Shown here in pieces: positions 1 through 64,000 of a DNA stretch of 64,000 nt. The stretch is from assembly GCA_963169235.1 (NCBI GenBank), contig CAUJCX010000035.1:1-64000 (forward strand), written 5' to 3'. The DNA is from Actinomycetota bacterium (lineage in GTDB: Bacteria; Actinomycetota; Thermoleophilia; Miltoncostaeales; Miltoncostaeaceae). The number at the start of each line of letters is the position of its first letter. Position 1 is the stretch's first letter. Both the position numbers and the translations under genes were made by a program. The notes beneath the pieces are model-generated. The model was given only the letters and a program-made list of their open reading frames with translations. It was not told the DNA's origin and made no database searches.

Positions 1-1
1 C

Positions 2-283
2 GACGGCAACCTGCGCAACCAGGACGAGATGGAGGACTACCTGGTGCAGGCAGGGCTTGAGCCCGTGGACATCTGGATGGAGACCCGCGTGCGCCACACC
101 ACCGTCGACGCGTACATGGAGCGCATGCGCGTGGTGGCCGGTCACATGATCGGCGACCAATCCGACGCCGAGGTGGCCGACTACGTGGCGAAGATCGACG
201 CCAAGCTGCGGGAGCTCGCCGGGCCGCGCGGGTGGACGTACGAGTTCGCGAAGCTGTTCGCCATCGCCCGTAAGCCCGCGTAG
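2..283 (+). CDS. Probable SAM-dependent methyltransferase, C-terminal end (5' truncated)
   Basis: The reading frame is open from base 2 and ends with TAG at 281-283, so only the last 93 residues are present and the true start lies outside the window. The visible part has a helical segment around YMERMRVVAGHMIGDQSD and ends in EFAKLFAIARKPA, which resembles the final strand of class I (Rossmann) SAM-dependent methyltransferases. The SAM-binding motifs would lie in the missing N-terminal half, so the family is inferred from the tail only and the substrate cannot be named. It converges on the molybdoenzyme gene that ends at 364. Confidence 0.5.
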   Translation, partial: DGNLRNQDEMEDYLVQAGLEPVDIWMETRVRHTTVDAYMERMRVVAGHMIGDQSDAEVADYVAKIDAKLRELAGPRGWTYEFAKLFAIARKPA

Positions 284-363
284 AGGAGCCGTTCTGCGGC
301 CCCGGGTGTGATGCACCGGAGATAACGGCCCGGCGGCCGTCGCGGGGGCCGCTGCGGGCCCGC

Positions 364-2583
364 TCAGGCGGGGAGCACCTCGACCAGCGCGTTGTAGTCG
401 GGCACGCCGCTGATGGGATCCCGCCGCCCGGACGCCAGCAGCGGGTTGCACTCGGGGAAGAACATCTGCACGTTGCCCGGGTGCATCTTCGCCACGTGCA
501 CGGTGGCCGTCACCTCGCCCGCCTCCGACCGCACCCGCACCGGGGCGCCGTCGGCCACGCCGAGCGCACCCGCGTCGGCGGCCGAGATGAACAGGGCGTC
601 GCGCATGGCGCCGGTCATGGGGTCCTTGTCCTTGAACACCATGCTGTTGAACTGCTTGCCACGACGGGTCGACAGCACCAGGCGGCCCTCGGGGGGACGC
701 GGGTCGGCCGGGTCGATCGGCGAGAAGTGTGCGCGGCCGTCGGCGGTGGGGAAGACCCAGCCGTCGCACAGGCGCGGGCCGCCCCACTGCACCTGATCCC
801 CCGTCTTCGCCAGGTGCTGGATGCCGTCGTACATGGGCACCACCCGGGCGATCTCGTCGCGGATCGCCTGGCCGTCGGCGAACGTGATCTGGTGGCGCCG
901 GTCGGGGTGCACGCGCGCGGCGACGTCGGTGAAGATGCGCCACTCGCTGCGCACCTCGCCCACCACATGCCCCGGGATGCGCGGGCTGTACGCGATGCGG
1001 CGCTCGGTGGTGGTCTCGGTGCCGCCGCCCTCCTGCTCGTAGCGCGTCGCCGCGGGCAGCAGCACCACTGTCTCGCCGGGGTCCACCAGCATCTGGGTGC
1101 TGACGATGATGTCCTGGTGCACGCGCACCGGCACGTCGGCAAGCCGGCGCGCCACCGTGGCGGGGTCGGGCAACACGTCCAGGAAGTTGCCGCCGCTCGA
1201 CCACAGCACGTCGAGCGCCCCCCGCTCGACGGCCTCGAGCATCTCGTCGGCCGACAGGCCCGGCGTGGACGGCACGTCGAAGCCGTACTGCCCGGACAAC
1301 ATCGCCGCGTTGCCGGCGTCCACGGCAAGGCCGCCCGGGAACGACGTGGCGTACGCGCCCATCTCGGCTCCGCCCTGCACCCCCGAATGCCCACGGATCG
1401 GCATGAGGCCCGCGTTCTCGCGGCCCACGTTGCCGCGCACCAGGGCCAGGTCGATGAGCGCCTGCACGTTGTCGACGCCGAACGGATGCTGGGTGAGTCC
1501 CATCGACCACACGAACACGGCGTTATCGGCATCGGCGTACAGGCGGGCGAACTCGCGGATGGTGGCGACGTCGGTGCCGCAGCGCGACGACAGCTCCTCG
1601 AGCGTCACGCCGGTGAGGCCCTCCATCAGCGCGTCGTACCCGGACGTGTGCCCGTCGATGAACGCGCGGTCCACCGCTCCCATCTCGTCGAGCACCTTGA
1701 TGACGGCGGCCACGAACGCCCGGTCGCCGCCGGTGTTCACGGGCACGAACATGTCGGTCATCTTGGTGCCGAGGAGCGCGCTCTCGGTGTTGGACGGCAC
1801 CCAATAGCGCTCAAGGCCCGGCTCGCGGAACGGGTTGACCACCACCACCTTGGTGCCCTTCGTGCGGGCCATGTACAGGTACTTCATGGTGACGGGCTGC
1901 GCGTTGGCCACGTCGGAGCCCCACAGCACCACCAGGTCGGTGCCCAGCAGGTCGGTGTAGCTGATGGTGGTGGCCGCGGCGCCCACGGTCTGCTTGAGCG
2001 CGAAGGTGGACGGCGCGTGGCAGATGCGGGCGGCGTTGTCGACGTTGTTGGTGCCCAGGAACCGCATGGCCTTCTGGGCCGCGTAGTACACCTCGTTGGT
2101 GATGCCCCGGGCGGTGAGGTACAGCGCGATGCGGTCGGGGCCCGCGTCGCGGATGCGGCCCGCCACCAGGTCGAGGGCGTCGTCCCAGCGCACGCGCCGG
2201 AAGCCGGGCTCGCCGGCGTGGCGCACCATGGGGTACGCCAGGCGGCCCAGGTCGCGTAGCTGCTTGCCGGACATGCGCTTCAGGGGCTCCACGTCGGCCA
2301 GCAGGTCGTGGTCCATGGCGCCCATGGTGTTCACGCGCAGAAGGCTCAGGCGCGTGAGGCACAGGTGGGTCGAGTCCATCGTCCAGTCGTGCAGGCCCGC
2401 GACGCCCAGCGCGCAGCCGTCGCACACCCCGCGGCTGAGGATGCGCCACGCGTGCGGCAGGTTGTCGCGGTTCTCCCACAGCACCTTGGCCATCTCGCCG
2501 TAGTGGTTGGGCTTCACCTTGCCCAGGCCGTTGGGGCTCCAGCCGGCCCACAGGTCACGCCTGCGCGGTGCGGTGCGTCCCAT
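364..2583 (-). CDS. Formate-dehydrogenase-like molybdopterin oxidoreductase (YdeP/Fdh-alpha-like)
   Basis: This 739-residue protein belongs to the bis-MGD molybdopterin oxidoreductases, in the branch of cytoplasmic formate-dehydrogenase-alpha-like proteins. Cys54, Cys57 and Cys75 (RGVCDGCALGV...THLC) form the shortened N-terminal Cys cluster of that branch. In NNVDNAARICHAPS, Cys188 sits where E. coli FdhF has selenocysteine, so this is a Cys-type enzyme. The C-terminal part is the molybdopterin dinucleotide-binding domain. The ATG at 2583 was chosen because it overlaps the fdhD stop (TGATG) and gives the family N terminus; the frame stays open upstream, but only as a shadow of fdhD. Substrate is unproven, since many members of this branch have unknown substrates. 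Confidence 0.88.
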   Translation of the reverse strand: MGRTAPRRRDLWAGWSPNGLGKVKPNHYGEMAKVLWENRDNLPHAWRILSRGVCDGCALGVAGLHDWTMDSTHLCLTRLSLLRVNTMGAMDHDLLADVEPLKRMSGKQLRDLGRLAYPMVRHAGEPGFRRVRWDDALDLVAGRIRDAGPDRIALYLTARGITNEVYYAAQKAMRFLGTNNVDNAARICHAPSTFALKQTVGAAATTISYTDLLGTDLVVLWGSDVANAQPVTMKYLYMARTKGTKVVVVNPFREPGLERYWVPSNTESALLGTKMTDMFVPVNTGGDRAFVAAVIKVLDEMGAVDRAFIDGHTSGYDALMEGLTGVTLEELSSRCGTDVATIREFARLYADADNAVFVWSMGLTQHPFGVDNVQALIDLALVRGNVGRENAGLMPIRGHSGVQGGAEMGAYATSFPGGLAVDAGNAAMLSGQYGFDVPSTPGLSADEMLEAVERGALDVLWSSGGNFLDVLPDPATVARRLADVPVRVHQDIIVSTQMLVDPGETVVLLPAATRYEQEGGGTETTTERRIAYSPRIPGHVVGEVRSEWRIFTDVAARVHPDRRHQITFADGQAIRDEIARVVPMYDGIQHLAKTGDQVQWGGPRLCDGWVFPTADGRAHFSPIDPADPRPPEGRLVLSTRRGKQFNSMVFKDKDPMTGAMRDALFISAADAGALGVADGAPVRVRSEAGEVTATVHVAKMHPGNVQMFFPECNPLLASGRRDPISGVPDYNALVEVLPA

Positions 2584-3434
2584 CAGTCGTCCCCCTGGCG
2601 TATGCGCTCGTCGTGGCTGTACACGTTCATGTCGCCACCGCGCACGAATGCGGCCAGCGTGATGCCCAGCTCGTGCGACGCGGTGACCGCCAGCGTCGAC
2701 GGACCCGACACGGCGCAGATGACGGGGATGCCGGCCATCGCGGCCTTCTGCACGATCTCGAACGAGACGCGCCCCGACACCGTGAGCACGGTACCCCTCA
2801 GCGGCAGGCGGCCGTCCATGGCGGCGGCGCCGATGACCTTGTCGACGGCGTTGTGGCGGCCGATGTCCTCCGCCACCAGCGGCGGCGCCCCCGGCGTGAA
2901 CAGGCCCGCGCCGTGCAGGGTGCCCGTGCGGGCGAACCCCGGCTGGGTGTCGCGCAGCGCGTCCGGCAGCGCCGTCAGCCAGGCCGCGTCGAACGTGGCA
3001 TCGTCGTCCACGGCCGCGCAACGGACGGCCAGCTCGTCCAGCGTGACCCGCCCGCACAGGCCACACGCGGCGGTCATCGCGTGCGCCCGCGGGGACACGG
3101 GGCGGCGCAGCGGGCGGCGGGTGTGCACGGTCACCGCGTTGAACGCCTGCGGCACCCCCGGACCGGTGCAGTACGCGACGCGGGCGACATCGTCCGGGGC
3201 GATCAGCCCCTCGGTGACCAACAGGCCCACCGCCAGCGCGAAGTCGGCCCCCGGGGTGCGCATGGTCACCGTCACCGGCTCGGGCGGGGCCCCCGCCGCG
3301 GCCACGCGCACCTCCAGGGGCTCCTCCACGGCCAGGCGGTCGTCACGGCGGCTCCATGCCCCGTCGCGCAGCCGCAACACGCGGCCACGCGCGCTGGGGC
3401 GCGGCGGGGACGCGGGGGCGGCGGGACGCGGCAT
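2583..3434 (-). CDS. fdhD: Formate dehydrogenase accessory sulfurtransferase FdhD
   Basis: FdhD passes sulfur from a cysteine desulfurase to the Mo-bis-MGD cofactor of formate dehydrogenases. The 283-residue product carries the conserved CxxC pair (CGLCGR, residues 124-127) needed for sulfur transfer, the TEGLI segment, and the C-terminal DIGRHNAVDK and SGRVSFEIVQKA motifs. The ATG at 3434 gives a normal family length; the frame extends further upstream only as non-homologous, Arg-rich shadow sequence. Its stop overlaps the start of the molybdoenzyme gene (TGATG), so the two are probably translationally coupled, which supports that enzyme being the FdhD client. Confidence 0.95.
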   Translation of the reverse strand: MPRPAAPASPPRPSARGRVLRLRDGAWSRRDDRLAVEEPLEVRVAAAGAPPEPVTVTMRTPGADFALAVGLLVTEGLIAPDDVARVAYCTGPGVPQAFNAVTVHTRRPLRRPVSPRAHAMTAACGLCGRVTLDELAVRCAAVDDDATFDAAWLTALPDALRDTQPGFARTGTLHGAGLFTPGAPPLVAEDIGRHNAVDKVIGAAAMDGRLPLRGTVLTVSGRVSFEIVQKAAMAGIPVICAVSGPSTLAVTASHELGITLAAFVRGGDMNVYSHDERIRQGDD

Positions 3435-3475
3435 CGTGTCGTCGGCGGGTTCCGGCGCGGGGCCGTGGACGAAGG

Positions 3476-4189
3476 TCAGCTGGCCGCCCCGAAGACGTCG
3501 CCGGGCTGCAGGTCGGGCACCTCGACCGACGCGCCCGTCAGGGCCTGCAACTCGGCGGGACGGCCCACCAGCGGCGGGAACGTGCCGAAGTGGCCGCACA
3601 GCACCTTGGTGACGCCCAGCAGGCGCACGGCCACGGCCGCGCGCGCCGGGCCCATGGTGAAGTGCCCGCCGATGGGAAGCACCGCCACCTCGGGCGCGTG
3701 CAGCTCGGCCAGAAGCGCCATGTCGCCGAACACGTCGGTGTCGCCCGCCTGGTACACCACGAGGCCGTCGGGGAACTCGATCATGAACCCGGCCGCCGCC
3801 CCGCCCTGCAGCATCGTGTCGTCGGGGGCACCGATGCCGCTGCCGTGCACGGCGGTGACCATGGTGGCCGCGACGCCGGCCGCCTCGACGGTGCCGCCGC
3901 ACCCCATCTGCGTCACGTTCTCGACGCCCTGGCCGATGAGGTGGGCACCCACCTCCCAGCTGGCCACCACGGGTGCGCCCGTGCGGGCCGCCAACGGCGG
4001 CAGATCGGCGATGTGGTCGATGTGGCCGTGCGTGACGAGGATGGCATCCACATCGGGTTCGCGCAGATCCTCAGGACACGTGGGGTTGTTGCCGAGGAAG
4101 GGATCCACGATCACCCTCTTGCCCTCGGATGTGGTCCACAGCCACGTCCCGTGCCCGAGCCACGTCACTGAGTTGCCCCTGAGATCCAT
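3476..4189 (-). CDS. Metal-dependent hydrolase, MBL fold (UPF0173/YtkL type)
   Basis: The 237-residue product has the metallo-beta-lactamase signature THGHIDH (residues 53-59), then a conserved VVYQAGDTDVFGDM segment (third metal-binding region) and GGHFTMGPARAA near the C terminus, as in UPF0173 hydrolases. The start at 4189 follows a GAAGGGG ribosome-binding site and gives the usual MxLrGNSVTWLGH beginning. It lies 41 bases before fdhD on the same strand, so it may be the first gene of a three-gene operon, although no role in formate metabolism is known for the family. Substrate unknown. Confidence 0.88.
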   Translation of the reverse strand: MDLRGNSVTWLGHGTWLWTTSEGKRVIVDPFLGNNPTCPEDLREPDVDAILVTHGHIDHIADLPPLAARTGAPVVASWEVGAHLIGQGVENVTQMGCGGTVEAAGVAATMVTAVHGSGIGAPDDTMLQGGAAAGFMIEFPDGLVVYQAGDTDVFGDMALLAELHAPEVAVLPIGGHFTMGPARAAVAVRLLGVTKVLCGHFGTFPPLVGRPAELQALTGASVEVPDLQPGDVFGAAS

Positions 4190-4318
4190 TACGACACCCC
4201 TTCGCCGGTTCTCGCCCGATGTGGTCACTCTCCACCCCGGCGCGCCGCGGCGCAAGCCGAGGTGGGTGGACCGCCACCATCCGGCGCGCCACAATAGGGG
4301 GATGCCCGGAGCCGCCCC

Positions 4319-4570
4319 GTGACGACCAAGCGCATGCCGCAGCCCATCGAGATCACGTGCCCCACGTGCGGGCTCATCGCCGAGCTGTACCGGCCTCGCG
4401 GCGCGGCACGGCCCCGCCTGTGCGCGTGCCCTCCGGTGCAGCGCGTGGCGAAGGTCACCGGGCGGCGCGTGTGCATGAGCTGCCCGACCGTGCTCAACCG
4501 GTACAACCCGGGACCGGAGTGCGGGGCGTGCACCCGGCGGCGACAGTCAGCGAAACCTTCTTTGAAATGA
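4319..4570 (+). CDS. Small zinc-ribbon protein, unknown function
   Basis: This GTG-started frame encodes 83 residues with two Cys-pair knuckles: CPTC/CAC in the N-terminal half and CMSC...CGAC in the C-terminal half. The tail [11 protein letters not shown] resembles the zinc-ribbon tail of some actinobacterial helix-turn-helix regulators, but no HTH is visible here. The protein is basic (RRRQS near the end), which would fit nucleic-acid binding. It is divergent from the hydrolase at 4189 and precedes the cyclic-di-GMP gene. No function can be assigned. Confidence 0.6.
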
Positions 4571-4718
4571 CGATTGCGGCGCGTTCGGTGGCGTTCAGGG
4601 GGGCGCCTGGGTAAGACTGGGTCGCATCGACCGCGCGCGCACACCACTCACCGCCCCCGGGGCCGACCGCGACGATCCGTCGGGGCTCGCGCGCTTTCGG
4701 CTCCTGCAGCGCGGTCAG

Positions 4719-6965
4719 GTGGCCATCCTGGGCCTCCTGGGGTTCGCCGTCATCGTGGTGGCCGGCTACTTCGGCCACGTGCTGAACGACGCGGCGTCCG
4801 AGCAGCGCCGCGCGAACGCCCTCTACTCGGACATCGTCGCGATGCGCGACCGCGGGCGCGAGGCCGAGATCCTGCAGTGGAAGGCGCTGGTCGATCGGGG
4901 GCGGCCGATCGCGCCTGAACTGGGCCTGCGCGTCAACGCCCTGACCGCCGAGGCCCGCGACATGATGCGCCGCCAGCGCACCGTCGACCCCGACTCGGCC
5001 GACGCGGCACAGGCGGCCGAGCAGACGGTGGCGGGCCTGTCACGCCTGCAGGACCTGCTAGTGGGGTACCTCACCGCGGAGACCCCGGCCCAGCGCAGGG
5101 CGATCATGGATGGCTCGTTCGACGACGTCAGCGCCACGACGGCGGCGATGGGCCGCTGGGTGACCGCCCGGGGCGCCGCGTCGCAGCGGGCCACCACGCA
5201 CTTCGAGCGCACCGCGCGACGGCTGTCGGCCATGCTGATCGGCGTGGTGTCGGCCGTGCTGCTGGTGGGCTTCGCGCTGTGGCTGCGCCTCGAGAAGGCC
5301 CGCGAGCGCGTGCTCTTGCACGTCGACCGGGCGGGGCACGAGCAGGCCGGGCTGCGCCGGGTGGCCGAGCTGGTGGCCGCCGAGGAGGACGAACGTAGCG
5401 TTCTGTCGGCCGTGGCGCAGGAGATGGTGGCGCTGACGGGCGCGGGGGGCGCGTGGGTGGTGCGCATCGAGGGTCGGCTGGCGTTCGTGCACGGCGCGGC
5501 GATGGAGTCGGCCCCGCTACGCCTGCGCCTGGACGGCGTGACGCGGTTCCCCATCGCCCACGGCGGTGCGCTGGAGCGCGCGCTCGCCACCGGGGCGCCG
5601 GCGTTCGGCGAGGACGGCGGCGGGCCCGGGCCGGAGGAGCGGCGCCTGCGCGAGCTGGGCGCCCGGGTGGCGATCGCCGCCCCCATCGTCGCGTCCGGGC
5701 GCACGTGGGGCGCGGTGCTGGCCCTCGGCACGCGGGCCGACCGCCTGCGCCGGGGCAGCGAGGACAACCTCCTGCCGTTCGCCCGCCTGGCCGGCCTGGC
5801 CATCACCGGCGCGGAGGGGCGCCGGGTGCTGACCGAGCGGGCCGAGACCGATGCGCTGACGGGCCTGCCGAACCACGCCGCGTTCCACCAGCGGCTGGCG
5901 CAGACCACGTCGCAGGCGGGGCAGGACGGCGGGGAGGCCGCCGTGGTCCTGTCCGACCTGGACCTGCTGACCGAGGTCAACGTGCGCGACGGCCACCACG
6001 AGGGCGACCGGGTGCTGGCCGCCGTCGCGCGGCGGCTGGCGCCCCTGACGCCGCCCGGCGGCATGCTGGCCCGGGTCGGTGGCGAGGAGTTCGGCTGGCT
6101 GGTACCGGGCATGACCCAGCAGGCGGCGATGCAGCTGGCCGAGCGCGCTCGCCGCGCCGTCAGCGCCGCCCCGGTGGGCACCAACCGCGTGACCATCTCG
6201 GTCGGGGTCGCGACGCTGGGACTGGTGGGCGACCGCACGCCGCTGTTCGCGGGCGCGGACGCCGCGCTGCAGGTGGCGAAGGCGAAGGGCCGCGACACCG
6301 TGGTGGCGTTCGCCCCCGAGTTCCTCACCAGCGAGGCGCGCCAGATGCGCCAGCGGCAGATCGAGCGCACCCGCACGCTGTCCGCCGTGCGTGCGCTGGC
6401 GCGCGCCGTGGACGCCCGCGACCCCGCCACTCAGCGCCACTCCGAGCGCGTGGCGGCCATGACGTACCGCATCGCGCGGCTGGCGGGCTGGACGGAGGAA
6501 CGCGCCGAGCTGGCCCGTGAGGCCGCGCTGGTGCACGACGTCGGCAAGATCGGCGTCCCCGACCACGTGCTGCGCAAGGCCGGGGCGCTCACCGACGAGG
6601 AGTTCGCGCTCATCGCGACCCATGCGGAGCTGGGGGCGACGATCGTCGCCGACGTGCTGACGCCCGAGCAGACCGGCTGGGTGCGCCACCACCACGAGCG
6701 GACGGACGGCAGGGGATATCCGGACGGCTTGGCCGGCGACGACATCCCCGAGGGCGCGCGCATCATGGCCATCGCGGATGCCTGGGACGCCATGACCGCC
6801 GACCGTCCGTACCGGCGCGCGCTGACCATCGACGCGGCCATCGCGGAATGCCGCTTCGCCGCAGGTTCGCAGCTCGACGAACGCCTCGTCGCGCTGGCGA
6901 CGCCGACGCTGCCGCAGACGCTCAGCGACCACGAGACCGACTTCTCGGGGCAATTACCGGGATAG
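4719..6965 (+). CDS. Membrane GAF-GGDEF-HD-GYP cyclic-di-GMP synthase/phosphodiesterase
   Basis: A 748-residue bifunctional signalling protein. A transmembrane segment (about residues 3-19), an extracytoplasmic helical sensor region (20-165) and a second transmembrane segment (170-190) are followed by a GAF domain (about 210-370). Next comes a GGDEF domain (375-530) with an intact GGEEF signature at 454-458, so diguanylate cyclase activity is plausible. An HD-GYP domain follows (555-725) with HDVGKIG and [11 protein letters not shown], the complete motifs of cyclic-di-GMP phosphodiesterases. GTG 4719 is the first ordinary start codon in frame. The frame stays open back to the stop at 4563-4565, and CTG 4617 would add 34 plausible residues, so the start is uncertain. 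Confidence 0.9.
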
Positions 6966-7013
6966 CGCCCGTCAGAGGTCGAGAATCGGGCACGACGTGG
7001 CGATAAAGACGTT

Positions 7014-7448
7014 ATGCCGCTGAGCGCTCACAGCCTGGTGGGGTTCACCCAGCTCGCCCGCAACACCCTGGAAACGGGGCGCGGGCAGGGTCTGCAGGTG
7101 CTGCAGCGCATCGAGGCCACCATGGGCACCGAGCGGGGTGAACCGCTGTCGGTGCTCATGAAGGGCGCCGGGCTGGACGCCATGGAGGTGGCCGCGCTGA
7201 TGAGGGCCGGCTTCCTGTCGGCGCTCGACCTGCAGCGCTCCCAGGTGTGCGAGCGCTGCCACCGGCAGCCCACCGCGGGCACGACCCTGTGCGGGCCGTG
7301 TCGCCACTACCTGGGCTGGGCGCGCCTCATGGGCGAGGAGGTTCCCGAACCTCCGCCCATCCAACGGGCTCCGACCGCGCCCGACGCCGGCCCCGGCACC
7401 ATGCGCACGCGCCGCACCCGTCGCACGGACGACGCCGACACGCCCTGA
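7014..7448 (+). CDS. Small Cys-pair protein, unknown function
   Basis: The 144-residue product has a helical N-terminal half and a central single zinc-ribbon-like motif CERCHRQP...LCGPCRHY (two CxxC pairs), then a Pro/Thr/Arg-rich tail. It is not a known family to me. It begins 48 bases after the cyclic-di-GMP gene on the same strand, and no good Shine-Dalgarno sequence precedes the ATG. Together with the protein at 4319 it brackets the GGDEF/HD-GYP gene with short Cys-pair proteins, which may be coincidence or may indicate a shared regulatory role. Confidence 0.55.
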   Translation: MPLSAHSLVGFTQLARNTLETGRGQGLQVLQRIEATMGTERGEPLSVLMKGAGLDAMEVAALMRAGFLSALDLQRSQVCERCHRQPTAGTTLCGPCRHYLGWARLMGEEVPEPPPIQRAPTAPDAGPGTMRTRRTRRTDDADTP

Positions 7449-7467
7449 CGTGCGCCGCCCCGTCCGC

Positions 7468-7713
7468 CTACGGGCGGGCGGGGGACGCGGACGGTGGTGG
7501 CTCGGGTGCGCACCCCGTCGTGGGGCCACCGCACGTCCGCATCGGCGGTGCCGGCTCGGGCGCGCACTGGGGGGCACCGCCGTCGCCGCACGGCGGGACG
7601 GGGGAGGGGTCGGGCGCGGGGATCGGGTTGGGAGGCGCGGCCCAGGGGGGGACGCAGCCGGCGCTCAGCATCAGCGTCGCGGCCATGGGGAGGATCAGCA
7701 GGCGTCGTCTCAT
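7468..7713 (-). CDS. Small putative lipoprotein
   Basis: The 81-residue product starts MRRRLLILPMAATLMLSAGC, a typical bacterial lipoprotein signal with the lipobox LSAGC, so the mature chain would be anchored through Cys20. The remainder is short and dominated by Pro, Ala and Gly with a few Cys residues, with no recognisable domain. The ATG at 7713 was chosen because it gives a signal peptide with a short basic n-region. It is the last gene of the minus-strand group that starts with the histidine phosphatase. The low-complexity tail makes this a weaker call. Confidence 0.5.
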   Translation of the reverse strand: MRRRLLILPMAATLMLSAGCVPPWAAPPNPIPAPDPSPVPPCGDGGAPQCAPEPAPPMRTCGGPTTGCAPEPPPSASPARP

Positions 7714-7768
7714 GCCCCGTATACCCCGCCGACCGCCCATCGGTCACACCCGGGGCGCGGCGACGGGC

Positions 7769-7969
7769 TCAGCCGGCGTCGTCGGGCAGCAGGCGCCGGG
7801 CCGCACCCGCCAGATGGTGGTCGGCCGCCACCAGCGCCTCGGCGAACAGTACGGAGTCGATGCGCCCCTCGAACACGGGCACGTCCAGCTCGCGGGCGGC
7901 GTTCAGCACGACGCGCTCGTCGGCGCCGATCGCCTCGGCCAGCTGCTCCGGTGTGCGGTGTACGGTCAT
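7769..7969 (-). CDS. Small conserved-looking protein, unknown
   Basis: A 66-residue frame starting at ATG 7969 after a strong ribosome-binding site (GGAGGAG). The product is mainly helical (TPEQLAEAIGADERVVLNAARELDVPVFEGRID...) and looks like a compact helical domain; the helix-loop-helix near residues 8-35 could be a degenerate DNA-binding fold, but nothing specific is recognised. It lies 10 bases downstream of the histidine phosphatase on the same strand, so the two are probably co-transcribed. Confidence 0.55.
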   Translation of the reverse strand: MTVHRTPEQLAEAIGADERVVLNAARELDVPVFEGRIDSVLFAEALVAADHHLAGAARRLLPDDAG

Positions 7970-7979
7970 GGCTCCTCCG

Positions 7980-8609
7980 TTATCTCATGGGTGGAACTGG
8001 TGGTGCCGTCGGTGCGTCCCCGGCCCGCGCGTACATGCGCGCCAGGCCGTCAGCCAGCTCGTCGGCGGTGAAGCGGTACGGCGTGGCGTTCTCGATGCGG
8101 GTCACGCGGCCGTCGATGGGATCGTCGCCCGCCACGGCGTTGACCATCATGCGGATGGTGACGTCGTGCACGACGCACAGCGTGCACGCCTCGTGCGTGG
8201 TGCGCACCAGGCGCGCGTAGCCGTCGGCGTAGCGGCGCAGCGTGTCCAGCCGGCTCTCACCGCCCGTCGGCGCGGCGGCGGGACCGTGCTCGTGGCGCCA
8301 CGACCGGAACTCGTCGACCGGCCTGCCCTCGAAGCACCCCAGGCGCACGTCGTCGAACTCCGGATAGACATCGACGGGGACGTCGCGCCCGTCCAGGATG
8401 ATGCCGAGCGATTCGCGGGTGCGGGGAAAGCGCGTGCACACGGCCAGCGTGATGGGGTCGTCGCGTAGCTCCACGGCGACGGCGCGACACTGCTGCACGC
8501 CCTCATCGGTGAGGCGCACCGGCACGGACGGGTCGCCGTTGAGCACGCCGCGGACGTTGTAGTCGCTGCGGCCGTGACGCACCAGGATGAATTCGCGGGC
8601 GTCGTCCAT
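7980..8609 (-). CDS. Histidine phosphatase family protein (phosphoglycerate-mutase-like)
   Basis: The 209-residue protein carries the family RHG motif near the N terminus (ILVRHGRSDYN), which supplies the phospho-accepting histidine, an Arg-rich TRFPRTRES segment, and the second catalytic histidine in VVHDVTIRMM. Length and layout fit the broad histidine phosphatase superfamily (phosphoglycerate mutase, alpha-ribazole phosphatase, SixA-like). Substrate cannot be told from sequence. The ATG at 8609 puts the RHG at the usual distance from the start; sequence further upstream in this frame is a shadow of the next gene. Confidence 0.85.
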   Translation of the reverse strand: MDDAREFILVRHGRSDYNVRGVLNGDPSVPVRLTDEGVQQCRAVAVELRDDPITLAVCTRFPRTRESLGIILDGRDVPVDVYPEFDDVRLGCFEGRPVDEFRSWRHEHGPAAAPTGGESRLDTLRRYADGYARLVRTTHEACTLCVVHDVTIRMMVNAVAGDDPIDGRVTRIENATPYRFTADELADGLARMYARAGDAPTAPPVPPMR

Positions 8610-8641
8610 CGGGGGAGTATGGCGGTCGGCGGGGCTGGGCG

Positions 8642-9481
8642 TCACCCGCCTGCCCCCGAGCCGTGGCGCGCGATGGTGGCGGCGGCGGAGCGCAGCAGCA
8701 CGCCCGCCGCGACGCTGCCGGGCACGCTCTGGATGCCCCGGGCGGCGAGGGCGCGCCACACGGCGTCGTCGTCGGACGGCCCGCCGATGGCCCCCACCAG
8801 CACGCGGCAGTGCACCGCGCGCATGGTCTCCGGCTCGAACCGGCGCGCCCCGCAGTTGATCAGCACGTCGCATGCCGGCAGCGTGTGGAGGCCGTCGTGG
8901 ACCCGGTCGACGCGAGCGCCGTCCTCCGCGGCGGACCCGGCGACGGCGTCCGCCAGAGGCCCCGCGCCCAGCACCACCACCCGGGCCCCGGCGAGCCCGG
9001 TGGCCGCGTCGTCGTCGGCGGCCCATGCGTCGGCGGCGGCCGCCACGATGCCGACGGCTGTCTCCCGCGGATCCGGGTCGGCGTTGAAGCGCGTGTGGGC
9101 CGCCAGAGCGCGGCCCAGATGGGGCATGTCGCCCAGGTCGGGCACCATCCACAGTGCCCCGTCGAGCTCATCGATCATGGCGCCGGCGGTCGCCACAGCC
9201 GACTCGTCCGCGCGGCCCAGGATCACCACGGCGCCGCCTCCCATCGGGGCGGACGCCGTGACGGCCGCCAGCGTCACCAACTCGGCCCGCGCCATGGCCG
9301 CGGCCACCGCCTGCGACGACTCACCCCGCACGAGGTGCAGGCACCCACCGACCGCGGGTCCCAGCCGCGTCGTGTGGACCACCACCGCCACGGCGGCCCC
9401 GCTGTCACCGTCGCGCCCCCACAGCACGCGCTCGGCGCCGCCGATGGCCCCCTCGCGCAGCAGCAGGCGACGGCTGGTCAT
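8642..9481 (-). CDS. Leu/Glu dehydrogenase-like protein lacking both catalytic lysines
   Basis: The 279-residue protein aligns with leucine/phenylalanine dehydrogenases of the Glu/Leu/Phe/Val dehydrogenase superfamily. GPAVGGC (41-47) matches the substrate-domain GPALGG segment, GGG (81-83) follows at the usual distance, PDLGD (114-118) matches the DVGT region, and a Rossmann motif VVVLGAGPLAD lies in the C-terminal half. The two lysines essential in that family (MTYK and GGGK) are replaced by VTLA (Ala72) and GGGA (Ala84). Amino-acid dehydrogenation by the usual mechanism is therefore unlikely. At 279 residues it is also shorter than the typical 340-370. It starts inside the stop of the preceding gene (ATGA), so the two are coupled. 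Confidence 0.7.
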   Translation of the reverse strand: MTSRRLLLREGAIGGAERVLWGRDGDSGAAVAVVVHTTRLGPAVGGCLHLVRGESSQAVAAAMARAELVTLAAVTASAPMGGGAVVILGRADESAVATAGAMIDELDGALWMVPDLGDMPHLGRALAAHTRFNADPDPRETAVGIVAAAADAWAADDDAATGLAGARVVVLGAGPLADAVAGSAAEDGARVDRVHDGLHTLPACDVLINCGARRFEPETMRAVHCRVLVGAIGGPSDDDAVWRALAARGIQSVPGSVAAGVLLRSAAATIARHGSGAGG

Positions 9482-9885
9482 CGCGCCAGCCTCCGGTCGG
9501 CCGCGCGCACGGCCGACCGCACGCGGTCGGCGACCGCGGCGCATTCCTCGGCGCTGCGGCCCACCAGGGCCACCTCCAGCTCACCCAGGAGCTCGCGGGC
9601 CGGAGGGGAGGCGTCGGCCATCTGGGCGCGGGCCAGCGGGCTCTCGATGAGGTGCGGCACGCTGAGCATGCCGGGGGTGGGGTCGATGGGGCTGCGGGCC
9701 CCCGCCACCGCGCTCATCACGCACGCCACGGCGCGCGCGGCCAGCACGGTGTCGGCGGGGGAGATGTCCACGAGGCCCAGGAACGCCGAGACGGCCTGGG
9801 CCACCTCGGCCTCGCGCTCGCGTGCCTCGACCACCGCGGGGTCCTCGTCGTCCTGGTCGTCCAGGAAGGGGCCGTCAGCGTCCAC
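9478..9885 (-). CDS. Acidic helical protein of unknown function
   Basis: A 135-residue product starting at GTG 9885, which overlaps the end of the phosphatase gene by 11 bases, and ending in an ATGA overlap with the dehydrogenase-like gene. The N terminus is very acidic (FLDDQDDEDPAVVEARERE) and the rest is predicted helical and Ala-rich, with no signal peptide, membrane segment or recognised motif. The tight packing between its two neighbours is the only functional clue and suggests it works with one of them. Confidence 0.6.
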   Translation of the reverse strand: MDADGPFLDDQDDEDPAVVEAREREAEVAQAVSAFLGLVDISPADTVLAARAVACVMSAVAGARSPIDPTPGMLSVPHLIESPLARAQMADASPPARELLGELEVALVGRSAEECAAVADRVRSAVRAADRRLAR

Positions 9886-10405
9886 GGTGCCCGCTCGGCG
9901 CGCAGAGGTGGTCGAGTACTCCGCGGCACGCGCGCTCGACCATGTCGTACACGTCCACGAAGCCGCGCTCACCGCCGTAGTACGGGTCGGGCACCTCTGC
10001 CCCGTCCGGGGCGGACGGGTCGAAATCGCGCAGCAGGGCGATGCGCGTGGTGGTGGGCGCTCCGGCGGCCAGCTCCTCCAGGTCGGCCAGGTTCTGACGA
10101 TCCATGGCCAGCACCAGGTCGAAGCGGTCGAGGTCGGCGCGCGTGAACCGCTGGGCGCGGTGGACGTGCCGCACGCCGCGCCGCTCCCATTCGGCGCGCG
10201 ACCGGGGGTCGGCGTCGCCGCCGATGTGCCAGCCGGACGTGCCCGCGCTCTCCACCTCCACGTCGCAGTCCCCGTCGGCCAGCAGGTGACGCATCACGGC
10301 CTCGGCCGTGGGGGAGCGGCAGATGTTGCCCAGGCAGACGAAGCAGACCCGTCGCGGCGTGGATGCCGGCCCGGGGGCGGGGCGGTGAGCGGACACGCGC
10401 GTCAC
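9875..10405 (-). CDS. Low-molecular-weight protein-tyrosine phosphatase family protein
   Basis: The 176-residue protein has the complete LMW-PTPase P-loop, CLGNICRS (Cys24 to Arg30), followed by PTAE. The conserved SAGTSGWHIGGDADPRS segment and the C-terminal general-acid motif DPYYGG are also present. Such enzymes dephosphorylate tyrosine-phosphorylated proteins and in bacteria often regulate exopolysaccharide export; some relatives are arsenate reductases, but the DPYY loop favours the phosphatase role. GTG 10405 was taken as the start; GTG 10396, three codons later, is equally possible. It heads a tightly overlapping three-gene unit. Confidence 0.9.
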   Translation of the reverse strand: MTRVSAHRPAPGPASTPRRVCFVCLGNICRSPTAEAVMRHLLADGDCDVEVESAGTSGWHIGGDADPRSRAEWERRGVRHVHRAQRFTRADLDRFDLVLAMDRQNLADLEELAAGAPTTTRIALLRDFDPSAPDGAEVPDPYYGGERGFVDVYDMVERACRGVLDHLCAPSGHRGR

Positions 10406-10493
10406 GATAGCCCACCCGCGGGGGCGGGCCGGACCGGGTGCCGCGGGACCCACCGGGGCAGGGAAGCCGCCGGGGGCGTGGAAAGCTGCACGG

Positions 10494-12305
10494 ATGCCGT
10501 TCGCCGTCCCGACCCGCCATCCGGTGCTTGGCCGCCGCATCGCGGCCGCCGCCGCCGGTGTGGCCCTGGTGGCCTCGGCACCCGCCGTCGCCGAGGTGAC
10601 GTTCACGTTCCAGGGGCGCGGCTGGGGCCACGGCGTCGGCATGTCGCAGTACGGCGCCCGCGGGTACGCCCTCAACGGGTGGGACGCCACCCGCATCCTC
10701 ACGCACTACTACACGGGCGTGACGCTGGAGAAGCGCCCGCCGGTGACGCTGCGCGTGCTGCTGAACCAGGGCGTCCCGGCGCTGACGGTGATCCCGGGGG
10801 CCGGGGGCGCCACGGCGTCGCCCCGCCCGGGCGGCCAGCCCGTGAACCTCGCCGCCGGCACCGAGTACACGGTGCGGCATGTGGGCGGCGATGCACGCCT
10901 GGAGGGGCCTGGCGGCGTCGTGGTGGCCGCGAGCCCCGTGGGCATGGACATCACGCCGGCGGGCGCGCCCGTGCAGGCGGGCAGGCGCGCGTTCCGCGGC
11001 GTCATCGACGTGACGCCCCGCCCGGACGGGCTGTGGGTGGTGAACCGCATCGACAGCGAGCTCTACCTGCGCGGCGTCGTGCCGCGCGAGATGTCGGCGT
11101 CGTGGGGCGACGACGCCCCGGCCGCGCTGCAGGCCCAGGCCGTGGCCGCCCGCACATACGCCATCGCGCACGTGACGCCGCAGCGGTCGTACGACGTCAC
11201 CGACGACACGTCCGACCAGGTGTACGAGGGCGCCACCGCGGAGGACCGCCGCTCCAACGCCGCCATCGACGCCACGGCGGGCGTCGTGATGACGTACAAG
11301 GGCGCGCCCATCAACGCGATGTTCTCGTCGACGTCGGGTGGCTACACCGAGGACTACGTCAACGTGTTCGGCGGCAGCCCCGTGCCGTACCTGCGCGGCG
11401 TCCCGGACGCGTACGACGACATCTCGCCGATGCATCGCTGGCGCAATCCGCCGGCGTTCACGGCGACGGCGCTGGCGGGGAAGCTGGGCCTCAGCACGCC
11501 GGTCGCCGAGTTCGACGTGGTCGAGCGCGGCGTGAGCCCACGACCGCGGACGGTGAAGGTGACGGCGGCCGACGGCTCCACGGCCACGTTCACCGGCTGG
11601 CAGATCCGCAACCGCCTCAACCTGGACGACTCGTGGTTCTGGGTCGTGCGCAGCGACCGGCCCGACCCCGGCGAGCCGCCCGTCGCGGGCGCTCCCGCCC
11701 CCGCGACCGCGCCTGAGGCGCCGCGTCGCGTGCCGCCGCTCGTGGAGCGCCGGGGACGATGGCTGGTGGTGGTGCACCGCACGTCCGACCGCCGCGCCGC
11801 GCGGCGCCTGGTGGTGGCGCTGCGCCCCTCGCGTAAGGGCGCCCGCGTCATCCCGCGTCCGGCGGGGCGGAAGACGACCCTGCTGGTGGTCACCGGTCGC
11901 TACGCCACCCGTGGCGAGGCCCTGCGCGAGGTGCTGGCGCTGCGGCGCCTGCGCCGACCTGCGCGCGTCGCCAAGGCGATCGCGTCCGATCCCGCCGTGC
12001 GCTCGAAGCGCTGGCCGGTGGTCGCCAACACCACCGCGGTGCCGGCCCCGGGGGCTCACGGCACGTTCCGCGTGGTGGCCGCCGACGTGGCCACCACCGC
12101 ACAGGCGCGCGCGGTCGTGGCCCGCCTGAGAAACCACACTCCCCGCCCCCGGGTCGTGTCCCGCTGGACGGCGCTCGCCGGAACCCGCTACCTCGTGGTC
12201 ACCGTCACGCGGGGCACGTCCGACCAGGCCCGCCGTGAGCGCGCGGCGCTGGTGCGCGCCGGGTTCCCGGGCGCGGCGGTGCAGCCCGCCGACGACGGGA
12301 CGTGA
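10494..12305 (+). CDS. Secreted SpoIID/LytB-domain protein with C-terminal SPOR-like repeats
   Basis: The 603-residue product begins with a signal peptide (hydrophobic stretch about 15-33, cleavage near APAVAE). The early segment GRGWGHGVGMSQYGA and the later region with YLRGVVPREM, QAQAVAARTYA and SSTSGGYTED are hallmarks of the SpoIID domain, which in Bacillus is a lytic transglycosylase acting on denuded peptidoglycan; homologues in non-sporulating bacteria are amidase enhancers or wall hydrolases. After a Pro/Ala linker (about 400-420), two roughly 80-residue segments look like SPOR-type peptidoglycan-binding repeats (inferred from pattern only). It is monocistronic and diverges from the phosphatase gene. 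Confidence 0.85.
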   Translation: MPFAVPTRHPVLGRRIAAAAAGVALVASAPAVAEVTFTFQGRGWGHGVGMSQYGARGYALNGWDATRILTHYYTGVTLEKRPPVTLRVLLNQGVPALTVIPGAGGATASPRPGGQPVNLAAGTEYTVRHVGGDARLEGPGGVVVAASPVGMDITPAGAPVQAGRRAFRGVIDVTPRPDGLWVVNRIDSELYLRGVVPREMSASWGDDAPAALQAQAVAARTYAIAHVTPQRSYDVTDDTSDQVYEGATAEDRRSNAAIDATAGVVMTYKGAPINAMFSSTSGGYTEDYVNVFGGSPVPYLRGVPDAYDDISPMHRWRNPPAFTATALAGKLGLSTPVAEFDVVERGVSPRPRTVKVTAADGSTATFTGWQIRNRLNLDDSWFWVVRSDRPDPGEPPVAGAPAPATAPEAPRRVPPLVERRGRWLVVVHRTSDRRAARRLVVALRPSRKGARVIPRPAGRKTTLLVVTGRYATRGEALREVLALRRLRRPARVAKAIASDPAVRSKRWPVVANTTAVPAPGAHGTFRVVAADVATTAQARAVVARLRNHTPRPRVVSRWTALAGTRYLVVTVTRGTSDQARRERAALVRAGFPGAAVQPADDGT

Positions 12306-12320
12306 CGTCGTCGGGCCGCG

Positions 12321-12349
12321 TTGACAGTGGCGGACGTCATCCGTAGCGT
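12321..12349 (+). promoter_or_regulatory. Putative promoter of the methionine genes
   Basis: A perfect -35 hexamer TTGACA (12321-12326) and a -10-like TAGCGT (12344-12349) are separated by 17 bases, the optimal housekeeping-sigma spacing. Transcription would begin near 12356, about 60 bases before the metY start and just ahead of the hairpin at 12364-12385. Confidence 0.6.
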
Positions 12350-12363
12350 CGGGCGCGAATCAT

Positions 12364-12385
12364 CAGACACACCCGAGGGTGTCTG
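12364..12385 (+). promoter_or_regulatory. Inverted repeat in the metY leader (operator or RNA hairpin)
   Basis: The arms CAGACA and TGTCTG pair perfectly and continue inward through ACCC/GGGT with a small bulge, closing on a tetraloop-sized turn. The element sits just after the predicted transcription start of metY. It could be a repressor operator or an RNA hairpin. It does not match the SAM riboswitch classes I know, so its regulator is undetermined. Confidence 0.5.
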
Positions 12386-12417
12386 TCATCACGTCGGCGA
12401 GGGGAAGGCACTTCCAC

Positions 12418-13704
12418 ATGAGCGACCAGCGCGTCGAGACCATCGCCCTCCATGGGGGGCAAAGCCCGGACCCGGTCACGAACGCCCGGGCGGTGCCGAT
12501 CTACCAGACCACGTCGTTCACGTTCAACGACGCGGACCACGCCGCCGACCTGTTCGCCCTGAAGGTGCCCGGCAACTTCTACACCCGCATCATGATCCCG
12601 ACGTGGGCGGTGCTCGAACAGCGCATGTCGATGCTGGAAGGCGGTATCGCGGGGTGCGTCACCGCGTCCGGTCAGGCGGCCGTCACGTACAGCGTGCTCA
12701 ACATCGCCCGCGCCGGCGACAACATCATCGCGCTGTCGACGCTCTACGGCGGCACGTACAACCTGTTCGCGCACACGCTGCCCCAGTACGGCATCGAGGT
12801 GCGCTTCGCCGACCCGGGTGACCCCGGCGCCGTGGCCCGACTGGCGGACGACAACACGAAGCTGGTGTTCGGCGAGACCGTCGGCAATCCGCGCGTGAAC
12901 GTGGTCGACCTGGACGCGTGGAGCGAGGCCGCCCACGCCGCGGGCCTGCCGCTGATCATCGACAACACCATCGCGACGCCGATCCTGTGCAACCCGTTCG
13001 AGCACGGGGCCGACATCGTCGTCCACTCCCTGACGAAGTTCGCGGGCGGGCACGGCACCACCATCGGCGGCATCGTGATCGACTCCGGCAAGTTCGACTG
13101 GACGAAGCAGGCCGACCGCTTCCCCGGCCTGACGAAGCCCGACCCGTCGTACCACGGCGTGGTGTGGAGCGACGCCATGGGCCCTGCGGCCTACATCGCG
13201 CGGGTGCGCACCGTGCTGCTGCGCAACACCGGCGCGGCGCTGTCGCCGTTCGACGCGTTCCTGTTGCTGCAGGGCGTCGAGACGCTGCCCCTGCGCATGG
13301 AGCGGCACTGCGAGAACGCGCAGAAGATCGCCGAATGGCTCGAGGGGCACTCGAAGGTGAACTGGGTGTCGTACCCGGGCCTGGCATCCGCCGACGACCA
13401 CGACGTCGCCTCCCGTATCCTCACGGGCGGATATGGCGCGATTCTCACGTTTGGCATCGAGGGCGGCCGCGAGGCAGGCCGCAGCTTCATCAACAGCCTC
13501 ACGCTGTTCAGCCACCTCGCGAACATCGGCGACGCGAAGTCGCTGGCCATCCACCCGGCCAGCACGACGCACTCGCAGCTGGAGGAGGACGAGCTCGCGA
13601 AGGCCCAGGTGTCGCAGGACATGGTGCGCCTGTCGGTGGGCATCGAGAACGTCGACGACCTCATCGCCGACCTCGACCAGGCGATCGCCGCTGCCACGGC
13701 CTGA
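12418..13704 (+). CDS. metY: O-acetylhomoserine sulfhydrylase (aminocarboxypropyltransferase)
   Basis: A 428-residue PLP enzyme of the Cys/Met metabolism family that makes homocysteine from O-acetylhomoserine and sulfide. The PLP-binding lysine is Lys207 in VVHSLTKFAGGHG; other family features include LEGGIAGCVTASGQAA, the GETVGNPRVNVVD region and the C-terminal SLTLFSHLANIGDAKSL...HPASTTHSQL typical of the MetY group. ATG 12418 follows a GAGGGGAAGG ribosome-binding site; an in-frame ATG at 12379 lies within the leader inverted repeat and is unlikely. It precedes metX and metW, forming a methionine operon. Confidence 0.95.
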   Translation: MSDQRVETIALHGGQSPDPVTNARAVPIYQTTSFTFNDADHAADLFALKVPGNFYTRIMIPTWAVLEQRMSMLEGGIAGCVTASGQAAVTYSVLNIARAGDNIIALSTLYGGTYNLFAHTLPQYGIEVRFADPGDPGAVARLADDNTKLVFGETVGNPRVNVVDLDAWSEAAHAAGLPLIIDNTIATPILCNPFEHGADIVVHSLTKFAGGHGTTIGGIVIDSGKFDWTKQADRFPGLTKPDPSYHGVVWSDAMGPAAYIARVRTVLLRNTGAALSPFDAFLLLQGVETLPLRMERHCENAQKIAEWLEGHSKVNWVSYPGLASADDHDVASRILTGGYGAILTFGIEGGREAGRSFINSLTLFSHLANIGDAKSLAIHPASTTHSQLEEDELAKAQVSQDMVRLSVGIENVDDLIADLDQAIAAATA

Positions 13705-13758
13705 ACCCGGCGCGCTCACGGCGGTCCCGGTCACGCGGGGCCGCCGCGGACGGCGGTC

Positions 13759-14910
13759 GTGAGCGCCCCCGCCTCGGTCGGGCGGGTGGAGACCCGCACG
13801 GCGCGCCTGTTCACGCGCGACGCCCCGCTGGTGCTCGAGTCGGGCGCCCGCCTGGGCCCCGTCGACGTGGCGTACGAGACGTACGGCGAACTGGACGCCG
13901 ATCGGGGCAACGCGGTGTTCATCTGCCACGCCCTCACCGGCGACGCGCACGCCGCGGGTTTCCACGACGAGGCGTCCCGGCCGGGCTGGTGGGACAACCT
14001 CATCGGCCCGGGCAAGCCCGTGGACACGTCGCGCCTCTACGTGGTGTGCGCCAACCTCCTGGGCGGGTGCCGCGGCACCACGGGGCCGTCGTCCACCGAC
14101 CCGGCGACGGGCGAGGCGTACGGCCTGCGGTTCCCGCTGTTCACCGTCGGTGACCTCGTACAGGTGCATCGCGCGCTGCTGCGGCATCTCGGCGTGGAGC
14201 GCCTGCTGGCCGCCGTCGGCGGGTCGCTGGGCGGCATGCAGGTGCTGCAGTGGGCCCTCGACCATCCGGACGAGATCGACGCGGCCGTCGTCGTGTGCGC
14301 GACGGCCCGCCTCAGCCCCCAGAACATCGCGTTCTCGGCCGTCGCCCGCGAGGCGATCATGCGCGACCCCGAGTTCCGCGGCGGCGACTACCTGGCGGCG
14401 GGGGTGCGGCCCGACCGGGGCCTGGCGGTGGCGCGCATGATGGCCCACATCACGTACCTGTCCGAGGAGGGCATGCGCTCCCGCTTCGGGCGCCGCATCC
14501 AGGACGCCGAGACCCCCCGGTTCGGCTTCGACGTCGATTTCCAGGTGGAGAGCTACCTGCAGCACCAGGGCGAGAGCTTCCTGCGGCGCTTCGACGCCAA
14601 CAGCTACCTGTACCTGACGCGGGTGATGGACTACTTCGACCCGTTCGCCGACCCCGCGGCGCTGGCGGCCAAGCTGGACGCCGTGCGCACCAACTTCCTG
14701 GTGATCTCGTTCGACACCGACTGGCGCTTCGACACGTCGCACTCGCGCGACATCGTGCGCATGCTGGCGGCCCACCGCACGCCGGTGAGCTTCCGCGAGA
14801 TCAGCTCGCCCCACGGGCACGACTCGTTCCTGTTGGTGATCCCCGAGTACCACGACACCGTGCGGGCGTTCATGGACCGCGTGTACCGCGCCCGGGAGGC
14901 GACCACGTGA
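13759..14910 (+). CDS. metX: Homoserine O-acyltransferase (acetyltransferase)
   Basis: The 383-residue alpha/beta-hydrolase-fold enzyme activates homoserine by acylation for MetY. Ser156 in GGSLGGM is the nucleophile; the catalytic acid and base lie in FDTDW and SPHGHDSFL near the C terminus. The NLLGGCRGTTGPSS segment is the conserved MetX oxyanion-hole and substrate loop. Homoserine acetyl- and succinyltransferases share this fold; acetyl is assumed because metY is adjacent. Start GTG 13759 gives a normal family N terminus. Its last bases overlap metW (GTGA), so the two are translationally coupled. Confidence 0.94.
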   Translation: MSAPASVGRVETRTARLFTRDAPLVLESGARLGPVDVAYETYGELDADRGNAVFICHALTGDAHAAGFHDEASRPGWWDNLIGPGKPVDTSRLYVVCANLLGGCRGTTGPSSTDPATGEAYGLRFPLFTVGDLVQVHRALLRHLGVERLLAAVGGSLGGMQVLQWALDHPDEIDAAVVVCATARLSPQNIAFSAVAREAIMRDPEFRGGDYLAAGVRPDRGLAVARMMAHITYLSEEGMRSRFGRRIQDAETPRFGFDVDFQVESYLQHQGESFLRRFDANSYLYLTRVMDYFDPFADPAALAAKLDAVRTNFLVISFDTDWRFDTSHSRDIVRMLAAHRTPVSFREISSPHGHDSFLLVIPEYHDTVRAFMDRVYRAREATT

Positions 14911-15515
14911 GGCCCGATCTGTCGGTGGTGGCCGACCTGGTGCCGACCGGGTCGCGGGTGCTCGACCTGGGCTGCGGCGACGGCGCGCTGCTCGACGAGC
15001 TGATCCGCTTCCGGGGATGCTCGGGGCAGGGGGTGGAAGTGTCGCCCGACGCGTTCTACGCCTGCCTGGGGCGCGGCATCCCGGTGGTGGCCGCCGACAT
15101 CGACCAGGGGTTGCCCGACTTCGCCGACCAGTCATTCGACGTGGTGGTGCTGTCGCAGACCCTCCAGGCCGTGCGGCGCCCCGCGCTGGTGGTGAGGGAG
15201 ATGATGCGGGTGGCGTCCACGGCCATCGTCTCGTTCTCCAACTACGGCCACTTCCGCATGCGGCTGGGCCTGGCGCGGGGACGCATGCCGCGGTCGCGCC
15301 TGTTTCCCGAGACGTGGTACGACACGCCCACCATCCACCCGTGCACGCTGTCCGACTTCGAGCGGTTCCTGGTGGCCGAGGGCGTGCGGCCCGAGCAGCG
15401 GGTGCTGATCAACAGCCGCGGCTTCCGAGCCAACGGCCTGCGCGACCGGCGGCCGAACCTCTTGGCGTCCGGAGCCGCGTACGTGCTGCGCGGCGTCCCG
15501 CCGGTGGCGCAATGA
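14907..15515 (+). CDS. metW: MetW, methionine biosynthesis partner of MetX
   Basis: The 202-residue protein is a class I SAM-methyltransferase-fold protein of the MetW family. It has motif I VLDLGCGDGALLDEL, the GVEVSPDAFYACLGRG segment and SFDVVVLSQTLQAVRRP, and ends with the family block SFSNYGHFRMRL...LFPETWYDTPTIHPCTLSDF. MetW is found almost always next to metX and is needed for homoserine acyltransferase function in several bacteria. GTG 14907 overlaps the metX stop by four bases and gives the usual beginning RPDLSVVADLVPTGSRVLDLG. Confidence 0.95.
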   Translation: MRPDLSVVADLVPTGSRVLDLGCGDGALLDELIRFRGCSGQGVEVSPDAFYACLGRGIPVVAADIDQGLPDFADQSFDVVVLSQTLQAVRRPALVVREMMRVASTAIVSFSNYGHFRMRLGLARGRMPRSRLFPETWYDTPTIHPCTLSDFERFLVAEGVRPEQRVLINSRGFRANGLRDRRPNLLASGAAYVLRGVPPVAQ

Positions 15516-16411
15516 GCACGCGGGCGGCGCTCAGCGCGGCCGCGGCCCTGGCCCTCGCTGGGCCGGCGTGGGCCGCCGGGGCGTCCCCGACGGTGGGGCC
15601 GTGCCCGGTGCTGCCACCCGGCAACGTGTGGAACACCACGGTGGCCGACCTGCCCGTCGACCCCCAGTCCGCCCGCTACCTGGCGGCCATCGGCCTGGGC
15701 GACGGCCTGCACCCCGACTTCTCGCGCAACGGCGGGTACGGCATCCCGTTCCAGATGGTGCCGCCGCGGACGAAGGCCGTGCGCGTGCGGTTCCACTACG
15801 CCGCCGAGTCGGACCGGGTGCCGTACCCCATCCCGCGGCGCCCCCGCATCGAGCGGGGCAGCGACCGGCACATGCTGCTGGTGGACGGACGACGCTGCCG
15901 CCTGTACGAGCTGTTCGACGCGCGCCGGGTGCGGGGACGGTGGACGGCCGGATCCGGCGCCGTGTTCGACCTGCGCGCGCACCCGTCGCGGCCCGTGGGG
16001 TGGACGTCGGCCGACGCCGCGGGGCTGCCCATCTTCCCCGGCCTGGCGCGGTACGCCGAGGTGCGGGCCGGGGTGATCCCGCACGCGCTGCGGTTCACGG
16101 CTCCCCGCACGGCCGACCGCTTCATCTTCCCCGCGCGCCACCGGGCCGGCATCGCGGGCGCTGGGCTGCCGCCCATGGGCCTGCGCGTGCGCCTGAAGGC
16201 GACCGTCGACATCTCGCGCTTCGGGCCCCAGGCGCGCGTGGTACTGACCGCGCTGCGCGACTACGGCATGATCCTCGCCGACAACGGCTCGCCCTGGTAC
16301 ATCACGGGCGCGCCCAGCGCGGGCTGGGACGACGACGACCTGCACCAGCTCGGCCGCATCACGGGCGCCGACCTGGAGGTGGTCGACACGCGGGGCCTGC
16401 GCGACCGCTGA
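15512..16411 (+). CDS. Secreted protein of unknown function coupled to metW
   Basis: A 299-residue product starting at an ATG that overlaps the metW stop (ATGA). Residues 1-22 form a signal peptide ending AWAAG. The mature protein has recurring conserved-looking blocks: CPVLPPGNVWNTTVADLPVD, YGIPFQMV, SDRVPYPIP, DRHMLLVDGRRCRLYEL, GWTSADAAGLPIFPGL, LPPMGLRVRLKA, and DYGMILADNGSPWYITG. I have the impression of a widespread actinobacterial secreted family, but know no function or domain name for it. Conserved His, Asp and Trp residues would suit an extracellular enzyme or carbohydrate-binding role; this is speculation. Why it is coupled to a cytoplasmic methionine gene is unclear. Confidence 0.8.
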   Translation: MSTRAALSAAAALALAGPAWAAGASPTVGPCPVLPPGNVWNTTVADLPVDPQSARYLAAIGLGDGLHPDFSRNGGYGIPFQMVPPRTKAVRVRFHYAAESDRVPYPIPRRPRIERGSDRHMLLVDGRRCRLYELFDARRVRGRWTAGSGAVFDLRAHPSRPVGWTSADAAGLPIFPGLARYAEVRAGVIPHALRFTAPRTADRFIFPARHRAGIAGAGLPPMGLRVRLKATVDISRFGPQARVVLTALRDYGMILADNGSPWYITGAPSAGWDDDDLHQLGRITGADLEVVDTRGLRDR

Positions 16412-16426
16412 GGCCGCCCGTGCGGG

Positions 16427-16993
16427 CTAGCTGAGGTCGAACCCCAGCTGGCCGTCGTCCTCGGCGGACGACGCCGGCGTCGCGGACGGTTGAGCCGGAG
16501 CGGGGGAGGGGGTTGCCGGCCAGTCCCGGGCGGCCGCGTCCTGGGCCAGCTGGTCGGCCCGCTCGTTGGCCTCGTGGCCGGCGTGGCCCTTCACCACGGT
16601 GGGCGTCACCTCGGCGTGCCGGGCCAGCTCGTCGATCATGCGCAGCCACAGGTCCTGGTTGGCCACGGGCTCCTTCGCGGCCGTGCGCCACCCGCGCCGC
16701 TGCCACGACTGCAGCCAGCCCTTGGAGATGGCGTGCGCCAGGTACGTTGAGTCGGTCACCAGCGCCACGCGCGACCCCGCCGGCGCGGCGGCCAGGCCCT
16801 CCAAGGCGGCGGTCAGCTCCATGCGGTTGTTGGTGGACGGCGCCTCACCGCCGGTGAGCACCCGCTCCGCGCCGTCGGCCCCGGTGAGGATGGCGGCCCA
16901 CCCGCCGCGGGCACCGTCCCGGCCGTTGGCCGAGCAGGCACCGTCGGTCACCAGGGTGATGGGGGATTGCAGGGAGTTCTCGGGCGTCGGCAC
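16427..16993 (-). CDS. rnhA: Ribonuclease HI
   Basis: The 188-residue protein has the four acidic residues of the RNase H active site: Asp17 (VTDGAC), Glu59 (NNRMEL), Asp81 (VTDSTY) and Asp147 (NERADQLA). The basic helix region SWQRRGWRTAAKEPVAN is present too. It cleaves the RNA strand of RNA-DNA hybrids. The core ends near residue 155; a Pro/Ala/Ser-rich tail of about 35 residues ending GQLGFDLS is extra. The gene converges on the secreted-protein gene upstream, leaving only 15 bases between the two stop codons. Confidence 0.95.
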   Translation of the reverse strand: MPTPENSLQSPITLVTDGACSANGRDGARGGWAAILTGADGAERVLTGGEAPSTNNRMELTAALEGLAAAPAGSRVALVTDSTYLAHAISKGWLQSWQRRGWRTAAKEPVANQDLWLRMIDELARHAEVTPTVVKGHAGHEANERADQLAQDAAARDWPATPSPAPAQPSATPASSAEDDGQLGFDLS

Positions 16994-17177
16994 CGGCGCA
17001 CCTTAGCGGGTCGCGGCCCGGCCCGAGATTTCTGGGGCGGAACTGTTAAGGAATAGCGGTCGCTGCTCGATGAAGTGTATGTCCGGCGAGTGTTGGCCAC
17101 GGAGAAGACCACGGCCGAACCGGGCGCTCCCCCTTGATGCCCATGGGGGTTCATTCGTCATCTGGAAGGGATTCCCA

Positions 17178-17594
17178 TTGATCAACTCGCTGCGTAATCG
17201 CCGCGGCCAGGAGGGTTTCACCCTCATCGAGCTTCTGGTCGTGGTCATCATCATCGGCCTGCTGGCCGCCATCGCCATCCCGACGTTCCTGGGTCAGCGC
17301 GACAAGGCCAACGACGCTGCTGCCAAGAGCCTGGTGCGCAACGCCGCCAGCACGGTGGAGGCCGCGTACGCGGACTCGCAGGACTACGTCGCCATCGACG
17401 CGGCCAAGCTGAACGCGATCGAGCCGAGCATCAAGTTCGGTGCCACGTTCCTCGCCAAGGACGACCAGGTCAACTACGCCGGTGTGGCCGCGGGCTACAC
17501 GGTGAAGTCCACCAGCAAGAGCGGTAAGACGTTCGAGCTGACCAAGAGCGCCGCTGGCGTGGTCCGCACCTGTGGTGCCGGCTGCACCTGGTAG
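17178..17594 (+). CDS. Type IV pilin (first of tandem pair)
   Basis: The 138-residue prepilin starts at TTG 17178, seven bases after the ribosome-binding site GGAAGGG (17164-17170). The leader MINSLRNRRGQEG ends at the prepilin peptidase site G/F, followed by TLIE with the conserved Glu at +5 and a hydrophobic alpha-1 helix (LLVVVIIIGLLAAIAIPTFLG). A soluble domain rich in Lys and Thr ends with a two-Cys tail, RTCGAGCTW, likely a disulfide loop. An upstream in-frame ATG at 17070 would add 36 unrelated residues before the leader and was rejected. This is probably the major pilin, because a strong terminator follows directly. Confidence 0.93.
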   Translation: MINSLRNRRGQEGFTLIELLVVVIIIGLLAAIAIPTFLGQRDKANDAAAKSLVRNAASTVEAAYADSQDYVAIDAAKLNAIEPSIKFGATFLAKDDQVNYAGVAAGYTVKSTSKSGKTFELTKSAAGVVRTCGAGCTW

Positions 17595-17616
17595 TACCCG
17601 CGTCATCGCAGTACCC

Positions 17617-17642
17617 GAAGGGCCCGCCTCGGCGGGCCCTTC
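17617..17642 (+). terminator. Rho-independent-type terminator after pilin 1
   Basis: A perfect GC-rich hairpin, arms GAAGGGCCCGCC and GGCGGGCCCTTC around a two-base centre, begins 23 bases after the pilin stop. The following bases (GTCGTGTC) are not a clear U-tract, which is normal in such GC-rich genomes. It would separate expression of pilin 1 from pilin 2. Confidence 0.7.
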
Positions 17643-17757
17643 GTCGTGTCGAGGGCCGCGCGGACGGCGCACCGCTCACGTCCCGGGCGGGCGCGGCCGA
17701 TGGGGGAGCACCCGCGGCGTGCGCCGCGCCCGTGCCGAGACCGCCCGAGGAACGCCC

Positions 17758-18177
17758 GTGCCCGAATGTCGTCCCCCGCACCGCCAGCGTGGCTTCTCGC
17801 TGGTCGAGGTGCTCACCGTCGTGATCGTGCTCGGCCTGCTGGCCGCGGTCGCGATCCCGATGTTCGTGGGCCAGCGCGACAAGGGCGGGGACGCGGCCGC
17901 CAAGCACCTGCTGCGCACCGCGTACGCCACCGTGGAGGCCGCGTCGGCCGACCAGCGGGACTACTCCGGCATCGACGTCGCGCGCCTCAACGCCACGGAG
18001 CCGTCCGTGCACTTCGCGGCGGCGGCGCCCGCGTCGGCCGGCGACCAGCAGGTGACGTTCAGCGGCGAGGCCACGGGCTACGCGCTGTCCACCACCAGCG
18101 GCTCCGGCACCACGTTCACGCTGTCCCGCGACGCCGCCGGAGTGCATCGCACGTGCGGCGCCGGCTGCACCTGGTAG
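17758..18177 (+). CDS. Type IV pilin-like protein (second of tandem pair)
   Basis: The 139-residue prepilin has a short leader MPECRPPHRQRG, a G/F cleavage site, SLVE with Glu at +5, and the hydrophobic helix VLTVVIVLGLLAAVAIPMFVG. It shares with pilin 1 the GQRDK..DAAAK segment after the helix and the identical C-terminal tail RTCGAGCTW, so the two arose by duplication. GTG 17758 is preceded by GAGG. The soluble domain is less Lys-rich and more Ala/Ser-rich than that of pilin 1, suggesting a minor pilin or an alternative subunit. Confidence 0.9.
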   Translation: MPECRPPHRQRGFSLVEVLTVVIVLGLLAAVAIPMFVGQRDKGGDAAAKHLLRTAYATVEAASADQRDYSGIDVARLNATEPSVHFAAAAPASAGDQQVTFSGEATGYALSTTSGSGTTFTLSRDAAGVHRTCGAGCTW

Positions 18178-18248
18178 CCGGCGGGGCACGCCGGTGTGGT
18201 CCGGCGCCGGCGGATGGCGGTCACGCGCTTATCTCGATGGGTGCACCG

Positions 18249-18256
18249 GCCGATAA
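18249..18256 (+). promoter_or_regulatory. FliA/WhiG-type -10 box before the FN3 protein gene
   Basis: An exact GCCGATAA, the -10 consensus of sigma-28 family factors (FliA, WhiG), lies 68 bases before the GTG of the secreted FN3 protein and in the right orientation. The expected -35 (TAAA-like) is poor here (TATC at 15-base spacing), so this is a candidate promoter only. Confidence 0.4.
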
Positions 18257-18266
18257 GACATGAGAG

Positions 18267-18288
18267 GCAGGCGGAGGGAACCGCCTGC
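18267..18288 (+). promoter_or_regulatory. Leader hairpin before the FN3 protein gene
   Basis: A perfect 8-base-pair stem, GCAGGCGG with CCGCCTGC, encloses the loop AGGGAA, 10 bases after the GCCGATAA box and 35 bases before the start codon. It could stabilise the 5' end of the transcript or terminate read-through from the pilin genes. No known riboswitch consensus was recognised. Confidence 0.4.
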
Positions 18289-18323
18289 TCCCCGAGTGTT
18301 CCTCCACGCAAGGAAGCGCCCCA

Positions 18324-21077
18324 GTGCCCAAGCCCGACGGGACGCGCGCGGCAATCGCCCTGCGCGAATTCGGTACGACCACCGGCATCCGCCCGCACCG
18401 TTCGCGGGCCTCGTGGTTGAGCGCCATCGCGGTGGGTGCGGCCCTGGCAGGCCTCGCCGGCCCCGCGGCCGCCCAGACGCCCACGCCCGCCGCGACGCCG
18501 ACCGCGGCGCCGACCGCGCCCACCGCCTCGGCTCCGGAGACCACCGGTCCCGAGCCCCGCGTGCCGGCCACCAACAACGCCGCGTCGCCGTTCGTGGCCG
18601 ACCGCGCGTCGTCCGAGGCGCTGGGGTTGTTTCCCAACCAGACCACCGATCCGTTCACGTACCCGGCCGAGCCGGTCGTGCTCAACTGGTCGCCGGTGCC
18701 CGGCGCCGTCAGCTACCTGGTGGAGGTGTCGCCCTCGCCCGGTTTCGGCACGCTGGTGTGGAAGACCAACACCGACCAGGTGATGGTGGCGCCCGAGACG
18801 CTGCTGCCCGACGGCCAGTACTGGTGGCGCGTGAGCGCGTTCGACAAGGCCAACACCAAGGGCATCGTCAGCTCGGTGGCGACGTTCTCGAAGGAATGGC
18901 CGACCCAGATCACCGGTGGCGTCGTGTCGGACTCGCCCCTGGGCGCGCCCGCCAGCCTCATCCCCCTGACGCCATACATGCGCTGGGACGCGCTGCCGGG
19001 GGCGGCGGGCTACCAGACCGAGATCGCGGCCGGCGACCAGTTCGCCATCCCGGCGTTCTGGTCGAAGAACTACCCCGACACCACCATGCAGCCCGGCATC
19101 GTCGGCGTGCTGCCCGACGACAGCTACGCCTGGCGGGTGCGCGCCCTCGACGCGAACATGAACCCCGGGCGCTGGGTGACGATGGGGTCCTTCACCAAGG
19201 CGTGGCGGGGCGTCGACGTCGTCGGCCCCGACGACGCCGCGACGGGTCACGACTTCAACCTGCGCTGGCGTCCACTGCCGGGCGCGGAGAAGTACCAGGT
19301 GCAGATCACCCGCAAGCAGTTCGTGTGGCAGGGCGACGCGCTGGCCATCAACGCCACCACGGCGCAGTCGGCGTTCACGGCGTCCACCCCGGAGATGCTC
19401 ACCGCCGCGATGGGCCCCGGCACGTACTACTGGCGCGTGCGCCCGGTGCTGAACGGCGTGTACGGCACGTGGTCCACGGCGCGGCGCTTCGAGTGGGTGT
19501 CGCCGGCGTCGGTGGCCACCGACACGATGCCGAAGCTGGAGCCCACGCCCGACAGCAGCGACGCGCTCAGCCCCATGCTGGCGTGGTCGCCCGTGGTCGG
19601 TGCGCACATCTACCGCGTCGACGTGGCCACGGACGCCCAGTTCAACCACATCGTGGAATCGGTGCACACGTCCACCACGTCGTGGACGTCGCGCGTTCCG
19701 CTTCCCGACAACCAGGTGCGCGAGGGCTACTACTGGCGCGTGCTGGCGGGAACCGGCTACACCGAGAAGGCCCCCGACTGGATGTACGACGAGGGCCGCG
19801 CCCCCGTCGGCCAGTTCCGCAAGCAGACCCAGGTGACGCTGGGCGACGCTGCGACCGGCGTGGTGGCGTCGCCGCCCGTGTTCACGTGGGGTGACGTCGT
19901 CGGTGCCGCCCGGTACCAGCTGCAGGTCAGCCGCGACACCGAGTTCGCCGAGACGCGCACCAAGGACGTGATCACCTGGTCGCGCGGTTCGGCGTGGATC
20001 AAGGACGAGGCCAAGCGCCTCGGCACGGGCACGTGGTACTGGCGCGTGCGCGCCATCGACGGCGGCGGCGACGGCCAGACGTGGAGCAAGGTGTCGAACT
20101 TCACGCTGAACCCGCCCACGGTGACGGCGACGGCGCCGGCCGACGGCGCGACGGTGGTGGGATCGCCGTTGCTCACGTGGCAGCCCCAGAACGGCGCGTG
20201 CGTCTACCAGCTGCAGGTGGCCGACAACCCCGGCTTCCAGATCGGTTCCGACTCGGCCCCCGTGGTGGACCCGGTCGGCGGGGGCAACACCGCCGGCGGC
20301 AACGCCGTGATCGAGCCCGACACCAAGGGATCGTTCACCACGCCCCAGACGGGCCTCGTGCCCACCGGCGGGATCGTGTCCCACACCGGCACGTGGTACT
20401 GGCGCGTACGCGTGAAGTTCTGCGGCGACGACGCGTTCAGCGGCTGGTCGGCCAACCGCAAGTTCGTCAGCGTGCGGCCCCCCGCGTTCAACCTGAACAC
20501 GTTCAAGACGTCGGTGCCGTACGGCACCCGGCAGGTCATCAGCGGCCGCCTCGTGCACAACGGCGCGGGCGTCTCCAAGCCGGTGCTGGTCGTCGAGCGG
20601 CGCGTGTGGCCGTCCGACACGTTCAGCACGTTCGGCACCGTCAAGGGCGACGCCTCGGGCCGCTTCGCGTTCACCCTCCCCATCAAGCGCACCGCGGCGT
20701 GGCGCGTGCGCTGGGCCGCGACCGCGACGAACCCCGAGGGGGTCGTGCCGTTCGTCATCCGCGCCACCCCGCGCATCGGGTTCCGCACGTCGAAGGCGCG
20801 CGTCACCCGCAACGGCGCCCTCAAGATCACGGGCTCGGTGTTCCCGCGCCGTCCCTCCGAGGTGCAGGTGCGCGAGGCCGACGGCTGGCGCACCATCCGC
20901 AAGCTCAGCGGCACGAAGGCCCGCTTCAGCGTGGTGGTCCGGGCCCGCGTGGCCACGGGCAAGCGCAGCGTGCGGCTGTTCGTGCCCCGCGACAAGGGTC
21001 GCACGCTCGAGTCCGCGTCCAGCGCCCGCCGCAACCTGCTGGTGTTCGACCGCTTCGTGGTGAAGCGCGGCGGCTGA
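18324..21077 (+). CDS. Large secreted protein of repeated fibronectin-III-like modules
   Basis: A 917-residue product. A long basic n-region precedes a signal-peptide core (AIAVGAALAGLAGPAAAQ, ending near residue 50), followed by a Thr/Pro/Ala-rich spacer (50-90). Then come about six or seven beta-sandwich modules of 90-110 residues. These carry repeated signatures such as LNWSPVPGAVSYLVEVS, YWWRVSAFD, YAWRVRALD, YYWRVRP, WYWRVRAID and WYWRVRVKF, typical of FN3-like folds. The last part (about 710-917) has two more beta-rich segments of a different type. GTG 18324 follows AAGGAAG. Its position between the pilins and prepilin peptidase suggests a pilus-associated adhesin or surface protein; there is no sortase motif or membrane anchor. 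Confidence 0.8.
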   Translation: MPKPDGTRAAIALREFGTTTGIRPHRSRASWLSAIAVGAALAGLAGPAAAQTPTPAATPTAAPTAPTASAPETTGPEPRVPATNNAASPFVADRASSEALGLFPNQTTDPFTYPAEPVVLNWSPVPGAVSYLVEVSPSPGFGTLVWKTNTDQVMVAPETLLPDGQYWWRVSAFDKANTKGIVSSVATFSKEWPTQITGGVVSDSPLGAPASLIPLTPYMRWDALPGAAGYQTEIAAGDQFAIPAFWSKNYPDTTMQPGIVGVLPDDSYAWRVRALDANMNPGRWVTMGSFTKAWRGVDVVGPDDAATGHDFNLRWRPLPGAEKYQVQITRKQFVWQGDALAINATTAQSAFTASTPEMLTAAMGPGTYYWRVRPVLNGVYGTWSTARRFEWVSPASVATDTMPKLEPTPDSSDALSPMLAWSPVVGAHIYRVDVATDAQFNHIVESVHTSTTSWTSRVPLPDNQVREGYYWRVLAGTGYTEKAPDWMYDEGRAPVGQFRKQTQVTLGDAATGVVASPPVFTWGDVVGAARYQLQVSRDTEFAETRTKDVITWSRGSAWIKDEAKRLGTGTWYWRVRAIDGGGDGQTWSKVSNFTLNPPTVTATAPADGATVVGSPLLTWQPQNGACVYQLQVADNPGFQIGSDSAPVVDPVGGGNTAGGNAVIEPDTKGSFTTPQTGLVPTGGIVSHTGTWYWRVRVKFCGDDAFSGWSANRKFVSVRPPAFNLNTFKTSVPYGTRQVISGRLVHNGAGVSKPVLVVERRVWPSDTFSTFGTVKGDASGRFAFTLPIKRTAAWRVRWAATATNPEGVVPFVIRATPRIGFRTSKARVTRNGALKITGSVFPRRPSEVQVREADGWRTIRKLSGTKARFSVVVRARVATGKRSVRLFVPRDKGRTLESASSARRNLLVFDRFVVKRGG

Positions 21078-21080
21078 CCG

Positions 21081-21860
21081 ATGCCCGGCCTCCTCACCCT
21101 CGCACCGCAGTGGTACTGGACCACGCTGGCCACCGCGTTCGGCCTCGCGCTGGGCTCCTTCTTCACGCTGCTGGCGTGGCGCTGGCCGCGTGAGGAGTCG
21201 CTGTCGACGCCCCGTTCGCACTGCACGTCGTGCCAGCACGTGCTGGGTCCGCTGGAGCTGGTGCCGGTGCTGTCGTGGCTGGCCCTGCGCGGACGCTGCC
21301 GCAGCTGCGACGCCCGCGTGTCGGCCCGCTACCCGCTGATGGAGCTCGCGACCGGCGCCCTCGCCGGCACGGCGATCGCCACGTTCGGCCCCACGGCCGA
21401 GGGTGCCGCCGCCGCGCTGCTGGCGATGGCGATGGTGCCCGTCGTCGCGATCGACCTCGAGCACAAGCTGATCCCCGACGTCGTGGTGCTGCCCGCCACG
21501 GCCGTGGCCCTCGCCCTGGTGATCGCCCAGGACCCGGGCCGGTGGTGGCAGCCCCTCGCGGCCGCGGCCGGTGCCGCCGGCTTCCTGTTCCTCCTGTGGC
21601 TGCTGTACCCCGGCGGCATGGGCCTGGGCGACGTCAAGCTGGCGCTGCTCATGGGCGCCGTGCTGGGCGTGGCCGTCATCCCGGCGCTGGGTATCGCGTT
21701 CCTCACCGGCAGCGTCCTCGGCGTGGCGCTCCTGGCCCGCCACGGGGCGTCCGCCCGCAAGACCGCCGTGCCCTTCGGCCCGTTCCTGGCCGTCGGCGCC
21801 ATCACCGCCCTCTGGTGGGGGCACGCCATGGTCGGTTGGTATGCCGACCGGCTCGGATGA
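21081..21860 (+). CDS. pilD: Prepilin peptidase (type IV leader peptidase)
   Basis: The 259-residue polytopic membrane protease cleaves prepilin leaders after Gly and usually N-methylates the new N terminus. The cytoplasmic zinc-binding loop has two CxxC pairs (CTSC...CRSC). The catalytic aspartates are in AIDLEHKLIPD and GMGLGDVKLA, the two signature motifs of the A24 family. About seven or eight hydrophobic segments are visible. The start lies three bases after the stop of the FN3 protein gene, so the two are co-transcribed, placing that secreted protein in the pilus regulon. Confidence 0.95.
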   Translation: MPGLLTLAPQWYWTTLATAFGLALGSFFTLLAWRWPREESLSTPRSHCTSCQHVLGPLELVPVLSWLALRGRCRSCDARVSARYPLMELATGALAGTAIATFGPTAEGAAAALLAMAMVPVVAIDLEHKLIPDVVVLPATAVALALVIAQDPGRWWQPLAAAAGAAGFLFLLWLLYPGGMGLGDVKLALLMGAVLGVAVIPALGIAFLTGSVLGVALLARHGASARKTAVPFGPFLAVGAITALWWGHAMVGWYADRLG

Positions 21861-21871
21861 GCGCCCGATCC

Positions 21872-21879
21872 GCCGATAA
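21872..21879 (+). promoter_or_regulatory. FliA/WhiG-type -10 box before pilM
   Basis: A second exact GCCGATAA, 58 bases upstream of the pilM start and on the coding strand. The -35 region has no convincing TAAA. With the box at 18249 it suggests sigma-28-family control of this locus, but alone it is weak evidence. Confidence 0.4.
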
Positions 21880-21936
21880 CACCTGTAGCCCCGTAGTGCC
21901 CCATTCCGCAACCCCGATCACGACACGGATGTCCTG

Positions 21937-23004
21937 ATGAGCACTGTTGTAGCCCTCGATCTGGGATCGAGCGCGCTGGCCGCGGCCGAGATGAAGGTGG
22001 GACGCGACCGCGTCAGCCTCACGAAGGCTGCGTTCGCGCCGCTCCCGCCCGGCCTCATGAGCGACGGAGAGGTGCGCGAGGCCGCCGACCTGGCGGGCGA
22101 GCTGAAGCGCTTCTGGAAGGAGAACAAGTTCTCCGGCAAGAAGGTCCGCCTCGGCGTCGCCAACCAGCGCGTGCTGGTGCGCACCATCGAGCTGCCCGTG
22201 CTGGACGACCCGCAGGAGCTGCGGGCCGCCGTCCAGTTCGAGGCCGGCGAGCACATCCCGATCCCGCCCGACGAGAGCATCGTCGACTTCCAGCCGGTGA
22301 TGCGGTACATGGGCGACGACGGCGAGCGTGAGCGCGTCGTGGTGGTCGCCGCGTACCGCGACATGATCGAGACCCTGGTGGCCGTGGTGAAGGGCGCCGG
22401 GCTGCAGCCGGTGGGCATCGACCTCGAGGCGTTCGCGATCCTGCGGGCCCTGCTGCCCGCGCCGTCCGTGCTCGACGAGGGCGCCGACGACACGCCGGCC
22501 CAGGCGGTCGTGCACGTGGGGGCCGAGACGACCAACGTGATCGTCGCGGTCGACCGCAAGTGCCACTTCACCCGCCTCGTCGGCTTCGGCGGGGGCCAGC
22601 TGACCACCGCGGTGGCCGAGCGCACGGGCCTCAGCACCGAGGAGGCCGAGGCGGTCAAGCGCGAGTGCGGCCTTCTGGGACGGCCCATGGAGGGCTGGGA
22701 CCCGGACACCGTCGCCGAGGTGCGGCACGCGCTGGCCCTCGGGGCCCGGCCGCTGGTGCGCGAGATCGCGCGCTGCCTCGACTACTACCGCTCGCAGCCG
22801 TTCTCCCGGCCCATCGACCGCCTGGTGCTGACCGGCGGAACGTCGCTGTGCAGCGGCCTCGACCGGTACCTGCAGCAGGGCACCGGGATGCGCGTGGAGC
22901 TGGGCGACCCGCTCAGCCAGATCGACGACGCGGGCGCCATCGAGCCGGAGGTCGCGACGCGCTGCGCCGTGGCCGTGGGCCTCGCGCTGGACGGGGGGCG
23001 CTGA
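21937..23004 (+). CDS. pilM: Type IV pilus assembly protein PilM
   Basis: A 355-residue actin-like (FtsA-related) ATPase-fold protein forming the cytoplasmic ring of the pilus alignment complex. The phosphate-1 motif VALDLGSSALAAAEM is at the N terminus, VVHVGAETTNVIVAVD gives phosphate-2, and VLTGGTSLCSGL the adenosine motif. The family segment LPVLDDPQELRAAVQFEAGEHIPIP is clear. It binds the short N-terminal tail of PilN, which is encoded immediately downstream with a one-base gap. Confidence 0.95.
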   Translation: MSTVVALDLGSSALAAAEMKVGRDRVSLTKAAFAPLPPGLMSDGEVREAADLAGELKRFWKENKFSGKKVRLGVANQRVLVRTIELPVLDDPQELRAAVQFEAGEHIPIPPDESIVDFQPVMRYMGDDGERERVVVVAAYRDMIETLVAVVKGAGLQPVGIDLEAFAILRALLPAPSVLDEGADDTPAQAVVHVGAETTNVIVAVDRKCHFTRLVGFGGGQLTTAVAERTGLSTEEAEAVKRECGLLGRPMEGWDPDTVAEVRHALALGARPLVREIARCLDYYRSQPFSRPIDRLVLTGGTSLCSGLDRYLQQGTGMRVELGDPLSQIDDAGAIEPEVATRCAVAVGLALDGGR

Positions 23005-23005
23005 C

Positions 23006-23707
23006 GTGCAGGCCATCAACCTCCTTCCCGCGAAGTCCGGCGGCGGCCGCGGCCTGCGCACCGGCGGCGACCGGCGCATGCAGCTGGTCGCCCTCGGCGG
23101 CGCCGTGCTGGTACTCGCCGTCGGCTTCATGGGCTACACCGCCCGGCAGGACGCCGCGGCCGTGCAGGACGAGGTCGCGTCGGCCGAGGCCGAGCGCACC
23201 GCCCTGCAGGCCCAGCTGAACCAGATGCTCGTCGTCAGCCAGCAGGCCGGCGCGCAGCAGAAGCGCAAGGGCGCCCTGGTACAGCTGGCGGGTGCCCGCA
23301 TCAACTGGGAGCGCGTCATCCGCGACGCGGTCACCGTGATGCCCCGCGGGCGCGTGTCGCTGACGCAGATCTCCGCGACGCAGCCCGCCTCCACCGTGGG
23401 CACGCCCGCAGCGGCGCCCGCGGCGGCCACCGGCACGCAGCCGCAGGTCGTGGGTGCCCCCCAGGGCCTCCACCTCGAGGGCGTCGCCCTCACGCAGCCC
23501 GACGTCGCCACGCTGATCTCGCGCCTCGAGGCCGTCCCCGGCCTGGGCACCCCCCGGGTCACCAGCGCCGACATCGTCAAGCACGGCGACAAGTGGGCCG
23601 TCAACTTCATCATCGACGTCCCCGTGGACCAGCGCGCGCAGGACCGTCCGGTCCTCGACGTGGCCCCGGGCACCGACGCGACGACGCCGGGGAGCGTGAC
23701 GCCGTGA
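23006..23707 (+). CDS. pilN: Type IV pilus assembly protein PilN
   Basis: The 233-residue bitopic membrane protein begins MQAINLLP, the INLLP motif that docks into PilM. A single transmembrane segment (about 32-52) is followed by a coiled-coil region (about 55-85) and a ferredoxin-like extracytoplasmic domain. A low-complexity Ala/Thr/Pro stretch (about 128-150) interrupts the domain. GTG 23006 is used. Its stop overlaps the pilO start (GTGA), so the two partners are made in a coupled fashion. Confidence 0.93.
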   Translation: MQAINLLPAKSGGGRGLRTGGDRRMQLVALGGAVLVLAVGFMGYTARQDAAAVQDEVASAEAERTALQAQLNQMLVVSQQAGAQQKRKGALVQLAGARINWERVIRDAVTVMPRGRVSLTQISATQPASTVGTPAAAPAAATGTQPQVVGAPQGLHLEGVALTQPDVATLISRLEAVPGLGTPRVTSADIVKHGDKWAVNFIIDVPVDQRAQDRPVLDVAPGTDATTPGSVTP

Positions 23708-24411
23708 ACCTGAACGCACGAGACAAGCTGCTGTTGTCGGTGCTGGCCATCGTGCTGGCGGTCGGCGGCGGGTTCTGGTTCGTGGTGAAGCCCGCCCGGG
23801 CGTCCGCCGACGCGGCCCGCGAGCAGCTGGCGGGCGTGCAGTCCGAGACCAGCACGCTGCAGGACCAGCTCACCCGGCTGCGCACGCAGACCCAGGGCGA
23901 GCAGGCCCGCATCGTGGAGGCCTTCGCGCTGTCCAAGGCGATCCCGGCCCGCCCGCAGGTGGCCGGCGCCATCGTGCAGCTGCAGGGGCTGGCGGAGGAC
24001 GCCAACGTGCGCCTGTCCGAGGTGCGGACGTCGTCCGTCACCGACTACGGCTCGGTGACCGCCACCGAGATGGTGGTGGGCGTCCAGGGCAAGTACTTCG
24101 ACGTGGACGACTTCATGTTCCGCGTCCACAACATGGTGACGCTGGACGAGAACCGCCGTCCCGACATCACCGGGCGCCTGTTCGCCACCAAGGGCGTGCG
24201 CATGGAGCTCGAGCAGTCGACGGAGGAGACCGGCCTGGCGCCGAACGCCGTCAACTGCGAGCTCACCGTGCTCATCTTCACCAGCCAGGACGGCACCCCG
24301 ACGACCCCCGCGTCGGCCACGGCCACCGGGATGATGTCGCCGAAGGCGGCGGAGCAGAAGTCCATCAACGCCATCAACGCCACCAACGCGAGCGCAGGAG
24401 GTACCCCGTGA
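23704..24411 (+). CDS. pilO: Type IV pilus assembly protein PilO
   Basis: The 235-residue protein has the PilO layout: a short cytoplasmic N terminus (MNLNARDKLL), one transmembrane segment (about 10-27), a long coiled coil (30-75), and an extracytoplasmic ferredoxin-like domain containing the family-like YFDVDDFMFRVHNMV segment. PilO heterodimerises with PilN. The C-terminal 40 residues are Thr/Ala/Asn-rich and probably disordered. The GTG start overlaps the pilN stop and the end overlaps the next gene (GTGA), fixing the operon order. Confidence 0.9.
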   Translation: MNLNARDKLLLSVLAIVLAVGGGFWFVVKPARASADAAREQLAGVQSETSTLQDQLTRLRTQTQGEQARIVEAFALSKAIPARPQVAGAIVQLQGLAEDANVRLSEVRTSSVTDYGSVTATEMVVGVQGKYFDVDDFMFRVHNMVTLDENRRPDITGRLFATKGVRMELEQSTEETGLAPNAVNCELTVLIFTSQDGTPTTPASATATGMMSPKAAEQKSINAINATNASAGGTP

Positions 24412-25136
24412 CGCCTCGAGCACTCGCACTGCGCGCCGCGGCCGCGGGCGCGGCCCTGGTCGTTCTCGCAGGCTGCGGGGGCGGGGGGGACGAGGGGGGA
24501 TCGGGCAACGACGGCTTCTCGCCGTCGCCGGTCGCCGCCGCCCCCGTGGACGCCGCCGCGGCGGCGCCGACCGACGCCCTGTACGGCGCGCCGTCCGCTC
24601 CGGACGACGTGGTCGCCAGCCTGCCGGGATACGACGAGATGGGCTCGCCGAAGGACGTGTTCGTGCCCATCGTGTCGGAGGAGTCCGGCACGAAGGCGCC
24701 GGACGCCGCGCCCGACACGGCGACGGGTCCGGCCGAGCCGGCATCCCCCAACTCGGTGCCGCCGCCGGTGACGCCGACGAACCCGGGTGCCCCGGGCACC
24801 ACCCCCGCTCCAGGCACGACCACCGCGCCCACCGGCACGCAGCCCCAGGCGCCGTCGTCCCCCCGTGGGGTGGCGCCGCTGGAGGGCTACGAGGCCGACT
24901 TCGACATCGGCGGCGAGCCGGTGGTGGCCCGCATGGGCGACTCCATCCCGCCCGAGACGCAGCAGTTCACGGTGATGACCATCGGCCGGTCGGCCGTGGT
25001 GCTGAAGCTCAACGGCGGCCTCCTGCCGGACGGCTCCGACACCATCACGCTGAAGCTGGGTCAGTCGATCACGCTGGTCAACCAGACCACGAAGACCACC
25101 TACAAGCTGCGGCTGCTCGAGGTGCGCAAGACCTGA
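24408..25136 (+). CDS. Lipoprotein in the pilP position of the pilus operon
   Basis: The 242-residue product has a lipoprotein signal ending in the lipobox VLAGC (Cys22). A Gly/Asp-rich and then Pro/Thr-rich disordered region (about 25-160) contains the short segment KDVFVPIVS, resembling the KDPF motif that opens PilP-type tails. A compact beta-rich C-terminal domain follows (about 165-242; FDIGGEPVVARMGDSIPPETQQF...LKLGQSITLVNQTTKTTYKLRL). Position after pilMNO and the overall layout suggest a PilP analogue, but no secretin gene is in view. The GTG start overlaps the pilO stop. Confidence 0.75.
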   Translation: MTPRALALRAAAAGAALVVLAGCGGGGDEGGSGNDGFSPSPVAAAPVDAAAAAPTDALYGAPSAPDDVVASLPGYDEMGSPKDVFVPIVSEESGTKAPDAAPDTATGPAEPASPNSVPPPVTPTNPGAPGTTPAPGTTTAPTGTQPQAPSSPRGVAPLEGYEADFDIGGEPVVARMGDSIPPETQQFTVMTIGRSAVVLKLNGGLLPDGSDTITLKLGQSITLVNQTTKTTYKLRLLEVRKT

Positions 25137-25141
25137 CCGGG

Positions 25142-25167
25142 ACGGGGCGGTGCGGCACCGCCCCCGT
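25142..25167. terminator. Bidirectional terminator at the end of the pilus operon
   Basis: The arms ACGGGGCGGTG (25142-25152) and CACCGCCCCCGT (25156-25167) pair with one extra C around a three-base loop. The hairpin sits five bases after the stop of the pilus lipoprotein gene and nine bases from the stop of the convergent small gene, so it can serve both strands. Confidence 0.65.
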
Positions 25168-25175
25168 TCACGGCG

Positions 25176-25364
25176 TCAGCGGTCGTCTCCGGCCGCGGCG
25201 ACGGCGGCGAGGGCCGCCTCGAGGCGCTGCCAGGCGCGGTCCTCGGCTTCCTGGTGATCGTCCCCGGACGAGTACAGGTGCGCGTTGCGCGACACGGCGA
25301 GGTAGTCGCTGCGTGCCCGGTCGAGCTCATCCACGAGGTGTTGCACCACGTCGGTATCGGTCAT
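25176..25364 (-). CDS. Small helical protein, unknown
   Basis: A 62-residue frame starting at ATG 25364 after a G-rich stretch that may act as ribosome-binding site. The product is almost entirely helical and strongly charged (TDTDVVQHLVDELDRARSDYLAVSRNAHLYSSGDDHQEAEDRAWQ would form two amphipathic helices). No family is recognised. It is divergent from the UPF0182 gene and convergent with the pilus operon. Confidence 0.5.
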   Translation of the reverse strand: MTDTDVVQHLVDELDRARSDYLAVSRNAHLYSSGDDHQEAEDRAWQRLEAALAAVAAAGDDR

Positions 25365-25512
25365 GCCACCGCACCCCCTGATCAAACGAGTGGGGGCCAG
25401 TATGACGCGTCCGCCGGGTGGTGTCGCCGCCGACGGGTAAGGCTGTGGTGAAACCGTCGGCCGACGCGCGGGCACCATCCTCCGGGGGCGTCCGCCGGGT
25501 ACGCTGACCCCG

Positions 25513-28500
25513 GTGCCCAGGGACGACTCTCCGACGCGCGAACGCAGCCACCGCAACCTCGTGACCCTGGTGGTCGCGTTCGTGGTGCTGGTGGTGCTCG
25601 CCCGCGTGGCGCTGCGCATCGCGGCGGAGGTCACGGTGGGCGCGGCGTTCTTCGACGCCCTGGGGATGGGCGACGTCTACGCCACCCGCGTGCGCTGGGG
25701 AGTCGGCCTCGGGGTGGTGGCCGGCATCGTCACGCTCGTGATGTGCCTGCCCGTGCTGTTCCTGGCCCCGTCGGCGCGGGCCGACGCCGGAGACGACGAC
25801 CGCGTCGAGTCGTCACCCGAGGAGCCGGGCCCGCTGACCGAGGAGGAGATCGCGCGCATCGCGCGGCACCTCGACCCCGCCGACCTCACGCGCGAGCGTC
25901 CCCCGCGCGGCACCGGGGGCTGGACGGCGCACGCCCGCCAGGCCCGCCGGCTGGGGCAGGCCGCGTTCGCCGTCACCGTGATGCTGGTGGCGGGCATTGT
26001 GATCCCGACGGCCGTCGGCGCCCGCGACACGTTGCTCGCGGGCCTCAACGCGCAGCCCTTCGGCGTCACGGAGCCGGTGTTCGGCCACGACGTGGCGTTC
26101 ACCGTGTTCACGGTGCCGGCGTGGCAGGCCGTCATCCGCATGCTGGCCGTCGGGCTGGGCATCGCCTCCGTCGCCGTCGTGCTGACCGGCGTCGCCCTGT
26201 GGTACGGGGAGTCACAGAACGGCAGCCGGCGGCGGGCCGAACGCATCGCCGCGCGCACGCTGACGATGGGCCTCGCGGTGGGAGGCGCCTGGCTCGTCAC
26301 CCTGGGCGCCGCGATGTGGTTGTCGCGCTACGGCCTCCTGTCGGGCCGGGGGCTCGCGATCGCGGGACCCACCGAGGCCGCCCGCCGCGTCGACATCCCC
26401 ACGCGCGCCGTCGGCGGCATCGCGCTGATGCTCCTCGGGGCCGCCCTCGCGTTCGCGGCGATCCGGCCGCTGCGGCGCTTCCTGGTGCCGTCCCGGGTGG
26501 GCCCCGCGGCGCTCGCGGCACTCGCGTTCTGGGGTGCCGTGGCCGTGGCGCTGACCCTGGTGTCCACCGTGTGGTGGCTGGTGCTGCTGGCCGCGGTCGT
26601 GGCCGCCCTCGTGGCGCTGCACCGCTCGCTGCCGGCGCGCGACGCCGCGCGGCCGCTCCCGCCCTGGGCCGCGCCCACGTTCGCGCTGGGCAGCGTGGTG
26701 CTGATGGCCATGGCCGGTCCGCTGGGCACGGTGCTGTACGACGCCGCCGTGCTGAGGGGTCCGCGCTTCGAAGTGGAGCGCGCACCCATCACCGACACGC
26801 TGCGCGCCAGCCGCGACGCCACGGGGCTGGCGGCGGCGCGCGTCGTCGCGTACCCCGGCGTGCCCGGCCCCATCACCCAGGCGGGGCTCCAGGCCTCGCC
26901 CGCGTCGCTGGGCTCGCTGCGGGTGGTCGATGTCGGGGCGGCCCGCAGCGCGTGCCGCTCGGAGGCCGGGTCGGGCGTCAACCGGCTCTACGCGTGCGAG
27001 GACATCGACATCAACCGCATGACCGTCGGCGGGCGGCGGCTGACGGTGTTCGTGGCGGGCCGGGAGATCGACTACGCCCGTAGCACGGAGTTCTCGCAGC
27101 GCCACCTGACCCGCACGCACGGCTACGGCGTGCTGGTGGCCCCGGTCGACCGGGTGGCGGCCAACGGCCGCCCTGAGTGGATCGCCAACGGCATCCCCCA
27201 GCGCGGCATCAGCCCGGCCATCGCGCACCCCGAGATCTACTTCGGCGCCCAGCCGTCGGTGCCGTGGGCGCTGGTCAACACCACGCTGCGCGGCCTCGAC
27301 GCGGGATCGCCCAACCGCGTCATCGACGATTGGTGCCACGGAGCCGACGCGCAGGCCGCGTGCGGGCGCGCCGGCGGCACGGGCATCTCGGTGGCGGGCC
27401 TCTGGCGCCGCTTCGCGGTGTCGCAGGTGCTGGGCGGCATGCCCCTGGTGGGGGAGGGGCGCCGCGTGTGGGCCGCCACCGACGCGAACACGGCCACCGA
27501 CCGCACCCGCCTGCTCCTGCACCGCGACATCCGCGCCCGCCTGGGCGAGATGGCGCCGTTCCTCGTGCCCGACTCCGACCCGTACTTCGCCGCCGCCGGA
27601 GGCCGCATCTGGGTCGTGGTACCCGCCTACGTCGCGACGTCGCGGTACCCGCACGCGGCGGCGTTCGGCGGCGCCAACTACATGCGTCAGCCCGTGCTGG
27701 CCGCGATGGACGCGTACTCCGGCGAGACGCACCTGTTCGTCACCGACGACGAGGAGCCCATGCTGGCGACGTGGCGCGCGGTGTACCCGGGGCTCTTCAC
27801 CCCCGCCGCGCGCATGGACGCCTTGGCGCCCGGCCTGGCCGACCAGGTGCGGCTCGGGGAGGACCTCTTCGACTTCCAGAGCGCCGCGACCGAGCGGTTC
27901 CACGTCGCCGACCCCGAGGAGTTCTGGAACGACACCCAGGCGTGGACGCCCGGTCTGCAGCAGGTCGGGGCCCAGGACGGCCAGGTGAGCGCGGCCGCGG
28001 CGCGCTACACGTACCTGCGTCCGCAGGGGCGCAGCGACGAATCGTTCGCGGTCATGCGGACGTTCACGCTGGCGTCCACGGACGCCGGGCGCACCGTGGC
28101 CGGCTGGCTGGTGGCCTCGAGCGAGCCGCAGGACCTGGGACGGCTGACGCTGACGACGTTCTCGGGTTCCGACGGGCCCCCGTCGCTGGCCACGTTCACC
28201 ACCCTGATCGGGCGCGACGAGGAGCTCACCCGGCAACTGGCCCTTCAGCCCCACCGTCAGCGCGGTGACGCGATGGTGGTGCCCGTCGATCGGGGCGTCT
28301 TGTACGCCCTGCCCATCTACGTGACGTCGCAGGGCACGGGGTCCGGGGCCGCCGAGCCCGTGGTGGGCCTCCTGCGCGTGGTCGTCTCGGACGGCGCGCG
28401 CATCGAGGCCGGTCGCACGCTCGACGCGGCGCTGGCCGCGCTGACGGGCCGCTCGGAGCCGGGCCCGGCGGCGTCCACCGGGGGCGGGCCGTTGATCGCC

Positions 28501-28635
28501 CAGGCCCGGGCCGAGCTGCGGGCCTTCAACGCCGCCAACGCGCGCGGCGACTACGCGGCTGCAGGGCGGCATCTCGATCGTCTCAACCGGCTGCTGGGCG
28601 CGGCGGCCACGCGGCCGGCCGAGCCCTCACCCTGA
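25513..28635 (+). CDS. UPF0182 family large membrane protein
   Basis: The 1040-residue product is a UPF0182 protein, common in actinobacteria and some cyanobacteria, with unknown function. The N-terminal third holds about seven transmembrane segments (first two at roughly 15-37 and 62-88), interrupted by a charged loop at 90-145. The remainder is a large soluble domain with family segments such as GIPQRGISPAIAHPEIYFG, YVATSRYPHAA, NYMRQPVLAAMDAYSGE and YPGLFTP. It ends with a Pro/Ala-rich tail. GTG 25513 precedes a short basic N terminus. It is followed 51 bases later by aroC, but a functional link is not implied. Confidence 0.92.
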   Translation: MPRDDSPTRERSHRNLVTLVVAFVVLVVLARVALRIAAEVTVGAAFFDALGMGDVYATRVRWGVGLGVVAGIVTLVMCLPVLFLAPSARADAGDDDRVESSPEEPGPLTEEEIARIARHLDPADLTRERPPRGTGGWTAHARQARRLGQAAFAVTVMLVAGIVIPTAVGARDTLLAGLNAQPFGVTEPVFGHDVAFTVFTVPAWQAVIRMLAVGLGIASVAVVLTGVALWYGESQNGSRRRAERIAARTLTMGLAVGGAWLVTLGAAMWLSRYGLLSGRGLAIAGPTEAARRVDIPTRAVGGIALMLLGAALAFAAIRPLRRFLVPSRVGPAALAALAFWGAVAVALTLVSTVWWLVLLAAVVAALVALHRSLPARDAARPLPPWAAPTFALGSVVLMAMAGPLGTVLYDAAVLRGPRFEVERAPITDTLRASRDATGLAAARVVAYPGVPGPITQAGLQASPASLGSLRVVDVGAARSACRSEAGSGVNRLYACEDIDINRMTVGGRRLTVFVAGREIDYARSTEFSQRHLTRTHGYGVLVAPVDRVAANGRPEWIANGIPQRGISPAIAHPEIYFGAQPSVPWALVNTTLRGLDAGSPNRVIDDWCHGADAQAACGRAGGTGISVAGLWRRFAVSQVLGGMPLVGEGRRVWAATDANTATDRTRLLLHRDIRARLGEMAPFLVPDSDPYFAAAGGRIWVVVPAYVATSRYPHAAAFGGANYMRQPVLAAMDAYSGETHLFVTDDEEPMLATWRAVYPGLFTPAARMDALAPGLADQVRLGEDLFDFQSAATERFHVADPEEFWNDTQAWTPGLQQVGAQDGQVSAAAARYTYLRPQGRSDESFAVMRTFTLASTDAGRTVAGWLVASSEPQDLGRLTLTTFSGSDGPPSLATFTTLIGRDEELTRQLALQPHRQRGDAMVVPVDRGVLYALPIYVTSQGTGSGAAEPVVGLLRVVVSDGARIEAGRTLDAALAALTGRSEPGPAASTGGGPLIAQARAELRAFNAANARGDYAAAGRHLDRLNRLLGAAATRPAEPSP

Positions 28636-28686
28636 CCGCTCCCCGGCGGGTCGCCGGGGGGTGGCGGTTGGGTAGTGTTCGGGGTC

Positions 28687-29847
28687 GTGACCTTGACCTA
28701 CCGCACCGCCGGTGAGTCGCACGGGCCCGCGCTGTTCGCCCTCGTCGAGGGGCTTCCGTCGGGACTCGTCCTCACCCGCGACGACATCGACCGCGACCTC
28801 GCGCGGCGCCAGCTCGGCTACGGGCGTGGCGGACGCATGAAGATCGAAACCGACCGGGTGGAGGTACGGGCCGGCCTGCGCCACGGCCTCACCATCGGCA
28901 GTCCCCTGATGATGGAGATCGCCAACCGCGACTTCGCCAACTGGGAGGCCGACCGCATGGCCGTGTGGGACCCGCACCCCGAGGTCGAGCACATCACGCT
29001 GCCCCGGCCGGGCCACGCCGACCTGGCGGGGATGCTGAAGTACGGCACCGACGACCTGCGGCCCATCCTCGAGCGCTCGTCGGCACGTGAGACCGCCGCC
29101 CGGGTGGCGGCCGGGGGCGTGGCCAAGGCGCTCCTGCGCGTGTTCGGCATCGAGATCCGCAGCCACATCACCGAGATCGGCGACGTCGCCGCCCCCGTGC
29201 GCGCAGACCTCACCGTGGCCGACTTCGAGGGCGTCGACGACAGCCCCGTGCGCTGCCTCGACGCGGACGCGTCCACCGCGATGCGCGCCGCCATCAAGGC
29301 GGCCGGCCAGGACCACGACACGCTGGGCGGCATCTTCGAGGTGTGGGCGTTCGGCGCGATGCCCGGCCTCGGCAGCCACGTGTCGGGCGACCGCCGCCTC
29401 GACGGCCGCATCGCGCAGGCGTTCATGGGCATCCAGGCCATCAAGGGCGTCGAGATCGGCGCGGGCTTCGCGCTGGGGCGCATGCGGGGCTCGGCCGCGC
29501 ACGACGAGATCTTCCACGAGGACGGGCGCGGCTACTTCCGGCGCACCAACCGCTCGGGCGGTCTCGAGGGCGGCATGACCCACGGCGAGCCCCTCGTGGT
29601 GCGCGCGGTGATGAAGCCCATCTCCACGCTGTCGCGGCCGCTGGCGTCCGTGGACGTGGCGACCAAGGAGCCCCGCAAGGCGCACAAGGAGCGCAGCGAC
29701 ATCTGCGCCAGCCCGGCCGCCGCGGTGGTGGGCGAGGCCGCCCTCGCGTTCGTGCTGGCCCAGGCGCTCCTCGAGAAGTTCGGTGGCGACTCCATGCACC
29801 AGCTGACGGCGGCGGTGGATCTCTACCGCCGGGACCTCGTCTCGTGA
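28687..29847 (+). CDS. aroC: Chorismate synthase
   Basis: The 386-residue enzyme converts 5-enolpyruvylshikimate-3-phosphate to chorismate using reduced FMN. Signatures visible are the opening TYRTAGESHGPAL, GRGGRMKIETDRVEV, ERSSARETAARVAAG, and NRSGGLEGGMTHGEP plus the C-terminal HKERSDICASPAAAVVGEA. GTG 28687 was chosen over GTG 28675 because it gives MTLTYRTAGESHG, the usual start. The aroC-aroK-aroB-aroQ run is the late shikimate pathway in one operon, each gene overlapping the next by four bases. Confidence 0.96.
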   Translation: MTLTYRTAGESHGPALFALVEGLPSGLVLTRDDIDRDLARRQLGYGRGGRMKIETDRVEVRAGLRHGLTIGSPLMMEIANRDFANWEADRMAVWDPHPEVEHITLPRPGHADLAGMLKYGTDDLRPILERSSARETAARVAAGGVAKALLRVFGIEIRSHITEIGDVAAPVRADLTVADFEGVDDSPVRCLDADASTAMRAAIKAAGQDHDTLGGIFEVWAFGAMPGLGSHVSGDRRLDGRIAQAFMGIQAIKGVEIGAGFALGRMRGSAAHDEIFHEDGRGYFRRTNRSGGLEGGMTHGEPLVVRAVMKPISTLSRPLASVDVATKEPRKAHKERSDICASPAAAVVGEAALAFVLAQALLEKFGGDSMHQLTAAVDLYRRDLVS

Positions 29848-30344
29848 GCTGGCTCGTGATGACGGGGTTCATGGGGGCGGGGAAGTCCACGTGCGGGCGC
29901 CTCGTGGCCGAGCGGGCCGGGTGCGCGTTCGTCGACGCCGACGAGGTCATCCGCGAGCAGGCCGGCATGCCGATCCCCCGCATCTTCGCGACCAAGGGCG
30001 AGGTGTGGTTCCGGCGCATGGAGGAGCGCGCCATCCGCGACACCGTCGCCGGCGAGCCCGCAGGCGTCCTCTCGGTGGGCGGCGGCGCCGTGGAGAGCGC
30101 CAAGACGCGCGATCTGCTGGGGCGCGTCGCCGACGTGGTCTACCTGAAGGCCGACCCCGCGGCCCTATGGGAGCGGGTGCACGGCACCGACCGTCCCCTG
30201 GCCGCCGACGAAGCGGTCTTCGCGCGCCGCTACGCGCGGCGCGAACCGCTGTACGAGGGTCTGGCCGACGCGGTGGTCGACGCGTCGCAGCCGCTCGACG
30301 CGGTGGTGGACGAGGTGGCGCGATGGTGGGCGGACCGCGGGTGA
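29844..30344 (+). CDS. aroK: Shikimate kinase
   Basis: A 166-residue P-loop kinase that phosphorylates shikimate. Walker A is GFMGAGKST; VDADEVI matches the shikimate-binding DxD region, WFRRMEERAI the FRxxE motif, and LSVGGGAV the GGG motif. The lid and adenine-binding region is DRPLAADEAVFARRYARREPLYE. The GTG start overlaps the aroC stop by four bases (GTGA). Confidence 0.95.
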   Translation: MSWLVMTGFMGAGKSTCGRLVAERAGCAFVDADEVIREQAGMPIPRIFATKGEVWFRRMEERAIRDTVAGEPAGVLSVGGGAVESAKTRDLLGRVADVVYLKADPAALWERVHGTDRPLAADEAVFARRYARREPLYEGLADAVVDASQPLDAVVDEVARWWADRG

Positions 30345-31435
30345 GCGTGGCGACGCCCCGGGTCATCGAGACCACGGTCGGCACCAGCCCGGTGACGGTG
30401 GTGATCGGCCGCGGCGTGCTGGGCGAGGTGGCCGCCCGGTGGGACGCCGTGTCCCCCGGCACGTCGGCGCTGGTGGTGCACGACGCCAACGTCACGCGGG
30501 TGGCGGGCGACGTCGCCGCACTCCTGGATCACCGCGGCACGCGCGCGGTGCGCGTCGACGTGCCGCCGGGTGAGCCCTCCAAGTGCTTCGCGCAGCTCGA
30601 GCGCATCACGCGGGCCGCCGCCGAGGCGGGCGTGCGCCGCAGCGACGCGGTGGTGGCCGTGGGCGGGGGCGTGGTGGGCGACCTCGCCGGGTTCGTGGCC
30701 GCCGCCTACCAGCGGGGCGTGGCGCTGGTGCAGGTGCCCACGTCGCTCCTGGCCATGGTCGACTCGTCCATCGGCGGCAAGACGGCCATCGACCTGCCCG
30801 AGGGCAAGAACTACGTGGGCGCCATCTGGCAGCCCCGGCTGGTGGTGATGGACCTGGACGTGCTGGACACGCTGCCCGACCGCGAGCTGTCGTGCGGCTT
30901 CGCGGAGGTCGTCAAGTACGGGCTGCTGGAGTCCACCGACCTCTTCGAGCGCGTGGCGGCCTGGCCCGCCCTGCCCGGCGATCCCGTGGCGCTGGCCGAC
31001 CTGGTGGCCGACTGCGTGGCGCACAAGCTGCGCGTGGTCACGCAGGACGAGCGGGAGAGCGGTCTGCGCGCCAGCCTCAACCTGGGCCATACCGTGGGGC
31101 ACGGCATCGAGGCGGCGGGGGAGTACTCGCGCTACAACCACGGCGAGGCCATCAGCCTCGGCCTGCTGGCGGCGCTGCGCATCAGCGAGCGGATGTGCGG
31201 CCTCGACCCCGCGTGGCGCACCCGCACGGCCGACGTCCTGCGCGCCCACGGCCTGCCCACGTCGCTGGGCGACGGCATCGCGACGGAGGACGTGCTGCGC
31301 GCCATGGGCCGCGACAAGAAGGCCGACGCGCACGCGCTCAACATGGTGCTGCTGCACGCCCCGGGCAAGGTGGTGCTGCGGCAGGATCCCCCGCACGACA
31401 TGGTGGTCGCCGCCATCGAGGAGCTGCGCGCATGA
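30341..31435 (+). CDS. aroB: 3-dehydroquinate synthase
   Basis: The 364-residue NAD- and zinc-dependent enzyme cyclises DAHP to 3-dehydroquinate. It shows VAVGGGVVGDLAGFVAAAY, PTSLLAMVDSSIGGKTAID, NYVGAIWQP, and the metal-binding LNLGHTVGHGIE and NHGEAISLG segments, all diagnostic of AroB. GTG 30341 gives the same GTGA overlap with the preceding stop as elsewhere in this operon; ATG 30323, six codons upstream, is an alternative. Confidence 0.95.
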   Translation: MSVATPRVIETTVGTSPVTVVIGRGVLGEVAARWDAVSPGTSALVVHDANVTRVAGDVAALLDHRGTRAVRVDVPPGEPSKCFAQLERITRAAAEAGVRRSDAVVAVGGGVVGDLAGFVAAAYQRGVALVQVPTSLLAMVDSSIGGKTAIDLPEGKNYVGAIWQPRLVVMDLDVLDTLPDRELSCGFAEVVKYGLLESTDLFERVAAWPALPGDPVALADLVADCVAHKLRVVTQDERESGLRASLNLGHTVGHGIEAAGEYSRYNHGEAISLGLLAALRISERMCGLDPAWRTRTADVLRAHGLPTSLGDGIATEDVLRAMGRDKKADAHALNMVLLHAPGKVVLRQDPPHDMVVAAIEELRA

Positions 31436-31893
31436 CCGGTGCGCCTGTGGAGACACCCCGCATCGCGCTGCTGCACGGGCCCAACCTGGGGCGCCTGGGG
31501 CATCGTCCCGTGCAGCACTACGGGGCGTTCACGCTGGCCGACCTCGAGGCGCGCGTGCGCGGGTGGGCCGCCGAGCGCGGCATGCGGGTCGGGTGCTTCC
31601 AGAGCGACCACGAGGGCGCGTTCCTGCAGCACGTCCACGGCCTCGCGGGCATCGTGGACGGCGCGGTGGTGAATCCGGGGGCGTGGACGCACTACCAGTG
31701 GTCCATCCGTGACGCGCTGGAGGTGCTGTCGGTACCGTTCGTGGAAGTGCATCTCAGCGACGTGGACGAACGAGCGAAGACCGAACCGCACCGCGGCGTG
31801 TCGGTGGTGCGCGATCTCGCCGTGGCTACGGTCGCCGGCAAGGGGCCGGACGGCTACCGCGAGGCCCTCGACATCCTGAAGGGGGTGCTGTGA
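31432..31893 (+). CDS. aroQ: Type II 3-dehydroquinate dehydratase
   Basis: The 153-residue protein is a type II dehydroquinase. Conserved catalytic positions are kept: HGPNLGRLG (Asn), the Arg in GHRP, the Tyr of HYGAFT, FQSDHEG, NPGAWTH (Asn and His), EVHLS (His) and an Arg in EPHRGVS. It departs from standard members by having HRPVQHYG where REPxxYG is usual, and by a few extra residues before the last Arg, in the mobile lid region. The aro operon context supports the biosynthetic role. The ATG overlaps the aroB stop. Confidence 0.88.
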   Translation: MTGAPVETPRIALLHGPNLGRLGHRPVQHYGAFTLADLEARVRGWAAERGMRVGCFQSDHEGAFLQHVHGLAGIVDGAVVNPGAWTHYQWSIRDALEVLSVPFVEVHLSDVDERAKTEPHRGVSVVRDLAVATVAGKGPDGYREALDILKGVL

Positions 31894-32981
31894 ACACGCA
31901 TGCCACGCGGCGCGCCGCGGTGCTGGCCACGCTCGCCGACCGGGGGGTGGACGCGCTGCTGGTCACGCATCTGCCCAGCGTCCGCTACCTCACGGGCTTC
32001 GTGGGCTCCAACGGCGTCGTCGCCCTCAGCCCCGATGGCACGGTGCTGGTGACCGACTCCCGCTACACCGTGGCCGCGAAGGCCGCCGTCGACGAGGGCA
32101 CCCAGGTGCGCATCGAGGGCGTCGACGCGCTGCCCGCGGTCGCGCAGACGCTCGCCGGGATGACGCCCGAGGGGGGCGTGGTGGCGCTGGAGGCGGCGCA
32201 CATCACGCTGCACCGGGCCGACGAGCTGCGCGGCGTCCTGACGACGCTGGGACGCACCACCAGGGGCGAGACCGGCATCGTCGAGGACGTGCGCGTGGTG
32301 AAGGACGACGCCGAGAAGGCGCTCTTGCGCGAGTCGGCCCGCATCAACGACGCGGCGCTCGCCCGGGTGCTCGCGGGTGGCCTCGCCGGCCGGCGCGAGC
32401 GCGACGTCGCGTGGGACATCCTGTCCGCGCTGCGCGACGAGGGGGCGGAGGGTCCCAGCTTCGACAGCATCGTGGCGGCCGCCGGTAACGGGGCGCGGCC
32501 GCACGCCGTGCCGTCCGACGCCGTCATCCCCGACGACACGCTGGTGGTCATCGACATGGGGGCGATCCACGGCGGCTACTGCTCCGACATGACGCGCACG
32601 ATCCCGGTGGGCGACCCGCCCGCGAAGCTGCGCGAGATCTACGACGTGTGCCTGCGCGCCCAGCGGGCGGCCGTCGCGGCCGTGCGCCCCGGCGTCGCCT
32701 GCGCCGAGCTTGACGCCGTCGCACGTGACATCATCGCCGACGCCGGCTACGCAGATCACTTCGGGCACGGCCTGGGTCACGGCGTGGGCATCGAGATCCA
32801 CGAGGCGCCGCGACTGGGCCGCAACGCCAAGGGTGAGCTTGCGTCCGGGATGGCGATCACCATCGAGCCGGGCATCTACCTGGAGGGGCTCGGCGGCGTC
32901 CGCATCGAGGACCTGGTGCTGGTCACCGACGACGGCGCCGAGGTGCTCTCGCACGCACCGATCGCTTCGCACGACGACTGA
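31890..32981 (+). CDS. M24-family aminopeptidase (Xaa-Pro peptidase-like)
   Basis: The 363-residue protein has an N-terminal creatinase-like domain (about 1-125, LLVTHLPSVRYLTGFVGSNG) and a C-terminal pita-bread metallopeptidase domain. The five metal ligands are visible in VIDMGA, CSDMTRT, HGLGHGVGIEIHE, TIEPGIY and RIEDLVLV. It removes N-terminal residues before proline. Homologues commonly precede efp in actinobacteria and firmicutes, as here. GTG 31890 overlaps the aroQ stop. Confidence 0.92.
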   Translation: MNTHATRRAAVLATLADRGVDALLVTHLPSVRYLTGFVGSNGVVALSPDGTVLVTDSRYTVAAKAAVDEGTQVRIEGVDALPAVAQTLAGMTPEGGVVALEAAHITLHRADELRGVLTTLGRTTRGETGIVEDVRVVKDDAEKALLRESARINDAALARVLAGGLAGRRERDVAWDILSALRDEGAEGPSFDSIVAAAGNGARPHAVPSDAVIPDDTLVVIDMGAIHGGYCSDMTRTIPVGDPPAKLREIYDVCLRAQRAAVAAVRPGVACAELDAVARDIIADAGYADHFGHGLGHGVGIEIHEAPRLGRNAKGELASGMAITIEPGIYLEGLGGVRIEDLVLVTDDGAEVLSHAPIASHDD

Positions 32982-32990
32982 GGGAGACGC

Positions 32991-33551
32991 ATGCCGACCA
33001 TCAGCACGAACGACCTGAAGAACGGGTGGGTGATCGACCTGGAGGGCAGCCTGTGGTCGATCGTCAGCTTCCAGCACGTCAAGCCGGGCAAGGGCGGTGC
33101 GTTCGTGCGCACCAAGCTCAAGAACATGGCGGCCGGCAACACGCAGGACAAGACGTTCCGCGCCGGCGAGAAGCTCGAGCGGGTGCTGACGGTCAGCAAG
33201 AACATGCAGTACCTCTACTCGGACGCCGGCAACCTGGTACTGATGGACAACGAGACGTACGAGCAGACCGAGGTGCCGGCCGACTCGGTGGACGGCCAGG
33301 ACCTGCTGGTGCCCAACAGCGAGGTGCAGGTGATGTTCGTCCGCGACGCCCCGTTCCGGGTGGAGCTGCCGACGTTCGTGGAGGTCACCGTCACGCGCAC
33401 GGACCCCGGCGCGAAGGGCGACACGGTCTCGAACGTCACGAAGCCCGCCGAGGTCGAGACCGGCGCCACCGTGCAGGTGCCGCTGTTCGTCAACGAGGGC
33501 GACCGCATCCGCATCGACACCCGCACCCGCGAGTACAGCGCCCGCGTATGA
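32991..33551 (+). CDS. efp: Translation elongation factor P
   Basis: The 186-residue three-domain protein relieves ribosome stalling at polyproline. The domain I loop reads HVKPGKGGAFVRTKLKN, with the tip lysine in the usual position; no modification genes (epmA/epmB, ymfI-like or earP) are seen nearby. The family signature near the C terminus matches RTDPGAKGDTVSNVTKPAEVETG. A GGGAG ribosome-binding site precedes the ATG. The polyproline-rich GH26 protein at 43211 is a natural client in this window. Confidence 0.96.
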   Translation: MPTISTNDLKNGWVIDLEGSLWSIVSFQHVKPGKGGAFVRTKLKNMAAGNTQDKTFRAGEKLERVLTVSKNMQYLYSDAGNLVLMDNETYEQTEVPADSVDGQDLLVPNSEVQVMFVRDAPFRVELPTFVEVTVTRTDPGAKGDTVSNVTKPAEVETGATVQVPLFVNEGDRIRIDTRTREYSARV

Positions 33552-33582
33552 GCCCCACCGACCACGCCCCGGGAGGCGTTTC

Positions 33583-35319
33583 GTGACCACCGTCGGATTC
33601 GTCGACACCACCCTCCGCGACCTCACCACGTTCCCGTGGGGATCGCGCATCGCCGCGGACGACGTGGCGGTGGCGGGCGCCGCCCTGGCCCGCTGCGGCG
33701 CGCGCGCCCTCGAGGTGGTGGATCCGCGGTCCGCGCGGGCCGTGCTGCAACTGCGCACCGAGAGCCCGTGGGACCGGGTGCGCGCCGTCGTGCGCCACGC
33801 GGGCACTACGCCGGTGGGCGTGGTCGTGCACGGGCGCCTCCTGTGGTCGGACCACCCCGTGTCCGACGAGGTCTGCCGGCGCTTCGTGGTGTGCGCCGCC
33901 GACAACGGCGTCCGCCGCATCCGCTCGCTCGACCCGCTCAACCACGCCGAGCACATGCTGGCCATCGCGGAGGCCGCCCAGGCGGAGGGCGTGGAGTTCG
34001 TGCCCAGCCTCATCGCCGGGCCCGTCCCGCACTTGGACGACGCGCGCTGGCGCGACGAGATCCGCGCGCTGTCCGCGCTGCCGGGTGTCTCGGCCCTGTG
34101 CATCTCGGACGGAGGCGGGCACCTGACGCCCTCGGCGCTCAGGACGCTGGTGGGGACCGCGGCCGAGGTGTCGGGACGCCCGGTGGAGGTGCTGCTGCAG
34201 TCCCCCGGGGGCCTGGCGCCGCTGTTGGCCGTCACCGCGATCGGCGCGGGCGCCGCGGTCGTGTACGCCGCCGCCGGCCCCGCCGCGCTGGTGGGGGCGC
34301 GTCCCTCGGTCGAGACGGTACGCGCCGCGCTGGTGGGCAGTGGCCACGATCTGCAGTGCGATGCCGCCGGCGTCGCCGATGCGACGCTCGCCATCGCGCC
34401 GCTGTTGTCGTCGGACCGCCTGGTGCAGGGTGCCGCGGCGGTGTTCGGGGCGGCCGTGCCGATCCCGCCCGACCTCGAGATCGGCCTCATGAGCCGCCTG
34501 GGCCGGGTGGGGATGTCGCCCCTGTTGCCCGAGGTCGCCAACGAGGCGGCCCGCATCGCGGGCGAGCTGGGCAACCTCACGTTCGCCTTCCCGCTGGGCG
34601 ACGCCCTGGTGTCACAGGCCTCGCAGCACGTCATCGGCGGGGAAAGGTGGGCGTCGATGCAGCCGGTGCTGGCCGCCGCCGTGGACGGCGCGTTCGGCGC
34701 GCTGCGCGGACCCGTCGATCCCCGCGCGCAGGAGGCCGCGGCGTCGGTCGACTACGCCGACGTGGTCACCACCGCGGTCGCGCAGTTCGATGCCCAGGCC
34801 GACCTCTCCGACGAGGACCGCGTCCTGCTGGCGCAGTTCCCGGAGGACACCGAGCGCCTGCGCGAGCGCCGCCTGAGCCTGCGCGCCGAGGTGCACGACA
34901 CCGAGGCGACGGTCATCGACCGCGCGCTGCTCGACACCCTCATCCAGGCCGTGGAGTCGTCGGACGAGGCCGAGGTGTCGGTGGAGGTGGCCGGCTCGCG
35001 CGTGACCGTGCGGCGCTCCGCGCCGTCGTCGGCGCCCGTGCCGGGGGCACCCGACGCGGGGTTCGCCGCCGGAGACGGCTACGTGCGCGTCGAAAGCATC
35101 ATGGTGGGCACGTTCTACCGCGCCCCGTCGCCCGAGGCCGACGCGTTCTGCGAGGTCGGCACCAAGGTGGAGGAGGGGCAGGTGCTGTGTCTCATCGAGG
35201 CGATGAAGCTGTTCAACGAGATCACGGCCCCGTGCGCCGGCACGGTGCGCGAGATCGCGGTGCAGAACGCCGAGGGCGTCGAGTTCGGCCAGCTCCTTTT
35301 CCTCATCGAGCCGTCGTGA
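33583..35319 (+). CDS. accB: Fusion of a degenerate OadA/PycB-like carboxyltransferase domain to biotin carboxyl carrier protein
   Basis: The 578-residue protein occupies the accB slot between efp and accC. Residues 1-430 follow the carboxyltransferase domain of oxaloacetate decarboxylase alpha/pyruvate carboxylase: VDTTLRD at 7-13, SLDPLN (115-120), TPSA-type helix, then the PYC/OADA helical part with GLMSRLGRVGMSPLLPEV. The carbamylated-Lys motif (IKDMAG) reads CISDGGG (Ser175) and the metal HxH (HTH) reads LLQ (204-206), so the metal site is lost. Residues 440-578 are a full AccB: a helical N-terminal part, Ala/Pro linker, and biotinyl domain MVGTFYRAPSP...IEAMKLF with biotinyl Lys542. It probably carries carboxybiotin for acetyl-CoA carboxylase; the first domain's role is unknown. 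Confidence 0.85.
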   Translation: MTTVGFVDTTLRDLTTFPWGSRIAADDVAVAGAALARCGARALEVVDPRSARAVLQLRTESPWDRVRAVVRHAGTTPVGVVVHGRLLWSDHPVSDEVCRRFVVCAADNGVRRIRSLDPLNHAEHMLAIAEAAQAEGVEFVPSLIAGPVPHLDDARWRDEIRALSALPGVSALCISDGGGHLTPSALRTLVGTAAEVSGRPVEVLLQSPGGLAPLLAVTAIGAGAAVVYAAAGPAALVGARPSVETVRAALVGSGHDLQCDAAGVADATLAIAPLLSSDRLVQGAAAVFGAAVPIPPDLEIGLMSRLGRVGMSPLLPEVANEAARIAGELGNLTFAFPLGDALVSQASQHVIGGERWASMQPVLAAAVDGAFGALRGPVDPRAQEAAASVDYADVVTTAVAQFDAQADLSDEDRVLLAQFPEDTERLRERRLSLRAEVHDTEATVIDRALLDTLIQAVESSDEAEVSVEVAGSRVTVRRSAPSSAPVPGAPDAGFAAGDGYVRVESIMVGTFYRAPSPEADAFCEVGTKVEEGQVLCLIEAMKLFNEITAPCAGTVREIAVQNAEGVEFGQLLFLIEPS

Positions 35320-35338
35320 GCACCGGGGAGTACGCATC

Positions 35339-36694
35339 GTGAAACTGCTCGTCGCGAACCGGGGTGAGATCGCCGTGCGCGTGATCCGCACGGCCCGGGA
35401 GATGGACATCCCGTCGGTCGCGGTCTACTCGACGGCCGACGTGCACACGCCCGCCGTCGAGCTGGCCGATGAAGCCGTGTGCATCGGCCCGGCGCCCCCG
35501 GGGGAGAGCTACCTGCGCATGGAGCGGGTGATCGGCGCGGCCGAGGTGACCGGGTGCACCCACATCCACCCCGGCTACGGCTTCCTCAGCGAGAACCCCG
35601 TCTTCGCCCGGGCGTGTGCCGACAACGGCATCACGTTCGTGGGGCCCGCCCCCGAGGTGATGGAGCGGATGGGCGACAAGGTGCAGGCCAAGCAGGCCGC
35701 GCGCGAGGCGGGCCTGCCGGTGCTCGAGGGCTCCGACGGCGCCGTGAGCGACCTGGACGCCGCCGTCGCCGCCGCCGAGCGCGCCGGTTTCCCCGTGTTG
35801 CTCAAGGCGGCCGCGGGCGGCGGCGGCCGCGGCATGCGGCGCGTGGACGCCGCGTCCGAGCTGGCTTCCGCCTTCGACACCGCCCAGCGCGAGGCGCAGG
35901 CGGCGTTCGGCGACGGTTCGCTGTACGTCGAGAAGCTGCTGGAGGGCGCCCGCCACGTCGAGGTGCAGATCCTGGCCGACGGCCTGGGCGGCGTGCTGGT
36001 GTGTGGCGACCGCGAGTGCTCCATCCAGCGGCGGCACCAGAAGCTGGTGGAGGAGGGGCCCGCCCCGAACCTGCCGGACGCGACCCGCACCGCCATGCAC
36101 GAGGCGTGCATCCGCGCCGCGCGGGCGTGGAACTACAAGAGCGCCGGCACCATGGAGTTCCTGGTCGACGCCAACGCCGACTTCTACTTCCTCGAGCTCA
36201 ACGCGCGCCTGCAGGTGGAGCACCCCGTCACCGAGCTGGTGTCCGGGCTCGACCTGGTGGCCGAGCAGCTGCGCGTCGCCGCCGGCGGGCTCCTGACCCG
36301 TACGGGCGTCGCCGAGCCGCTGGGGCACGCCATCGAGGTGCGCGTGAACGCCGAGGACCCCGAGGCCGACTTCCGGCCGTCGGCGGGCCGCTTGAAGGAC
36401 TTCTACCTGGGCGGCGGGCCGGGCGTGCGCATCGACACGTTCTGCGCGCCCGGCACCAACGTGCCGCCCAACTACGACTCGCTGCTGGCCAAGCTGATCG
36501 TGTGGGCCCCCGACCGGCCGCGGGCCGTCGCGCGGTTGCGGCGCGTGCTGGACGAGGCGCTCGTCACCGGCGTGCCCACCACGCTGCCGTTGTTCCGCGA
36601 CATCGTGCGCGAGCACGCGTTCGGGGAGGGCCGCTACACCACCGCGTACCTGGCCGAGCGGGCCGCGTTCCTGCCGACCATCGGCGGAGGGTGA
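35339..36694 (+). CDS. accC: Acetyl-CoA carboxylase biotin carboxylase subunit
   Basis: A 451-residue ATP-grasp enzyme that carboxylates biotin on AccB. It begins MKLLVANRGEIAVRVIRTARE and has the IHPGYGFLSENP segment, the Gly-rich ATP loop KAAAGGGGRGMR, ECSIQRRHQKLVEE, and the catalytic ELNARLQVEHPVTEL. GTG 35339 lies 20 bases after the accB fusion gene. Its length is that of a stand-alone subunit, so the carrier must be the fused protein upstream; it could in principle also serve a two-subunit pyruvate carboxylase. Confidence 0.95.
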   Translation: MKLLVANRGEIAVRVIRTAREMDIPSVAVYSTADVHTPAVELADEAVCIGPAPPGESYLRMERVIGAAEVTGCTHIHPGYGFLSENPVFARACADNGITFVGPAPEVMERMGDKVQAKQAAREAGLPVLEGSDGAVSDLDAAVAAAERAGFPVLLKAAAGGGGRGMRRVDAASELASAFDTAQREAQAAFGDGSLYVEKLLEGARHVEVQILADGLGGVLVCGDRECSIQRRHQKLVEEGPAPNLPDATRTAMHEACIRAARAWNYKSAGTMEFLVDANADFYFLELNARLQVEHPVTELVSGLDLVAEQLRVAAGGLLTRTGVAEPLGHAIEVRVNAEDPEADFRPSAGRLKDFYLGGGPGVRIDTFCAPGTNVPPNYDSLLAKLIVWAPDRPRAVARLRRVLDEALVTGVPTTLPLFRDIVREHAFGEGRYTTAYLAERAAFLPTIGGG

Positions 36695-37122
36695 GCGTGG
36701 CTCCGGCCGCTCGAGGCCGGCGCCCGGCCCGCACCCAGGCGGTGTTCCTGCTGTACCAGCACGACGTCACGGGCCTCGACCTGGACGATCTGGAGGAGAA
36801 CCTGCGCCGTGACGGGGGCGGCACGCCCGACGACTTCACGCGCGCGCTGGTGGACGGCGTACACGTGGACCGTGGGCACATCGACGGCCTCATCGCGGGC
36901 GCCGCCGAGGGCTGGACGGTGGACCGCATCGCCCCGCTCGAGCGCAACATCCTGCGCGTCGCGGTGCACGAGCTCGTGGACTATCCCGAGACGCCCGTGG
37001 CCGTCACCATCGCCGAGGCCGTGCAGGCCGCCAAGACGTACTGCGGCGCCGAGGCGCCCGCGTTCGTCAACGGTATCCTCGGCGCCATCGCCCGTCGCGA
37101 ACGACCCGGGGAGGCCACATGA
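36691..37122 (+). CDS. nusB: Transcription antitermination factor NusB
   Basis: The 143-residue all-helical protein binds boxA RNA with NusE in rRNA antitermination. Family segments are GRRPARTQAVFLLYQHD at the N terminus and LERNILRVAVHELVDYPETPVAVTIAEAVQAAKTYCGAEAPAFVNGILGAI at the C terminus (quoted in part by position 92-138). GTG 36691 overlaps the accC stop (GTGA). The efp-accB-accC-nusB order is ancestral in Gram-positive bacteria. Confidence 0.94.
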   Translation: MSVAPAARGRRPARTQAVFLLYQHDVTGLDLDDLEENLRRDGGGTPDDFTRALVDGVHVDRGHIDGLIAGAAEGWTVDRIAPLERNILRVAVHELVDYPETPVAVTIAEAVQAAKTYCGAEAPAFVNGILGAIARRERPGEAT

Positions 37123-37307
37123 CCGACGCCCACGACGACCTCGACCGGCACTCCGCGCAGCTCGACGCGCTGAGCGCCCAGGTGGCCGACGCCGACGGTG
37201 CCGAAGCGCTGGCGCAGGTGGCCGAGCGCGTGATGGAGGTCTCCGACGCCATCAGCCGCATGCTGCCCGCCGCCCTGGCCGAGCCGCGGCCGGCCGCCTC
37301 GGCCTAA
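37119..37307 (+). CDS. Small helical protein after nusB, unknown
   Basis: A 62-residue product whose ATG overlaps the nusB stop (ATGA), implying genuine coupled translation. It is highly charged and helical (LDRHSAQLDALSAQVADADGAEALAQVAERVM), consistent with a short coiled coil or three-helix bundle. It superficially resembles small coiled-coil subunits such as XseB in size, but lacks that family's pattern. The last bases overlap the stop of the convergent glycosyltransferase gene. Confidence 0.6.
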   Translation: MTDAHDDLDRHSAQLDALSAQVADADGAEALAQVAERVMEVSDAISRMLPAALAEPRPAASA

Positions 37308-38524
37308 CCGCCGGAGGCCCGGCGCCGGGCGTACGCCTCGAGCGCCCGCTCGTACGTGCCCTCCAGCCGGAGGACGTGCGCCTGGGGGCTGAAGTGCTGC
37401 TCCACGTGCCGCCGCGCCCGCCGGCCCAGGTCGCGGCGGCGGTCGTCGTCGGCCAGTAGCTCGGTGATCTTGCGCACGCTGGTGGCCAGGTCGTCGCCGT
37501 ACACCAGTGGCGCGCCGGTGAGCCCCTCGACGCCGAACGACGTGGTGACGACGGCCTTCCCGAGTGCCAGCGACTCGAGCACCTTCATCTTCATGCCGCC
37601 CCCGACGCGCACGGGCGCCGCCACCACGGCCGCCTGCTCGAACCACCGGCGGGGATCGTCCACCCGCCCCAGGAACGTGACGCGCTCGCCGGCGAGGCGG
37701 CGCACGTCGTGCGGGGCGTTCGCGCCGATCAGCGTCAGGTGGGCGCTGGGCCGGTGCTGCACGACCACGGGCAGGATCTCGCGGGCCAGCCACTGGGCGG
37801 CGTCGACGTTGGTGGGCTGCGAGAAGTCGGCGATGTAGAGGATCTCGCCGTCCTGCTCCTTGGCGGGGTCGCACACCGTGGGCAGCGTGATGCCGAACGG
37901 GTTCACGTCGAAGCGATCGGCCAGAGCGGGGGCCAGGGCGGTGGCCGCGCCGCGGTCGCGGTCGCTGAACACCTGGACGCGGTCGAACCGTTGCCACGCC
38001 TGGGGCTGGTAGCGCCGCCACCGCCGCCAGTCGTCGTCGTGCGCCAGACGCGACGGACCCGGGCCCGGCTGCGCCGGCGCGGGCGGGTCTCCCTTCACCT
38101 GGTGCTCGGTCAGTACCGAGGCCGCGTCGCCGAAGTCGTAGACGGCCACGGCGTCGTCCTCGGCGTGGAACACGTCCACGGGGCCCTGGGCGAATCGGCT
38201 GCGCACGTGGTCGACGAACCGTGGGTCGTAGAGGGTGCCGACCCGCCGGGGCCAGCGGTGCACCCCGAGCGCCGCCGACGTCCTCACCCGGCGCCGCAGC
38301 GAGCGACCGCCGAAACCGTCGCGGCGCGTGCTGGTGCGAACGTCGAAGCCCTCGCGCCGCAGGTCGAACACGGCGTCCTGGGTGTCGTGGTCGGGCCCCG
38401 AGACGGTCACGATGGTGACGTCGTGCCGCTCCACCAGCCCGGTGACCAGCGAGTACAGCACCCGGGGCAGGGCGCCCGCACCGTTCGCCGCGGGCGGTGT
38501 GGGACACGCCAGCAGGATCTTCAT
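37304..38524 (-). CDS. Glycosyltransferase, GT4-like (GT-B fold)
   Basis: The 406-residue cytoplasmic protein opens MKILLACPTPPAANGAGALPRVL, the usual GT-B N-terminal glycine loop, and has the donor-binding C-terminal half with ILYIADFSQPTNVDAAQWL, HLTLIGANAP, VTFLGRVDDPRRWFEQAAV and APVRVGGGMKMKVLESLALGK (the E(x)7E-like region). It is a clear paralogue of the gene at 49661-50875, sharing FHAEDxAVAxYDxxxAxSVLTE, DWRRWRRYQ and VNPF segments. It stands alone, 7 kb from the main glycan locus, and is divergent from dxs. Confidence 0.85.
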   Translation of the reverse strand: MKILLACPTPPAANGAGALPRVLYSLVTGLVERHDVTIVTVSGPDHDTQDAVFDLRREGFDVRTSTRRDGFGGRSLRRRVRTSAALGVHRWPRRVGTLYDPRFVDHVRSRFAQGPVDVFHAEDDAVAVYDFGDAASVLTEHQVKGDPPAPAQPGPGPSRLAHDDDWRRWRRYQPQAWQRFDRVQVFSDRDRGAATALAPALADRFDVNPFGITLPTVCDPAKEQDGEILYIADFSQPTNVDAAQWLAREILPVVVQHRPSAHLTLIGANAPHDVRRLAGERVTFLGRVDDPRRWFEQAAVVAAPVRVGGGMKMKVLESLALGKAVVTTSFGVEGLTGAPLVYGDDLATSVRKITELLADDDRRRDLGRRARRHVEQHFSPQAHVLRLEGTYERALEAYARRRASGG

Positions 38525-38660
38525 CGGCGTCCCGGGGGGCGGGGCCGGTGCCCCGTGGCGATGTGGGCGCCCATGATCGACGCCATTCTACCGGCTGTTT
38601 CGTGGCGGCCGGCACCGGCGCCGGGTGGTCGCGCGACGCCGTGGAGTATCGTGCCGCTCG

Positions 38661-40616
38661 ATGACAGATCCACGCTTTCCCATCCTGTCCGCGCTCACCA
38701 CGCCCCACGACATCGCCGACCTGTCCGCCGACGCGCTGCCGCGGCTCGCGTCCGAGATGCGCGAGGCGATCATCGCCACCGTGTCCCAGACGGGCGGCCA
38801 CCTGGGGGCCAGCCTCGGCACGGTCGAGCTCACCATCGCCCTGCACTGCGAGCTCACGAGCCCGCGCGACAAGATCCTGTGGGACGTCGGGCACCAGGCG
38901 TACGGGCACAAGCTGCTCACCGGCCGCCTGCCCGACTTCCCGACGCTGCGCCAGCACGGGGGCATGAGCGGCTTTCTGCGGCGCGAGGAGAGCGAGCACG
39001 ACGTGATGGGCGCGGGCCACGCGTCCACGTCGGTGAGCTACGGCGTGGGGCTGGCCGAGGCGTACCGGGCGGGCGGCCTGCGCGACCATCGCGTGGCCTG
39101 CGTCATCGGCGACGGCGCGATGACCGGCGGCATGGCGTACGAGGGCCTCAACCAGGGCGGCGCACTCGGCACGCCGATGGTGGTGGTGCTGAACGACAAC
39201 GGCATGAGTATCAGCGAGAACGTGGGCGCGATGGCGCGCATGTTCCAGCGCGCGCGGGTCGACTCCACCATCACCAAGGTACGGGAGGAGCTCGAGCGCA
39301 ACCTGGCGCGCGTCCCCGGGGCCGAGCTGGTGGGCACGCATCTGCGCGACGCCACCAAGGCGCTGTGGTACCAGCACGGGGCCCTGTTCGAGTCGCTGGG
39401 CTGGGCGTACGTCGGGCCCATCGATGGGCACGACATCCCGGCGCTGCGGCGGGCGATCCGCACCGCCATCGAGCACGACCGGCCCGTGCTGATCCACGCG
39501 AAGACGGTGAAGGGCAAGGGCTACCACCCGGCCGAGAACGACGTGGAGCACATGCACGGCGCCACCCCGTTCGACCCGTCGTGCGGCAAGGCTCACCCGC
39601 CGTCCGCGCCCCCCAAGCCCACGTACACGGAGGTGTTCGGCCGGGCGCTGGTGCGCGAGGCCGAGAACGATCCCCGGGTGGTCGCGATCACGGCGGCGAT
39701 GCTCAAGGGCACGGGCGTCAACCACATGATGGACCGCTTCCCCGAGCGCACGTACGACGTCGGCATCGCCGAGCAGCACGGGGTGGTGTTCGCCTGCGGG
39801 CTCGCGCTGGCGGGCAAGCGGCCGGTCTGCGCCATCTACTCCACGTTCCTCCAGCGCGCGTTCGACCCCATCGTGCACGACGTGGCGCTGCAGAACCTGC
39901 CGGTGGTGTTCGCGATCGACCGCGGCGGCCTGGTGGGAGACGACGGGCCCACGCACCACGGCGCGTTCGACCTGGCCTACCTGCGCAGCATCCCCAACCT
40001 CACCGTGATGGCCCCGAAGGACGAGGCCGAGCTGGTGCACATGCTGCACACGGCGCTCACCATCGATGGCCCCGTGGCGCTGCGCTACCCGCGCGGGGCG
40101 GGGCCGGGGGCGGCACTGCCGCTGGCTGCGGAACAGCTGCCGGTCGGGCGCGGCGAAGTGCTCGCTCGGGGGGAGCGCGTCGCACTGGTGGGCTACGGCC
40201 ACGGCGTCAGCGTCGCGCGCGACGCCGCGGCGGTGCTCGAGGACGCCCTGGGCCACCCGGTCACGCTGGTCAACGCGCGCTTCTGTAAGCCCCTCGACGC
40301 CGAGCTGCTGCACGACCTGGCGGCCGACCACGGCCTGCTGGTGACCGTGGAGGACCACGCCGAGCTGGCGGGGTTCGGCGGCGCCGTGCTGGAGTGCCTG
40401 CAGGGCACCGACGTGCGGGTTCTGACCGCGGGGCTGCCCGACCGGTTCATCGAGCACGGCAAGCGCGATCTGCTGCTGGCCGACGCCGGGCTGACGTCGT
40501 CGGTGGTCGCGGCCCGGGCGCTCGACGCCCTGGGGTGCGGCCACCCCGGCGAGGGAGCCTCGTCCACCGGTAAGGACTTTGTGGAGGGGCGGCACGACGC
40601 TCGGGGCGTGCGCTAG
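38661..40616 (+). CDS. dxs: 1-deoxy-D-xylulose-5-phosphate synthase
   Basis: The 651-residue thiamine-diphosphate enzyme condenses pyruvate and glyceraldehyde-3-phosphate, the first step of the MEP isoprenoid pathway. Signatures include TGGHLGASLGTVELT, WDVGHQAYGHK, the ThDP motif GDGAMTGGMAYEGLNQ...NDN, and the transketolase-like GIAEQHGVVFACGLA and DRGGLVGDDGPTHHG. ATG 38661 was chosen because homology begins there. The product may supply undecaprenyl carriers for the nearby glycan genes, but this is general cell metabolism. Confidence 0.96.
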   Translation: MTDPRFPILSALTTPHDIADLSADALPRLASEMREAIIATVSQTGGHLGASLGTVELTIALHCELTSPRDKILWDVGHQAYGHKLLTGRLPDFPTLRQHGGMSGFLRREESEHDVMGAGHASTSVSYGVGLAEAYRAGGLRDHRVACVIGDGAMTGGMAYEGLNQGGALGTPMVVVLNDNGMSISENVGAMARMFQRARVDSTITKVREELERNLARVPGAELVGTHLRDATKALWYQHGALFESLGWAYVGPIDGHDIPALRRAIRTAIEHDRPVLIHAKTVKGKGYHPAENDVEHMHGATPFDPSCGKAHPPSAPPKPTYTEVFGRALVREAENDPRVVAITAAMLKGTGVNHMMDRFPERTYDVGIAEQHGVVFACGLALAGKRPVCAIYSTFLQRAFDPIVHDVALQNLPVVFAIDRGGLVGDDGPTHHGAFDLAYLRSIPNLTVMAPKDEAELVHMLHTALTIDGPVALRYPRGAGPGAALPLAAEQLPVGRGEVLARGERVALVGYGHGVSVARDAAAVLEDALGHPVTLVNARFCKPLDAELLHDLAADHGLLVTVEDHAELAGFGGAVLECLQGTDVRVLTAGLPDRFIEHGKRDLLLADAGLTSSVVAARALDALGCGHPGEGASSTGKDFVEGRHDARGVR

Positions 40617-40625
40617 CGTCGCGCC

Positions 40626-41309
40626 GTGCGTGACCGCATCGCAAACGTCCGACGCGACCTCGGTAAGGCCCGCCGGTTGATGGAGCGCGTCGGACCGGCC
40701 GGAATCGTGGTGCGCAGCGTCAACCGCTTCGTCCCCCGGCGCTTTCTGACGCTGGAGTGGTTCCTCGTCTTCGAGACGTGGGTCGACCCGGCCCCAGGCG
40801 CCGTGCCCGCGCCGTTCCGGTGGGCCACCCCGCGCGACGCGAGCGCCATCGGGCCCCTCCACACCGGGGAGGGCATCGTCGCCGAGCGGCTCGCGCGGGG
40901 CGACCGTTGCCTCGTCGCGGTGGACGCCGGACAGCCGATGGCGCAGCTGTTCGCGACGCAGCGTCCGTGGAACGAGACGGGCCTGCACTATCACGTCCCG
41001 CCCGGATCCTGGTGGATGGTCGACGCGTTCGTGGACGCGGCCCATCGGGGGCGGCGCCTGCACGTCGCGATGTTCCGTGAGATGACGTCGCGGCTGTCCG
41101 ACGGTGACGACCGGGTGCGGGCCATCTCCACCATCGACGTGCTCAACGAGCCGTCGCGGCGCTCGGCGGCCCGCCGCGGCGCCCGCGAGATCGGCGCGGG
41201 TCTGGCGATCAAAACCCCGCTCGCGTACATCACCCGTCAGCGCTGGGTCGGCGGGCGCGCCGAGTGGCGCGTGCACCGCAGGCCTCGGCGGATCGACATC
41301 CCGGTGTAG
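40626..41309 (+). CDS. GNAT-fold acetyltransferase-like protein
   Basis: A 227-residue cytoplasmic protein with a basic N-terminal region (RDRIANVRRDLGKARRLMERVG) followed by a GNAT-like core: ATPRDASAIGPLHTGEGIVAERLARGD, a beta-strand LVAVDAGQPMAQLFA, WWMVDAFVDAAHRGRRLHVAMFREM (where the acetyl-CoA loop would lie), and STIDVLNEPSRRSAARRG. The Q/RxxGxG/A loop is only approximate (AHRGRRLH). Homologues of this type are often found in polysaccharide gene clusters. It starts nine bases after dxs. Assignment rests on pattern and is tentative. Confidence 0.55.
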   Translation: MRDRIANVRRDLGKARRLMERVGPAGIVVRSVNRFVPRRFLTLEWFLVFETWVDPAPGAVPAPFRWATPRDASAIGPLHTGEGIVAERLARGDRCLVAVDAGQPMAQLFATQRPWNETGLHYHVPPGSWWMVDAFVDAAHRGRRLHVAMFREMTSRLSDGDDRVRAISTIDVLNEPSRRSAARRGAREIGAGLAIKTPLAYITRQRWVGGRAEWRVHRRPRRIDIPV

Positions 41310-41407
41310 CACGCGTCCGGATGGGGGGGCGCGCCGTGCGTGCGCTGTACCGACGTCCGGTTCATCGAGGGGCGCGGGGGTGCGAGAGTCCGCGCGTGCC
41401 CGCTCTC

Positions 41408-43021
41408 ATGCCCCGTCGTCTCGTCGTCGCCGCCGTCGTACTGGCCGGCGTGTGCGCCCCGGCCCAGGCCGTGCAGCGTGGCACCGTTCCGCTCACCAAC
41501 GACTGGAGCGCGTGGCGCGCCGCCGACCGCGTGGCGGGGGCCACGGCGACGCATCGCGGGTCGCTGCGTCTGGCGCTGCCGGCCGCGACGACGCGGGGCA
41601 GCCGGGCCTCCGTGCGGATCACCCTGCCGCGCCGCGTGCGCATCTCGCAGATCGCGATGCGGGTGTCGTACACCACGCCCGGTGCCCGCGTGTACGTCGC
41701 GACGGGAGCGCGCCCGCGCGTCGCCTGGCGCGCCGCCACCAACGCCCGCCGCCGCCAGGCCGTCGTGAGGGTGCGGCTGCGGGGAGCGCGGATCATCACG
41801 GTGGGCCTCCAGCGGGTCGCGCCCTCGCGCCGCCCGGCCGTCCTCACCGTGCACGCGTATGCGCTCAGCGTGCGGGGCGCCCCGTCGGTGCCGGTGCCCG
41901 CCGACCGCGCGCATCCCGCAGACGGCCCCGTGCTGACGGCGTCCGGCGCCGTCGTCAGCGGCATCCCCGGCGCCCCGAGCCCGACCTCCGGCGCGCGGCC
42001 GGGAACCGGGCCGGGAACGCCGGGTGGCGGCGACGTCGGCGGCGTCGACCCACGGTCGGTGGGGGTCTACTGGGGGGCGCGCATCGGCGGCAGCACGTAC
42101 GGCACCGCGTTCGGGGACGCCCCGTGGGATCCCGCGACGCTGGCGCGGTTCGAGGCCAACGCGGGCCGCGGCGTGTCGCTCGTGGCGTGGGGACAGGCGT
42201 GGCGCGACCACGGCCGCATGCAGCGGTTCGACACGGCGCTCTACGAGGGCGTGCGTCAGCACGGCAGCATCCCGGTGATCGACTGGGCACCGTGGGACCT
42301 CGCGGCGAGGGGCTCCAACGACCAGCCCGAGTTCCAGCTGCAGGACGTGATCCGGGGCGACTACGACCCGTACATCCGGGAGTGGGCGCGTGGGGCGGCC
42401 GCGTGGGGGCACCCGTTCTTCCTGCGTTTCTGCCACGAGATGAACGGCACGTGGTACCCGTGGTCCGAGGCCCGCAACGGCAACTCCCCCGGTGAGTTCG
42501 CCGCGATGTGGCGCCATGTCCACGACATCTTCGTCGCCGAGGGCGCCACCAACGTGTCGTGGGTGTGGTCCATCAACGAGGTGGAGTCGTACCAGGGCAT
42601 CCCGCTGGAGCGGCTGTATCCCGGCGACGCCTACGTCGACTGGGTGGGGATGAGCGGCTACAACTGGGGTACGGGGCAGCCCCGCAGCGGCTGGCGGTCG
42701 TTCGCACGCACGTTTACCAACACGTACGCCCGCCTGCGCACCATGGTGCCCCACCGTCCCCTGATGATCACCGAGCTGGCCTCGGCCGAGCAGGGCGGTG
42801 ACAAGGGGCAGTGGATCACCGACGCGCTGGGCGTGCAGTTGCCCCGCAACTTCCCCGCCGTGCGGGCCGTCGTATGGTGGAACAAGAGCGACGAGATGAT
42901 GCCGTGGCCCATCGAGACGTCGCCCGGCGCCACCGCCGCGTTCCGCGTCGCGATCAACAGCGGGTACTACGCCGCCAACGGCTTTTCGAGCGTGAGCGCG
43001 TCGCCGATCCCCGCGGGGTGA
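41408..43021 (+). CDS. Secreted glycoside hydrolase family 26-type protein (first of pair)
   Basis: The 537-residue product has a signal peptide (residues 1-22, ending APAQAV). A beta-rich N-terminal domain (about 25-165, Arg-rich) and a Pro/Gly linker (170-215) precede a TIM-barrel domain (about 220-520). FCHEMNGTWYPWSEARNGN carries the predicted acid/base Glu, and MITELASAEQGGDKGQWI the predicted nucleophile Glu, as in GH26 beta-mannanases and related endoglycanases. Substrate cannot be set from sequence. ATG 41408 was chosen to give a standard signal peptide; GTG 41399 is an alternative. Confidence 0.82.
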   Translation: MPRRLVVAAVVLAGVCAPAQAVQRGTVPLTNDWSAWRAADRVAGATATHRGSLRLALPAATTRGSRASVRITLPRRVRISQIAMRVSYTTPGARVYVATGARPRVAWRAATNARRRQAVVRVRLRGARIITVGLQRVAPSRRPAVLTVHAYALSVRGAPSVPVPADRAHPADGPVLTASGAVVSGIPGAPSPTSGARPGTGPGTPGGGDVGGVDPRSVGVYWGARIGGSTYGTAFGDAPWDPATLARFEANAGRGVSLVAWGQAWRDHGRMQRFDTALYEGVRQHGSIPVIDWAPWDLAARGSNDQPEFQLQDVIRGDYDPYIREWARGAAAWGHPFFLRFCHEMNGTWYPWSEARNGNSPGEFAAMWRHVHDIFVAEGATNVSWVWSINEVESYQGIPLERLYPGDAYVDWVGMSGYNWGTGQPRSGWRSFARTFTNTYARLRTMVPHRPLMITELASAEQGGDKGQWITDALGVQLPRNFPAVRAVVWWNKSDEMMPWPIETSPGATAAFRVAINSGYYAANGFSSVSASPIPAG

Positions 43022-43058
43022 CGGCCGCCCGCGGCGGCTCGCGGACACTGTGAGTGTT

Positions 43059-43084
43059 TAGAGGTTCGGCGGGTCTGCCGATAC
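43059..43084 (+). promoter_or_regulatory. Sigma-28-like promoter before the second GH26 gene
   Basis: TAGAGGTT (43059-43066) and GCCGATAC (43077-43084) are separated by 10 bases. The FliA consensus is TAAAGTTT and GCCGATAA with 11-base spacing, so six of eight and seven of eight positions match. It lies about 127 bases before the start of the second GH26 gene and is the best full match to this promoter type in the window. Confidence 0.4.
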
Positions 43085-43210
43085 CAGACCCTGAGCAGTG
43101 AGATTCCCCGCTCGCGGTAGACGCGCCTCTACGCGGACCGCGAGCGATCGACGACGAGCGTCGCCGCCCCGTGCCCGAACGGGTGGCACGACGACCCCTG
43201 GAGCAATGCG

Positions 43211-44719
43211 ATGGAACGGATTCCGCGCGCAACCGCGGTTGCGCTTGCCTGTGCCCTGGCCGCGACGAGTACCGCCGCGCTGGCCGCGCGTTCGACCACC
43301 CCGTCGACGCCGGCCAAGGCCACACCGGCCGCGAAGGCGACGAAGGCGAAGGTCGTCGTGAAGCGAGCTTCGGCCCGCGACACCAGCGGCCCCGTCGTGT
43401 CGGTGACGAGCCCCGTGAACGGCGCGACGGTGTCCGGCTCCGTGTCCGTGCTGGTGAGTGCCAAGGACCAGAGCGGGGTCAGCAAGGTGGTGGTCACCGT
43501 CGACGGTGGCACGCTCTACAGCGACACCGTCGCCCCGTACGGTGACGTGGTGAGGTGGAACACCGCGGCGACGGCGAACGGCACCCGCACCATCCGGGCG
43601 ATCGCGTACGACCGGAAGGGGTACTCCACCACCGTGCAGGCGTCGGTCACCGTGGCGAACGCCGCTCCGCCTCCTCCGGCGACGACGACTGTGGTGACCC
43701 CGCCGCCGCCTCCTCCGGCGACGACGACCGTGGTGACTCCGCCGCCGCCTCCTCCGGCGACGCCGTCCCGGATCCTCTGGGGCGCGTACGTCGACGGCGA
43801 CCGGTGGGGCTGGGGCGACGCGCCGTGGGACGCCCGCACCATGGACAAGTTCGAGCAGCAGGCCGGCAAGAACATGTCCATCGTCCACTGGGGCCAGGCG
43901 TGGTACCGGGGTGGCGTGGCGCAGCCGTTCTACCCGGGCGACTTCACCCGCGTGCGCAGTCGCGGCGCGCTCCCCATGATCGACTGGTCACCGTGGGACA
44001 CGTCGCAGAGCCCGACGAACCAGCCCGCGTTCCAGCTGGCCGACGTGATCGCGGGCAACCACGATGCCTACATCCGCGCGTGGGCCACCGGCGCGAAGAA
44101 CTGGGGGCACCCGCTGTTCCTGCGGATGGGGCACGAGATGAACGGCAGCTGGTTCCCGTGGTCCGAGCGCGTCAACGGCAACCGCCCCGGCGAGTTCGCG
44201 GCGGCGTGGCGGCACGTGTACGACGTCTTCCGCCAGGTGGGCGCGGCCAACGTGTCGTGGGTCTGGTGTCCCAACACGTCGTACACCGGCAGCACGCCCC
44301 TGGCGGGCCTGTACCCGGGCGACGCCTACGTCGACTGGACGTGCATCGATGCGTACAACTGGGGCACCAACCCCGCCAAGCCCAACAAGTGGCAGACGCT
44401 GACGCAGGTGCTCGGCCCCACGTACGCCGAGGTTCAGGCGATCGCGCCGTCCAAGCCGGTGATGCTCGGCGAGTGGGGATCCACCGAGTTCGGCGGCTCC
44501 AAGGCCCAGTGGCTCACCGACGCCCTGACGCGTGAGCTGCCCACGAACTTCCCCGCCGTCCGCGCCGCGGTGTGGTTCGACTGGAACGCCGACGGAATGG
44601 ACTGGGTCATCGAGTCATCAAGCACCGCCACCGCAGCATTCGCCGCGGGGATCCGGCACTCGCGGTACGTCGGCAACGAGTACGCGAACTACGGGGTGTC
44701 GCCGATCCCCGCTCCATAG
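43211..44719 (+). CDS. Secreted GH26-type glycoside hydrolase with Ig-like domain and proline linker
   Basis: The 502-residue product has a signal peptide (1-26, ending AALAAR), then a Lys/Ala/Thr-rich stretch and a bacterial Ig-like domain (about 58-150; SGPVVSVTSPVNGATVSGSVSV). A proline-rich linker of 13-residue repeats (PPPPPPATTTVVT, about 153-183) leads to a GH26-type barrel (about 190-495). Catalytic candidates are Glu in MGHEMNGSWFPW and Glu in LGEWGSTEFGG. The barrel is clearly paralogous to the preceding gene (WGQAWxxxG, DWxPWD, PGDAYVDW, NFPAVRA in both). The Ig domain and linker would present the enzyme away from the cell wall. Confidence 0.85.
   Translation: MERIPRATAVALACALAATSTAALAARSTTPSTPAKATPAAKATKAKVVVKRASARDTSGPVVSVTSPVNGATVSGSVSVLVSAKDQSGVSKVVVTVDGGTLYSDTVAPYGDVVRWNTAATANGTRTIRAIAYDRKGYSTTVQASVTVANAAPPPPATTTVVTPPPPPPATTTVVTPPPPPPATPSRILWGAYVDGDRWGWGDAPWDARTMDKFEQQAGKNMSIVHWGQAWYRGGVAQPFYPGDFTRVRSRGALPMIDWSPWDTSQSPTNQPAFQLADVIAGNHDAYIRAWATGAKNWGHPLFLRMGHEMNGSWFPWSERVNGNRPGEFAAAWRHVYDVFRQVGAANVSWVWCPNTSYTGSTPLAGLYPGDAYVDWTCIDAYNWGTNPAKPNKWQTLTQVLGPTYAEVQAIAPSKPVMLGEWGSTEFGGSKAQWLTDALTRELPTNFPAVRAAVWFDWNADGMDWVIESSSTATAAFAAGIRHSRYVGNEYANYGVSPIPAP
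43667..43762 (+). repeat. 39-base tandem repeat encoding the proline-rich linker
   Basis: Two full copies and a partial third copy of a 39-base unit start at 43667, 43706 and 43745. Copies differ by a few third-position changes. The unit encodes 13 residues of the PPPPPPATTTVVT linker, so the linker length can vary by slippage or recombination in whole-unit, in-frame steps. Confidence 0.85.
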
Positions 44720-44730
44720 TGCGCGAGTTG

Positions 44731-44763
44731 ACGGGTCCACCGGTCATGTGCCGGTGGACCCGT
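44731..44763. terminator. Bidirectional terminator with a stop codon in its loop
   Basis: A perfect 13-base-pair stem (44731-44743 with 44751-44763; ACGGGTCCACCGG and its complement) encloses the seven-base loop TCATGTG. It follows the second GH26 stop by 11 bases. On the minus strand it overlaps the 3' end of the deacetylase gene, whose TGA (44744-44746) lies in the loop. Confidence 0.8.
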
Positions 44764-46162
44764 TCCGTGCGCCCCCGAACATGACGGTGCGCGCGAACGT
44801 CCACAGCGATTCGTCGCCGCGGACGTCGATGCGGGGCAGGTCCCACACGTCGTCCGCCAGTCGCGCGCGTCCGTGGCGCACCGACAGCGCGCACCGTGCG
44901 CCGGCGTCCCGGGCGGCGGCGATGACGTCGTCGCTCCGATCGCCGTGCGGGTACGCGAACGTAGTGCCTTCGGCCCCGGTGAGCACGCAGACGTCGTGCA
45001 GCGACGCGGCGATCTCCTCGCGGGCGCGGCCGAGGGCGAGGTGCGTGAGGTGGGGGTGGGTGCGGGTGTGGGCGCCGATCGACATGAGCCCCCGCCCGTG
45101 CATGCTCTGGACATCCGCGGCCCCCATCATGGGGCGTGCCCGAAGGACACCGCCGTCGTCCCACTCGTTGGCGCCCCCGATCGCGCCGGTCACCACGAAC
45201 ACGGTGGCGGGCACGCCGTACGCAGCGAGCACGGGCTCGGCGACGGTCGCATTGTCGCCGTAGCCGTCGTCGACGGTGACGACGTACGCGCGGCGCGGCG
45301 GAGTGCCCGCGTGGAGGGCGTCCACGAGCTCGTCGAGCGTGATCGGGCGATAACCGGCCAGGCGCAGCAGCCGCAGGCGCCGTGCGAGCGCGCCGCGCGT
45401 CACCACGTAGCGGCTCGGTCGCTCTCCGGGCCGCGCGAACGCGTGGAACATCAGCACCGGGACGCCGCGCACCAGCATCGCCGTCCGCCGCGACCCGAGC
45501 ACACGCGCGACGGCGCGCCAGTACGCGATCCTGCTCGGCAGCGCGGACCCCGCCGGCAGGCGCCGCGCGATGGCCACGGCAAGCCGTCCGGGCAGCCAGC
45601 GCGAGATCAGCACTCGGCGCACGGCGCGCTCGCGCGCGGTGCCGTCACCGAAGCCGCCGACGGCGCATGCCGCGGGACCCGGCGGGAGGGCGAGCGCGGC
45701 ACGGGCGCGCGCTCGCCCGATGCGCTCGGCCGCCGCCACGCGGTCCGTACCGCTCGCCCACGCGTGGGCCGGCGCGCCTGCGGTCGTGGCCGCACCGGCC
45801 ACCGCGGCGTGCACCGCCAGGGCGGAGGGCGTCGCATCCTCCGCTGCCGCGATCCATGGAGCGAAGTTGTTACCATACGTAGATAACAACGCGATCGGAA
45901 AGGCACCCTCGGGGACGGCGTCACCCGGTCCCTCCCCGGCGACGCAGACGACGGTGACGCCTGCATCGCGCAGCATCGCCAGATGCGCCTCGACGTGACG
46001 CCGATCGACGGCGAACGCGGGGTCCCACGCCATCACGACCTCGTGCCGGGCCGCGACGGACGCCGCGACGTGCGGCGACGATGTCGCCAGCACGTCCACC
46101 GCGGCCGCCACGTCGGCGGGTACGCGTGCCCGCGGCGGCACGACCAGCAGCGGGCGGGTCAC
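44744..46162 (-). CDS. Polysaccharide deacetylase (NodB domain) with unknown N-terminal domain
   Basis: The 472-residue protein has a C-terminal NodB-type catalytic domain (about 232-460). Its motifs are VTVDDGYGDN with the metal and base aspartates (298-299), AHTRTHPHL with His365 and His369, TFAYPHGDRSDD, and a later LPRIDVRGDE. Such enzymes de-N-acetylate or de-O-acetylate surface polysaccharides. Residues 1-190 form an Ala-rich domain of unknown function without a clear signal peptide. Codons 92-99 are unusually AT-rich for this genome and include a TTA Leu codon (Leu93). GTG 46162 overlaps the stop of the preceding gene; this is the last gene of the glycan operon. Confidence 0.85.
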   Translation of the reverse strand: MTRPLLVVPPRARVPADVAAAVDVLATSSPHVAASVAARHEVVMAWDPAFAVDRRHVEAHLAMLRDAGVTVVCVAGEGPGDAVPEGAFPIALLSTYGNNFAPWIAAAEDATPSALAVHAAVAGAATTAGAPAHAWASGTDRVAAAERIGRARARAALALPPGPAACAVGGFGDGTARERAVRRVLISRWLPGRLAVAIARRLPAGSALPSRIAYWRAVARVLGSRRTAMLVRGVPVLMFHAFARPGERPSRYVVTRGALARRLRLLRLAGYRPITLDELVDALHAGTPPRRAYVVTVDDGYGDNATVAEPVLAAYGVPATVFVVTGAIGGANEWDDGGVLRARPMMGAADVQSMHGRGLMSIGAHTRTHPHLTHLALGRAREEIAASLHDVCVLTGAEGTTFAYPHGDRSDDVIAAARDAGARCALSVRHGRARLADDVWDLPRIDVRGDESLWTFARTVMFGGARNGSTGT

Positions 46163-47622
46163 TCTGCGGCCATCCGGGTCGCCTCGTCCAGCAGTGCCGA
46201 CAGGGTGGCGACCGCGTGGCCGCCGTCGCCCGCGCCTCGCTGGGCGCGCTCGGCCGCCGCGGTGGCATGGATCATCCACGTCAGCACCATCAGGCCGGGG
46301 GCGGCGTCGGCGGCGACGCCCAACCCCGCCAGGTACGCGTCGCGCCGTGCCGCCGCGTCCGCGCCGTGCGGCGTCGCCGCGTCCCAGGCCCAGCGCAGGA
46401 GGCCTTCGGGCCGGGCGATGGCGCGCCGCAGGTGGAGGTTCGCGTACGTCAGCAGGTAGACGATATCGGTGCCCGGCACGCCGTCCACTGTGGCCGACTC
46501 CCAGTCCCACGCGGCGATGCGGCCGTCGGGGGTGCGCACCAGGTTCCACGGAGAGCAGTCCCGGTGCTCGGCGACGCCCGGCATCGTGGGCAGGGCGGCC
46601 ACCAGGGACGTCGCCGCCGGGGCGACGGCAGCGGGGAGCGAGCCCGCGACGACCGCATCGCGGTAGCGCGCCATGATGCCGGCGACGGCCCCCACGGCCA
46701 CATCGGCGGGGCGGCGCGTGCGGGCCGCGAGGCCCGCCAGCCATGCGCACCCGTCGCGCAGCGCCGCGTCGCGGCCGTCACCCGCCAGCGCATCCAGCAA
46801 GGGGGTGCCCGCGACGTACTGCTCGGCCACGACGCCGCCCACAGGGTCGTGGAACACGAGGTGTGGCACGCCCGGGACGCCCTCCAGCGCGGCGAGCGCT
46901 CGCGCCTCGACGGTGAGGGACCGGCGCGCCTCGGCGATGCGTCCGGACTTCACGACGGCGACGGGGCCGCGGCCCGGCACCCATGCCAGCGCCGTGACCT
47001 TGTTGAGCGGCGAGTGCCCACCGGTGATCAGCACCCAGCTGAGCGGGGCGTCCCTCACGCCGGTGGGCAGGTGACGCCGCAGCGTCGCGGTCAGCGGCGG
47101 CTCCTTGCGGCCGGCCAGCACGGCCAGCGGCAGCGTGGCGCCGAGCCGCGCCGCGGCGAGCCACGGGGCGACCCGCCGTGCGTCGTCACCCAGATGCCGC
47201 ATCACGTCCGCGCCGACATCGGCGTCGGCGGGGACCCAGCGCCGGGGGGAACGCACCGCGGGCCGCGGCCACACCCACCAGCGCGCCACGTGCGTGAGCC
47301 CCTGCGCGGCCAGATGGCGGGGCGCCAGCGCCGCACGCGCGCGCGGCGTCGTGGCCTCCGCGTAGACGACGCCGTCCGGACCGGTGCGGCGCGCGGCGGC
47401 CGCGACGCGCCGGCGCGTCGGGTGCGCCAGCGCGACCAGGGCGACCGGCTCGCCGGCGGGGAGCGGCCCGGGCGAGGGCGTGAGGCCCGACGCGAGGCCC
47501 AGGCACGCGGCGAGCTCCGCGTCGTCGGTCACGACGGCGCCGGCCGCCGCCCCGTGCAACAGCACGCGCCAGTCCACGCGCCGCAGCCTCAGGTTGGCAC
47601 GGGGGTCGTGGCCGTCGGTCAC
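46159..47622 (-). CDS. Phosphotransferase/kinase-like protein (APH fold) of the glycan locus
   Basis: The 487-residue protein has a kinase-like C-terminal half: an ATP-site-like KVTALAWVPGRGPVAVVKSG, the catalytic loop EHRDCSPWNLV with its Asp and Asn, and the metal-binding AWDWESA, as in aminoglycoside phosphotransferase and choline-kinase-type enzymes. The N-terminal 200 residues (LLHGAAAGAVVTDDAELAACLGLASG...) are unassigned; homologous two-part proteins occur in other surface-glycan loci. It probably phosphorylates a sugar, polyol or lipid intermediate; antibiotic resistance is not implied. GTG 47622 overlaps the preceding stop (GTGA). Confidence 0.75.
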   Translation of the reverse strand: MTDGHDPRANLRLRRVDWRVLLHGAAAGAVVTDDAELAACLGLASGLTPSPGPLPAGEPVALVALAHPTRRRVAAAARRTGPDGVVYAEATTPRARAALAPRHLAAQGLTHVARWWVWPRPAVRSPRRWVPADADVGADVMRHLGDDARRVAPWLAAARLGATLPLAVLAGRKEPPLTATLRRHLPTGVRDAPLSWVLITGGHSPLNKVTALAWVPGRGPVAVVKSGRIAEARRSLTVEARALAALEGVPGVPHLVFHDPVGGVVAEQYVAGTPLLDALAGDGRDAALRDGCAWLAGLAARTRRPADVAVGAVAGIMARYRDAVVAGSLPAAVAPAATSLVAALPTMPGVAEHRDCSPWNLVRTPDGRIAAWDWESATVDGVPGTDIVYLLTYANLHLRRAIARPEGLLRWAWDAATPHGADAAARRDAYLAGLGVAADAAPGLMVLTWMIHATAAAERAQRGAGDGGHAVATLSALLDEATRMAAE

Positions 47623-49664
47623 GGGGCCCCGCGGTACGCGGCCAGCACGGCGTCCGCCATCGCCCGCGACGAGTGCGCGGCCCGTACGTGCGCTTGACCG
47701 GCGCGGGCGAGGCGGTCGCGAAGCTCGGCGTCGTCGCGCACGCGGGCGACCGCAGCCGCCAGGGCTGCGGCGTCGTCAGCAGGCACAAGCAGACCCGTCT
47801 GTTCGTGAACGACGAGTTCCCGGGTACCGGGAATGTCGGTGGCGACCACCGCACGCCCGGCGGCCATGGCCTCCAGAAGCGAGAGCGGGAGGCCCTCGTA
47901 GCGTGATGCCAGTACCACGAACGGGGCGGCGGCGACCAGGTCTGCGACGTCGGTGCGGAACCCCAGGAAGCGCACGCGGTCGCCCACGCCCCTCCGCGCG
48001 GCATCGGCCTCGAGTGCCGCCCGCAAGGCGCCGTCTCCCACGCACGCGTACCGCGCCGATGGGTCGAGCTCGGCCGCGCTCAGCACGACGTCATGGCCCT
48101 TCTGCGCATCGAGACGCGCCACGACGAGCGCCACCGGGTCAGGCCCCAGCACGGCGCGCCCGCGGTCGACGTCCCCGGGGCCGTCGGTGGGCGCCGGCAC
48201 GGCGTTGCGGACCACGTGCACGCGCCGTCGCGGCCACCCCATGCGGGTCACCATCTCGTCGGCCGTGCCCTGGGACACCGCGATCAAGGGGTCCACCACG
48301 CGGTGCAGCACCGCCAACTGCGCGCGGCGCGATGCGCCGACCGGGATGTCCACGAACAGCTGCGCCGTGGCGGCGACGACGCCGACGCGCGCGGCTCCCG
48401 CGGCCACGAGCGCCCACTTGCACCCCATCGGCCAGGTCAGGTGCGCGTGGAACACGTCCGGGCGCAGGCGGCGCAGCTGCGCGATCAGGCGGGGCACCCG
48501 CAGTCCGCCGGCAAGGCCTTCGGGCATCGGCGGCACCGGCGCGTGGGCGAGGTCCGCCGCATCCATCTGGGCGCCCACTGCCGCCGACCCCGGGTGCAGC
48601 AGCACGGGGTCGAGGCCCGCGCGCCGTTGCTCGGTCATCAGCACCACGATGGCCTGCTCGGCGCCACCGAACACCGTGCTGTCGGTGTAGTGCACGACCC
48701 GGCGGATCGGTCGCGCGGCCCGTGGCCGCCATCCTGCGGAGAACGCCCCGGCGAAGTAGAGCAGGTCGCCGGTACGCTCGTACAGCCACGCAGGGGCGGG
48801 GCCCCTGTCGACCAGCGCCCCGACGGCGACGGCGGCGGCCCGGGCGGGCGACGAGCGGGCGATCACCTCCACGAGGGGCCGCCGCGCGAGGCGCACCGGG
48901 GCGGGCGCGCGGTCGTACGTCCCCAGCCGCAGGTGAGTGGCCGTCCCGGGGTGCAGTGCCTCGAGCTGTACGGCGGTCCGGCCCTTGGCGAAGGCGTCCG
49001 CTGCCACCTGACGGTACGTCTTGTCCCAGGCCTGGGCGGCCTCGGCGGTCTGAGAGAAGACGATCTCGACGCCCGCCCGCGTCAGGCGCAGCGCCAGCTC
49101 GAGGTCCTCGTTGCCGTACTCGCGAAAGCCGATGTGGTAGAGCCCCACCTCGGTCAGCACGTCGCGCCGCAGCGAGCAGTTGCCGCTGTAGAAGTCGCGC
49201 AGCGACATGCGGTGTCCTGGGGACGCCAGCCGCGCCAGGTGGGCGTTGAAGCGGGTGCGGTAGTGGGCGCGCACGCGCGTCTCGCCGGCCTGGGTCGCGA
49301 TGGGCGCCGCGCCGACGACGCAGCGGCGACGGGCGCCGGCGTGTGCGGCGACGTGGGCCGCGAGCCAGCCGGGAGCGGGTTCCATGTCGTCGTCGAGCAT
49401 CACCACCAGGTCGCCGTGGGCGGCGTCCACACCCCGATTGCACGCCGACGCGCGGCCGGCATGGGGCCCCTCCACCACCACCAGCTCGAACCCGGGGCGC
49501 AGGGCCGTCAGCAGCGCCCGGGTGCGCGGCTGGGGTCCGTCCAGCGACACCACCACCTGGAACCGCTCCGGTGCCATCGTCTGCTGGGCACACGCGGCCA
49601 GCAGGCGCATCAGGTCGCTGGGACGCCCGTACGCCGGTACCACCACGCTGGCGACCGGGGTCAT
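47619..49664 (-). CDS. Bifunctional GT2-GT4 glycosyltransferase fusion
   Basis: A 681-residue protein made of two transferases. Residues 1-250 are a GT-A (GT2) domain with VASVVVPAYGRPSDL, VVVSLDG and the metal-binding VVMLDDDMEPAPGW; ED in YGNEDLELALR is the likely catalytic-base region. After a helical joint (250-315), residues 318-680 are a GT-B (GT4) domain with VFGGAEQAIVVL, DVFHAHLTWP, VARLDAQKGHDV, RVRFLGFRTDV and ASRYEGLPLSLLEAMAAGRAVV (E(x)7E). The pair would add two successive sugars to one acceptor. ATG 49664 gives the ATGA overlap with the preceding gene; longer open frame upstream is a shadow. Confidence 0.88.
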   Translation of the reverse strand: MTPVASVVVPAYGRPSDLMRLLAACAQQTMAPERFQVVVSLDGPQPRTRALLTALRPGFELVVVEGPHAGRASACNRGVDAAHGDLVVMLDDDMEPAPGWLAAHVAAHAGARRRCVVGAAPIATQAGETRVRAHYRTRFNAHLARLASPGHRMSLRDFYSGNCSLRRDVLTEVGLYHIGFREYGNEDLELALRLTRAGVEIVFSQTAEAAQAWDKTYRQVAADAFAKGRTAVQLEALHPGTATHLRLGTYDRAPAPVRLARRPLVEVIARSSPARAAAVAVGALVDRGPAPAWLYERTGDLLYFAGAFSAGWRPRAARPIRRVVHYTDSTVFGGAEQAIVVLMTEQRRAGLDPVLLHPGSAAVGAQMDAADLAHAPVPPMPEGLAGGLRVPRLIAQLRRLRPDVFHAHLTWPMGCKWALVAAGAARVGVVAATAQLFVDIPVGASRRAQLAVLHRVVDPLIAVSQGTADEMVTRMGWPRRRVHVVRNAVPAPTDGPGDVDRGRAVLGPDPVALVVARLDAQKGHDVVLSAAELDPSARYACVGDGALRAALEADAARRGVGDRVRFLGFRTDVADLVAAAPFVVLASRYEGLPLSLLEAMAAGRAVVATDIPGTRELVVHEQTGLLVPADDAAALAAAVARVRDDAELRDRLARAGQAHVRAAHSSRAMADAVLAAYRGAP

Positions 49665-50875
49665 GTCGGCCACCCGTGTCGGCGTGCGTACGCGTGGCGC
49701 GCACGCGCATACGTCTCCTCGAGCCGGTCGACGTGGGCGGCGGGGCTGAAGCGCCGCTCGACGTCCTGGCGGGCCCGGCGCCCGAGTTCGTCCCGCGCGT
49801 CGCGGTCGCCCAGCAGGCCGGCGATCTCCCGGGCGATGCCGTCGGCGTCGTCGGCCCATCGCAGCGGGGCGTCGCCCAAGCCTTCCCGGCCGCGCGTGGT
49901 CGTCACCACGGCCTTGCCGTGCGCAAGCGCGTCCAGCACCTTCATGCGCATGCCGCCTCCCGTGCGCACCGGGGCGGCGACGACGGCGGCCCGCGCGAAC
50001 CACGCGTCCGGGTCGGCCACCCGACCCGCAAACGTCACGGGCCCGCCCGCAAGCGCGCGGATCGCGGGCGGGGCTGCGTCGCCCACCAGCGTCAGCCGGG
50101 CGTCAGGGCGCCGGGCCAGCACGCGTGGCAGGACGTCCTGGGCCAGCCACACCGCCGCGTCGACGTTGGGCGCGTGCGCGTAGTTGCCCATGAACAGGAT
50201 CTCCCCGGGGACATGTGCGGCCGGGTCCGCGCCCGGCGGCATCACGACCGCGAAGGGGTTCACGTCGATCGCACCGGCCATGTCGGGGACCATGTCCGCC
50301 ATCAGCCGCGCGTCGCGGTCGCTGACGGCCTGAAGGCGGTCGAAGCGTCGCCACGCGCGCCGTTGATACCGCCGCCAGCGGCGCCAGTCGACCTCGGCGG
50401 CTGCGGCCCGTGGGGTGGGGGGGCGCGCCCACCCGCGGTCGCGGCGTACCTCGTACTCGGTCAGTACGGATGGCGCGCCCGAGTAGTCGTACATCGCCAC
50501 GGCGTTATCTTCAGCATGGAACATGTCGATTGCGCCTTCGAGGCGGACGTCGGCCAGATGACGCGAGATCGCAGGGTCGTGAAACCACGCGGTCCGCCAC
50601 GGCACGCGCTCGCGGACCAGGCTTTGGACGATCTCCATACGCCGGGGCCACGACAGGCGCTCACCGCACAGCAGGCGAGGCGTGCAGCGCACGTCGAGCC
50701 CCGCGGCGCGCAGATCGGCGACGGCGGCTAGGCTGTCCGCGTCGGGTCCCGCCGACGTGACCACCACCACGTCGTGGCGGCGGGCCAGCTCGCCGACGAG
50801 CGCGTCGAGGAGGCGGGGGATGGCACCCGCGCCGTGCCGGTCGGGCGGGATGGGGCACGTCAGCACGATCCTCAT
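49661..50875 (-). CDS. Glycosyltransferase, GT4-like, paralogue of the gene at 37304
   Basis: The 404-residue GT-B protein opens MRIVLTCPIPPDRHGAGAIPRLL and has ILFMGNYAHAPNVDAAVWL, LTLVGDAAPPAI, VTFAGRVADPDAWFARAAV and APVRTGGGMRMKVLDALAHGK. It shares much of its length with the lone glycosyltransferase at 37304-38524, including MFHAEDNAVAMYDY, DWRRWRRYQRRAWRRFDR and DVNPFAV segments. Start ATG 50875 overlaps the preceding stop. Confidence 0.88.
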   Translation of the reverse strand: MRIVLTCPIPPDRHGAGAIPRLLDALVGELARRHDVVVVTSAGPDADSLAAVADLRAAGLDVRCTPRLLCGERLSWPRRMEIVQSLVRERVPWRTAWFHDPAISRHLADVRLEGAIDMFHAEDNAVAMYDYSGAPSVLTEYEVRRDRGWARPPTPRAAAAEVDWRRWRRYQRRAWRRFDRLQAVSDRDARLMADMVPDMAGAIDVNPFAVVMPPGADPAAHVPGEILFMGNYAHAPNVDAAVWLAQDVLPRVLARRPDARLTLVGDAAPPAIRALAGGPVTFAGRVADPDAWFARAAVVAAPVRTGGGMRMKVLDALAHGKAVVTTTRGREGLGDAPLRWADDADGIAREIAGLLGDRDARDELGRRARQDVERRFSPAAHVDRLEETYARARHAYARRHGWPT

Positions 50876-51945
50876 CGGCGCCGCCGCATCGCGATGCGGG
50901 AAAGCCGGGGTCGCGCCGGGCGGGCGGTGGGGTCGAGGAAGACGCGGGCGAGCGGGGGCACGAGGGGGCCGGGCGCGGCGGCCAAGGCGGTCAGCCAGCC
51001 CAGGAACGTCAGCTTCAGGCGTGGGGTGCCGTCCGGGCGGTGCCGCACGGCCCGAACCCCCAGCCGCACGAGGCCCCACCGCGAGTCGCCTGGCGCCGGA
51101 TGCTGCGCCGGTGCGGCGCGCAGGGAGATCATGCGGTTGCCCACGTCGCACATGGAGGCCATGCGGGGCAGGGGGTCACTTCGGCCGCGCGTGATCGCCA
51201 CCCGCGCGATCTCGCGGCGGGTGGCGTCGGCGTACGCGATCGTCGTGCGCACGTGCGCGAGGTCCAGGCGGCCGTCTCCCATGCCATAGGCATTGTCGCC
51301 GTGCAGACGGTAGTCGGCCAGGGGCGAGTCCACCCGGGCGACGGGTCCGAGCAGGCTGGATGCGTGCACCAGGTACCAGTCGGGGAACGCGCCGTGTCCG
51401 TCGGGGACGGGCACGAGCGCACGAAACGCGTCCGCCGAGAACGCGTTGCCGCTCATCCCGGCCCAGGGGGCGTCGAACGGCGCGGACAGGGTTCCCGGGG
51501 CAAGGTCGCCGTCCGGGAGCCGCAGGTGGGGGTGGGGACGCTCGCCTCCCGTGTCGGCCCCGGTCGCGTCGATGACCCGCATGGGGAAGTGCACCCGGGC
51601 GGCGCCCGGAGTGGCGGCGAACGCGCGGGCGACGGCGGCCAACGCGCCCGGACGCAACCGGTCGTCGGCATCCAGGACCATCACGGCCCCCACCGACGGG
51701 TCGAGCAGCGCTGCGGCCGCGTTGATCGCCGCACCCTGCCCGTCGCCGCCACGCCACAGCGGGGTGATGCGGGCGCCGTACCCGCGGATCACGTCGGCGG
51801 AGCCGTCGCGCGAGCCGTCATCCACCACGATCACCTGCACGGGCGGGGGAACCTGGGCGAGCGCACTGTCGATGGCCTCGGCGACGTATGGCGCGTAGTC
51901 GTGGTTGGTGATCACCACGCCGACCGCCGCTTGGGAAGAGCTCAC
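50872..51945 (-). CDS. Glycosyltransferase family 2 protein
   Basis: The 357-residue GT-A protein has VGVVITNHDYAPYVAEAIDSAL, the nucleotide-binding VIVVDDGSRDGS, AVMVLDADDRL (DxD-like metal motif) and a WYLVHASSLLGPV segment. The C-terminal quarter is basic and helical, possibly membrane-associated (LTFLGWLTALAAAPGPLVPPLA). GTG 51945 lies 16 bases after the acyltransferase stop, the only small spacer among the overlapping genes in this stretch. Confidence 0.86.
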   Translation of the reverse strand: MSSSQAAVGVVITNHDYAPYVAEAIDSALAQVPPPVQVIVVDDGSRDGSADVIRGYGARITPLWRGGDGQGAAINAAAALLDPSVGAVMVLDADDRLRPGALAAVARAFAATPGAARVHFPMRVIDATGADTGGERPHPHLRLPDGDLAPGTLSAPFDAPWAGMSGNAFSADAFRALVPVPDGHGAFPDWYLVHASSLLGPVARVDSPLADYRLHGDNAYGMGDGRLDLAHVRTTIAYADATRREIARVAITRGRSDPLPRMASMCDVGNRMISLRAAPAQHPAPGDSRWGLVRLGVRAVRHRPDGTPRLKLTFLGWLTALAAAPGPLVPPLARVFLDPTARPARPRLSRIAMRRRR

Positions 51946-51961
51946 CGTCGCGTGGGTCCGC

Positions 51962-52591
51962 TCAGCGCGGAGCGCCCCAGAACCGCGTGGTGAGCTCCCT
52001 GCGCAGTTCGTCTCGGGACGTCGCGGAGATCGGGATCTGGCGCGCGCGGTACTTCGCGACGTACTCGTCGAGCGTGCAGATGTGGCGGGCGGGAACGCCG
52101 GCGACGACGGTGCCGGGTGGGACGTCCTTGGTGACGACGCTGCCCGTGCCGACGATGCTGTTTGGTCCCACCGTGACGCCGGGCATCAGCACCGAGTCGC
52201 TCCCGATGAAGGAGTTGTCCTTCACATCCACCGGGCCGAAGTGATTGCCCCACGGGGTTGTCCCCGCGATCTGCTGCCGGAACAGCCGGCTGGATCCGTC
52301 GTGCGTGTGAAACACCACGCGGTTGGAGACCGTGACGTCGTTGCCGAACCGCAGCAGCCACGGCTCGGACCCGAGGTTCCCCACGGCGGTCTGGATGTCG
52401 CATCCCGTACCCACCTGCACGCCGAGTGACCGCAGATAGGCGGACTTGTTGCCACGGTGACGGACCATGCGCACCAGCACGCCGCGCAGTCCGGCCGTCA
52501 GGCCCCACAGCGTCCGCAGGGGCGTGCGGTTCGCATCATCGGCCCAGCGGGCTGCGTCCCGGGCGTCCGGGGCGGGTGCGTGGTCGGTCAT
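51962..52591 (-). CDS. Left-handed beta-helix acyltransferase (sugar O-acetyltransferase-like)
   Basis: The 209-residue protein has hexapeptide repeats of the LbetaH fold: VGTGCDIQTAVGNLG, VTVSNRVVF, VDVKDNSFIGSDSVLMPGVTVGPNSIVGTGSVVTKDVPPGTVVAGVPARHI, the last being the typical C-terminal trimer of xenobiotic/serine-type acetyltransferases (segment 132-182). His in FHTHDGS is a candidate base. It likely acetylates a sugar of the exported glycan. ATG 52591 overlaps the flippase stop (ATGA). Confidence 0.85.
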   Translation of the reverse strand: MTDHAPAPDARDAARWADDANRTPLRTLWGLTAGLRGVLVRMVRHRGNKSAYLRSLGVQVGTGCDIQTAVGNLGSEPWLLRFGNDVTVSNRVVFHTHDGSSRLFRQQIAGTTPWGNHFGPVDVKDNSFIGSDSVLMPGVTVGPNSIVGTGSVVTKDVPPGTVVAGVPARHICTLDEYVAKYRARQIPISATSRDELRRELTTRFWGAPR

Positions 52592-53835
52592 CTCGCTCCT
52601 TCGTCGTCGCGTGCGCCTGTGGAGCGCGCGGCGGATGCCACTGCGCGCATCATCGCACGGGCCGTGCATGCCACCAGAACGTGCGCCGCGAGCACGCTCG
52701 CGGAGGCGCCGACGCCCCCCCAGACGCGCGTCGCGGGGTAGGCGGTCGCGACGATCGCCAGGGCGCCGAGCCACAGGGAGATGGCGGAGCGCCCCGCATG
52801 CCCGTGCGCCCGGAGACGGGCGATGTCGAGCACGCCCACCGTTCCCACCAGGGCCGCGGCGACGAGGAGGACCATGACGGCGCGGTCGACGCGGTACCCG
52901 GACCCCAGCAGGCCCAGAAGCGCGGGGGCCGCGGCGACGGCGAACACGGCGATGGCTCCGTTGAGCGCGAGCGCATGCGCCAGCACACGCCGCGCGAGGG
53001 CCTCCTCGCCGGCGGAGATGCCGTGCGCGACCGCCGCGGAGAACGGCCCGGTCATCCCGGCCGCCAGGGCCAGCATGCCCACGGTCACCGTCCACGGGAG
53101 GAAGAACGCGGCGTTGACCAGCGCACCGGCCGCGCCCGCCACGATGACCGGCATGAGGTTGAGCAGGATGGAGTTCGCGGTGGTGCCGGTGGCGGCATGC
53201 AGGGCGAAGGCCATCACCTCGCGGCGCGACGGCATTCCGTCCAGCGAGGCCGCCGCCCACCTGACGCGGCGCGCGGCGAACAAGGCGCTCATCACGACGG
53301 CCGCCGCAAGGGTGGGAGTGAGCCACGCGATCACGAGGCACATGCGGTCGTCCGCGACGAACGGGACGAACACGAGAGGGATGCGCACGAGGCCCACGAG
53401 GACGTTCTCGGCCAGCACGGGCCACGGTCGCTGAAGGGCGGTCAGCGCTTGGTCCTGGATGGCGAAGATGCTCCAGCCGGCCACGCTGACGGCGAAGACT
53501 CCCAGCCATCCGGCGTCCCGGATCACACCAAGCGCGCTGCCGGGGGTGACGACGGCGGCGGCGATGACCGCGGCGACGACGCTGCCGGCGACGGCGAGCG
53601 CGTGGCCGCGCGCCACCAGCGCCGCCCAGCGCATTCCGACGCGGGGCAGGAAGCGCATGTACACGGGGCCGACGCCGGCGCACCCGATGCCGGACACGAC
53701 CACTGCGAGGGCCACGAACGCCGAGACGAAGCCGACGACGTGGGGCGAGAAGCGCATCGCTGCGACGATCCAGAACGCGAACCCCAGCACGGACGACATG
53801 CCGAAGCTGAGCGTCAGTGCGTAGCCGCCGCTCAC
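52588..53835 (-). CDS. Polysaccharide flippase-like membrane protein (MOP superfamily)
   Basis: The 415-residue polytopic protein has about 12 hydrophobic segments and the general pattern of Wzx/MurJ-type oligosaccharide flippases (GYALTLSFGMSSVLGFAFWIVAA at the start, GPVYMRFLPR, LNLMPVIVAGAAGALVNAAFF mid-way). It would move undecaprenyl-linked repeat units across the membrane. GTG 53835 is the first standard start. The frame stays open 20 codons further to a CTG at 53895 that would overlap the preceding stop by four bases like its neighbours, giving an N terminus TETTAPGSRSTAGADARRL, so the true start may be there. Confidence 0.8.
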   Translation of the reverse strand: MSGGYALTLSFGMSSVLGFAFWIVAAMRFSPHVVGFVSAFVALAVVVSGIGCAGVGPVYMRFLPRVGMRWAALVARGHALAVAGSVVAAVIAAAVVTPGSALGVIRDAGWLGVFAVSVAGWSIFAIQDQALTALQRPWPVLAENVLVGLVRIPLVFVPFVADDRMCLVIAWLTPTLAAAVVMSALFAARRVRWAAASLDGMPSRREVMAFALHAATGTTANSILLNLMPVIVAGAAGALVNAAFFLPWTVTVGMLALAAGMTGPFSAAVAHGISAGEEALARRVLAHALALNGAIAVFAVAAAPALLGLLGSGYRVDRAVMVLLVAAALVGTVGVLDIARLRAHGHAGRSAISLWLGALAIVATAYPATRVWGGVGASASVLAAHVLVACTARAMMRAVASAARSTGARDDEGAR

Positions 53836-53891
53836 CAGCCGCCGGGCATCCGCCCCGGCGGTGGAGCGCGATCCCGGTGCGGTCGTCTCGG

Positions 53892-55160
53892 TCAGGGCGC
53901 GTGGACCGCGCGAGCGCCCTGGTGGGTCGCCAGCGCGTCACGGTAGAGGGCCTCGAACCGGGGCACGGCGTGGGACGCGGTGTACGCGCGGGCGTCCACG
54001 CGAGCCGCCTCGCCCAGCCGCGTGCGTAGCGCGGGATCGTCGATCAGCCGTTGCATGGCCGCTCGCAACGCGGTGGCGTTACCTCCGGGCACGAGGATGC
54101 CCGTGCGACCGTCGTCGATCATGTCGGTATGTCCTCCCGGGCGCGTCCCGATCATCGCTCGGCCACGCGACATCCCCTCATACACGACGCTGCCGAGGGG
54201 CTCGGGCCACAGCGACGGGGCGACGCCGAACAGGCTGCGCCGCCACGCGGCCATCACCGCGCCGTGCGGGAAGTCCGGTGCGATCGTGACTCCGGGGGGA
54301 AGGCTGCGTGGCGTCTCGCGCTCGCGGGTGCCGATGAGGACCAGCGGCGGCGGTGAGGAAAGGCCCTCGTACGCGTTCAGCAGCACGCCGACGCCCTTGA
54401 CGCCACGCAATGCTCCCGCGAACGCGATGAACGGCTCGTCGGGCAGCAGGCGCAGGTAGGGCTCCAGCGCCGGATCGTCGTCGGCATCGTCGAACTCGGC
54501 GTCGGACATGAACGACGGGATGACCTCGTGCGGGATCCCGCGGGCGCGATCGTCCAGCCACAGCTCGCGCACCGAGTCGCGCACGTACGTGCTGACGCTG
54601 TGCAGCCCGCAAATGCGAGGGATGAGCAGCTTGGACGACGCCCACGTCCCGGCCAGCGCGATGGGGCCGTTCACGGCGCCGAAATGGTCGACGGTGCAGG
54701 CCAGGCAGCGCCGCGGCGACGGACCGGAACACAACTCGCCATGGGCAACCAGGGTTCGCGTCGCGCAGCCCTGTGCGTAGTCGCGCGCGCTGAGCACCAC
54801 GGGCGTGGACGTGCCCTGGACCGCGGCGGCGACCGAATACGAGATCCAACCGTACGTGTGCACGACGTCGGGCCGCTCGCGGCGCAGCGCGGTGCGCATG
54901 GCCGCGACCGTGATCGGGTCGGGCCCGGGCGCCGCGTGCTTCTTCCCCGGGCGCGTCCACCTCTCCACCGCCGTGCGGAGCTGTCGCAGCCGGTACACCG
55001 GCCAGGGAGCGGCCTCGAACGCCGGGCTCCCTGGGCTCCAGATGGTTGCGACGCTGACGTCGTGGCCGCGCGCGGTCAGCTCACCCGCGAGCTGCTGGAT
55101 CTGCCGCTGTACCCCGCCGATGTACGGGGGGTAGTACTCGCTGGCCAGCATCACCTTCAT
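53892..55160 (-). CDS. Glycosyltransferase, GT4 family
   Basis: The 422-residue GT-B protein begins MKVMLASEYYPPYIGGVQRQIQQLA, has PDVVHTYGWISYSV, a Cys cluster (GCATRTLVAHGELCSGPSPRRCLACT, residues spanning about 155-180 with four Cys), FIAFAGALRGVKGVGVLL, and EPLGSVVYEGMSRGRAMIGT (E(x)7E). The Cys pattern is shared with the gene at 57978. An in-frame ATG at 55223 would add 21 residues and overlap the preceding stop by four bases (ATGA), matching the operon pattern; 55160 was preferred because homology starts there and the codons before it look non-coding. Confidence 0.85.
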   Translation of the reverse strand: MKVMLASEYYPPYIGGVQRQIQQLAGELTARGHDVSVATIWSPGSPAFEAAPWPVYRLRQLRTAVERWTRPGKKHAAPGPDPITVAAMRTALRRERPDVVHTYGWISYSVAAAVQGTSTPVVLSARDYAQGCATRTLVAHGELCSGPSPRRCLACTVDHFGAVNGPIALAGTWASSKLLIPRICGLHSVSTYVRDSVRELWLDDRARGIPHEVIPSFMSDAEFDDADDDPALEPYLRLLPDEPFIAFAGALRGVKGVGVLLNAYEGLSSPPPLVLIGTRERETPRSLPPGVTIAPDFPHGAVMAAWRRSLFGVAPSLWPEPLGSVVYEGMSRGRAMIGTRPGGHTDMIDDGRTGILVPGGNATALRAAMQRLIDDPALRTRLGEAARVDARAYTASHAVPRFEALYRDALATHQGARAVHAP

Positions 55161-55219
55161 CGTGGAGTCATTCCGTTGCGCCTTGCATCCGGTGCGGTCA
55201 CGCGCGTCCGCCGTGGTCC

Positions 55220-55990
55220 TCATGGGAACGCGGTCGGCACGCGGATGTTCACGCGGCGGGAGATCGGCTTCGACCCTGCTGCGGGCGTCAATTCTACCGT
55301 CACGAGGCCCCGTGAACCTGGCGGTACGAAAAAGTTACGACGCACGACATCGCCGGGCGCCAGGCGCAGGAGCTCGAGGCGGGGAGGGCCGCCGCGCATC
55401 GTGGCGCGCAAGACCGCCTGCGTGCGGGTGGCCTCGTGGCTCTGTACCTCCACCGTGACGGTGTCGGGGGAGGCGGTCGCCGCGACGACCGCGAGCGTGG
55501 TGTAGCCGCGGTCGGCGGGTGCGGCCATCGGCCTCCGGGCGACCATCAGGCTGCCTGCCAGCATCACGGGGACCAGCACCGCGGCCGCCAGCACGACGGG
55601 ACGACGCACGTCTGCCGCGCGCACGGTGACCCGCGGCGGCCGGTGATCGCGCGCACGCATGACGGTGGCGGCGACCAGCGTCACGCCCGCCAGGAGGGGC
55701 GCCCACGTCCCCTGCCGCAGCTCGCCGAACGCGGCCAGCTCGACCGCCGCGATGACGGCGGTGGCCAGGCTGAGCCCGACCGCCACCAGGGTGGTGGCGC
55801 CGGCTCGTCCCGGCGGCCTGCGGAACAGCGCACCGGTGAGGGCCCGGCCGGGCAGCCACAGCGCGAGCGCGCACGCCCACGGCGCCCGCACGGCGGGCGG
55901 GAGTGGGTCGAGCACGCAGATCACGGCCGCGATGGTCGCCACCAACGCCAGCCAGACGGGCAGCGTGCGGGTATCCGTCGCGCGCGTCAT
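55220..55990 (-). CDS. DUF1616-like membrane protein
   Basis: The 256-residue protein has four transmembrane segments in its first 150 residues (about 10-28, 38-50, 64-88, 96-108) and a further one at 130-150. An extracytoplasmic beta-rich domain follows (about 160-256; YTTLAVVAATASPDTVTVEVQSHE). The pattern of membrane segments plus a small Ig-like tail resembles DUF1616 proteins, which are often found in archaeal and actinobacterial glycan loci and have unknown function. ATG 55990 overlaps the stop of the previous gene. Confidence 0.65.
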   Translation of the reverse strand: MTRATDTRTLPVWLALVATIAAVICVLDPLPPAVRAPWACALALWLPGRALTGALFRRPPGRAGATTLVAVGLSLATAVIAAVELAAFGELRQGTWAPLLAGVTLVAATVMRARDHRPPRVTVRAADVRRPVVLAAAVLVPVMLAGSLMVARRPMAAPADRGYTTLAVVAATASPDTVTVEVQSHEATRTQAVLRATMRGGPPRLELLRLAPGDVVRRNFFVPPGSRGLVTVELTPAAGSKPISRRVNIRVPTAFP

Positions 55991-57981
55991 CGCAGGCGGT
56001 AGGTCGTGATGTAGCCGCTGTCGAAGACGCGGTCGGTGTAGGGCGAGGCGAGCAGCGGGCGGTCACCCGCCTCGGCGCGGGGGAAGACGCCCCAGGGTGG
56101 TGCGCCCGGGGACGGGAACGCGTTGCCCAGCATCCCGTCGCGGGCGGTCAGGCGCTCGTCCAGAGAGATGTAGGTGAGGCCGTTGGCGGCGGCCAATTCC
56201 CGCAGGTTCTCGTCGTAGCGTTCGGCGTCCAGGAACGTGCGCGACAGGCCGTCACGTGCCGAGAGCGGGCTCTGCCGACCGGTGTCCGCGAGTATTCGTC
56301 CGTTCGCCTCGTCCGCCACCCACACGTGCGCGGGACCGAGGCTCCGCGCCCACGCCGCAAGAGCGAAACCCTGCGGGCGGATGACGCGCCCACCGACCTC
56401 GGCCTCCCGCGCGGTGGCCAGCCGCGCGAGAGGCGGCCATCCCGACAGCACTCCGCCCATCACGACGAGGCCCGTGAACGCGATGACGACCACGCCACGT
56501 AGGCGTGCGAGGCGGCCGCGGCGCCGCGTGACCATGATGCCCCATGTCCCGGCGGCGAGCGCGACCCCGAGGAACAGGTAGTCGGATGCGCGGTTCGCGG
56601 TCTCCCACGCCGCAGGCACGAAGCGCAGCGGCATGGACGCGATGAAACCCGCACCCGCGAGGCCGAGCAGCACTATGAGGGGGGCACGCCGACGGCGTCG
56701 CCACAGGATCCGCAGAGCCCACGGCAGGACGACGGCGATGGCGGCGACCGCGGCCAGCGCGACGATGCGCTCCCACGGGGGCGGCACGTACCCGGTGGTG
56801 GATGAGAACAGGCGCCGGGTCTGGCCGCCGCCGCCTGCCGTCCCCGTGATGCCCTCGAAAGCCCGCTCGAAGATGATGCCCAGGTAGCCCTCGGTCGCGG
56901 GTGCGATCTCCACAAGCCACGCCACGGCCGCCACGACGGCGAGGACGGCGAGACCCCACGCGGACTGGCGCCGCCGGCCCCAGCCGACCACGGGGGCGGC
57001 CGAGATGAGGACGAGCAGAGCCATCAGCGCGTAGCCGGACAGGTGGTGCGTGGTCACGACGGCCAGGATCAGCGGGCTGCACGCCGCGAAGTAGGCCGCG
57101 CGGCGCCGCCGATCGTCGGTGCGTCCCCGTAACACCACGAGGGTCAGCGTGAACACCACCAGCGGGAACGCCAGCGACGAGTACGAGAACTGGGCGCCCC
57201 AGAAGAGGTAGTTGGGCGCCCCCGCGTACACCAGCGATCCGATGACGGCGGCGCGGTGCGACCCCGTCAGCAGCTCGATGAGGAAGAACAGCGACAGGGT
57301 GAAGACCAGGCGCGCTGCACCGATCACGATGAGCCCGCACACGAACGTCGACAGACCGGACGCCTGCGACATGGCCGCGGTCACCCCGGCCAGCCCGGGG
57401 TAGTAGTTGGTCACCTCCAACAGCGCGCTGTGCGACGGCATTCCGTGCTGTTCGAGGATGTCGAGCGCGTTGCTCTGGTGCACGTACTCGTCGTTGTAGG
57501 AGAACGCCACCGGGTCGTGGATGACCTTCAGCGCATACAGGGCCATCCCGGTCATCGCGACGCCGGCCACGCGTGCGGCGCGACGGGCGCCCCACGGTGC
57601 AAGCAGCCACGCGGCGGGTAGCACGATGCCGAGAATCCCCAGCCAGAAGAGAGGCTCCGCGCCGCTCCATCCACCGCGCGCCAGCACTCCCGAAGCCGTG
57701 AACAACGCTATGGCGAACGCCTGGACGAGGGCCAGTACCGACACCACCAACGCGGTGTCTCCCCGCCACGTCGCCCGCGGGCCGGCGACGCGAGCGGGCC
57801 GCCGGGAGGCGTCGTCGGCATGGCGGAGTGATGGGGGCTCGGGCGGGGGCGCCTGTGCGTCCTCGGCGGTGGTCTCGGCCGCCGGCGGTGCGTTGGCCTC
57901 GGGCGCGAACCGGGCCAGCCACTCGGCGAGCGACCGGCCGTGCGTGGCGAGCGCGCGCGCCCGCCCCGGGCGGCGGCTCAC
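55987..57981 (-). CDS. Large polytopic membrane protein, GT-C glycosyltransferase-like
   Basis: The 664-residue protein has a cytoplasmic N-terminal region (about 1-75) and about 12-13 transmembrane segments. The first external loop holds YNDEYVHQSNALDILEQHG, reminiscent of the acidic donor-binding motif of GT-C enzymes that use polyprenyl-phosphate sugars. The C-terminal part (about 540-664) is an extracytoplasmic soluble domain. It may transfer sugars from polyprenyl-phosphate donors made by the GT2 at 60377, or act in polymer assembly. GTG 57981 overlaps the preceding stop (GTGA); a long open frame upstream is a shadow of the neighbouring gene. Confidence 0.75.
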   Translation of the reverse strand: MSRRPGRARALATHGRSLAEWLARFAPEANAPPAAETTAEDAQAPPPEPPSLRHADDASRRPARVAGPRATWRGDTALVVSVLALVQAFAIALFTASGVLARGGWSGAEPLFWLGILGIVLPAAWLLAPWGARRAARVAGVAMTGMALYALKVIHDPVAFSYNDEYVHQSNALDILEQHGMPSHSALLEVTNYYPGLAGVTAAMSQASGLSTFVCGLIVIGAARLVFTLSLFFLIELLTGSHRAAVIGSLVYAGAPNYLFWGAQFSYSSLAFPLVVFTLTLVVLRGRTDDRRRRAAYFAACSPLILAVVTTHHLSGYALMALLVLISAAPVVGWGRRRQSAWGLAVLAVVAAVAWLVEIAPATEGYLGIIFERAFEGITGTAGGGGQTRRLFSSTTGYVPPPWERIVALAAVAAIAVVLPWALRILWRRRRRAPLIVLLGLAGAGFIASMPLRFVPAAWETANRASDYLFLGVALAAGTWGIMVTRRRGRLARLRGVVVIAFTGLVVMGGVLSGWPPLARLATAREAEVGGRVIRPQGFALAAWARSLGPAHVWVADEANGRILADTGRQSPLSARDGLSRTFLDAERYDENLRELAAANGLTYISLDERLTARDGMLGNAFPSPGAPPWGVFPRAEAGDRPLLASPYTDRVFDSGYITTYRLR

Positions 57982-59195
57982 GTCGCGCGGGCCAGGTCGC
58001 GGGCCCGGGCGTACGCGGCCTCCACCCGCGTGATCACCTGCGACGCCGCGTAGTCGCTGCCCCGGCGCCGGGCGCCGTCGGCAAGGCGCGCGGCGAGGGC
58101 GGGGTCGTCCACGATCCGTCGCATCGCGGCGGCCAGGGCAGGCGCGTCGCCCGGAGGCACCATCAGCCCCGAGACGCCGTCCTCGACGATGTCCGCCAGG
58201 CCTCCGATACGGGAGGCGATGACCGGGATGCCCAGGGCCAGCGCCTCGATGGCGACGATGCCGAACGGCTCCTCCCACACCGACGGCACCACCGAGCAGA
58301 CGGCCCCGCCCAGGGTGGCCAGTACCTCGTCGTGCGCGCGTCGCCCCAGGATGACGACCCCGGGCGGCACCCGCAGGTTCTCGTCGGGGAACGTGCGCCC
58401 GATCAGCACCAACGCCGGCGCGTCGCGCATACCGGCGTACGCGTCCAGGAGGACCTGCGCGCCCTTGTAGCGCGTTGCGTCGCCCGCGTACGCGATGTAC
58501 GGGCCGGGCGGTAGCCCGTCCACGTCGATCCGTGGCGCGCCCCGGGTGACGAGCGCGTCGGGCACGAAGTTGGGGACGACGTCGAACGGCCGGGTGCCGG
58601 GCGCCAGGCCCGACAGGCGCGCGACCGCCGAGCTCACGGGCAGCATCAGGTCCACACGGCGGCGCACGACGGCGGTGGACGGGCGCAGACCCACGGCGGT
58701 CACGAGCCCCTTCACGCGGCCGTATCGCTCGCCCGCACACGCGACGCAGGCCGCCAGCGACGGCCCCGGGCAGACGGCATCGCCGCGGTACATTCGCTTG
58801 TCCGCACACAGAAGGCTGTAGTCGTGAAGCGACAGCACCAGCGCCGGGCGCACGCCACGTGAGAACGGCGGGAGTGAGTGCACCATCCAGTCGTGCGCGT
58901 GGATGACGTCGGGGTGCTCCTCGGCGACGATGCGGCGCAGGCTGCGTACAGCGTCGGGGTCGGGGAACGGCGGCACGTGGCGACGCGAGGCGTCTGTGTG
59001 CAGCGACTCCATGCGGCCCACGAGCGTCGAGATGCGGTGGGTGCGGACGGACGGATCCAGCCGGGGGGTGGGCGTCGATGCCGCCACCGCCACGTCGTGC
59101 CCGCGCGCGGACAGCCCCGCGGCCATGTCGGCGACGATCCGCTCCAAGCCGCCGGCGACCGGGAGGCAGAACTGGCTGACCATGAGGATCTTCAA
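57978..59195 (-). CDS. Glycosyltransferase, GT4 family
   Basis: The 405-residue GT-B protein starts at TTG 59195, which overlaps the previous stop by four bases (TTGA) and gives MKILMVSQFCLPVAGGLERIV. Other features are PDVIHAHDWMVHSLPPF, a Cys-containing insert (LLCADKRMYRGDAVCPGPSLAACVACAG, four Cys, about 125-155), YIAYAGDATRYKGAQVLL and EEPFGIVAIEALALGIPVIA (E(x)7E). The four-Cys insert, shared with the gene at 53892, may bind a metal. Confidence 0.86.
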   Translation of the reverse strand: MKILMVSQFCLPVAGGLERIVADMAAGLSARGHDVAVAASTPTPRLDPSVRTHRISTLVGRMESLHTDASRRHVPPFPDPDAVRSLRRIVAEEHPDVIHAHDWMVHSLPPFSRGVRPALVLSLHDYSLLCADKRMYRGDAVCPGPSLAACVACAGERYGRVKGLVTAVGLRPSTAVVRRRVDLMLPVSSAVARLSGLAPGTRPFDVVPNFVPDALVTRGAPRIDVDGLPPGPYIAYAGDATRYKGAQVLLDAYAGMRDAPALVLIGRTFPDENLRVPPGVVILGRRAHDEVLATLGGAVCSVVPSVWEEPFGIVAIEALALGIPVIASRIGGLADIVEDGVSGLMVPPGDAPALAAAMRRIVDDPALAARLADGARRRGSDYAASQVITRVEAAYARARDLARAT

Positions 59196-60301
59196 CGGGC
59201 GAGGATGTCGCGGTAGAGCCCCGCGAGGTCGGCGGCGCACGCGTCCCACGTGGGCAGGTCGAGCTCCCGCCCGGCCGGGGGGCGGTCGATGGCGGCCTCC
59301 AGCGCTGCGGCGACCTGCGCGGGCGGCGCGTCCGCATCGATGGCGTCGGCGAGGCCCCGGGCGGCCAGCTGGGTGAGGCCCGGCCGGTCGGCCACCACCA
59401 AGGGACGGCCCAGGGACAGCGCCTCCAAGGCGGCGATCGGCTGCGTCTCGAAATCACTGAGCAGGGCGACGACGCCGGCGCGCGCCACGCGCTCGGCCAT
59501 CTCGCGGCGACGGTCGGGTGGCACCGCCGAGATCTCCACGAACGGCGCGACGCCCAGGCGCTCGGCCTGTGCCCGCAGCTCGGCCTCGGCCGGGCCCGCG
59601 CCCGCGATCCACAGGCGTGCGGACGGCCGGCGGCGGCGCAGCTCGGGCATGGCGGCGATCACGCGGTGATGGCCCTTGTAGCGCTCCAGGCGCCCCACCG
59701 ACACCACCAGGTCGGGGTCCGTGGGGGGGAGGGGATCGACGGCGGGCAGGTCGGCGCCGTTGGGGATGCACGCGAAGAGCTGAGGCGGCAGGTGCAGGCG
59801 CTTCACGTAGACGTCGCGCTCCCACTCGCTCAGCACCACCAGACGGGATGCACGCGCAAGCAGCGGTCGCAGGGCCCACTGCTGTGCGGGGCGGACGGCC
59901 GTGCGCAGGCCCGACGAGTGCCCTCCGGCGTGGAACGTCAGCACCCGCGGCACACGGCGCCGGGTAGCCCATGCGAGCGCTTGGGGCGCGACGAACGTGT
60001 GGTACGAGTGCACGTGCACCAGGTCGGGGCGCATGGCGGCCAGGTAGCGGCCGATGCCCCGCACGTAGCGCCAGTCGCGCCCGCGCGGCAGGGCGGGCAC
60101 GCGCACCACCCGGACGCCCTCCACGGTCTCCTGGCGGACGGACGTTGACGCGTTGTCGGTGGCCAGGACGGCCACGCGGAACCCGAGTCCGGACAGGCGG
60201 CGGGCCACCTCGTAGACGTGGCTCTCGACCCCCCCGGTGTCCGGGAAGAACCGGGGGGTCGCCAGGACGACGTGCGGCGGGATGCGGCGGGGGACTGGCA
60301 T
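59192..60301 (-). CDS. Glycosyltransferase, GT4 family
   Basis: The 369-residue protein has VVLATPRFFPDTGGVESHVYEVARRL, PDLVHVHSYHTFVAPQAL, the donor-site DLVVSVGRLERYKGHHRVI and LLSDFETQPIAALEALSLGRPLVV (E(x)7E). It resembles PimA/mannosyl- or glucosyltransferase-type enzymes with GDP- or UDP-sugar donors. ATG 60301 follows AGAGGACG; GTG 60304 directly before it is an alternative. It heads the tightly overlapping part of the glycan operon, 75 bases after the GT2 gene. Confidence 0.87.
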   Translation of the reverse strand: MPVPRRIPPHVVLATPRFFPDTGGVESHVYEVARRLSGLGFRVAVLATDNASTSVRQETVEGVRVVRVPALPRGRDWRYVRGIGRYLAAMRPDLVHVHSYHTFVAPQALAWATRRRVPRVLTFHAGGHSSGLRTAVRPAQQWALRPLLARASRLVVLSEWERDVYVKRLHLPPQLFACIPNGADLPAVDPLPPTDPDLVVSVGRLERYKGHHRVIAAMPELRRRRPSARLWIAGAGPAEAELRAQAERLGVAPFVEISAVPPDRRREMAERVARAGVVALLSDFETQPIAALEALSLGRPLVVADRPGLTQLAARGLADAIDADAPPAQVAAALEAAIDRPPAGRELDLPTWDACAADLAGLYRDILAR

Positions 60302-60376
60302 CACGTCCTCTTTACATGACCCGCCCCGCTGGCGCGAGGTGGACGTCTGGCGGCAACCCGCTGCGGCGCGGCGACC

Positions 60377-61207
60377 TCAGGCCGACTGGATCGCGTGTTC
60401 CAGGGACTCCAACGTCGGCGCGTGCACCGGCGGGGTGCGGCGCTGCGTCACGATGGTGCGCAGCACGCGGAAGCCGTCCCGGAACGTGCGCAGGTTGCTC
60501 TCGCCGTGCACCCGGGCCTTCTCGAACGACGGCACCTCGGCGATGCGCAGGTTGGCCTTCGCCGCCTGCACGATCATCAGCGTCTCGATCTCGAACCCGT
60601 CGCACCGCACGTCGATGTGCTCGAGACACGCCCGCCAGAATGCGTTGTAGCCGTAGCAGAGGTCGGTGAAGCGCGTACCGAACAGCACGTTCACCAACAT
60701 GCCCAGGCCGCGGTTGCCGGCGCTGCGCAGGTGGGTGAGGTCGTCACTGCCGCCACCGGCCAGCGCGCGCGAGCCCTTCACGAAGTGTGCACCGGACAGG
60801 AGGGCGCCCACGAACAACGGGATCTCCTGCGGACGAAGCGAGCCGTCGGCGTCGAGCGTCACGATGATGTCGCCCGTGGCAGCCTGGAAGCCGGCCATGA
60901 GCGCGTCGCCCTTGCCCTTGCCCTCCTGCATCACGATGAGGCAGTCGGGCATCACCCGCATCGCGGCGGCGATGGTGCCGTCGGTCGAGCGGCCGTCGAC
61001 GATGATGACCTCGTGCACGTCCGGCATGGCGCCCAGGACCAGCGGCAGGTTCCGCTCCTCGTTGAGGGTGGGGATGATCACCGACACGCGCGGCCAGGTA
61101 CCGGGGCGGCGGCGGTCGTGCAGTCCGAACGAGCGAAGCGGCAGGCCGTCGGTGGCCTCGGCACTCCGGAGGGTCGAGTCGTGGCTCACGCCGGTCTGCT
61201 CCGTCAC
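60377..61207 (-). CDS. Polyprenyl-phosphate sugar synthase-like GT2 glycosyltransferase
   Basis: The 276-residue GT-A protein has VSVIIPTLNEERNLPLVL, EVIIVDGRSTDGT, GKGKGDALMAGFQAATGDIIVTLDADGSL (DxD) and the dolichol-phosphate-mannose-synthase-like SRALAGGGSDDLTHLRSAGNRGL and LCYGYNAFWR, FEIETLMIVQA blocks. Such enzymes load a sugar onto undecaprenyl phosphate for extracytoplasmic GT-C enzymes, which fits the GT-C-like gene at 55987. The GTG start follows GAAGGATGACACC. No transmembrane tail is present. Confidence 0.86.
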   Translation of the reverse strand: MTEQTGVSHDSTLRSAEATDGLPLRSFGLHDRRRPGTWPRVSVIIPTLNEERNLPLVLGAMPDVHEVIIVDGRSTDGTIAAAMRVMPDCLIVMQEGKGKGDALMAGFQAATGDIIVTLDADGSLRPQEIPLFVGALLSGAHFVKGSRALAGGGSDDLTHLRSAGNRGLGMLVNVLFGTRFTDLCYGYNAFWRACLEHIDVRCDGFEIETLMIVQAAKANLRIAEVPSFEKARVHGESNLRTFRDGFRVLRTIVTQRRTPPVHAPTLESLEHAIQSA

Positions 61208-61286
61208 GGTGTCATCCTTCGTTCGGTTCCGTCGTCGAAGGCGGGGGGCATGGGGCCCACCTCACAGCTAAGGAAGGTAAGGACGA

Positions 61287-61300
61287 ACGAACCGGTTCGT
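61287..61300. promoter_or_regulatory. Perfect 14-base palindrome upstream of the glycan operon
   Basis: ACGAACCGGTTCGT is an exact palindrome centred 86 bases upstream of the GT2 start at 61207, just downstream of the candidate promoter. It has the size of a dimeric repressor operator; the cognate regulator is unknown. Confidence 0.5.
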
Positions 61301-61310
61301 CACCGTCGCG

Positions 61311-61338
61311 CGTATAGGTCTTGGCGATCGTTGGTCGA
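61311..61338 (-). promoter_or_regulatory. Candidate promoter of the glycan operon
   Basis: On the minus strand TCGACC (61338-61333) and TATACG (61316-61311) are separated by 16 bases, four of six matches to TTGACA and a fair -10. Transcription would start near 61304, so the palindrome at 61287-61300 would lie at the start site. Confidence 0.35.
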
Positions 61339-61362
61339 GAGCACGCGGCGCGCGATGCCGAT

Positions 61363-61383
61363 CGGGCAGGGCTTTTCTGCCCG
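61363..61383 (-). terminator. Possible terminator after the GT2 gene
   Basis: A perfect 7-base-pair stem, CGGGCAG with CTGCCCG, and a seven-base loop begin 10 bases after the stop of the GT2 gene at 61393. There is no T-tract after the stem on the minus strand, so termination is likely but unproven. It would separate this gene from the operon promoter downstream. Confidence 0.45.
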
Positions 61384-61392
61384 GGGTCGTTG

Positions 61393-62325
61393 TCAGCCGA
61401 TTCCGCTGGTGCGACGCACCCGTCCGGCCACATAGCCGAGGCCGGTCGCCGCGACGCCCGCGACGATCATCCCGGCGCGGGCGACCCCCCACGGGTCGCG
61501 GCGCGCACCCCGCACGCCGCGGGCCACCCCGCGCGGAAGCACGGTGGCCACGTAGGCGCGCTCGCTCGAGAGGCCGTCACGGGTTCCCGAGATGCCCGCC
61601 AGCACGGCCTTGCTGACGCCTTCCGAGTAGCAGCGGCGCAGGAAGTACCCGGGCCGGCCGCGGTGGGACGGAACCAGGTGCCTCACCGCGACCCGGGGCG
61701 TGTAGACGACGCGCGCGCCGGGGATGCGGTCGGCCAGCCGGATGCACAGCTCGGTCTCCTCGCAGCCGGTCAGCTGTGCGCCGACCCGGCCCAGCCGGTC
61801 GGTGAATCCGCCGACGGCGTCCAGCGCGTCGCGCCGCACGGCCATCGACGCGCCGATGGGGTTGCGCACGTCCGCAACGGCGGTGGGAAGCCCGGTGTAC
61901 GAGCACCCCACCACCCAGTCGAACTCCGGCGGAAACCAGGGTGGACGGTGCGACTGCCAGCGCGCGTCGATGCGCGTGCCGGCGGCGACCACCGCAGGGT
62001 CGGCGAACACCGCCACGAGGCCCTCAGCCCAGCCGGGCTCCGGCGTCGCGTCGTCGTCCACGAACGCGATCACGCTGCCGTGGCTGGCCTCGACACCGGC
62101 GTTGCGGGCGTCCGACAGGCCGGGGGCGCCCGCGTTCTCCACCACGCTCACGTCCCCCCGGGCCGCCACCTCGTCGCGTAGCCGAGGATTGTGGTCCACC
62201 ACGACGACGATCTCGTCCGGGGTGCGGGTCTGAGAGGCGAGGGCGTCGAGGCCCTCCATCAGCACGTCACGGCGATCGTCCGAGTAGCAGCACACCACCA
62301 CGGAGAGGGTCAGCGGGACGGGCAA
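61393..62325 (-). CDS. Glycosyltransferase family 2 protein
   Basis: The 310-residue GT-A protein has LSVVVCCYSDDRRDVLMEGLDAL, EIVVVVDHNPRL, GLSDARNAGVEASHGSVIAFVDDDATPEPGW (metal DDD) and the acceptor-side NPIGASMAVRRDALDAVGGF and GCEETELCIRL. The C terminus has a hydrophobic, probably membrane-associated helix (ARAGMIVAGVAATGLGYVAG). TTG 62325, about 10 bases after GGAAGGA, is the best start; no ATG or GTG is available before homology begins. It is divergent from tlyA with a 45-base gap. Confidence 0.83.
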   Translation of the reverse strand: MPVPLTLSVVVCCYSDDRRDVLMEGLDALASQTRTPDEIVVVVDHNPRLRDEVAARGDVSVVENAGAPGLSDARNAGVEASHGSVIAFVDDDATPEPGWAEGLVAVFADPAVVAAGTRIDARWQSHRPPWFPPEFDWVVGCSYTGLPTAVADVRNPIGASMAVRRDALDAVGGFTDRLGRVGAQLTGCEETELCIRLADRIPGARVVYTPRVAVRHLVPSHRGRPGYFLRRCYSEGVSKAVLAGISGTRDGLSSERAYVATVLPRGVARGVRGARRDPWGVARAGMIVAGVAATGLGYVAGRVRRTSGIG

Positions 62326-62370
62326 TGCGGCGGTGTCCTTCCGGTGGGTGGCGGCGGCTATCCTCTGCGG

Positions 62371-63174
62371 GTGACGCGCACCCGACTCGACGCCCTGCTG
62401 GTGCAACGCGGGCTGTCCGCGACCCGGTCGCGTGCGCAGGCAGAGATCATGGCGGGCCGCGTGATGGTAGACGGCGCGCGCGCCCACAAGCCTGGGCAGC
62501 AGGTGCCGCCCGACGCCGTGCTCCAGGTGGAAGAGGGGCGCCGGTTCGTCTCGAGGGCAGGCGACAAGCTGGCGAACGCGCTCGACCGCGCCGAAGTGGA
62601 CGTGACGGGGATGCGGGCGCTCGATGTCGGGGCGTCGACGGGCGGCTTCACCGATTGCCTGCTGCAACGCGGTGCGGCCGGCGTGATCGCCGTCGACGTG
62701 GGCTACGGGCAGCTGGCGTGGTCGCTGCGCCAAGACCCCCGGGTGACGGTGCTCGAGCGCACGAACGCGCGCCATCTGACGCGCGATCAGCTTCCGTACC
62801 CACCCGATTTCGTCACCGTTGACGTCTCGTTCATCTCGGTGGCCCTCGTCTGGCCCGCGGTCGTGGCATGCTGCGCCGATGCATGGAGGGCCTGCCTGAT
62901 GGTGAAGCCACAGTTCGAGGTGGGGCGCGGCGACGTCGGGTCCGGCGGCGTGGTGCGCGACCACGATGCCCGGCGGCGGGCCGTCGAGCGCATCGGCGAC
63001 GTGATCGAGGCACGCGGTGGCGTGGTGCTCGACGCGGCGGACTCCGGGCTGGCGGGGCCGAAGGGCAACCGCGAGGTGTTCCTGATCGCCGCGTCTTCCG
63101 CCGATGCGGCGCCGCGCGATGGCGACTGGCGCGCCCGCGTGGCGGACGCCGTGGCGGAAGGGGCGGCGCGATGA
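62371..63174 (+). CDS. tlyA: TlyA-type rRNA 2'-O-methyltransferase
   Basis: The 267-residue protein has an N-terminal S4 RNA-binding domain (TRTRLDALLVQRGLSATRSRAQAEIMAG) and a FtsJ-like methyltransferase domain. The latter shows RFVSRAGDKLANAL, the SAM motif ALDVGASTGGFTDCLLQRGA, VDVGYGQLAWSLR, VTVDVSFISV and MVKPQFEVG, including the Lys-Asp-Lys type catalytic set. TlyA methylates 16S C1409 and/or 23S C1920 (E. coli numbering) and in mycobacteria confers capreomycin sensitivity. GTG 62371 gives the usual start; it overlaps nadK (ATGA). Confidence 0.94.
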   Translation: MTRTRLDALLVQRGLSATRSRAQAEIMAGRVMVDGARAHKPGQQVPPDAVLQVEEGRRFVSRAGDKLANALDRAEVDVTGMRALDVGASTGGFTDCLLQRGAAGVIAVDVGYGQLAWSLRQDPRVTVLERTNARHLTRDQLPYPPDFVTVDVSFISVALVWPAVVACCADAWRACLMVKPQFEVGRGDVGSGGVVRDHDARRRAVERIGDVIEARGGVVLDAADSGLAGPKGNREVFLIAASSADAAPRDGDWRARVADAVAEGAAR

Positions 63175-64000
63175 GCGACGGGCCCGCCGGCGGCGCGATC
63201 CGGCTCGAGCAGGCCCCCGGGCGGGTGGAACGCGTGCTGTTCCTGACGCACCGGGCCCCGGAGGCCACCAGCGGCGCCGTCCCCACCGTGCTCTCCATCA
63301 TCGAGGAGCAGGGCGTCGAGGTGATCGTTCCGCCCACCGAGGTGCTGAAGCACGACGCGCTGGCCAAGTACCGCTCCAGCGAGGGCGTGTCACTGCGCGG
63401 CGACGGGCGCGACCTCATCCTGGTGCTCGGGGGCGACGGATCGATGCTGCGGGCGCTGGCCCGGGAGGCCGGTTCGGGCGCCCCGGTGATGGGCATCAAC
63501 TACGGCCGCGTCGGCTTCCTGTGTTCCATCGAACGCATGGACCTCGAGAACGGCCTGCGGCGGGCCCTGGGGGGCGAGTACCTCATCATCGGCCTGCCGT
63601 CGCTGTCGGTCGACTGGGCCGACGGCCAGGTGAACGCGGTGAACGATCTGGCCATCGTCCGCGGCGGCGAGTCGCGCATCGCCGATCTGTCGTTCGCCAT
63701 CGACGGTGAACGCGTGTCGAACGTGCGCTGCGACGGTGCGGTCATCTCCACCCCGGTGGGGTCCACCGCCTACAACCTTGCGGCGGGCGGCCCGACGGTC
63801 AGCTGGCGCGTGCGGTGCTTCGTGCTGTCGTTCCTGGCCGGCCACCACCTCGACACCCGCCCCATGATCATCGCGCCCGAGGAGAGCCTGGTGCTCACCA
63901 ACTCGGCGATCTGGGGCACGTGCGACCTGCTGGCCGACGGTGTGAAGGTGGGGGCGCTTGCCCCCGGTCGCCAGGTGGCGGTGGGCCTGGGCGGCGCCGA
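63171..64000 (+). CDS. nadK: NAD kinase (3' truncated by the window edge)
   Basis: The frame starts at ATG 63171, overlapping the tlyA stop, and runs off the end of the window after about 276 residues. The diagnostic LVLGGDGSMLRA motif (about 85-96), GINYGRVGFLC, VNDLAIVRG, and TPVGSTAYNLAAGGP are all present. NadK phosphorylates NAD to NADP. tlyA-nadK is a common actinobacterial gene pair, usually followed by recN. The first 20 residues are a variable extension. Confidence 0.95.
   Translation, partial: MSDGPAGGAIRLEQAPGRVERVLFLTHRAPEATSGAVPTVLSIIEEQGVEVIVPPTEVLKHDALAKYRSSEGVSLRGDGRDLILVLGGDGSMLRALAREAGSGAPVMGINYGRVGFLCSIERMDLENGLRRALGGEYLIIGLPSLSVDWADGQVNAVNDLAIVRGGESRIADLSFAIDGERVSNVRCDGAVISTPVGSTAYNLAAGGPTVSWRVRCFVLSFLAGHHLDTRPMIIAPEESLVLTNSAIWGTCDLLADGVKVGALAPGRQVAVGLGGA

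Follow-up and report, generated by a model that had tools for sequence, protein, structure and literature searches.

In the 64,000-nucleotide stretch of a Miltoncostaeaceae genome analysed here (Actinomycetota, Thermoleophilia; contig CAUJCX010000035.1, denoted the window), the gene preceding accC encodes a biotin carrier, AccB, fused to a PycB/OadA-type carboxyltransferase (CT) domain that has lost its active site and yet is under strong purifying selection. We propose that this gene is the AccB of acetyl-CoA carboxylase (ACC) and that its N-terminal two thirds represent a retired pyruvate carboxyltransferase. The fusion joins two familiar components, PycB and AccB, in an arrangement on which the open-access literature that we searched contained nothing relevant.

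The fusion gene (33583–35319, + strand) is a single uninterrupted open reading frame of 578 codons with a GTG start, supported by a full-length match to the PycB model and by family-wide conservation. The operon reads aroQ-pepQ-efp-[CT-AccB]-accC-nusB, with 31 bases separating the end of efp (33551) from the fusion and 19 bases separating the fusion from the start of accC (35339). The gene for elongation factor P, efp (32991–33551, +), was assigned from its Pfam EFP domains, and that for biotin carboxylase, accC (35339–36694, +), from NF006367 at 599.9 bits, above the cut-off of 597. The nusB-like gene (36691–37122, +) is an open reading frame recognized as a conserved neighbour, as is the pepQ-like Xaa-Pro peptidase gene (31890–32981, +), whose name derives from its operon place only. 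The initial annotation had described a 578-residue protein consisting of an OadA/PycB-like domain and a complete AccB with Lys542 in an efp-acc-nusB operon; this description holds, with one reading frame matching both PRK09282 and TIGR00531. Elsewhere in the window, a UPF0182 membrane protein of 1040 residues, belonging to an uncharacterised family, is encoded at 25513–28635 (+), and a 227-residue open reading frame 3′ of dxs (40626–41309, +) has no Pfam match at E-values up to 0.001.

The CT domain comprises residues 1–432 (33583–34878, +), with a TIM barrel (about residues 1–255) followed by a helical region (about residues 256–432). The NCBIfam PycB model PRK09282 aligned to residues 2–576 of the fusion (4.6e-51), scoring 174 bits against a curated cut-off of 402. 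Searching the PDB by sequence yielded matches to OadA (2nx9; 1.5e-27, residues 3–416) and to the two-subunit pyruvate carboxylase (PC) 5ks8. The Pfam HMGL-like and PYC_OADA domains had no match in the window protein at E-values up to 1, unlike in live (intact-site) relatives and in those of sister family f3, both of which matched them. The AlphaFold model of the fusion has a mean pLDDT of 85 and a pTM of 0.73; its confidence is low in the linker, roughly residues 479–497. Foldseek placed 5ks8 at the top of the matches to this model (best E-value 4.4e-33), followed by single-chain PCs, transcarboxylase 5S and OadA 2nx9, with TM-scores by target of about 0.77 for 2nx9 and 5S. The predicted structure thus contains the CT fold, in agreement with the earlier claim that the fold pattern remains.

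The metal-binding, substrate-binding and acid-base residues of this domain have defined roles in PC and transcarboxylase 5S, and we located them by aligning the window protein with 2nx9 and with live homologs. Arg12-Asp13 is retained, Asp13 (33619–33621, +) being the sole metal ligand left. The carbamylated metal-binding lysine of the KDM motif is replaced by Ser175 (34105–34107, +) and the metal-binding His-x-His by Leu204-Leu205-Gln206 (34192–34200, +). Beyond the metal site, Thr16 (33628–33630, +) stands in place of a conserved glutamine, His83 (33829–33831, +) in place of the conserved substrate-binding arginine, and Ile300 (34480–34482, +) in place of the conserved Ser/Thr acid-base residue. 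Erasure of the metal site at Ser175 and at LLQ (204–206), as originally noted, is therefore confirmed: the alignment reveals neither an active-site lysine nor a His-x-His.

A complete AccB follows at about residues 445–578. It consists of an N-terminal helix-hairpin (residues 445–478; 34915–35016, +), defined by the AlphaFold model and alignment, and a biotinyl (BCCP) domain (residues 500–577; 35080–35313, +), defined by the model and by matches to Biotin_lipoyl (8.5e-18) and to the BCCP model TIGR00531 (5.8e-32). Its hallmarks comprise the 'thumb' GTFYRAPSP and the EAMK motif at 539–542, in which the predicted biotinyl residue Lys542 (35206–35208, +) is invariant in the alignment. The TIGR00531 score is 111.3 bits against a curated cut-off of 115.2, a value that the relatives L029, L034 and L031 exceed. 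The setting is that of an AccB: accC adjoins, the genome has AccA and AccD (both types were matched in 45/45 genomes tested), and the window's genome (96% complete) contains no second AccB, which disposes of the separate functional accB that had been raised as a case against this reading. Three biotin carriers are present in this genome, namely the fusion, a PCC-type BC-BCCP protein and a single-chain PC; its other Biotin_lipoyl matches are lipoyl domains. Because the fusion is the sole AccB and a separate PC is present, the fusion most likely supplies the ACC carrier in this organism, and pyruvate carboxylation can proceed through the separate enzyme.

The fusion was matched in all 28 Miltoncostaeaceae genomes surveyed (family f1) and in 45 genomes of three sister families (f3, f8 and f9, conceivably Gaiellales), that is, in 73/73; most of the partial matches among them sit at contig ends. 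Families f1, f3, f4, f6, f8 and f9 of the Thermoleophilia share the gene order pepQ-efp-[fusion]-accC-nusB, in many cases preceded by aroQ. Recurrence at efp-accC loci within one clade, which had been proposed as a check, is thus borne out, and the fusion is the normal state in these lineages. Three records titled 'Bifidobacterium breve' (L059, L061 and L069) hold Miltoncostaeaceae-type sequence, and their organism labels look wrong.

The same fusion occurs in relatives of the window protein whose active site is intact. The fused CT of f2, f6 and most f4 members has the full set of residues (R-D, H-Q, KDM, H-C-H, Arg83 and Ser300), and live-looking fusions occur in many other actinobacterial families throughout the phylum; the relatives L029 and L034 exceed both curated cut-offs (PycB, 817 and 799 bits versus 402; AccB, 141 and 128 versus 115). 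The intact-site homologs are presumably catalytically active. Genomes with a live fusion have no other PYC_OADA-type protein and almost no PEP carboxylase (PEPC), which fits a working PC. Several live forms retain a relic AccB start methionine at the junction, for example in AMDVDKIKQLI, pointing to a pycB-accB gene fusion. The initial annotation had proposed a conserved but inactive CT; loss and conservation are both seen, but the presence of intact-site relatives with the same fusion indicates a retired enzyme half, not a domain recruited dead.

The locus also varies in layout. In f2 (L030, L094, L097, L101 and L104), the live fusion lies immediately before nusB and accC is absent, so the biotin carboxylase of this family must be encoded elsewhere. 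A third arrangement occurs within f4 (L130 and L133–L136; G032 and G110–G113), where an unfused intact-site CT gene and a separate biotinyl-domain frame of 212–261 residues occupy the same region. Families f5, f7, f10 and f11 are without the fusion. What resembles AccB most closely in them is mostly a frame of ∼600 residues, interpreted here as a BC-BCCP alpha subunit by comparison with the 624-residue copy in the window's genome.

Trees and residue patterns together indicate that the site was lost independently at least three times, with fold and fusion always kept. One loss is common to f1 and f3/f8/f9, which have the derived residues Leu14, Pro18, Ala216, Arg240, Gly339 and His349 in common and form a clade in the EFP+AccC+PepQ tree (support 99/97); after their split, f1 came to be without Arg83 and Gln16, whereas f3/f8/f9 are without Asp13 but retain Arg83 and Gln16. 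Another loss affects the f4 genomes G103 and G104 (L131 and L132), in which Ser replaces Asp13 and D-x-D replaces H-x-H while the lysine persists, and which nest with live f4 in the neighbour-gene tree (100/100). Their D-x-D and lysine could form another ligand or metal site. In f15, elsewhere in the phylum, H-x-H is gone and Lys and Asp are retained; its sister in the CT tree, f33, has Met for Lys with H-x-H retained and is perhaps a fourth independent loss. The CT tree joins G103/G104 to the dead forms of f1 and f3/f8/f9, a grouping that we attribute to long-branch attraction. Taken at face value, that grouping would fit one ancestral loss behind every dead form; we set this reading aside in view of the nesting of G103/G104 with live f4, their different residues and the long-branch attraction to be expected.

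The dead CT is under strong purifying selection. Its dN/dS in close f1 pairs, some of them re-using one genome drawn from two collections, was 0.010–0.052 (Nei-Gojobori; CT dS 0.18–0.32), no higher than that of the attached AccB in the same pairs (0.03–0.085). Among 21 diverse f1 copies 61 CT columns are invariant, and the CT is less conserved in dead groups than in live ones. The helical region contains seven residues invariant in both dead and live forms (E321, G330, P337, Q345, R355, G369 and G372); no other part of the f1 dead CT is conserved less well, contrary to the prediction of a simple interface model. Strong selection in spite of at least three losses of the site suggests that the dead enzyme is a structural or regulatory part of ACC.

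The explanation we favour, and regard as on balance probable, is that an ancestral carrier was common to PC and ACC and that its CT became a pseudoenzyme kept mainly as an assembly domain. Early in Actinomycetota, pycB would have fused to the accB adjoining accC, and AccC would have charged one biotin arm serving two carboxyltransferases: the fused CT, which would make oxaloacetate from pyruvate, and the separate AccA/AccD, which makes malonyl-CoA from acetyl-CoA. Several lineages would then have lost pyruvate carboxylation, among them the common ancestor of Miltoncostaeaceae and the three sister families; some of these lineages have a separate PC or PEPC. PEPC, PYC or a second PycB was found in 12/24 dead versus 2/20 live genomes (Fisher p = 0.008), or in 10/24 dead genomes by a strict count of anaplerotic enzymes (p = 0.039); with relatedness ignored in both counts and with absences that may reflect incomplete genomes, the link between site loss and other anaplerotic enzymes is only suggestive. 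The CT fold would have been retained to hold the carrier in the complex, CT–CT dimerisation most likely making AccB multivalent and positioning the arm on AccC and AccA/AccD. This dimerising role is proposed by analogy with solved PCs, in which CT dimers are one of the main contacts of the complex (PMC5059739).

A different use of the fold would be sensing: the metal-free barrel may bind pyruvate, oxaloacetate or another acid and tune ACC, a reading that we consider possible but rather unlikely. Malic enzyme offers a precedent, since its fused inactive phosphotransacetylase (PTA) domain is required for allosteric control (PMC8100219). Ligand sensing is most plausible in f3/f8/f9, where the metal-free mouth is the most conserved face of the barrel and Arg83, Gln16 and the new Tyr204 and Gln206 show little or no variation, a pattern suggestive of a working ligand pocket. 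In f1 the mouth is likewise more conserved than average (p = 0.0006) but only moderately so: little or nothing changes in the β1 loop or at Asp47, Asp117, Asn120 and Asp176, but the substrate arginine and glutamine are lost and the β3 and β7 loops vary. This partial conservation of the mouth leans towards a structural role, favouring assembly over ligand sensing for the window protein. Somewhat more doubtful is the compound proposal that the barrel is a ligand-gated regulator tying malonyl-CoA synthesis to a metabolite of the pyruvate/oxaloacetate node and, in addition, that the live relatives are shared-carrier enzymes, possibly with ATP-free carboxyl transfer from oxaloacetate to acetyl-CoA.

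The CT could also be a functionless relic that persists merely as the in-frame upstream part of an essential AccB. The position of AccB behind the CT, the lack of a conserved internal start in f1 and the weaker CT conservation in dead than in live groups are compatible with this idea, but a dN/dS of 0.01–0.05 over the whole CT, its invariant columns and the persistence of the fusion, despite the lost site, in every one of the 73 genomes make it improbable. Even less credence is due to a brake, in which the dead barrel would trap the carboxybiotin arm unproductively and so limit ACC; BCCP does dock in the CT site of two-subunit PC (PMC5059739), but the docking pocket drifts in f1 and nothing specific favours the idea. 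We give an equally slim chance to an enzyme of altered chemistry or metal: the fixed or nearly fixed Asp8, Asp13, Asp47, Asp117, Asn120 and Asp176 of f1 and the D-x-D of G103/G104 would suit it, but the lysine, both histidines, Arg83, Gln16 and Ser300 are all gone and their substitutes differ between f1 genera. As exceptions, two frames are broken between CT and AccB, by a frame change in the GC-rich linker of G012 (L143, 1778–3570), a complete single-contig Miltoncostaeaceae genome, and by an in-frame TAG in G054 of f8 (L113, 2026–4038); these are possibly assembly errors or natural splits, show that such events occur and, if genuine, would weigh against the explanation we favour. An assembly error or mis-joined genes as the origin of the fusion, a concern voiced at the outset, is nevertheless practically negligible, because the single frame repeats in dozens of independent assemblies and several families at a conserved locus. 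A Na+-pumping oxaloacetate decarboxylase was rejected as well, OadB (PF03977) being absent from the window genome and from 43/45 genomes tested.

These findings place a putative two-in-one carboxylase carrier in many actinobacteria beyond the classical groups and reveal, at one locus, a natural series from intact site to pseudoenzyme with at least three independent losses. The series makes it testable whether one biotin carrier can work for two carboxylases and whether a dead catalytic domain can become indispensable to the assembly or control of ACC, the gatekeeper of fatty-acid synthesis.

Among known systems, the window protein resembles PycB (5ks8; PRK09282) in that a single chain contains a CT barrel, a helical region and, at its C-terminus, a biotinyl domain, while a separate BC subunit is encoded nearby. 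It differs from PycB in that the metal and substrate residues are lost, an AccB N-terminus replaces the BT-like linker, the biotinyl domain is of the AccB type and the gene lies beside accC in an ACC-type operon. With the AccB/BCCP of multi-subunit ACC (TIGR00531) it has in common the N-terminal hairpin, the thumb, EAMK, the adjoining accC and AccA/AccD in the genome; unlike AccB, it carries a 432-residue CT at its N-terminus and scores slightly below the model's cut-off. The CT fold is that of OadA (2nx9) and transcarboxylase 5S (1rqb), but the site is dead and the genome is without OadB. Malic enzyme with its inactive PTA domain is likewise a central-metabolism enzyme with a dead domain permanently fused to it, but the folds are unrelated and the likeness is one of analogy only. 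Taken together, the CT dimers of PC and the PTA domain of malic enzyme provide precedent for both an assembly and a control role of the dead domain.
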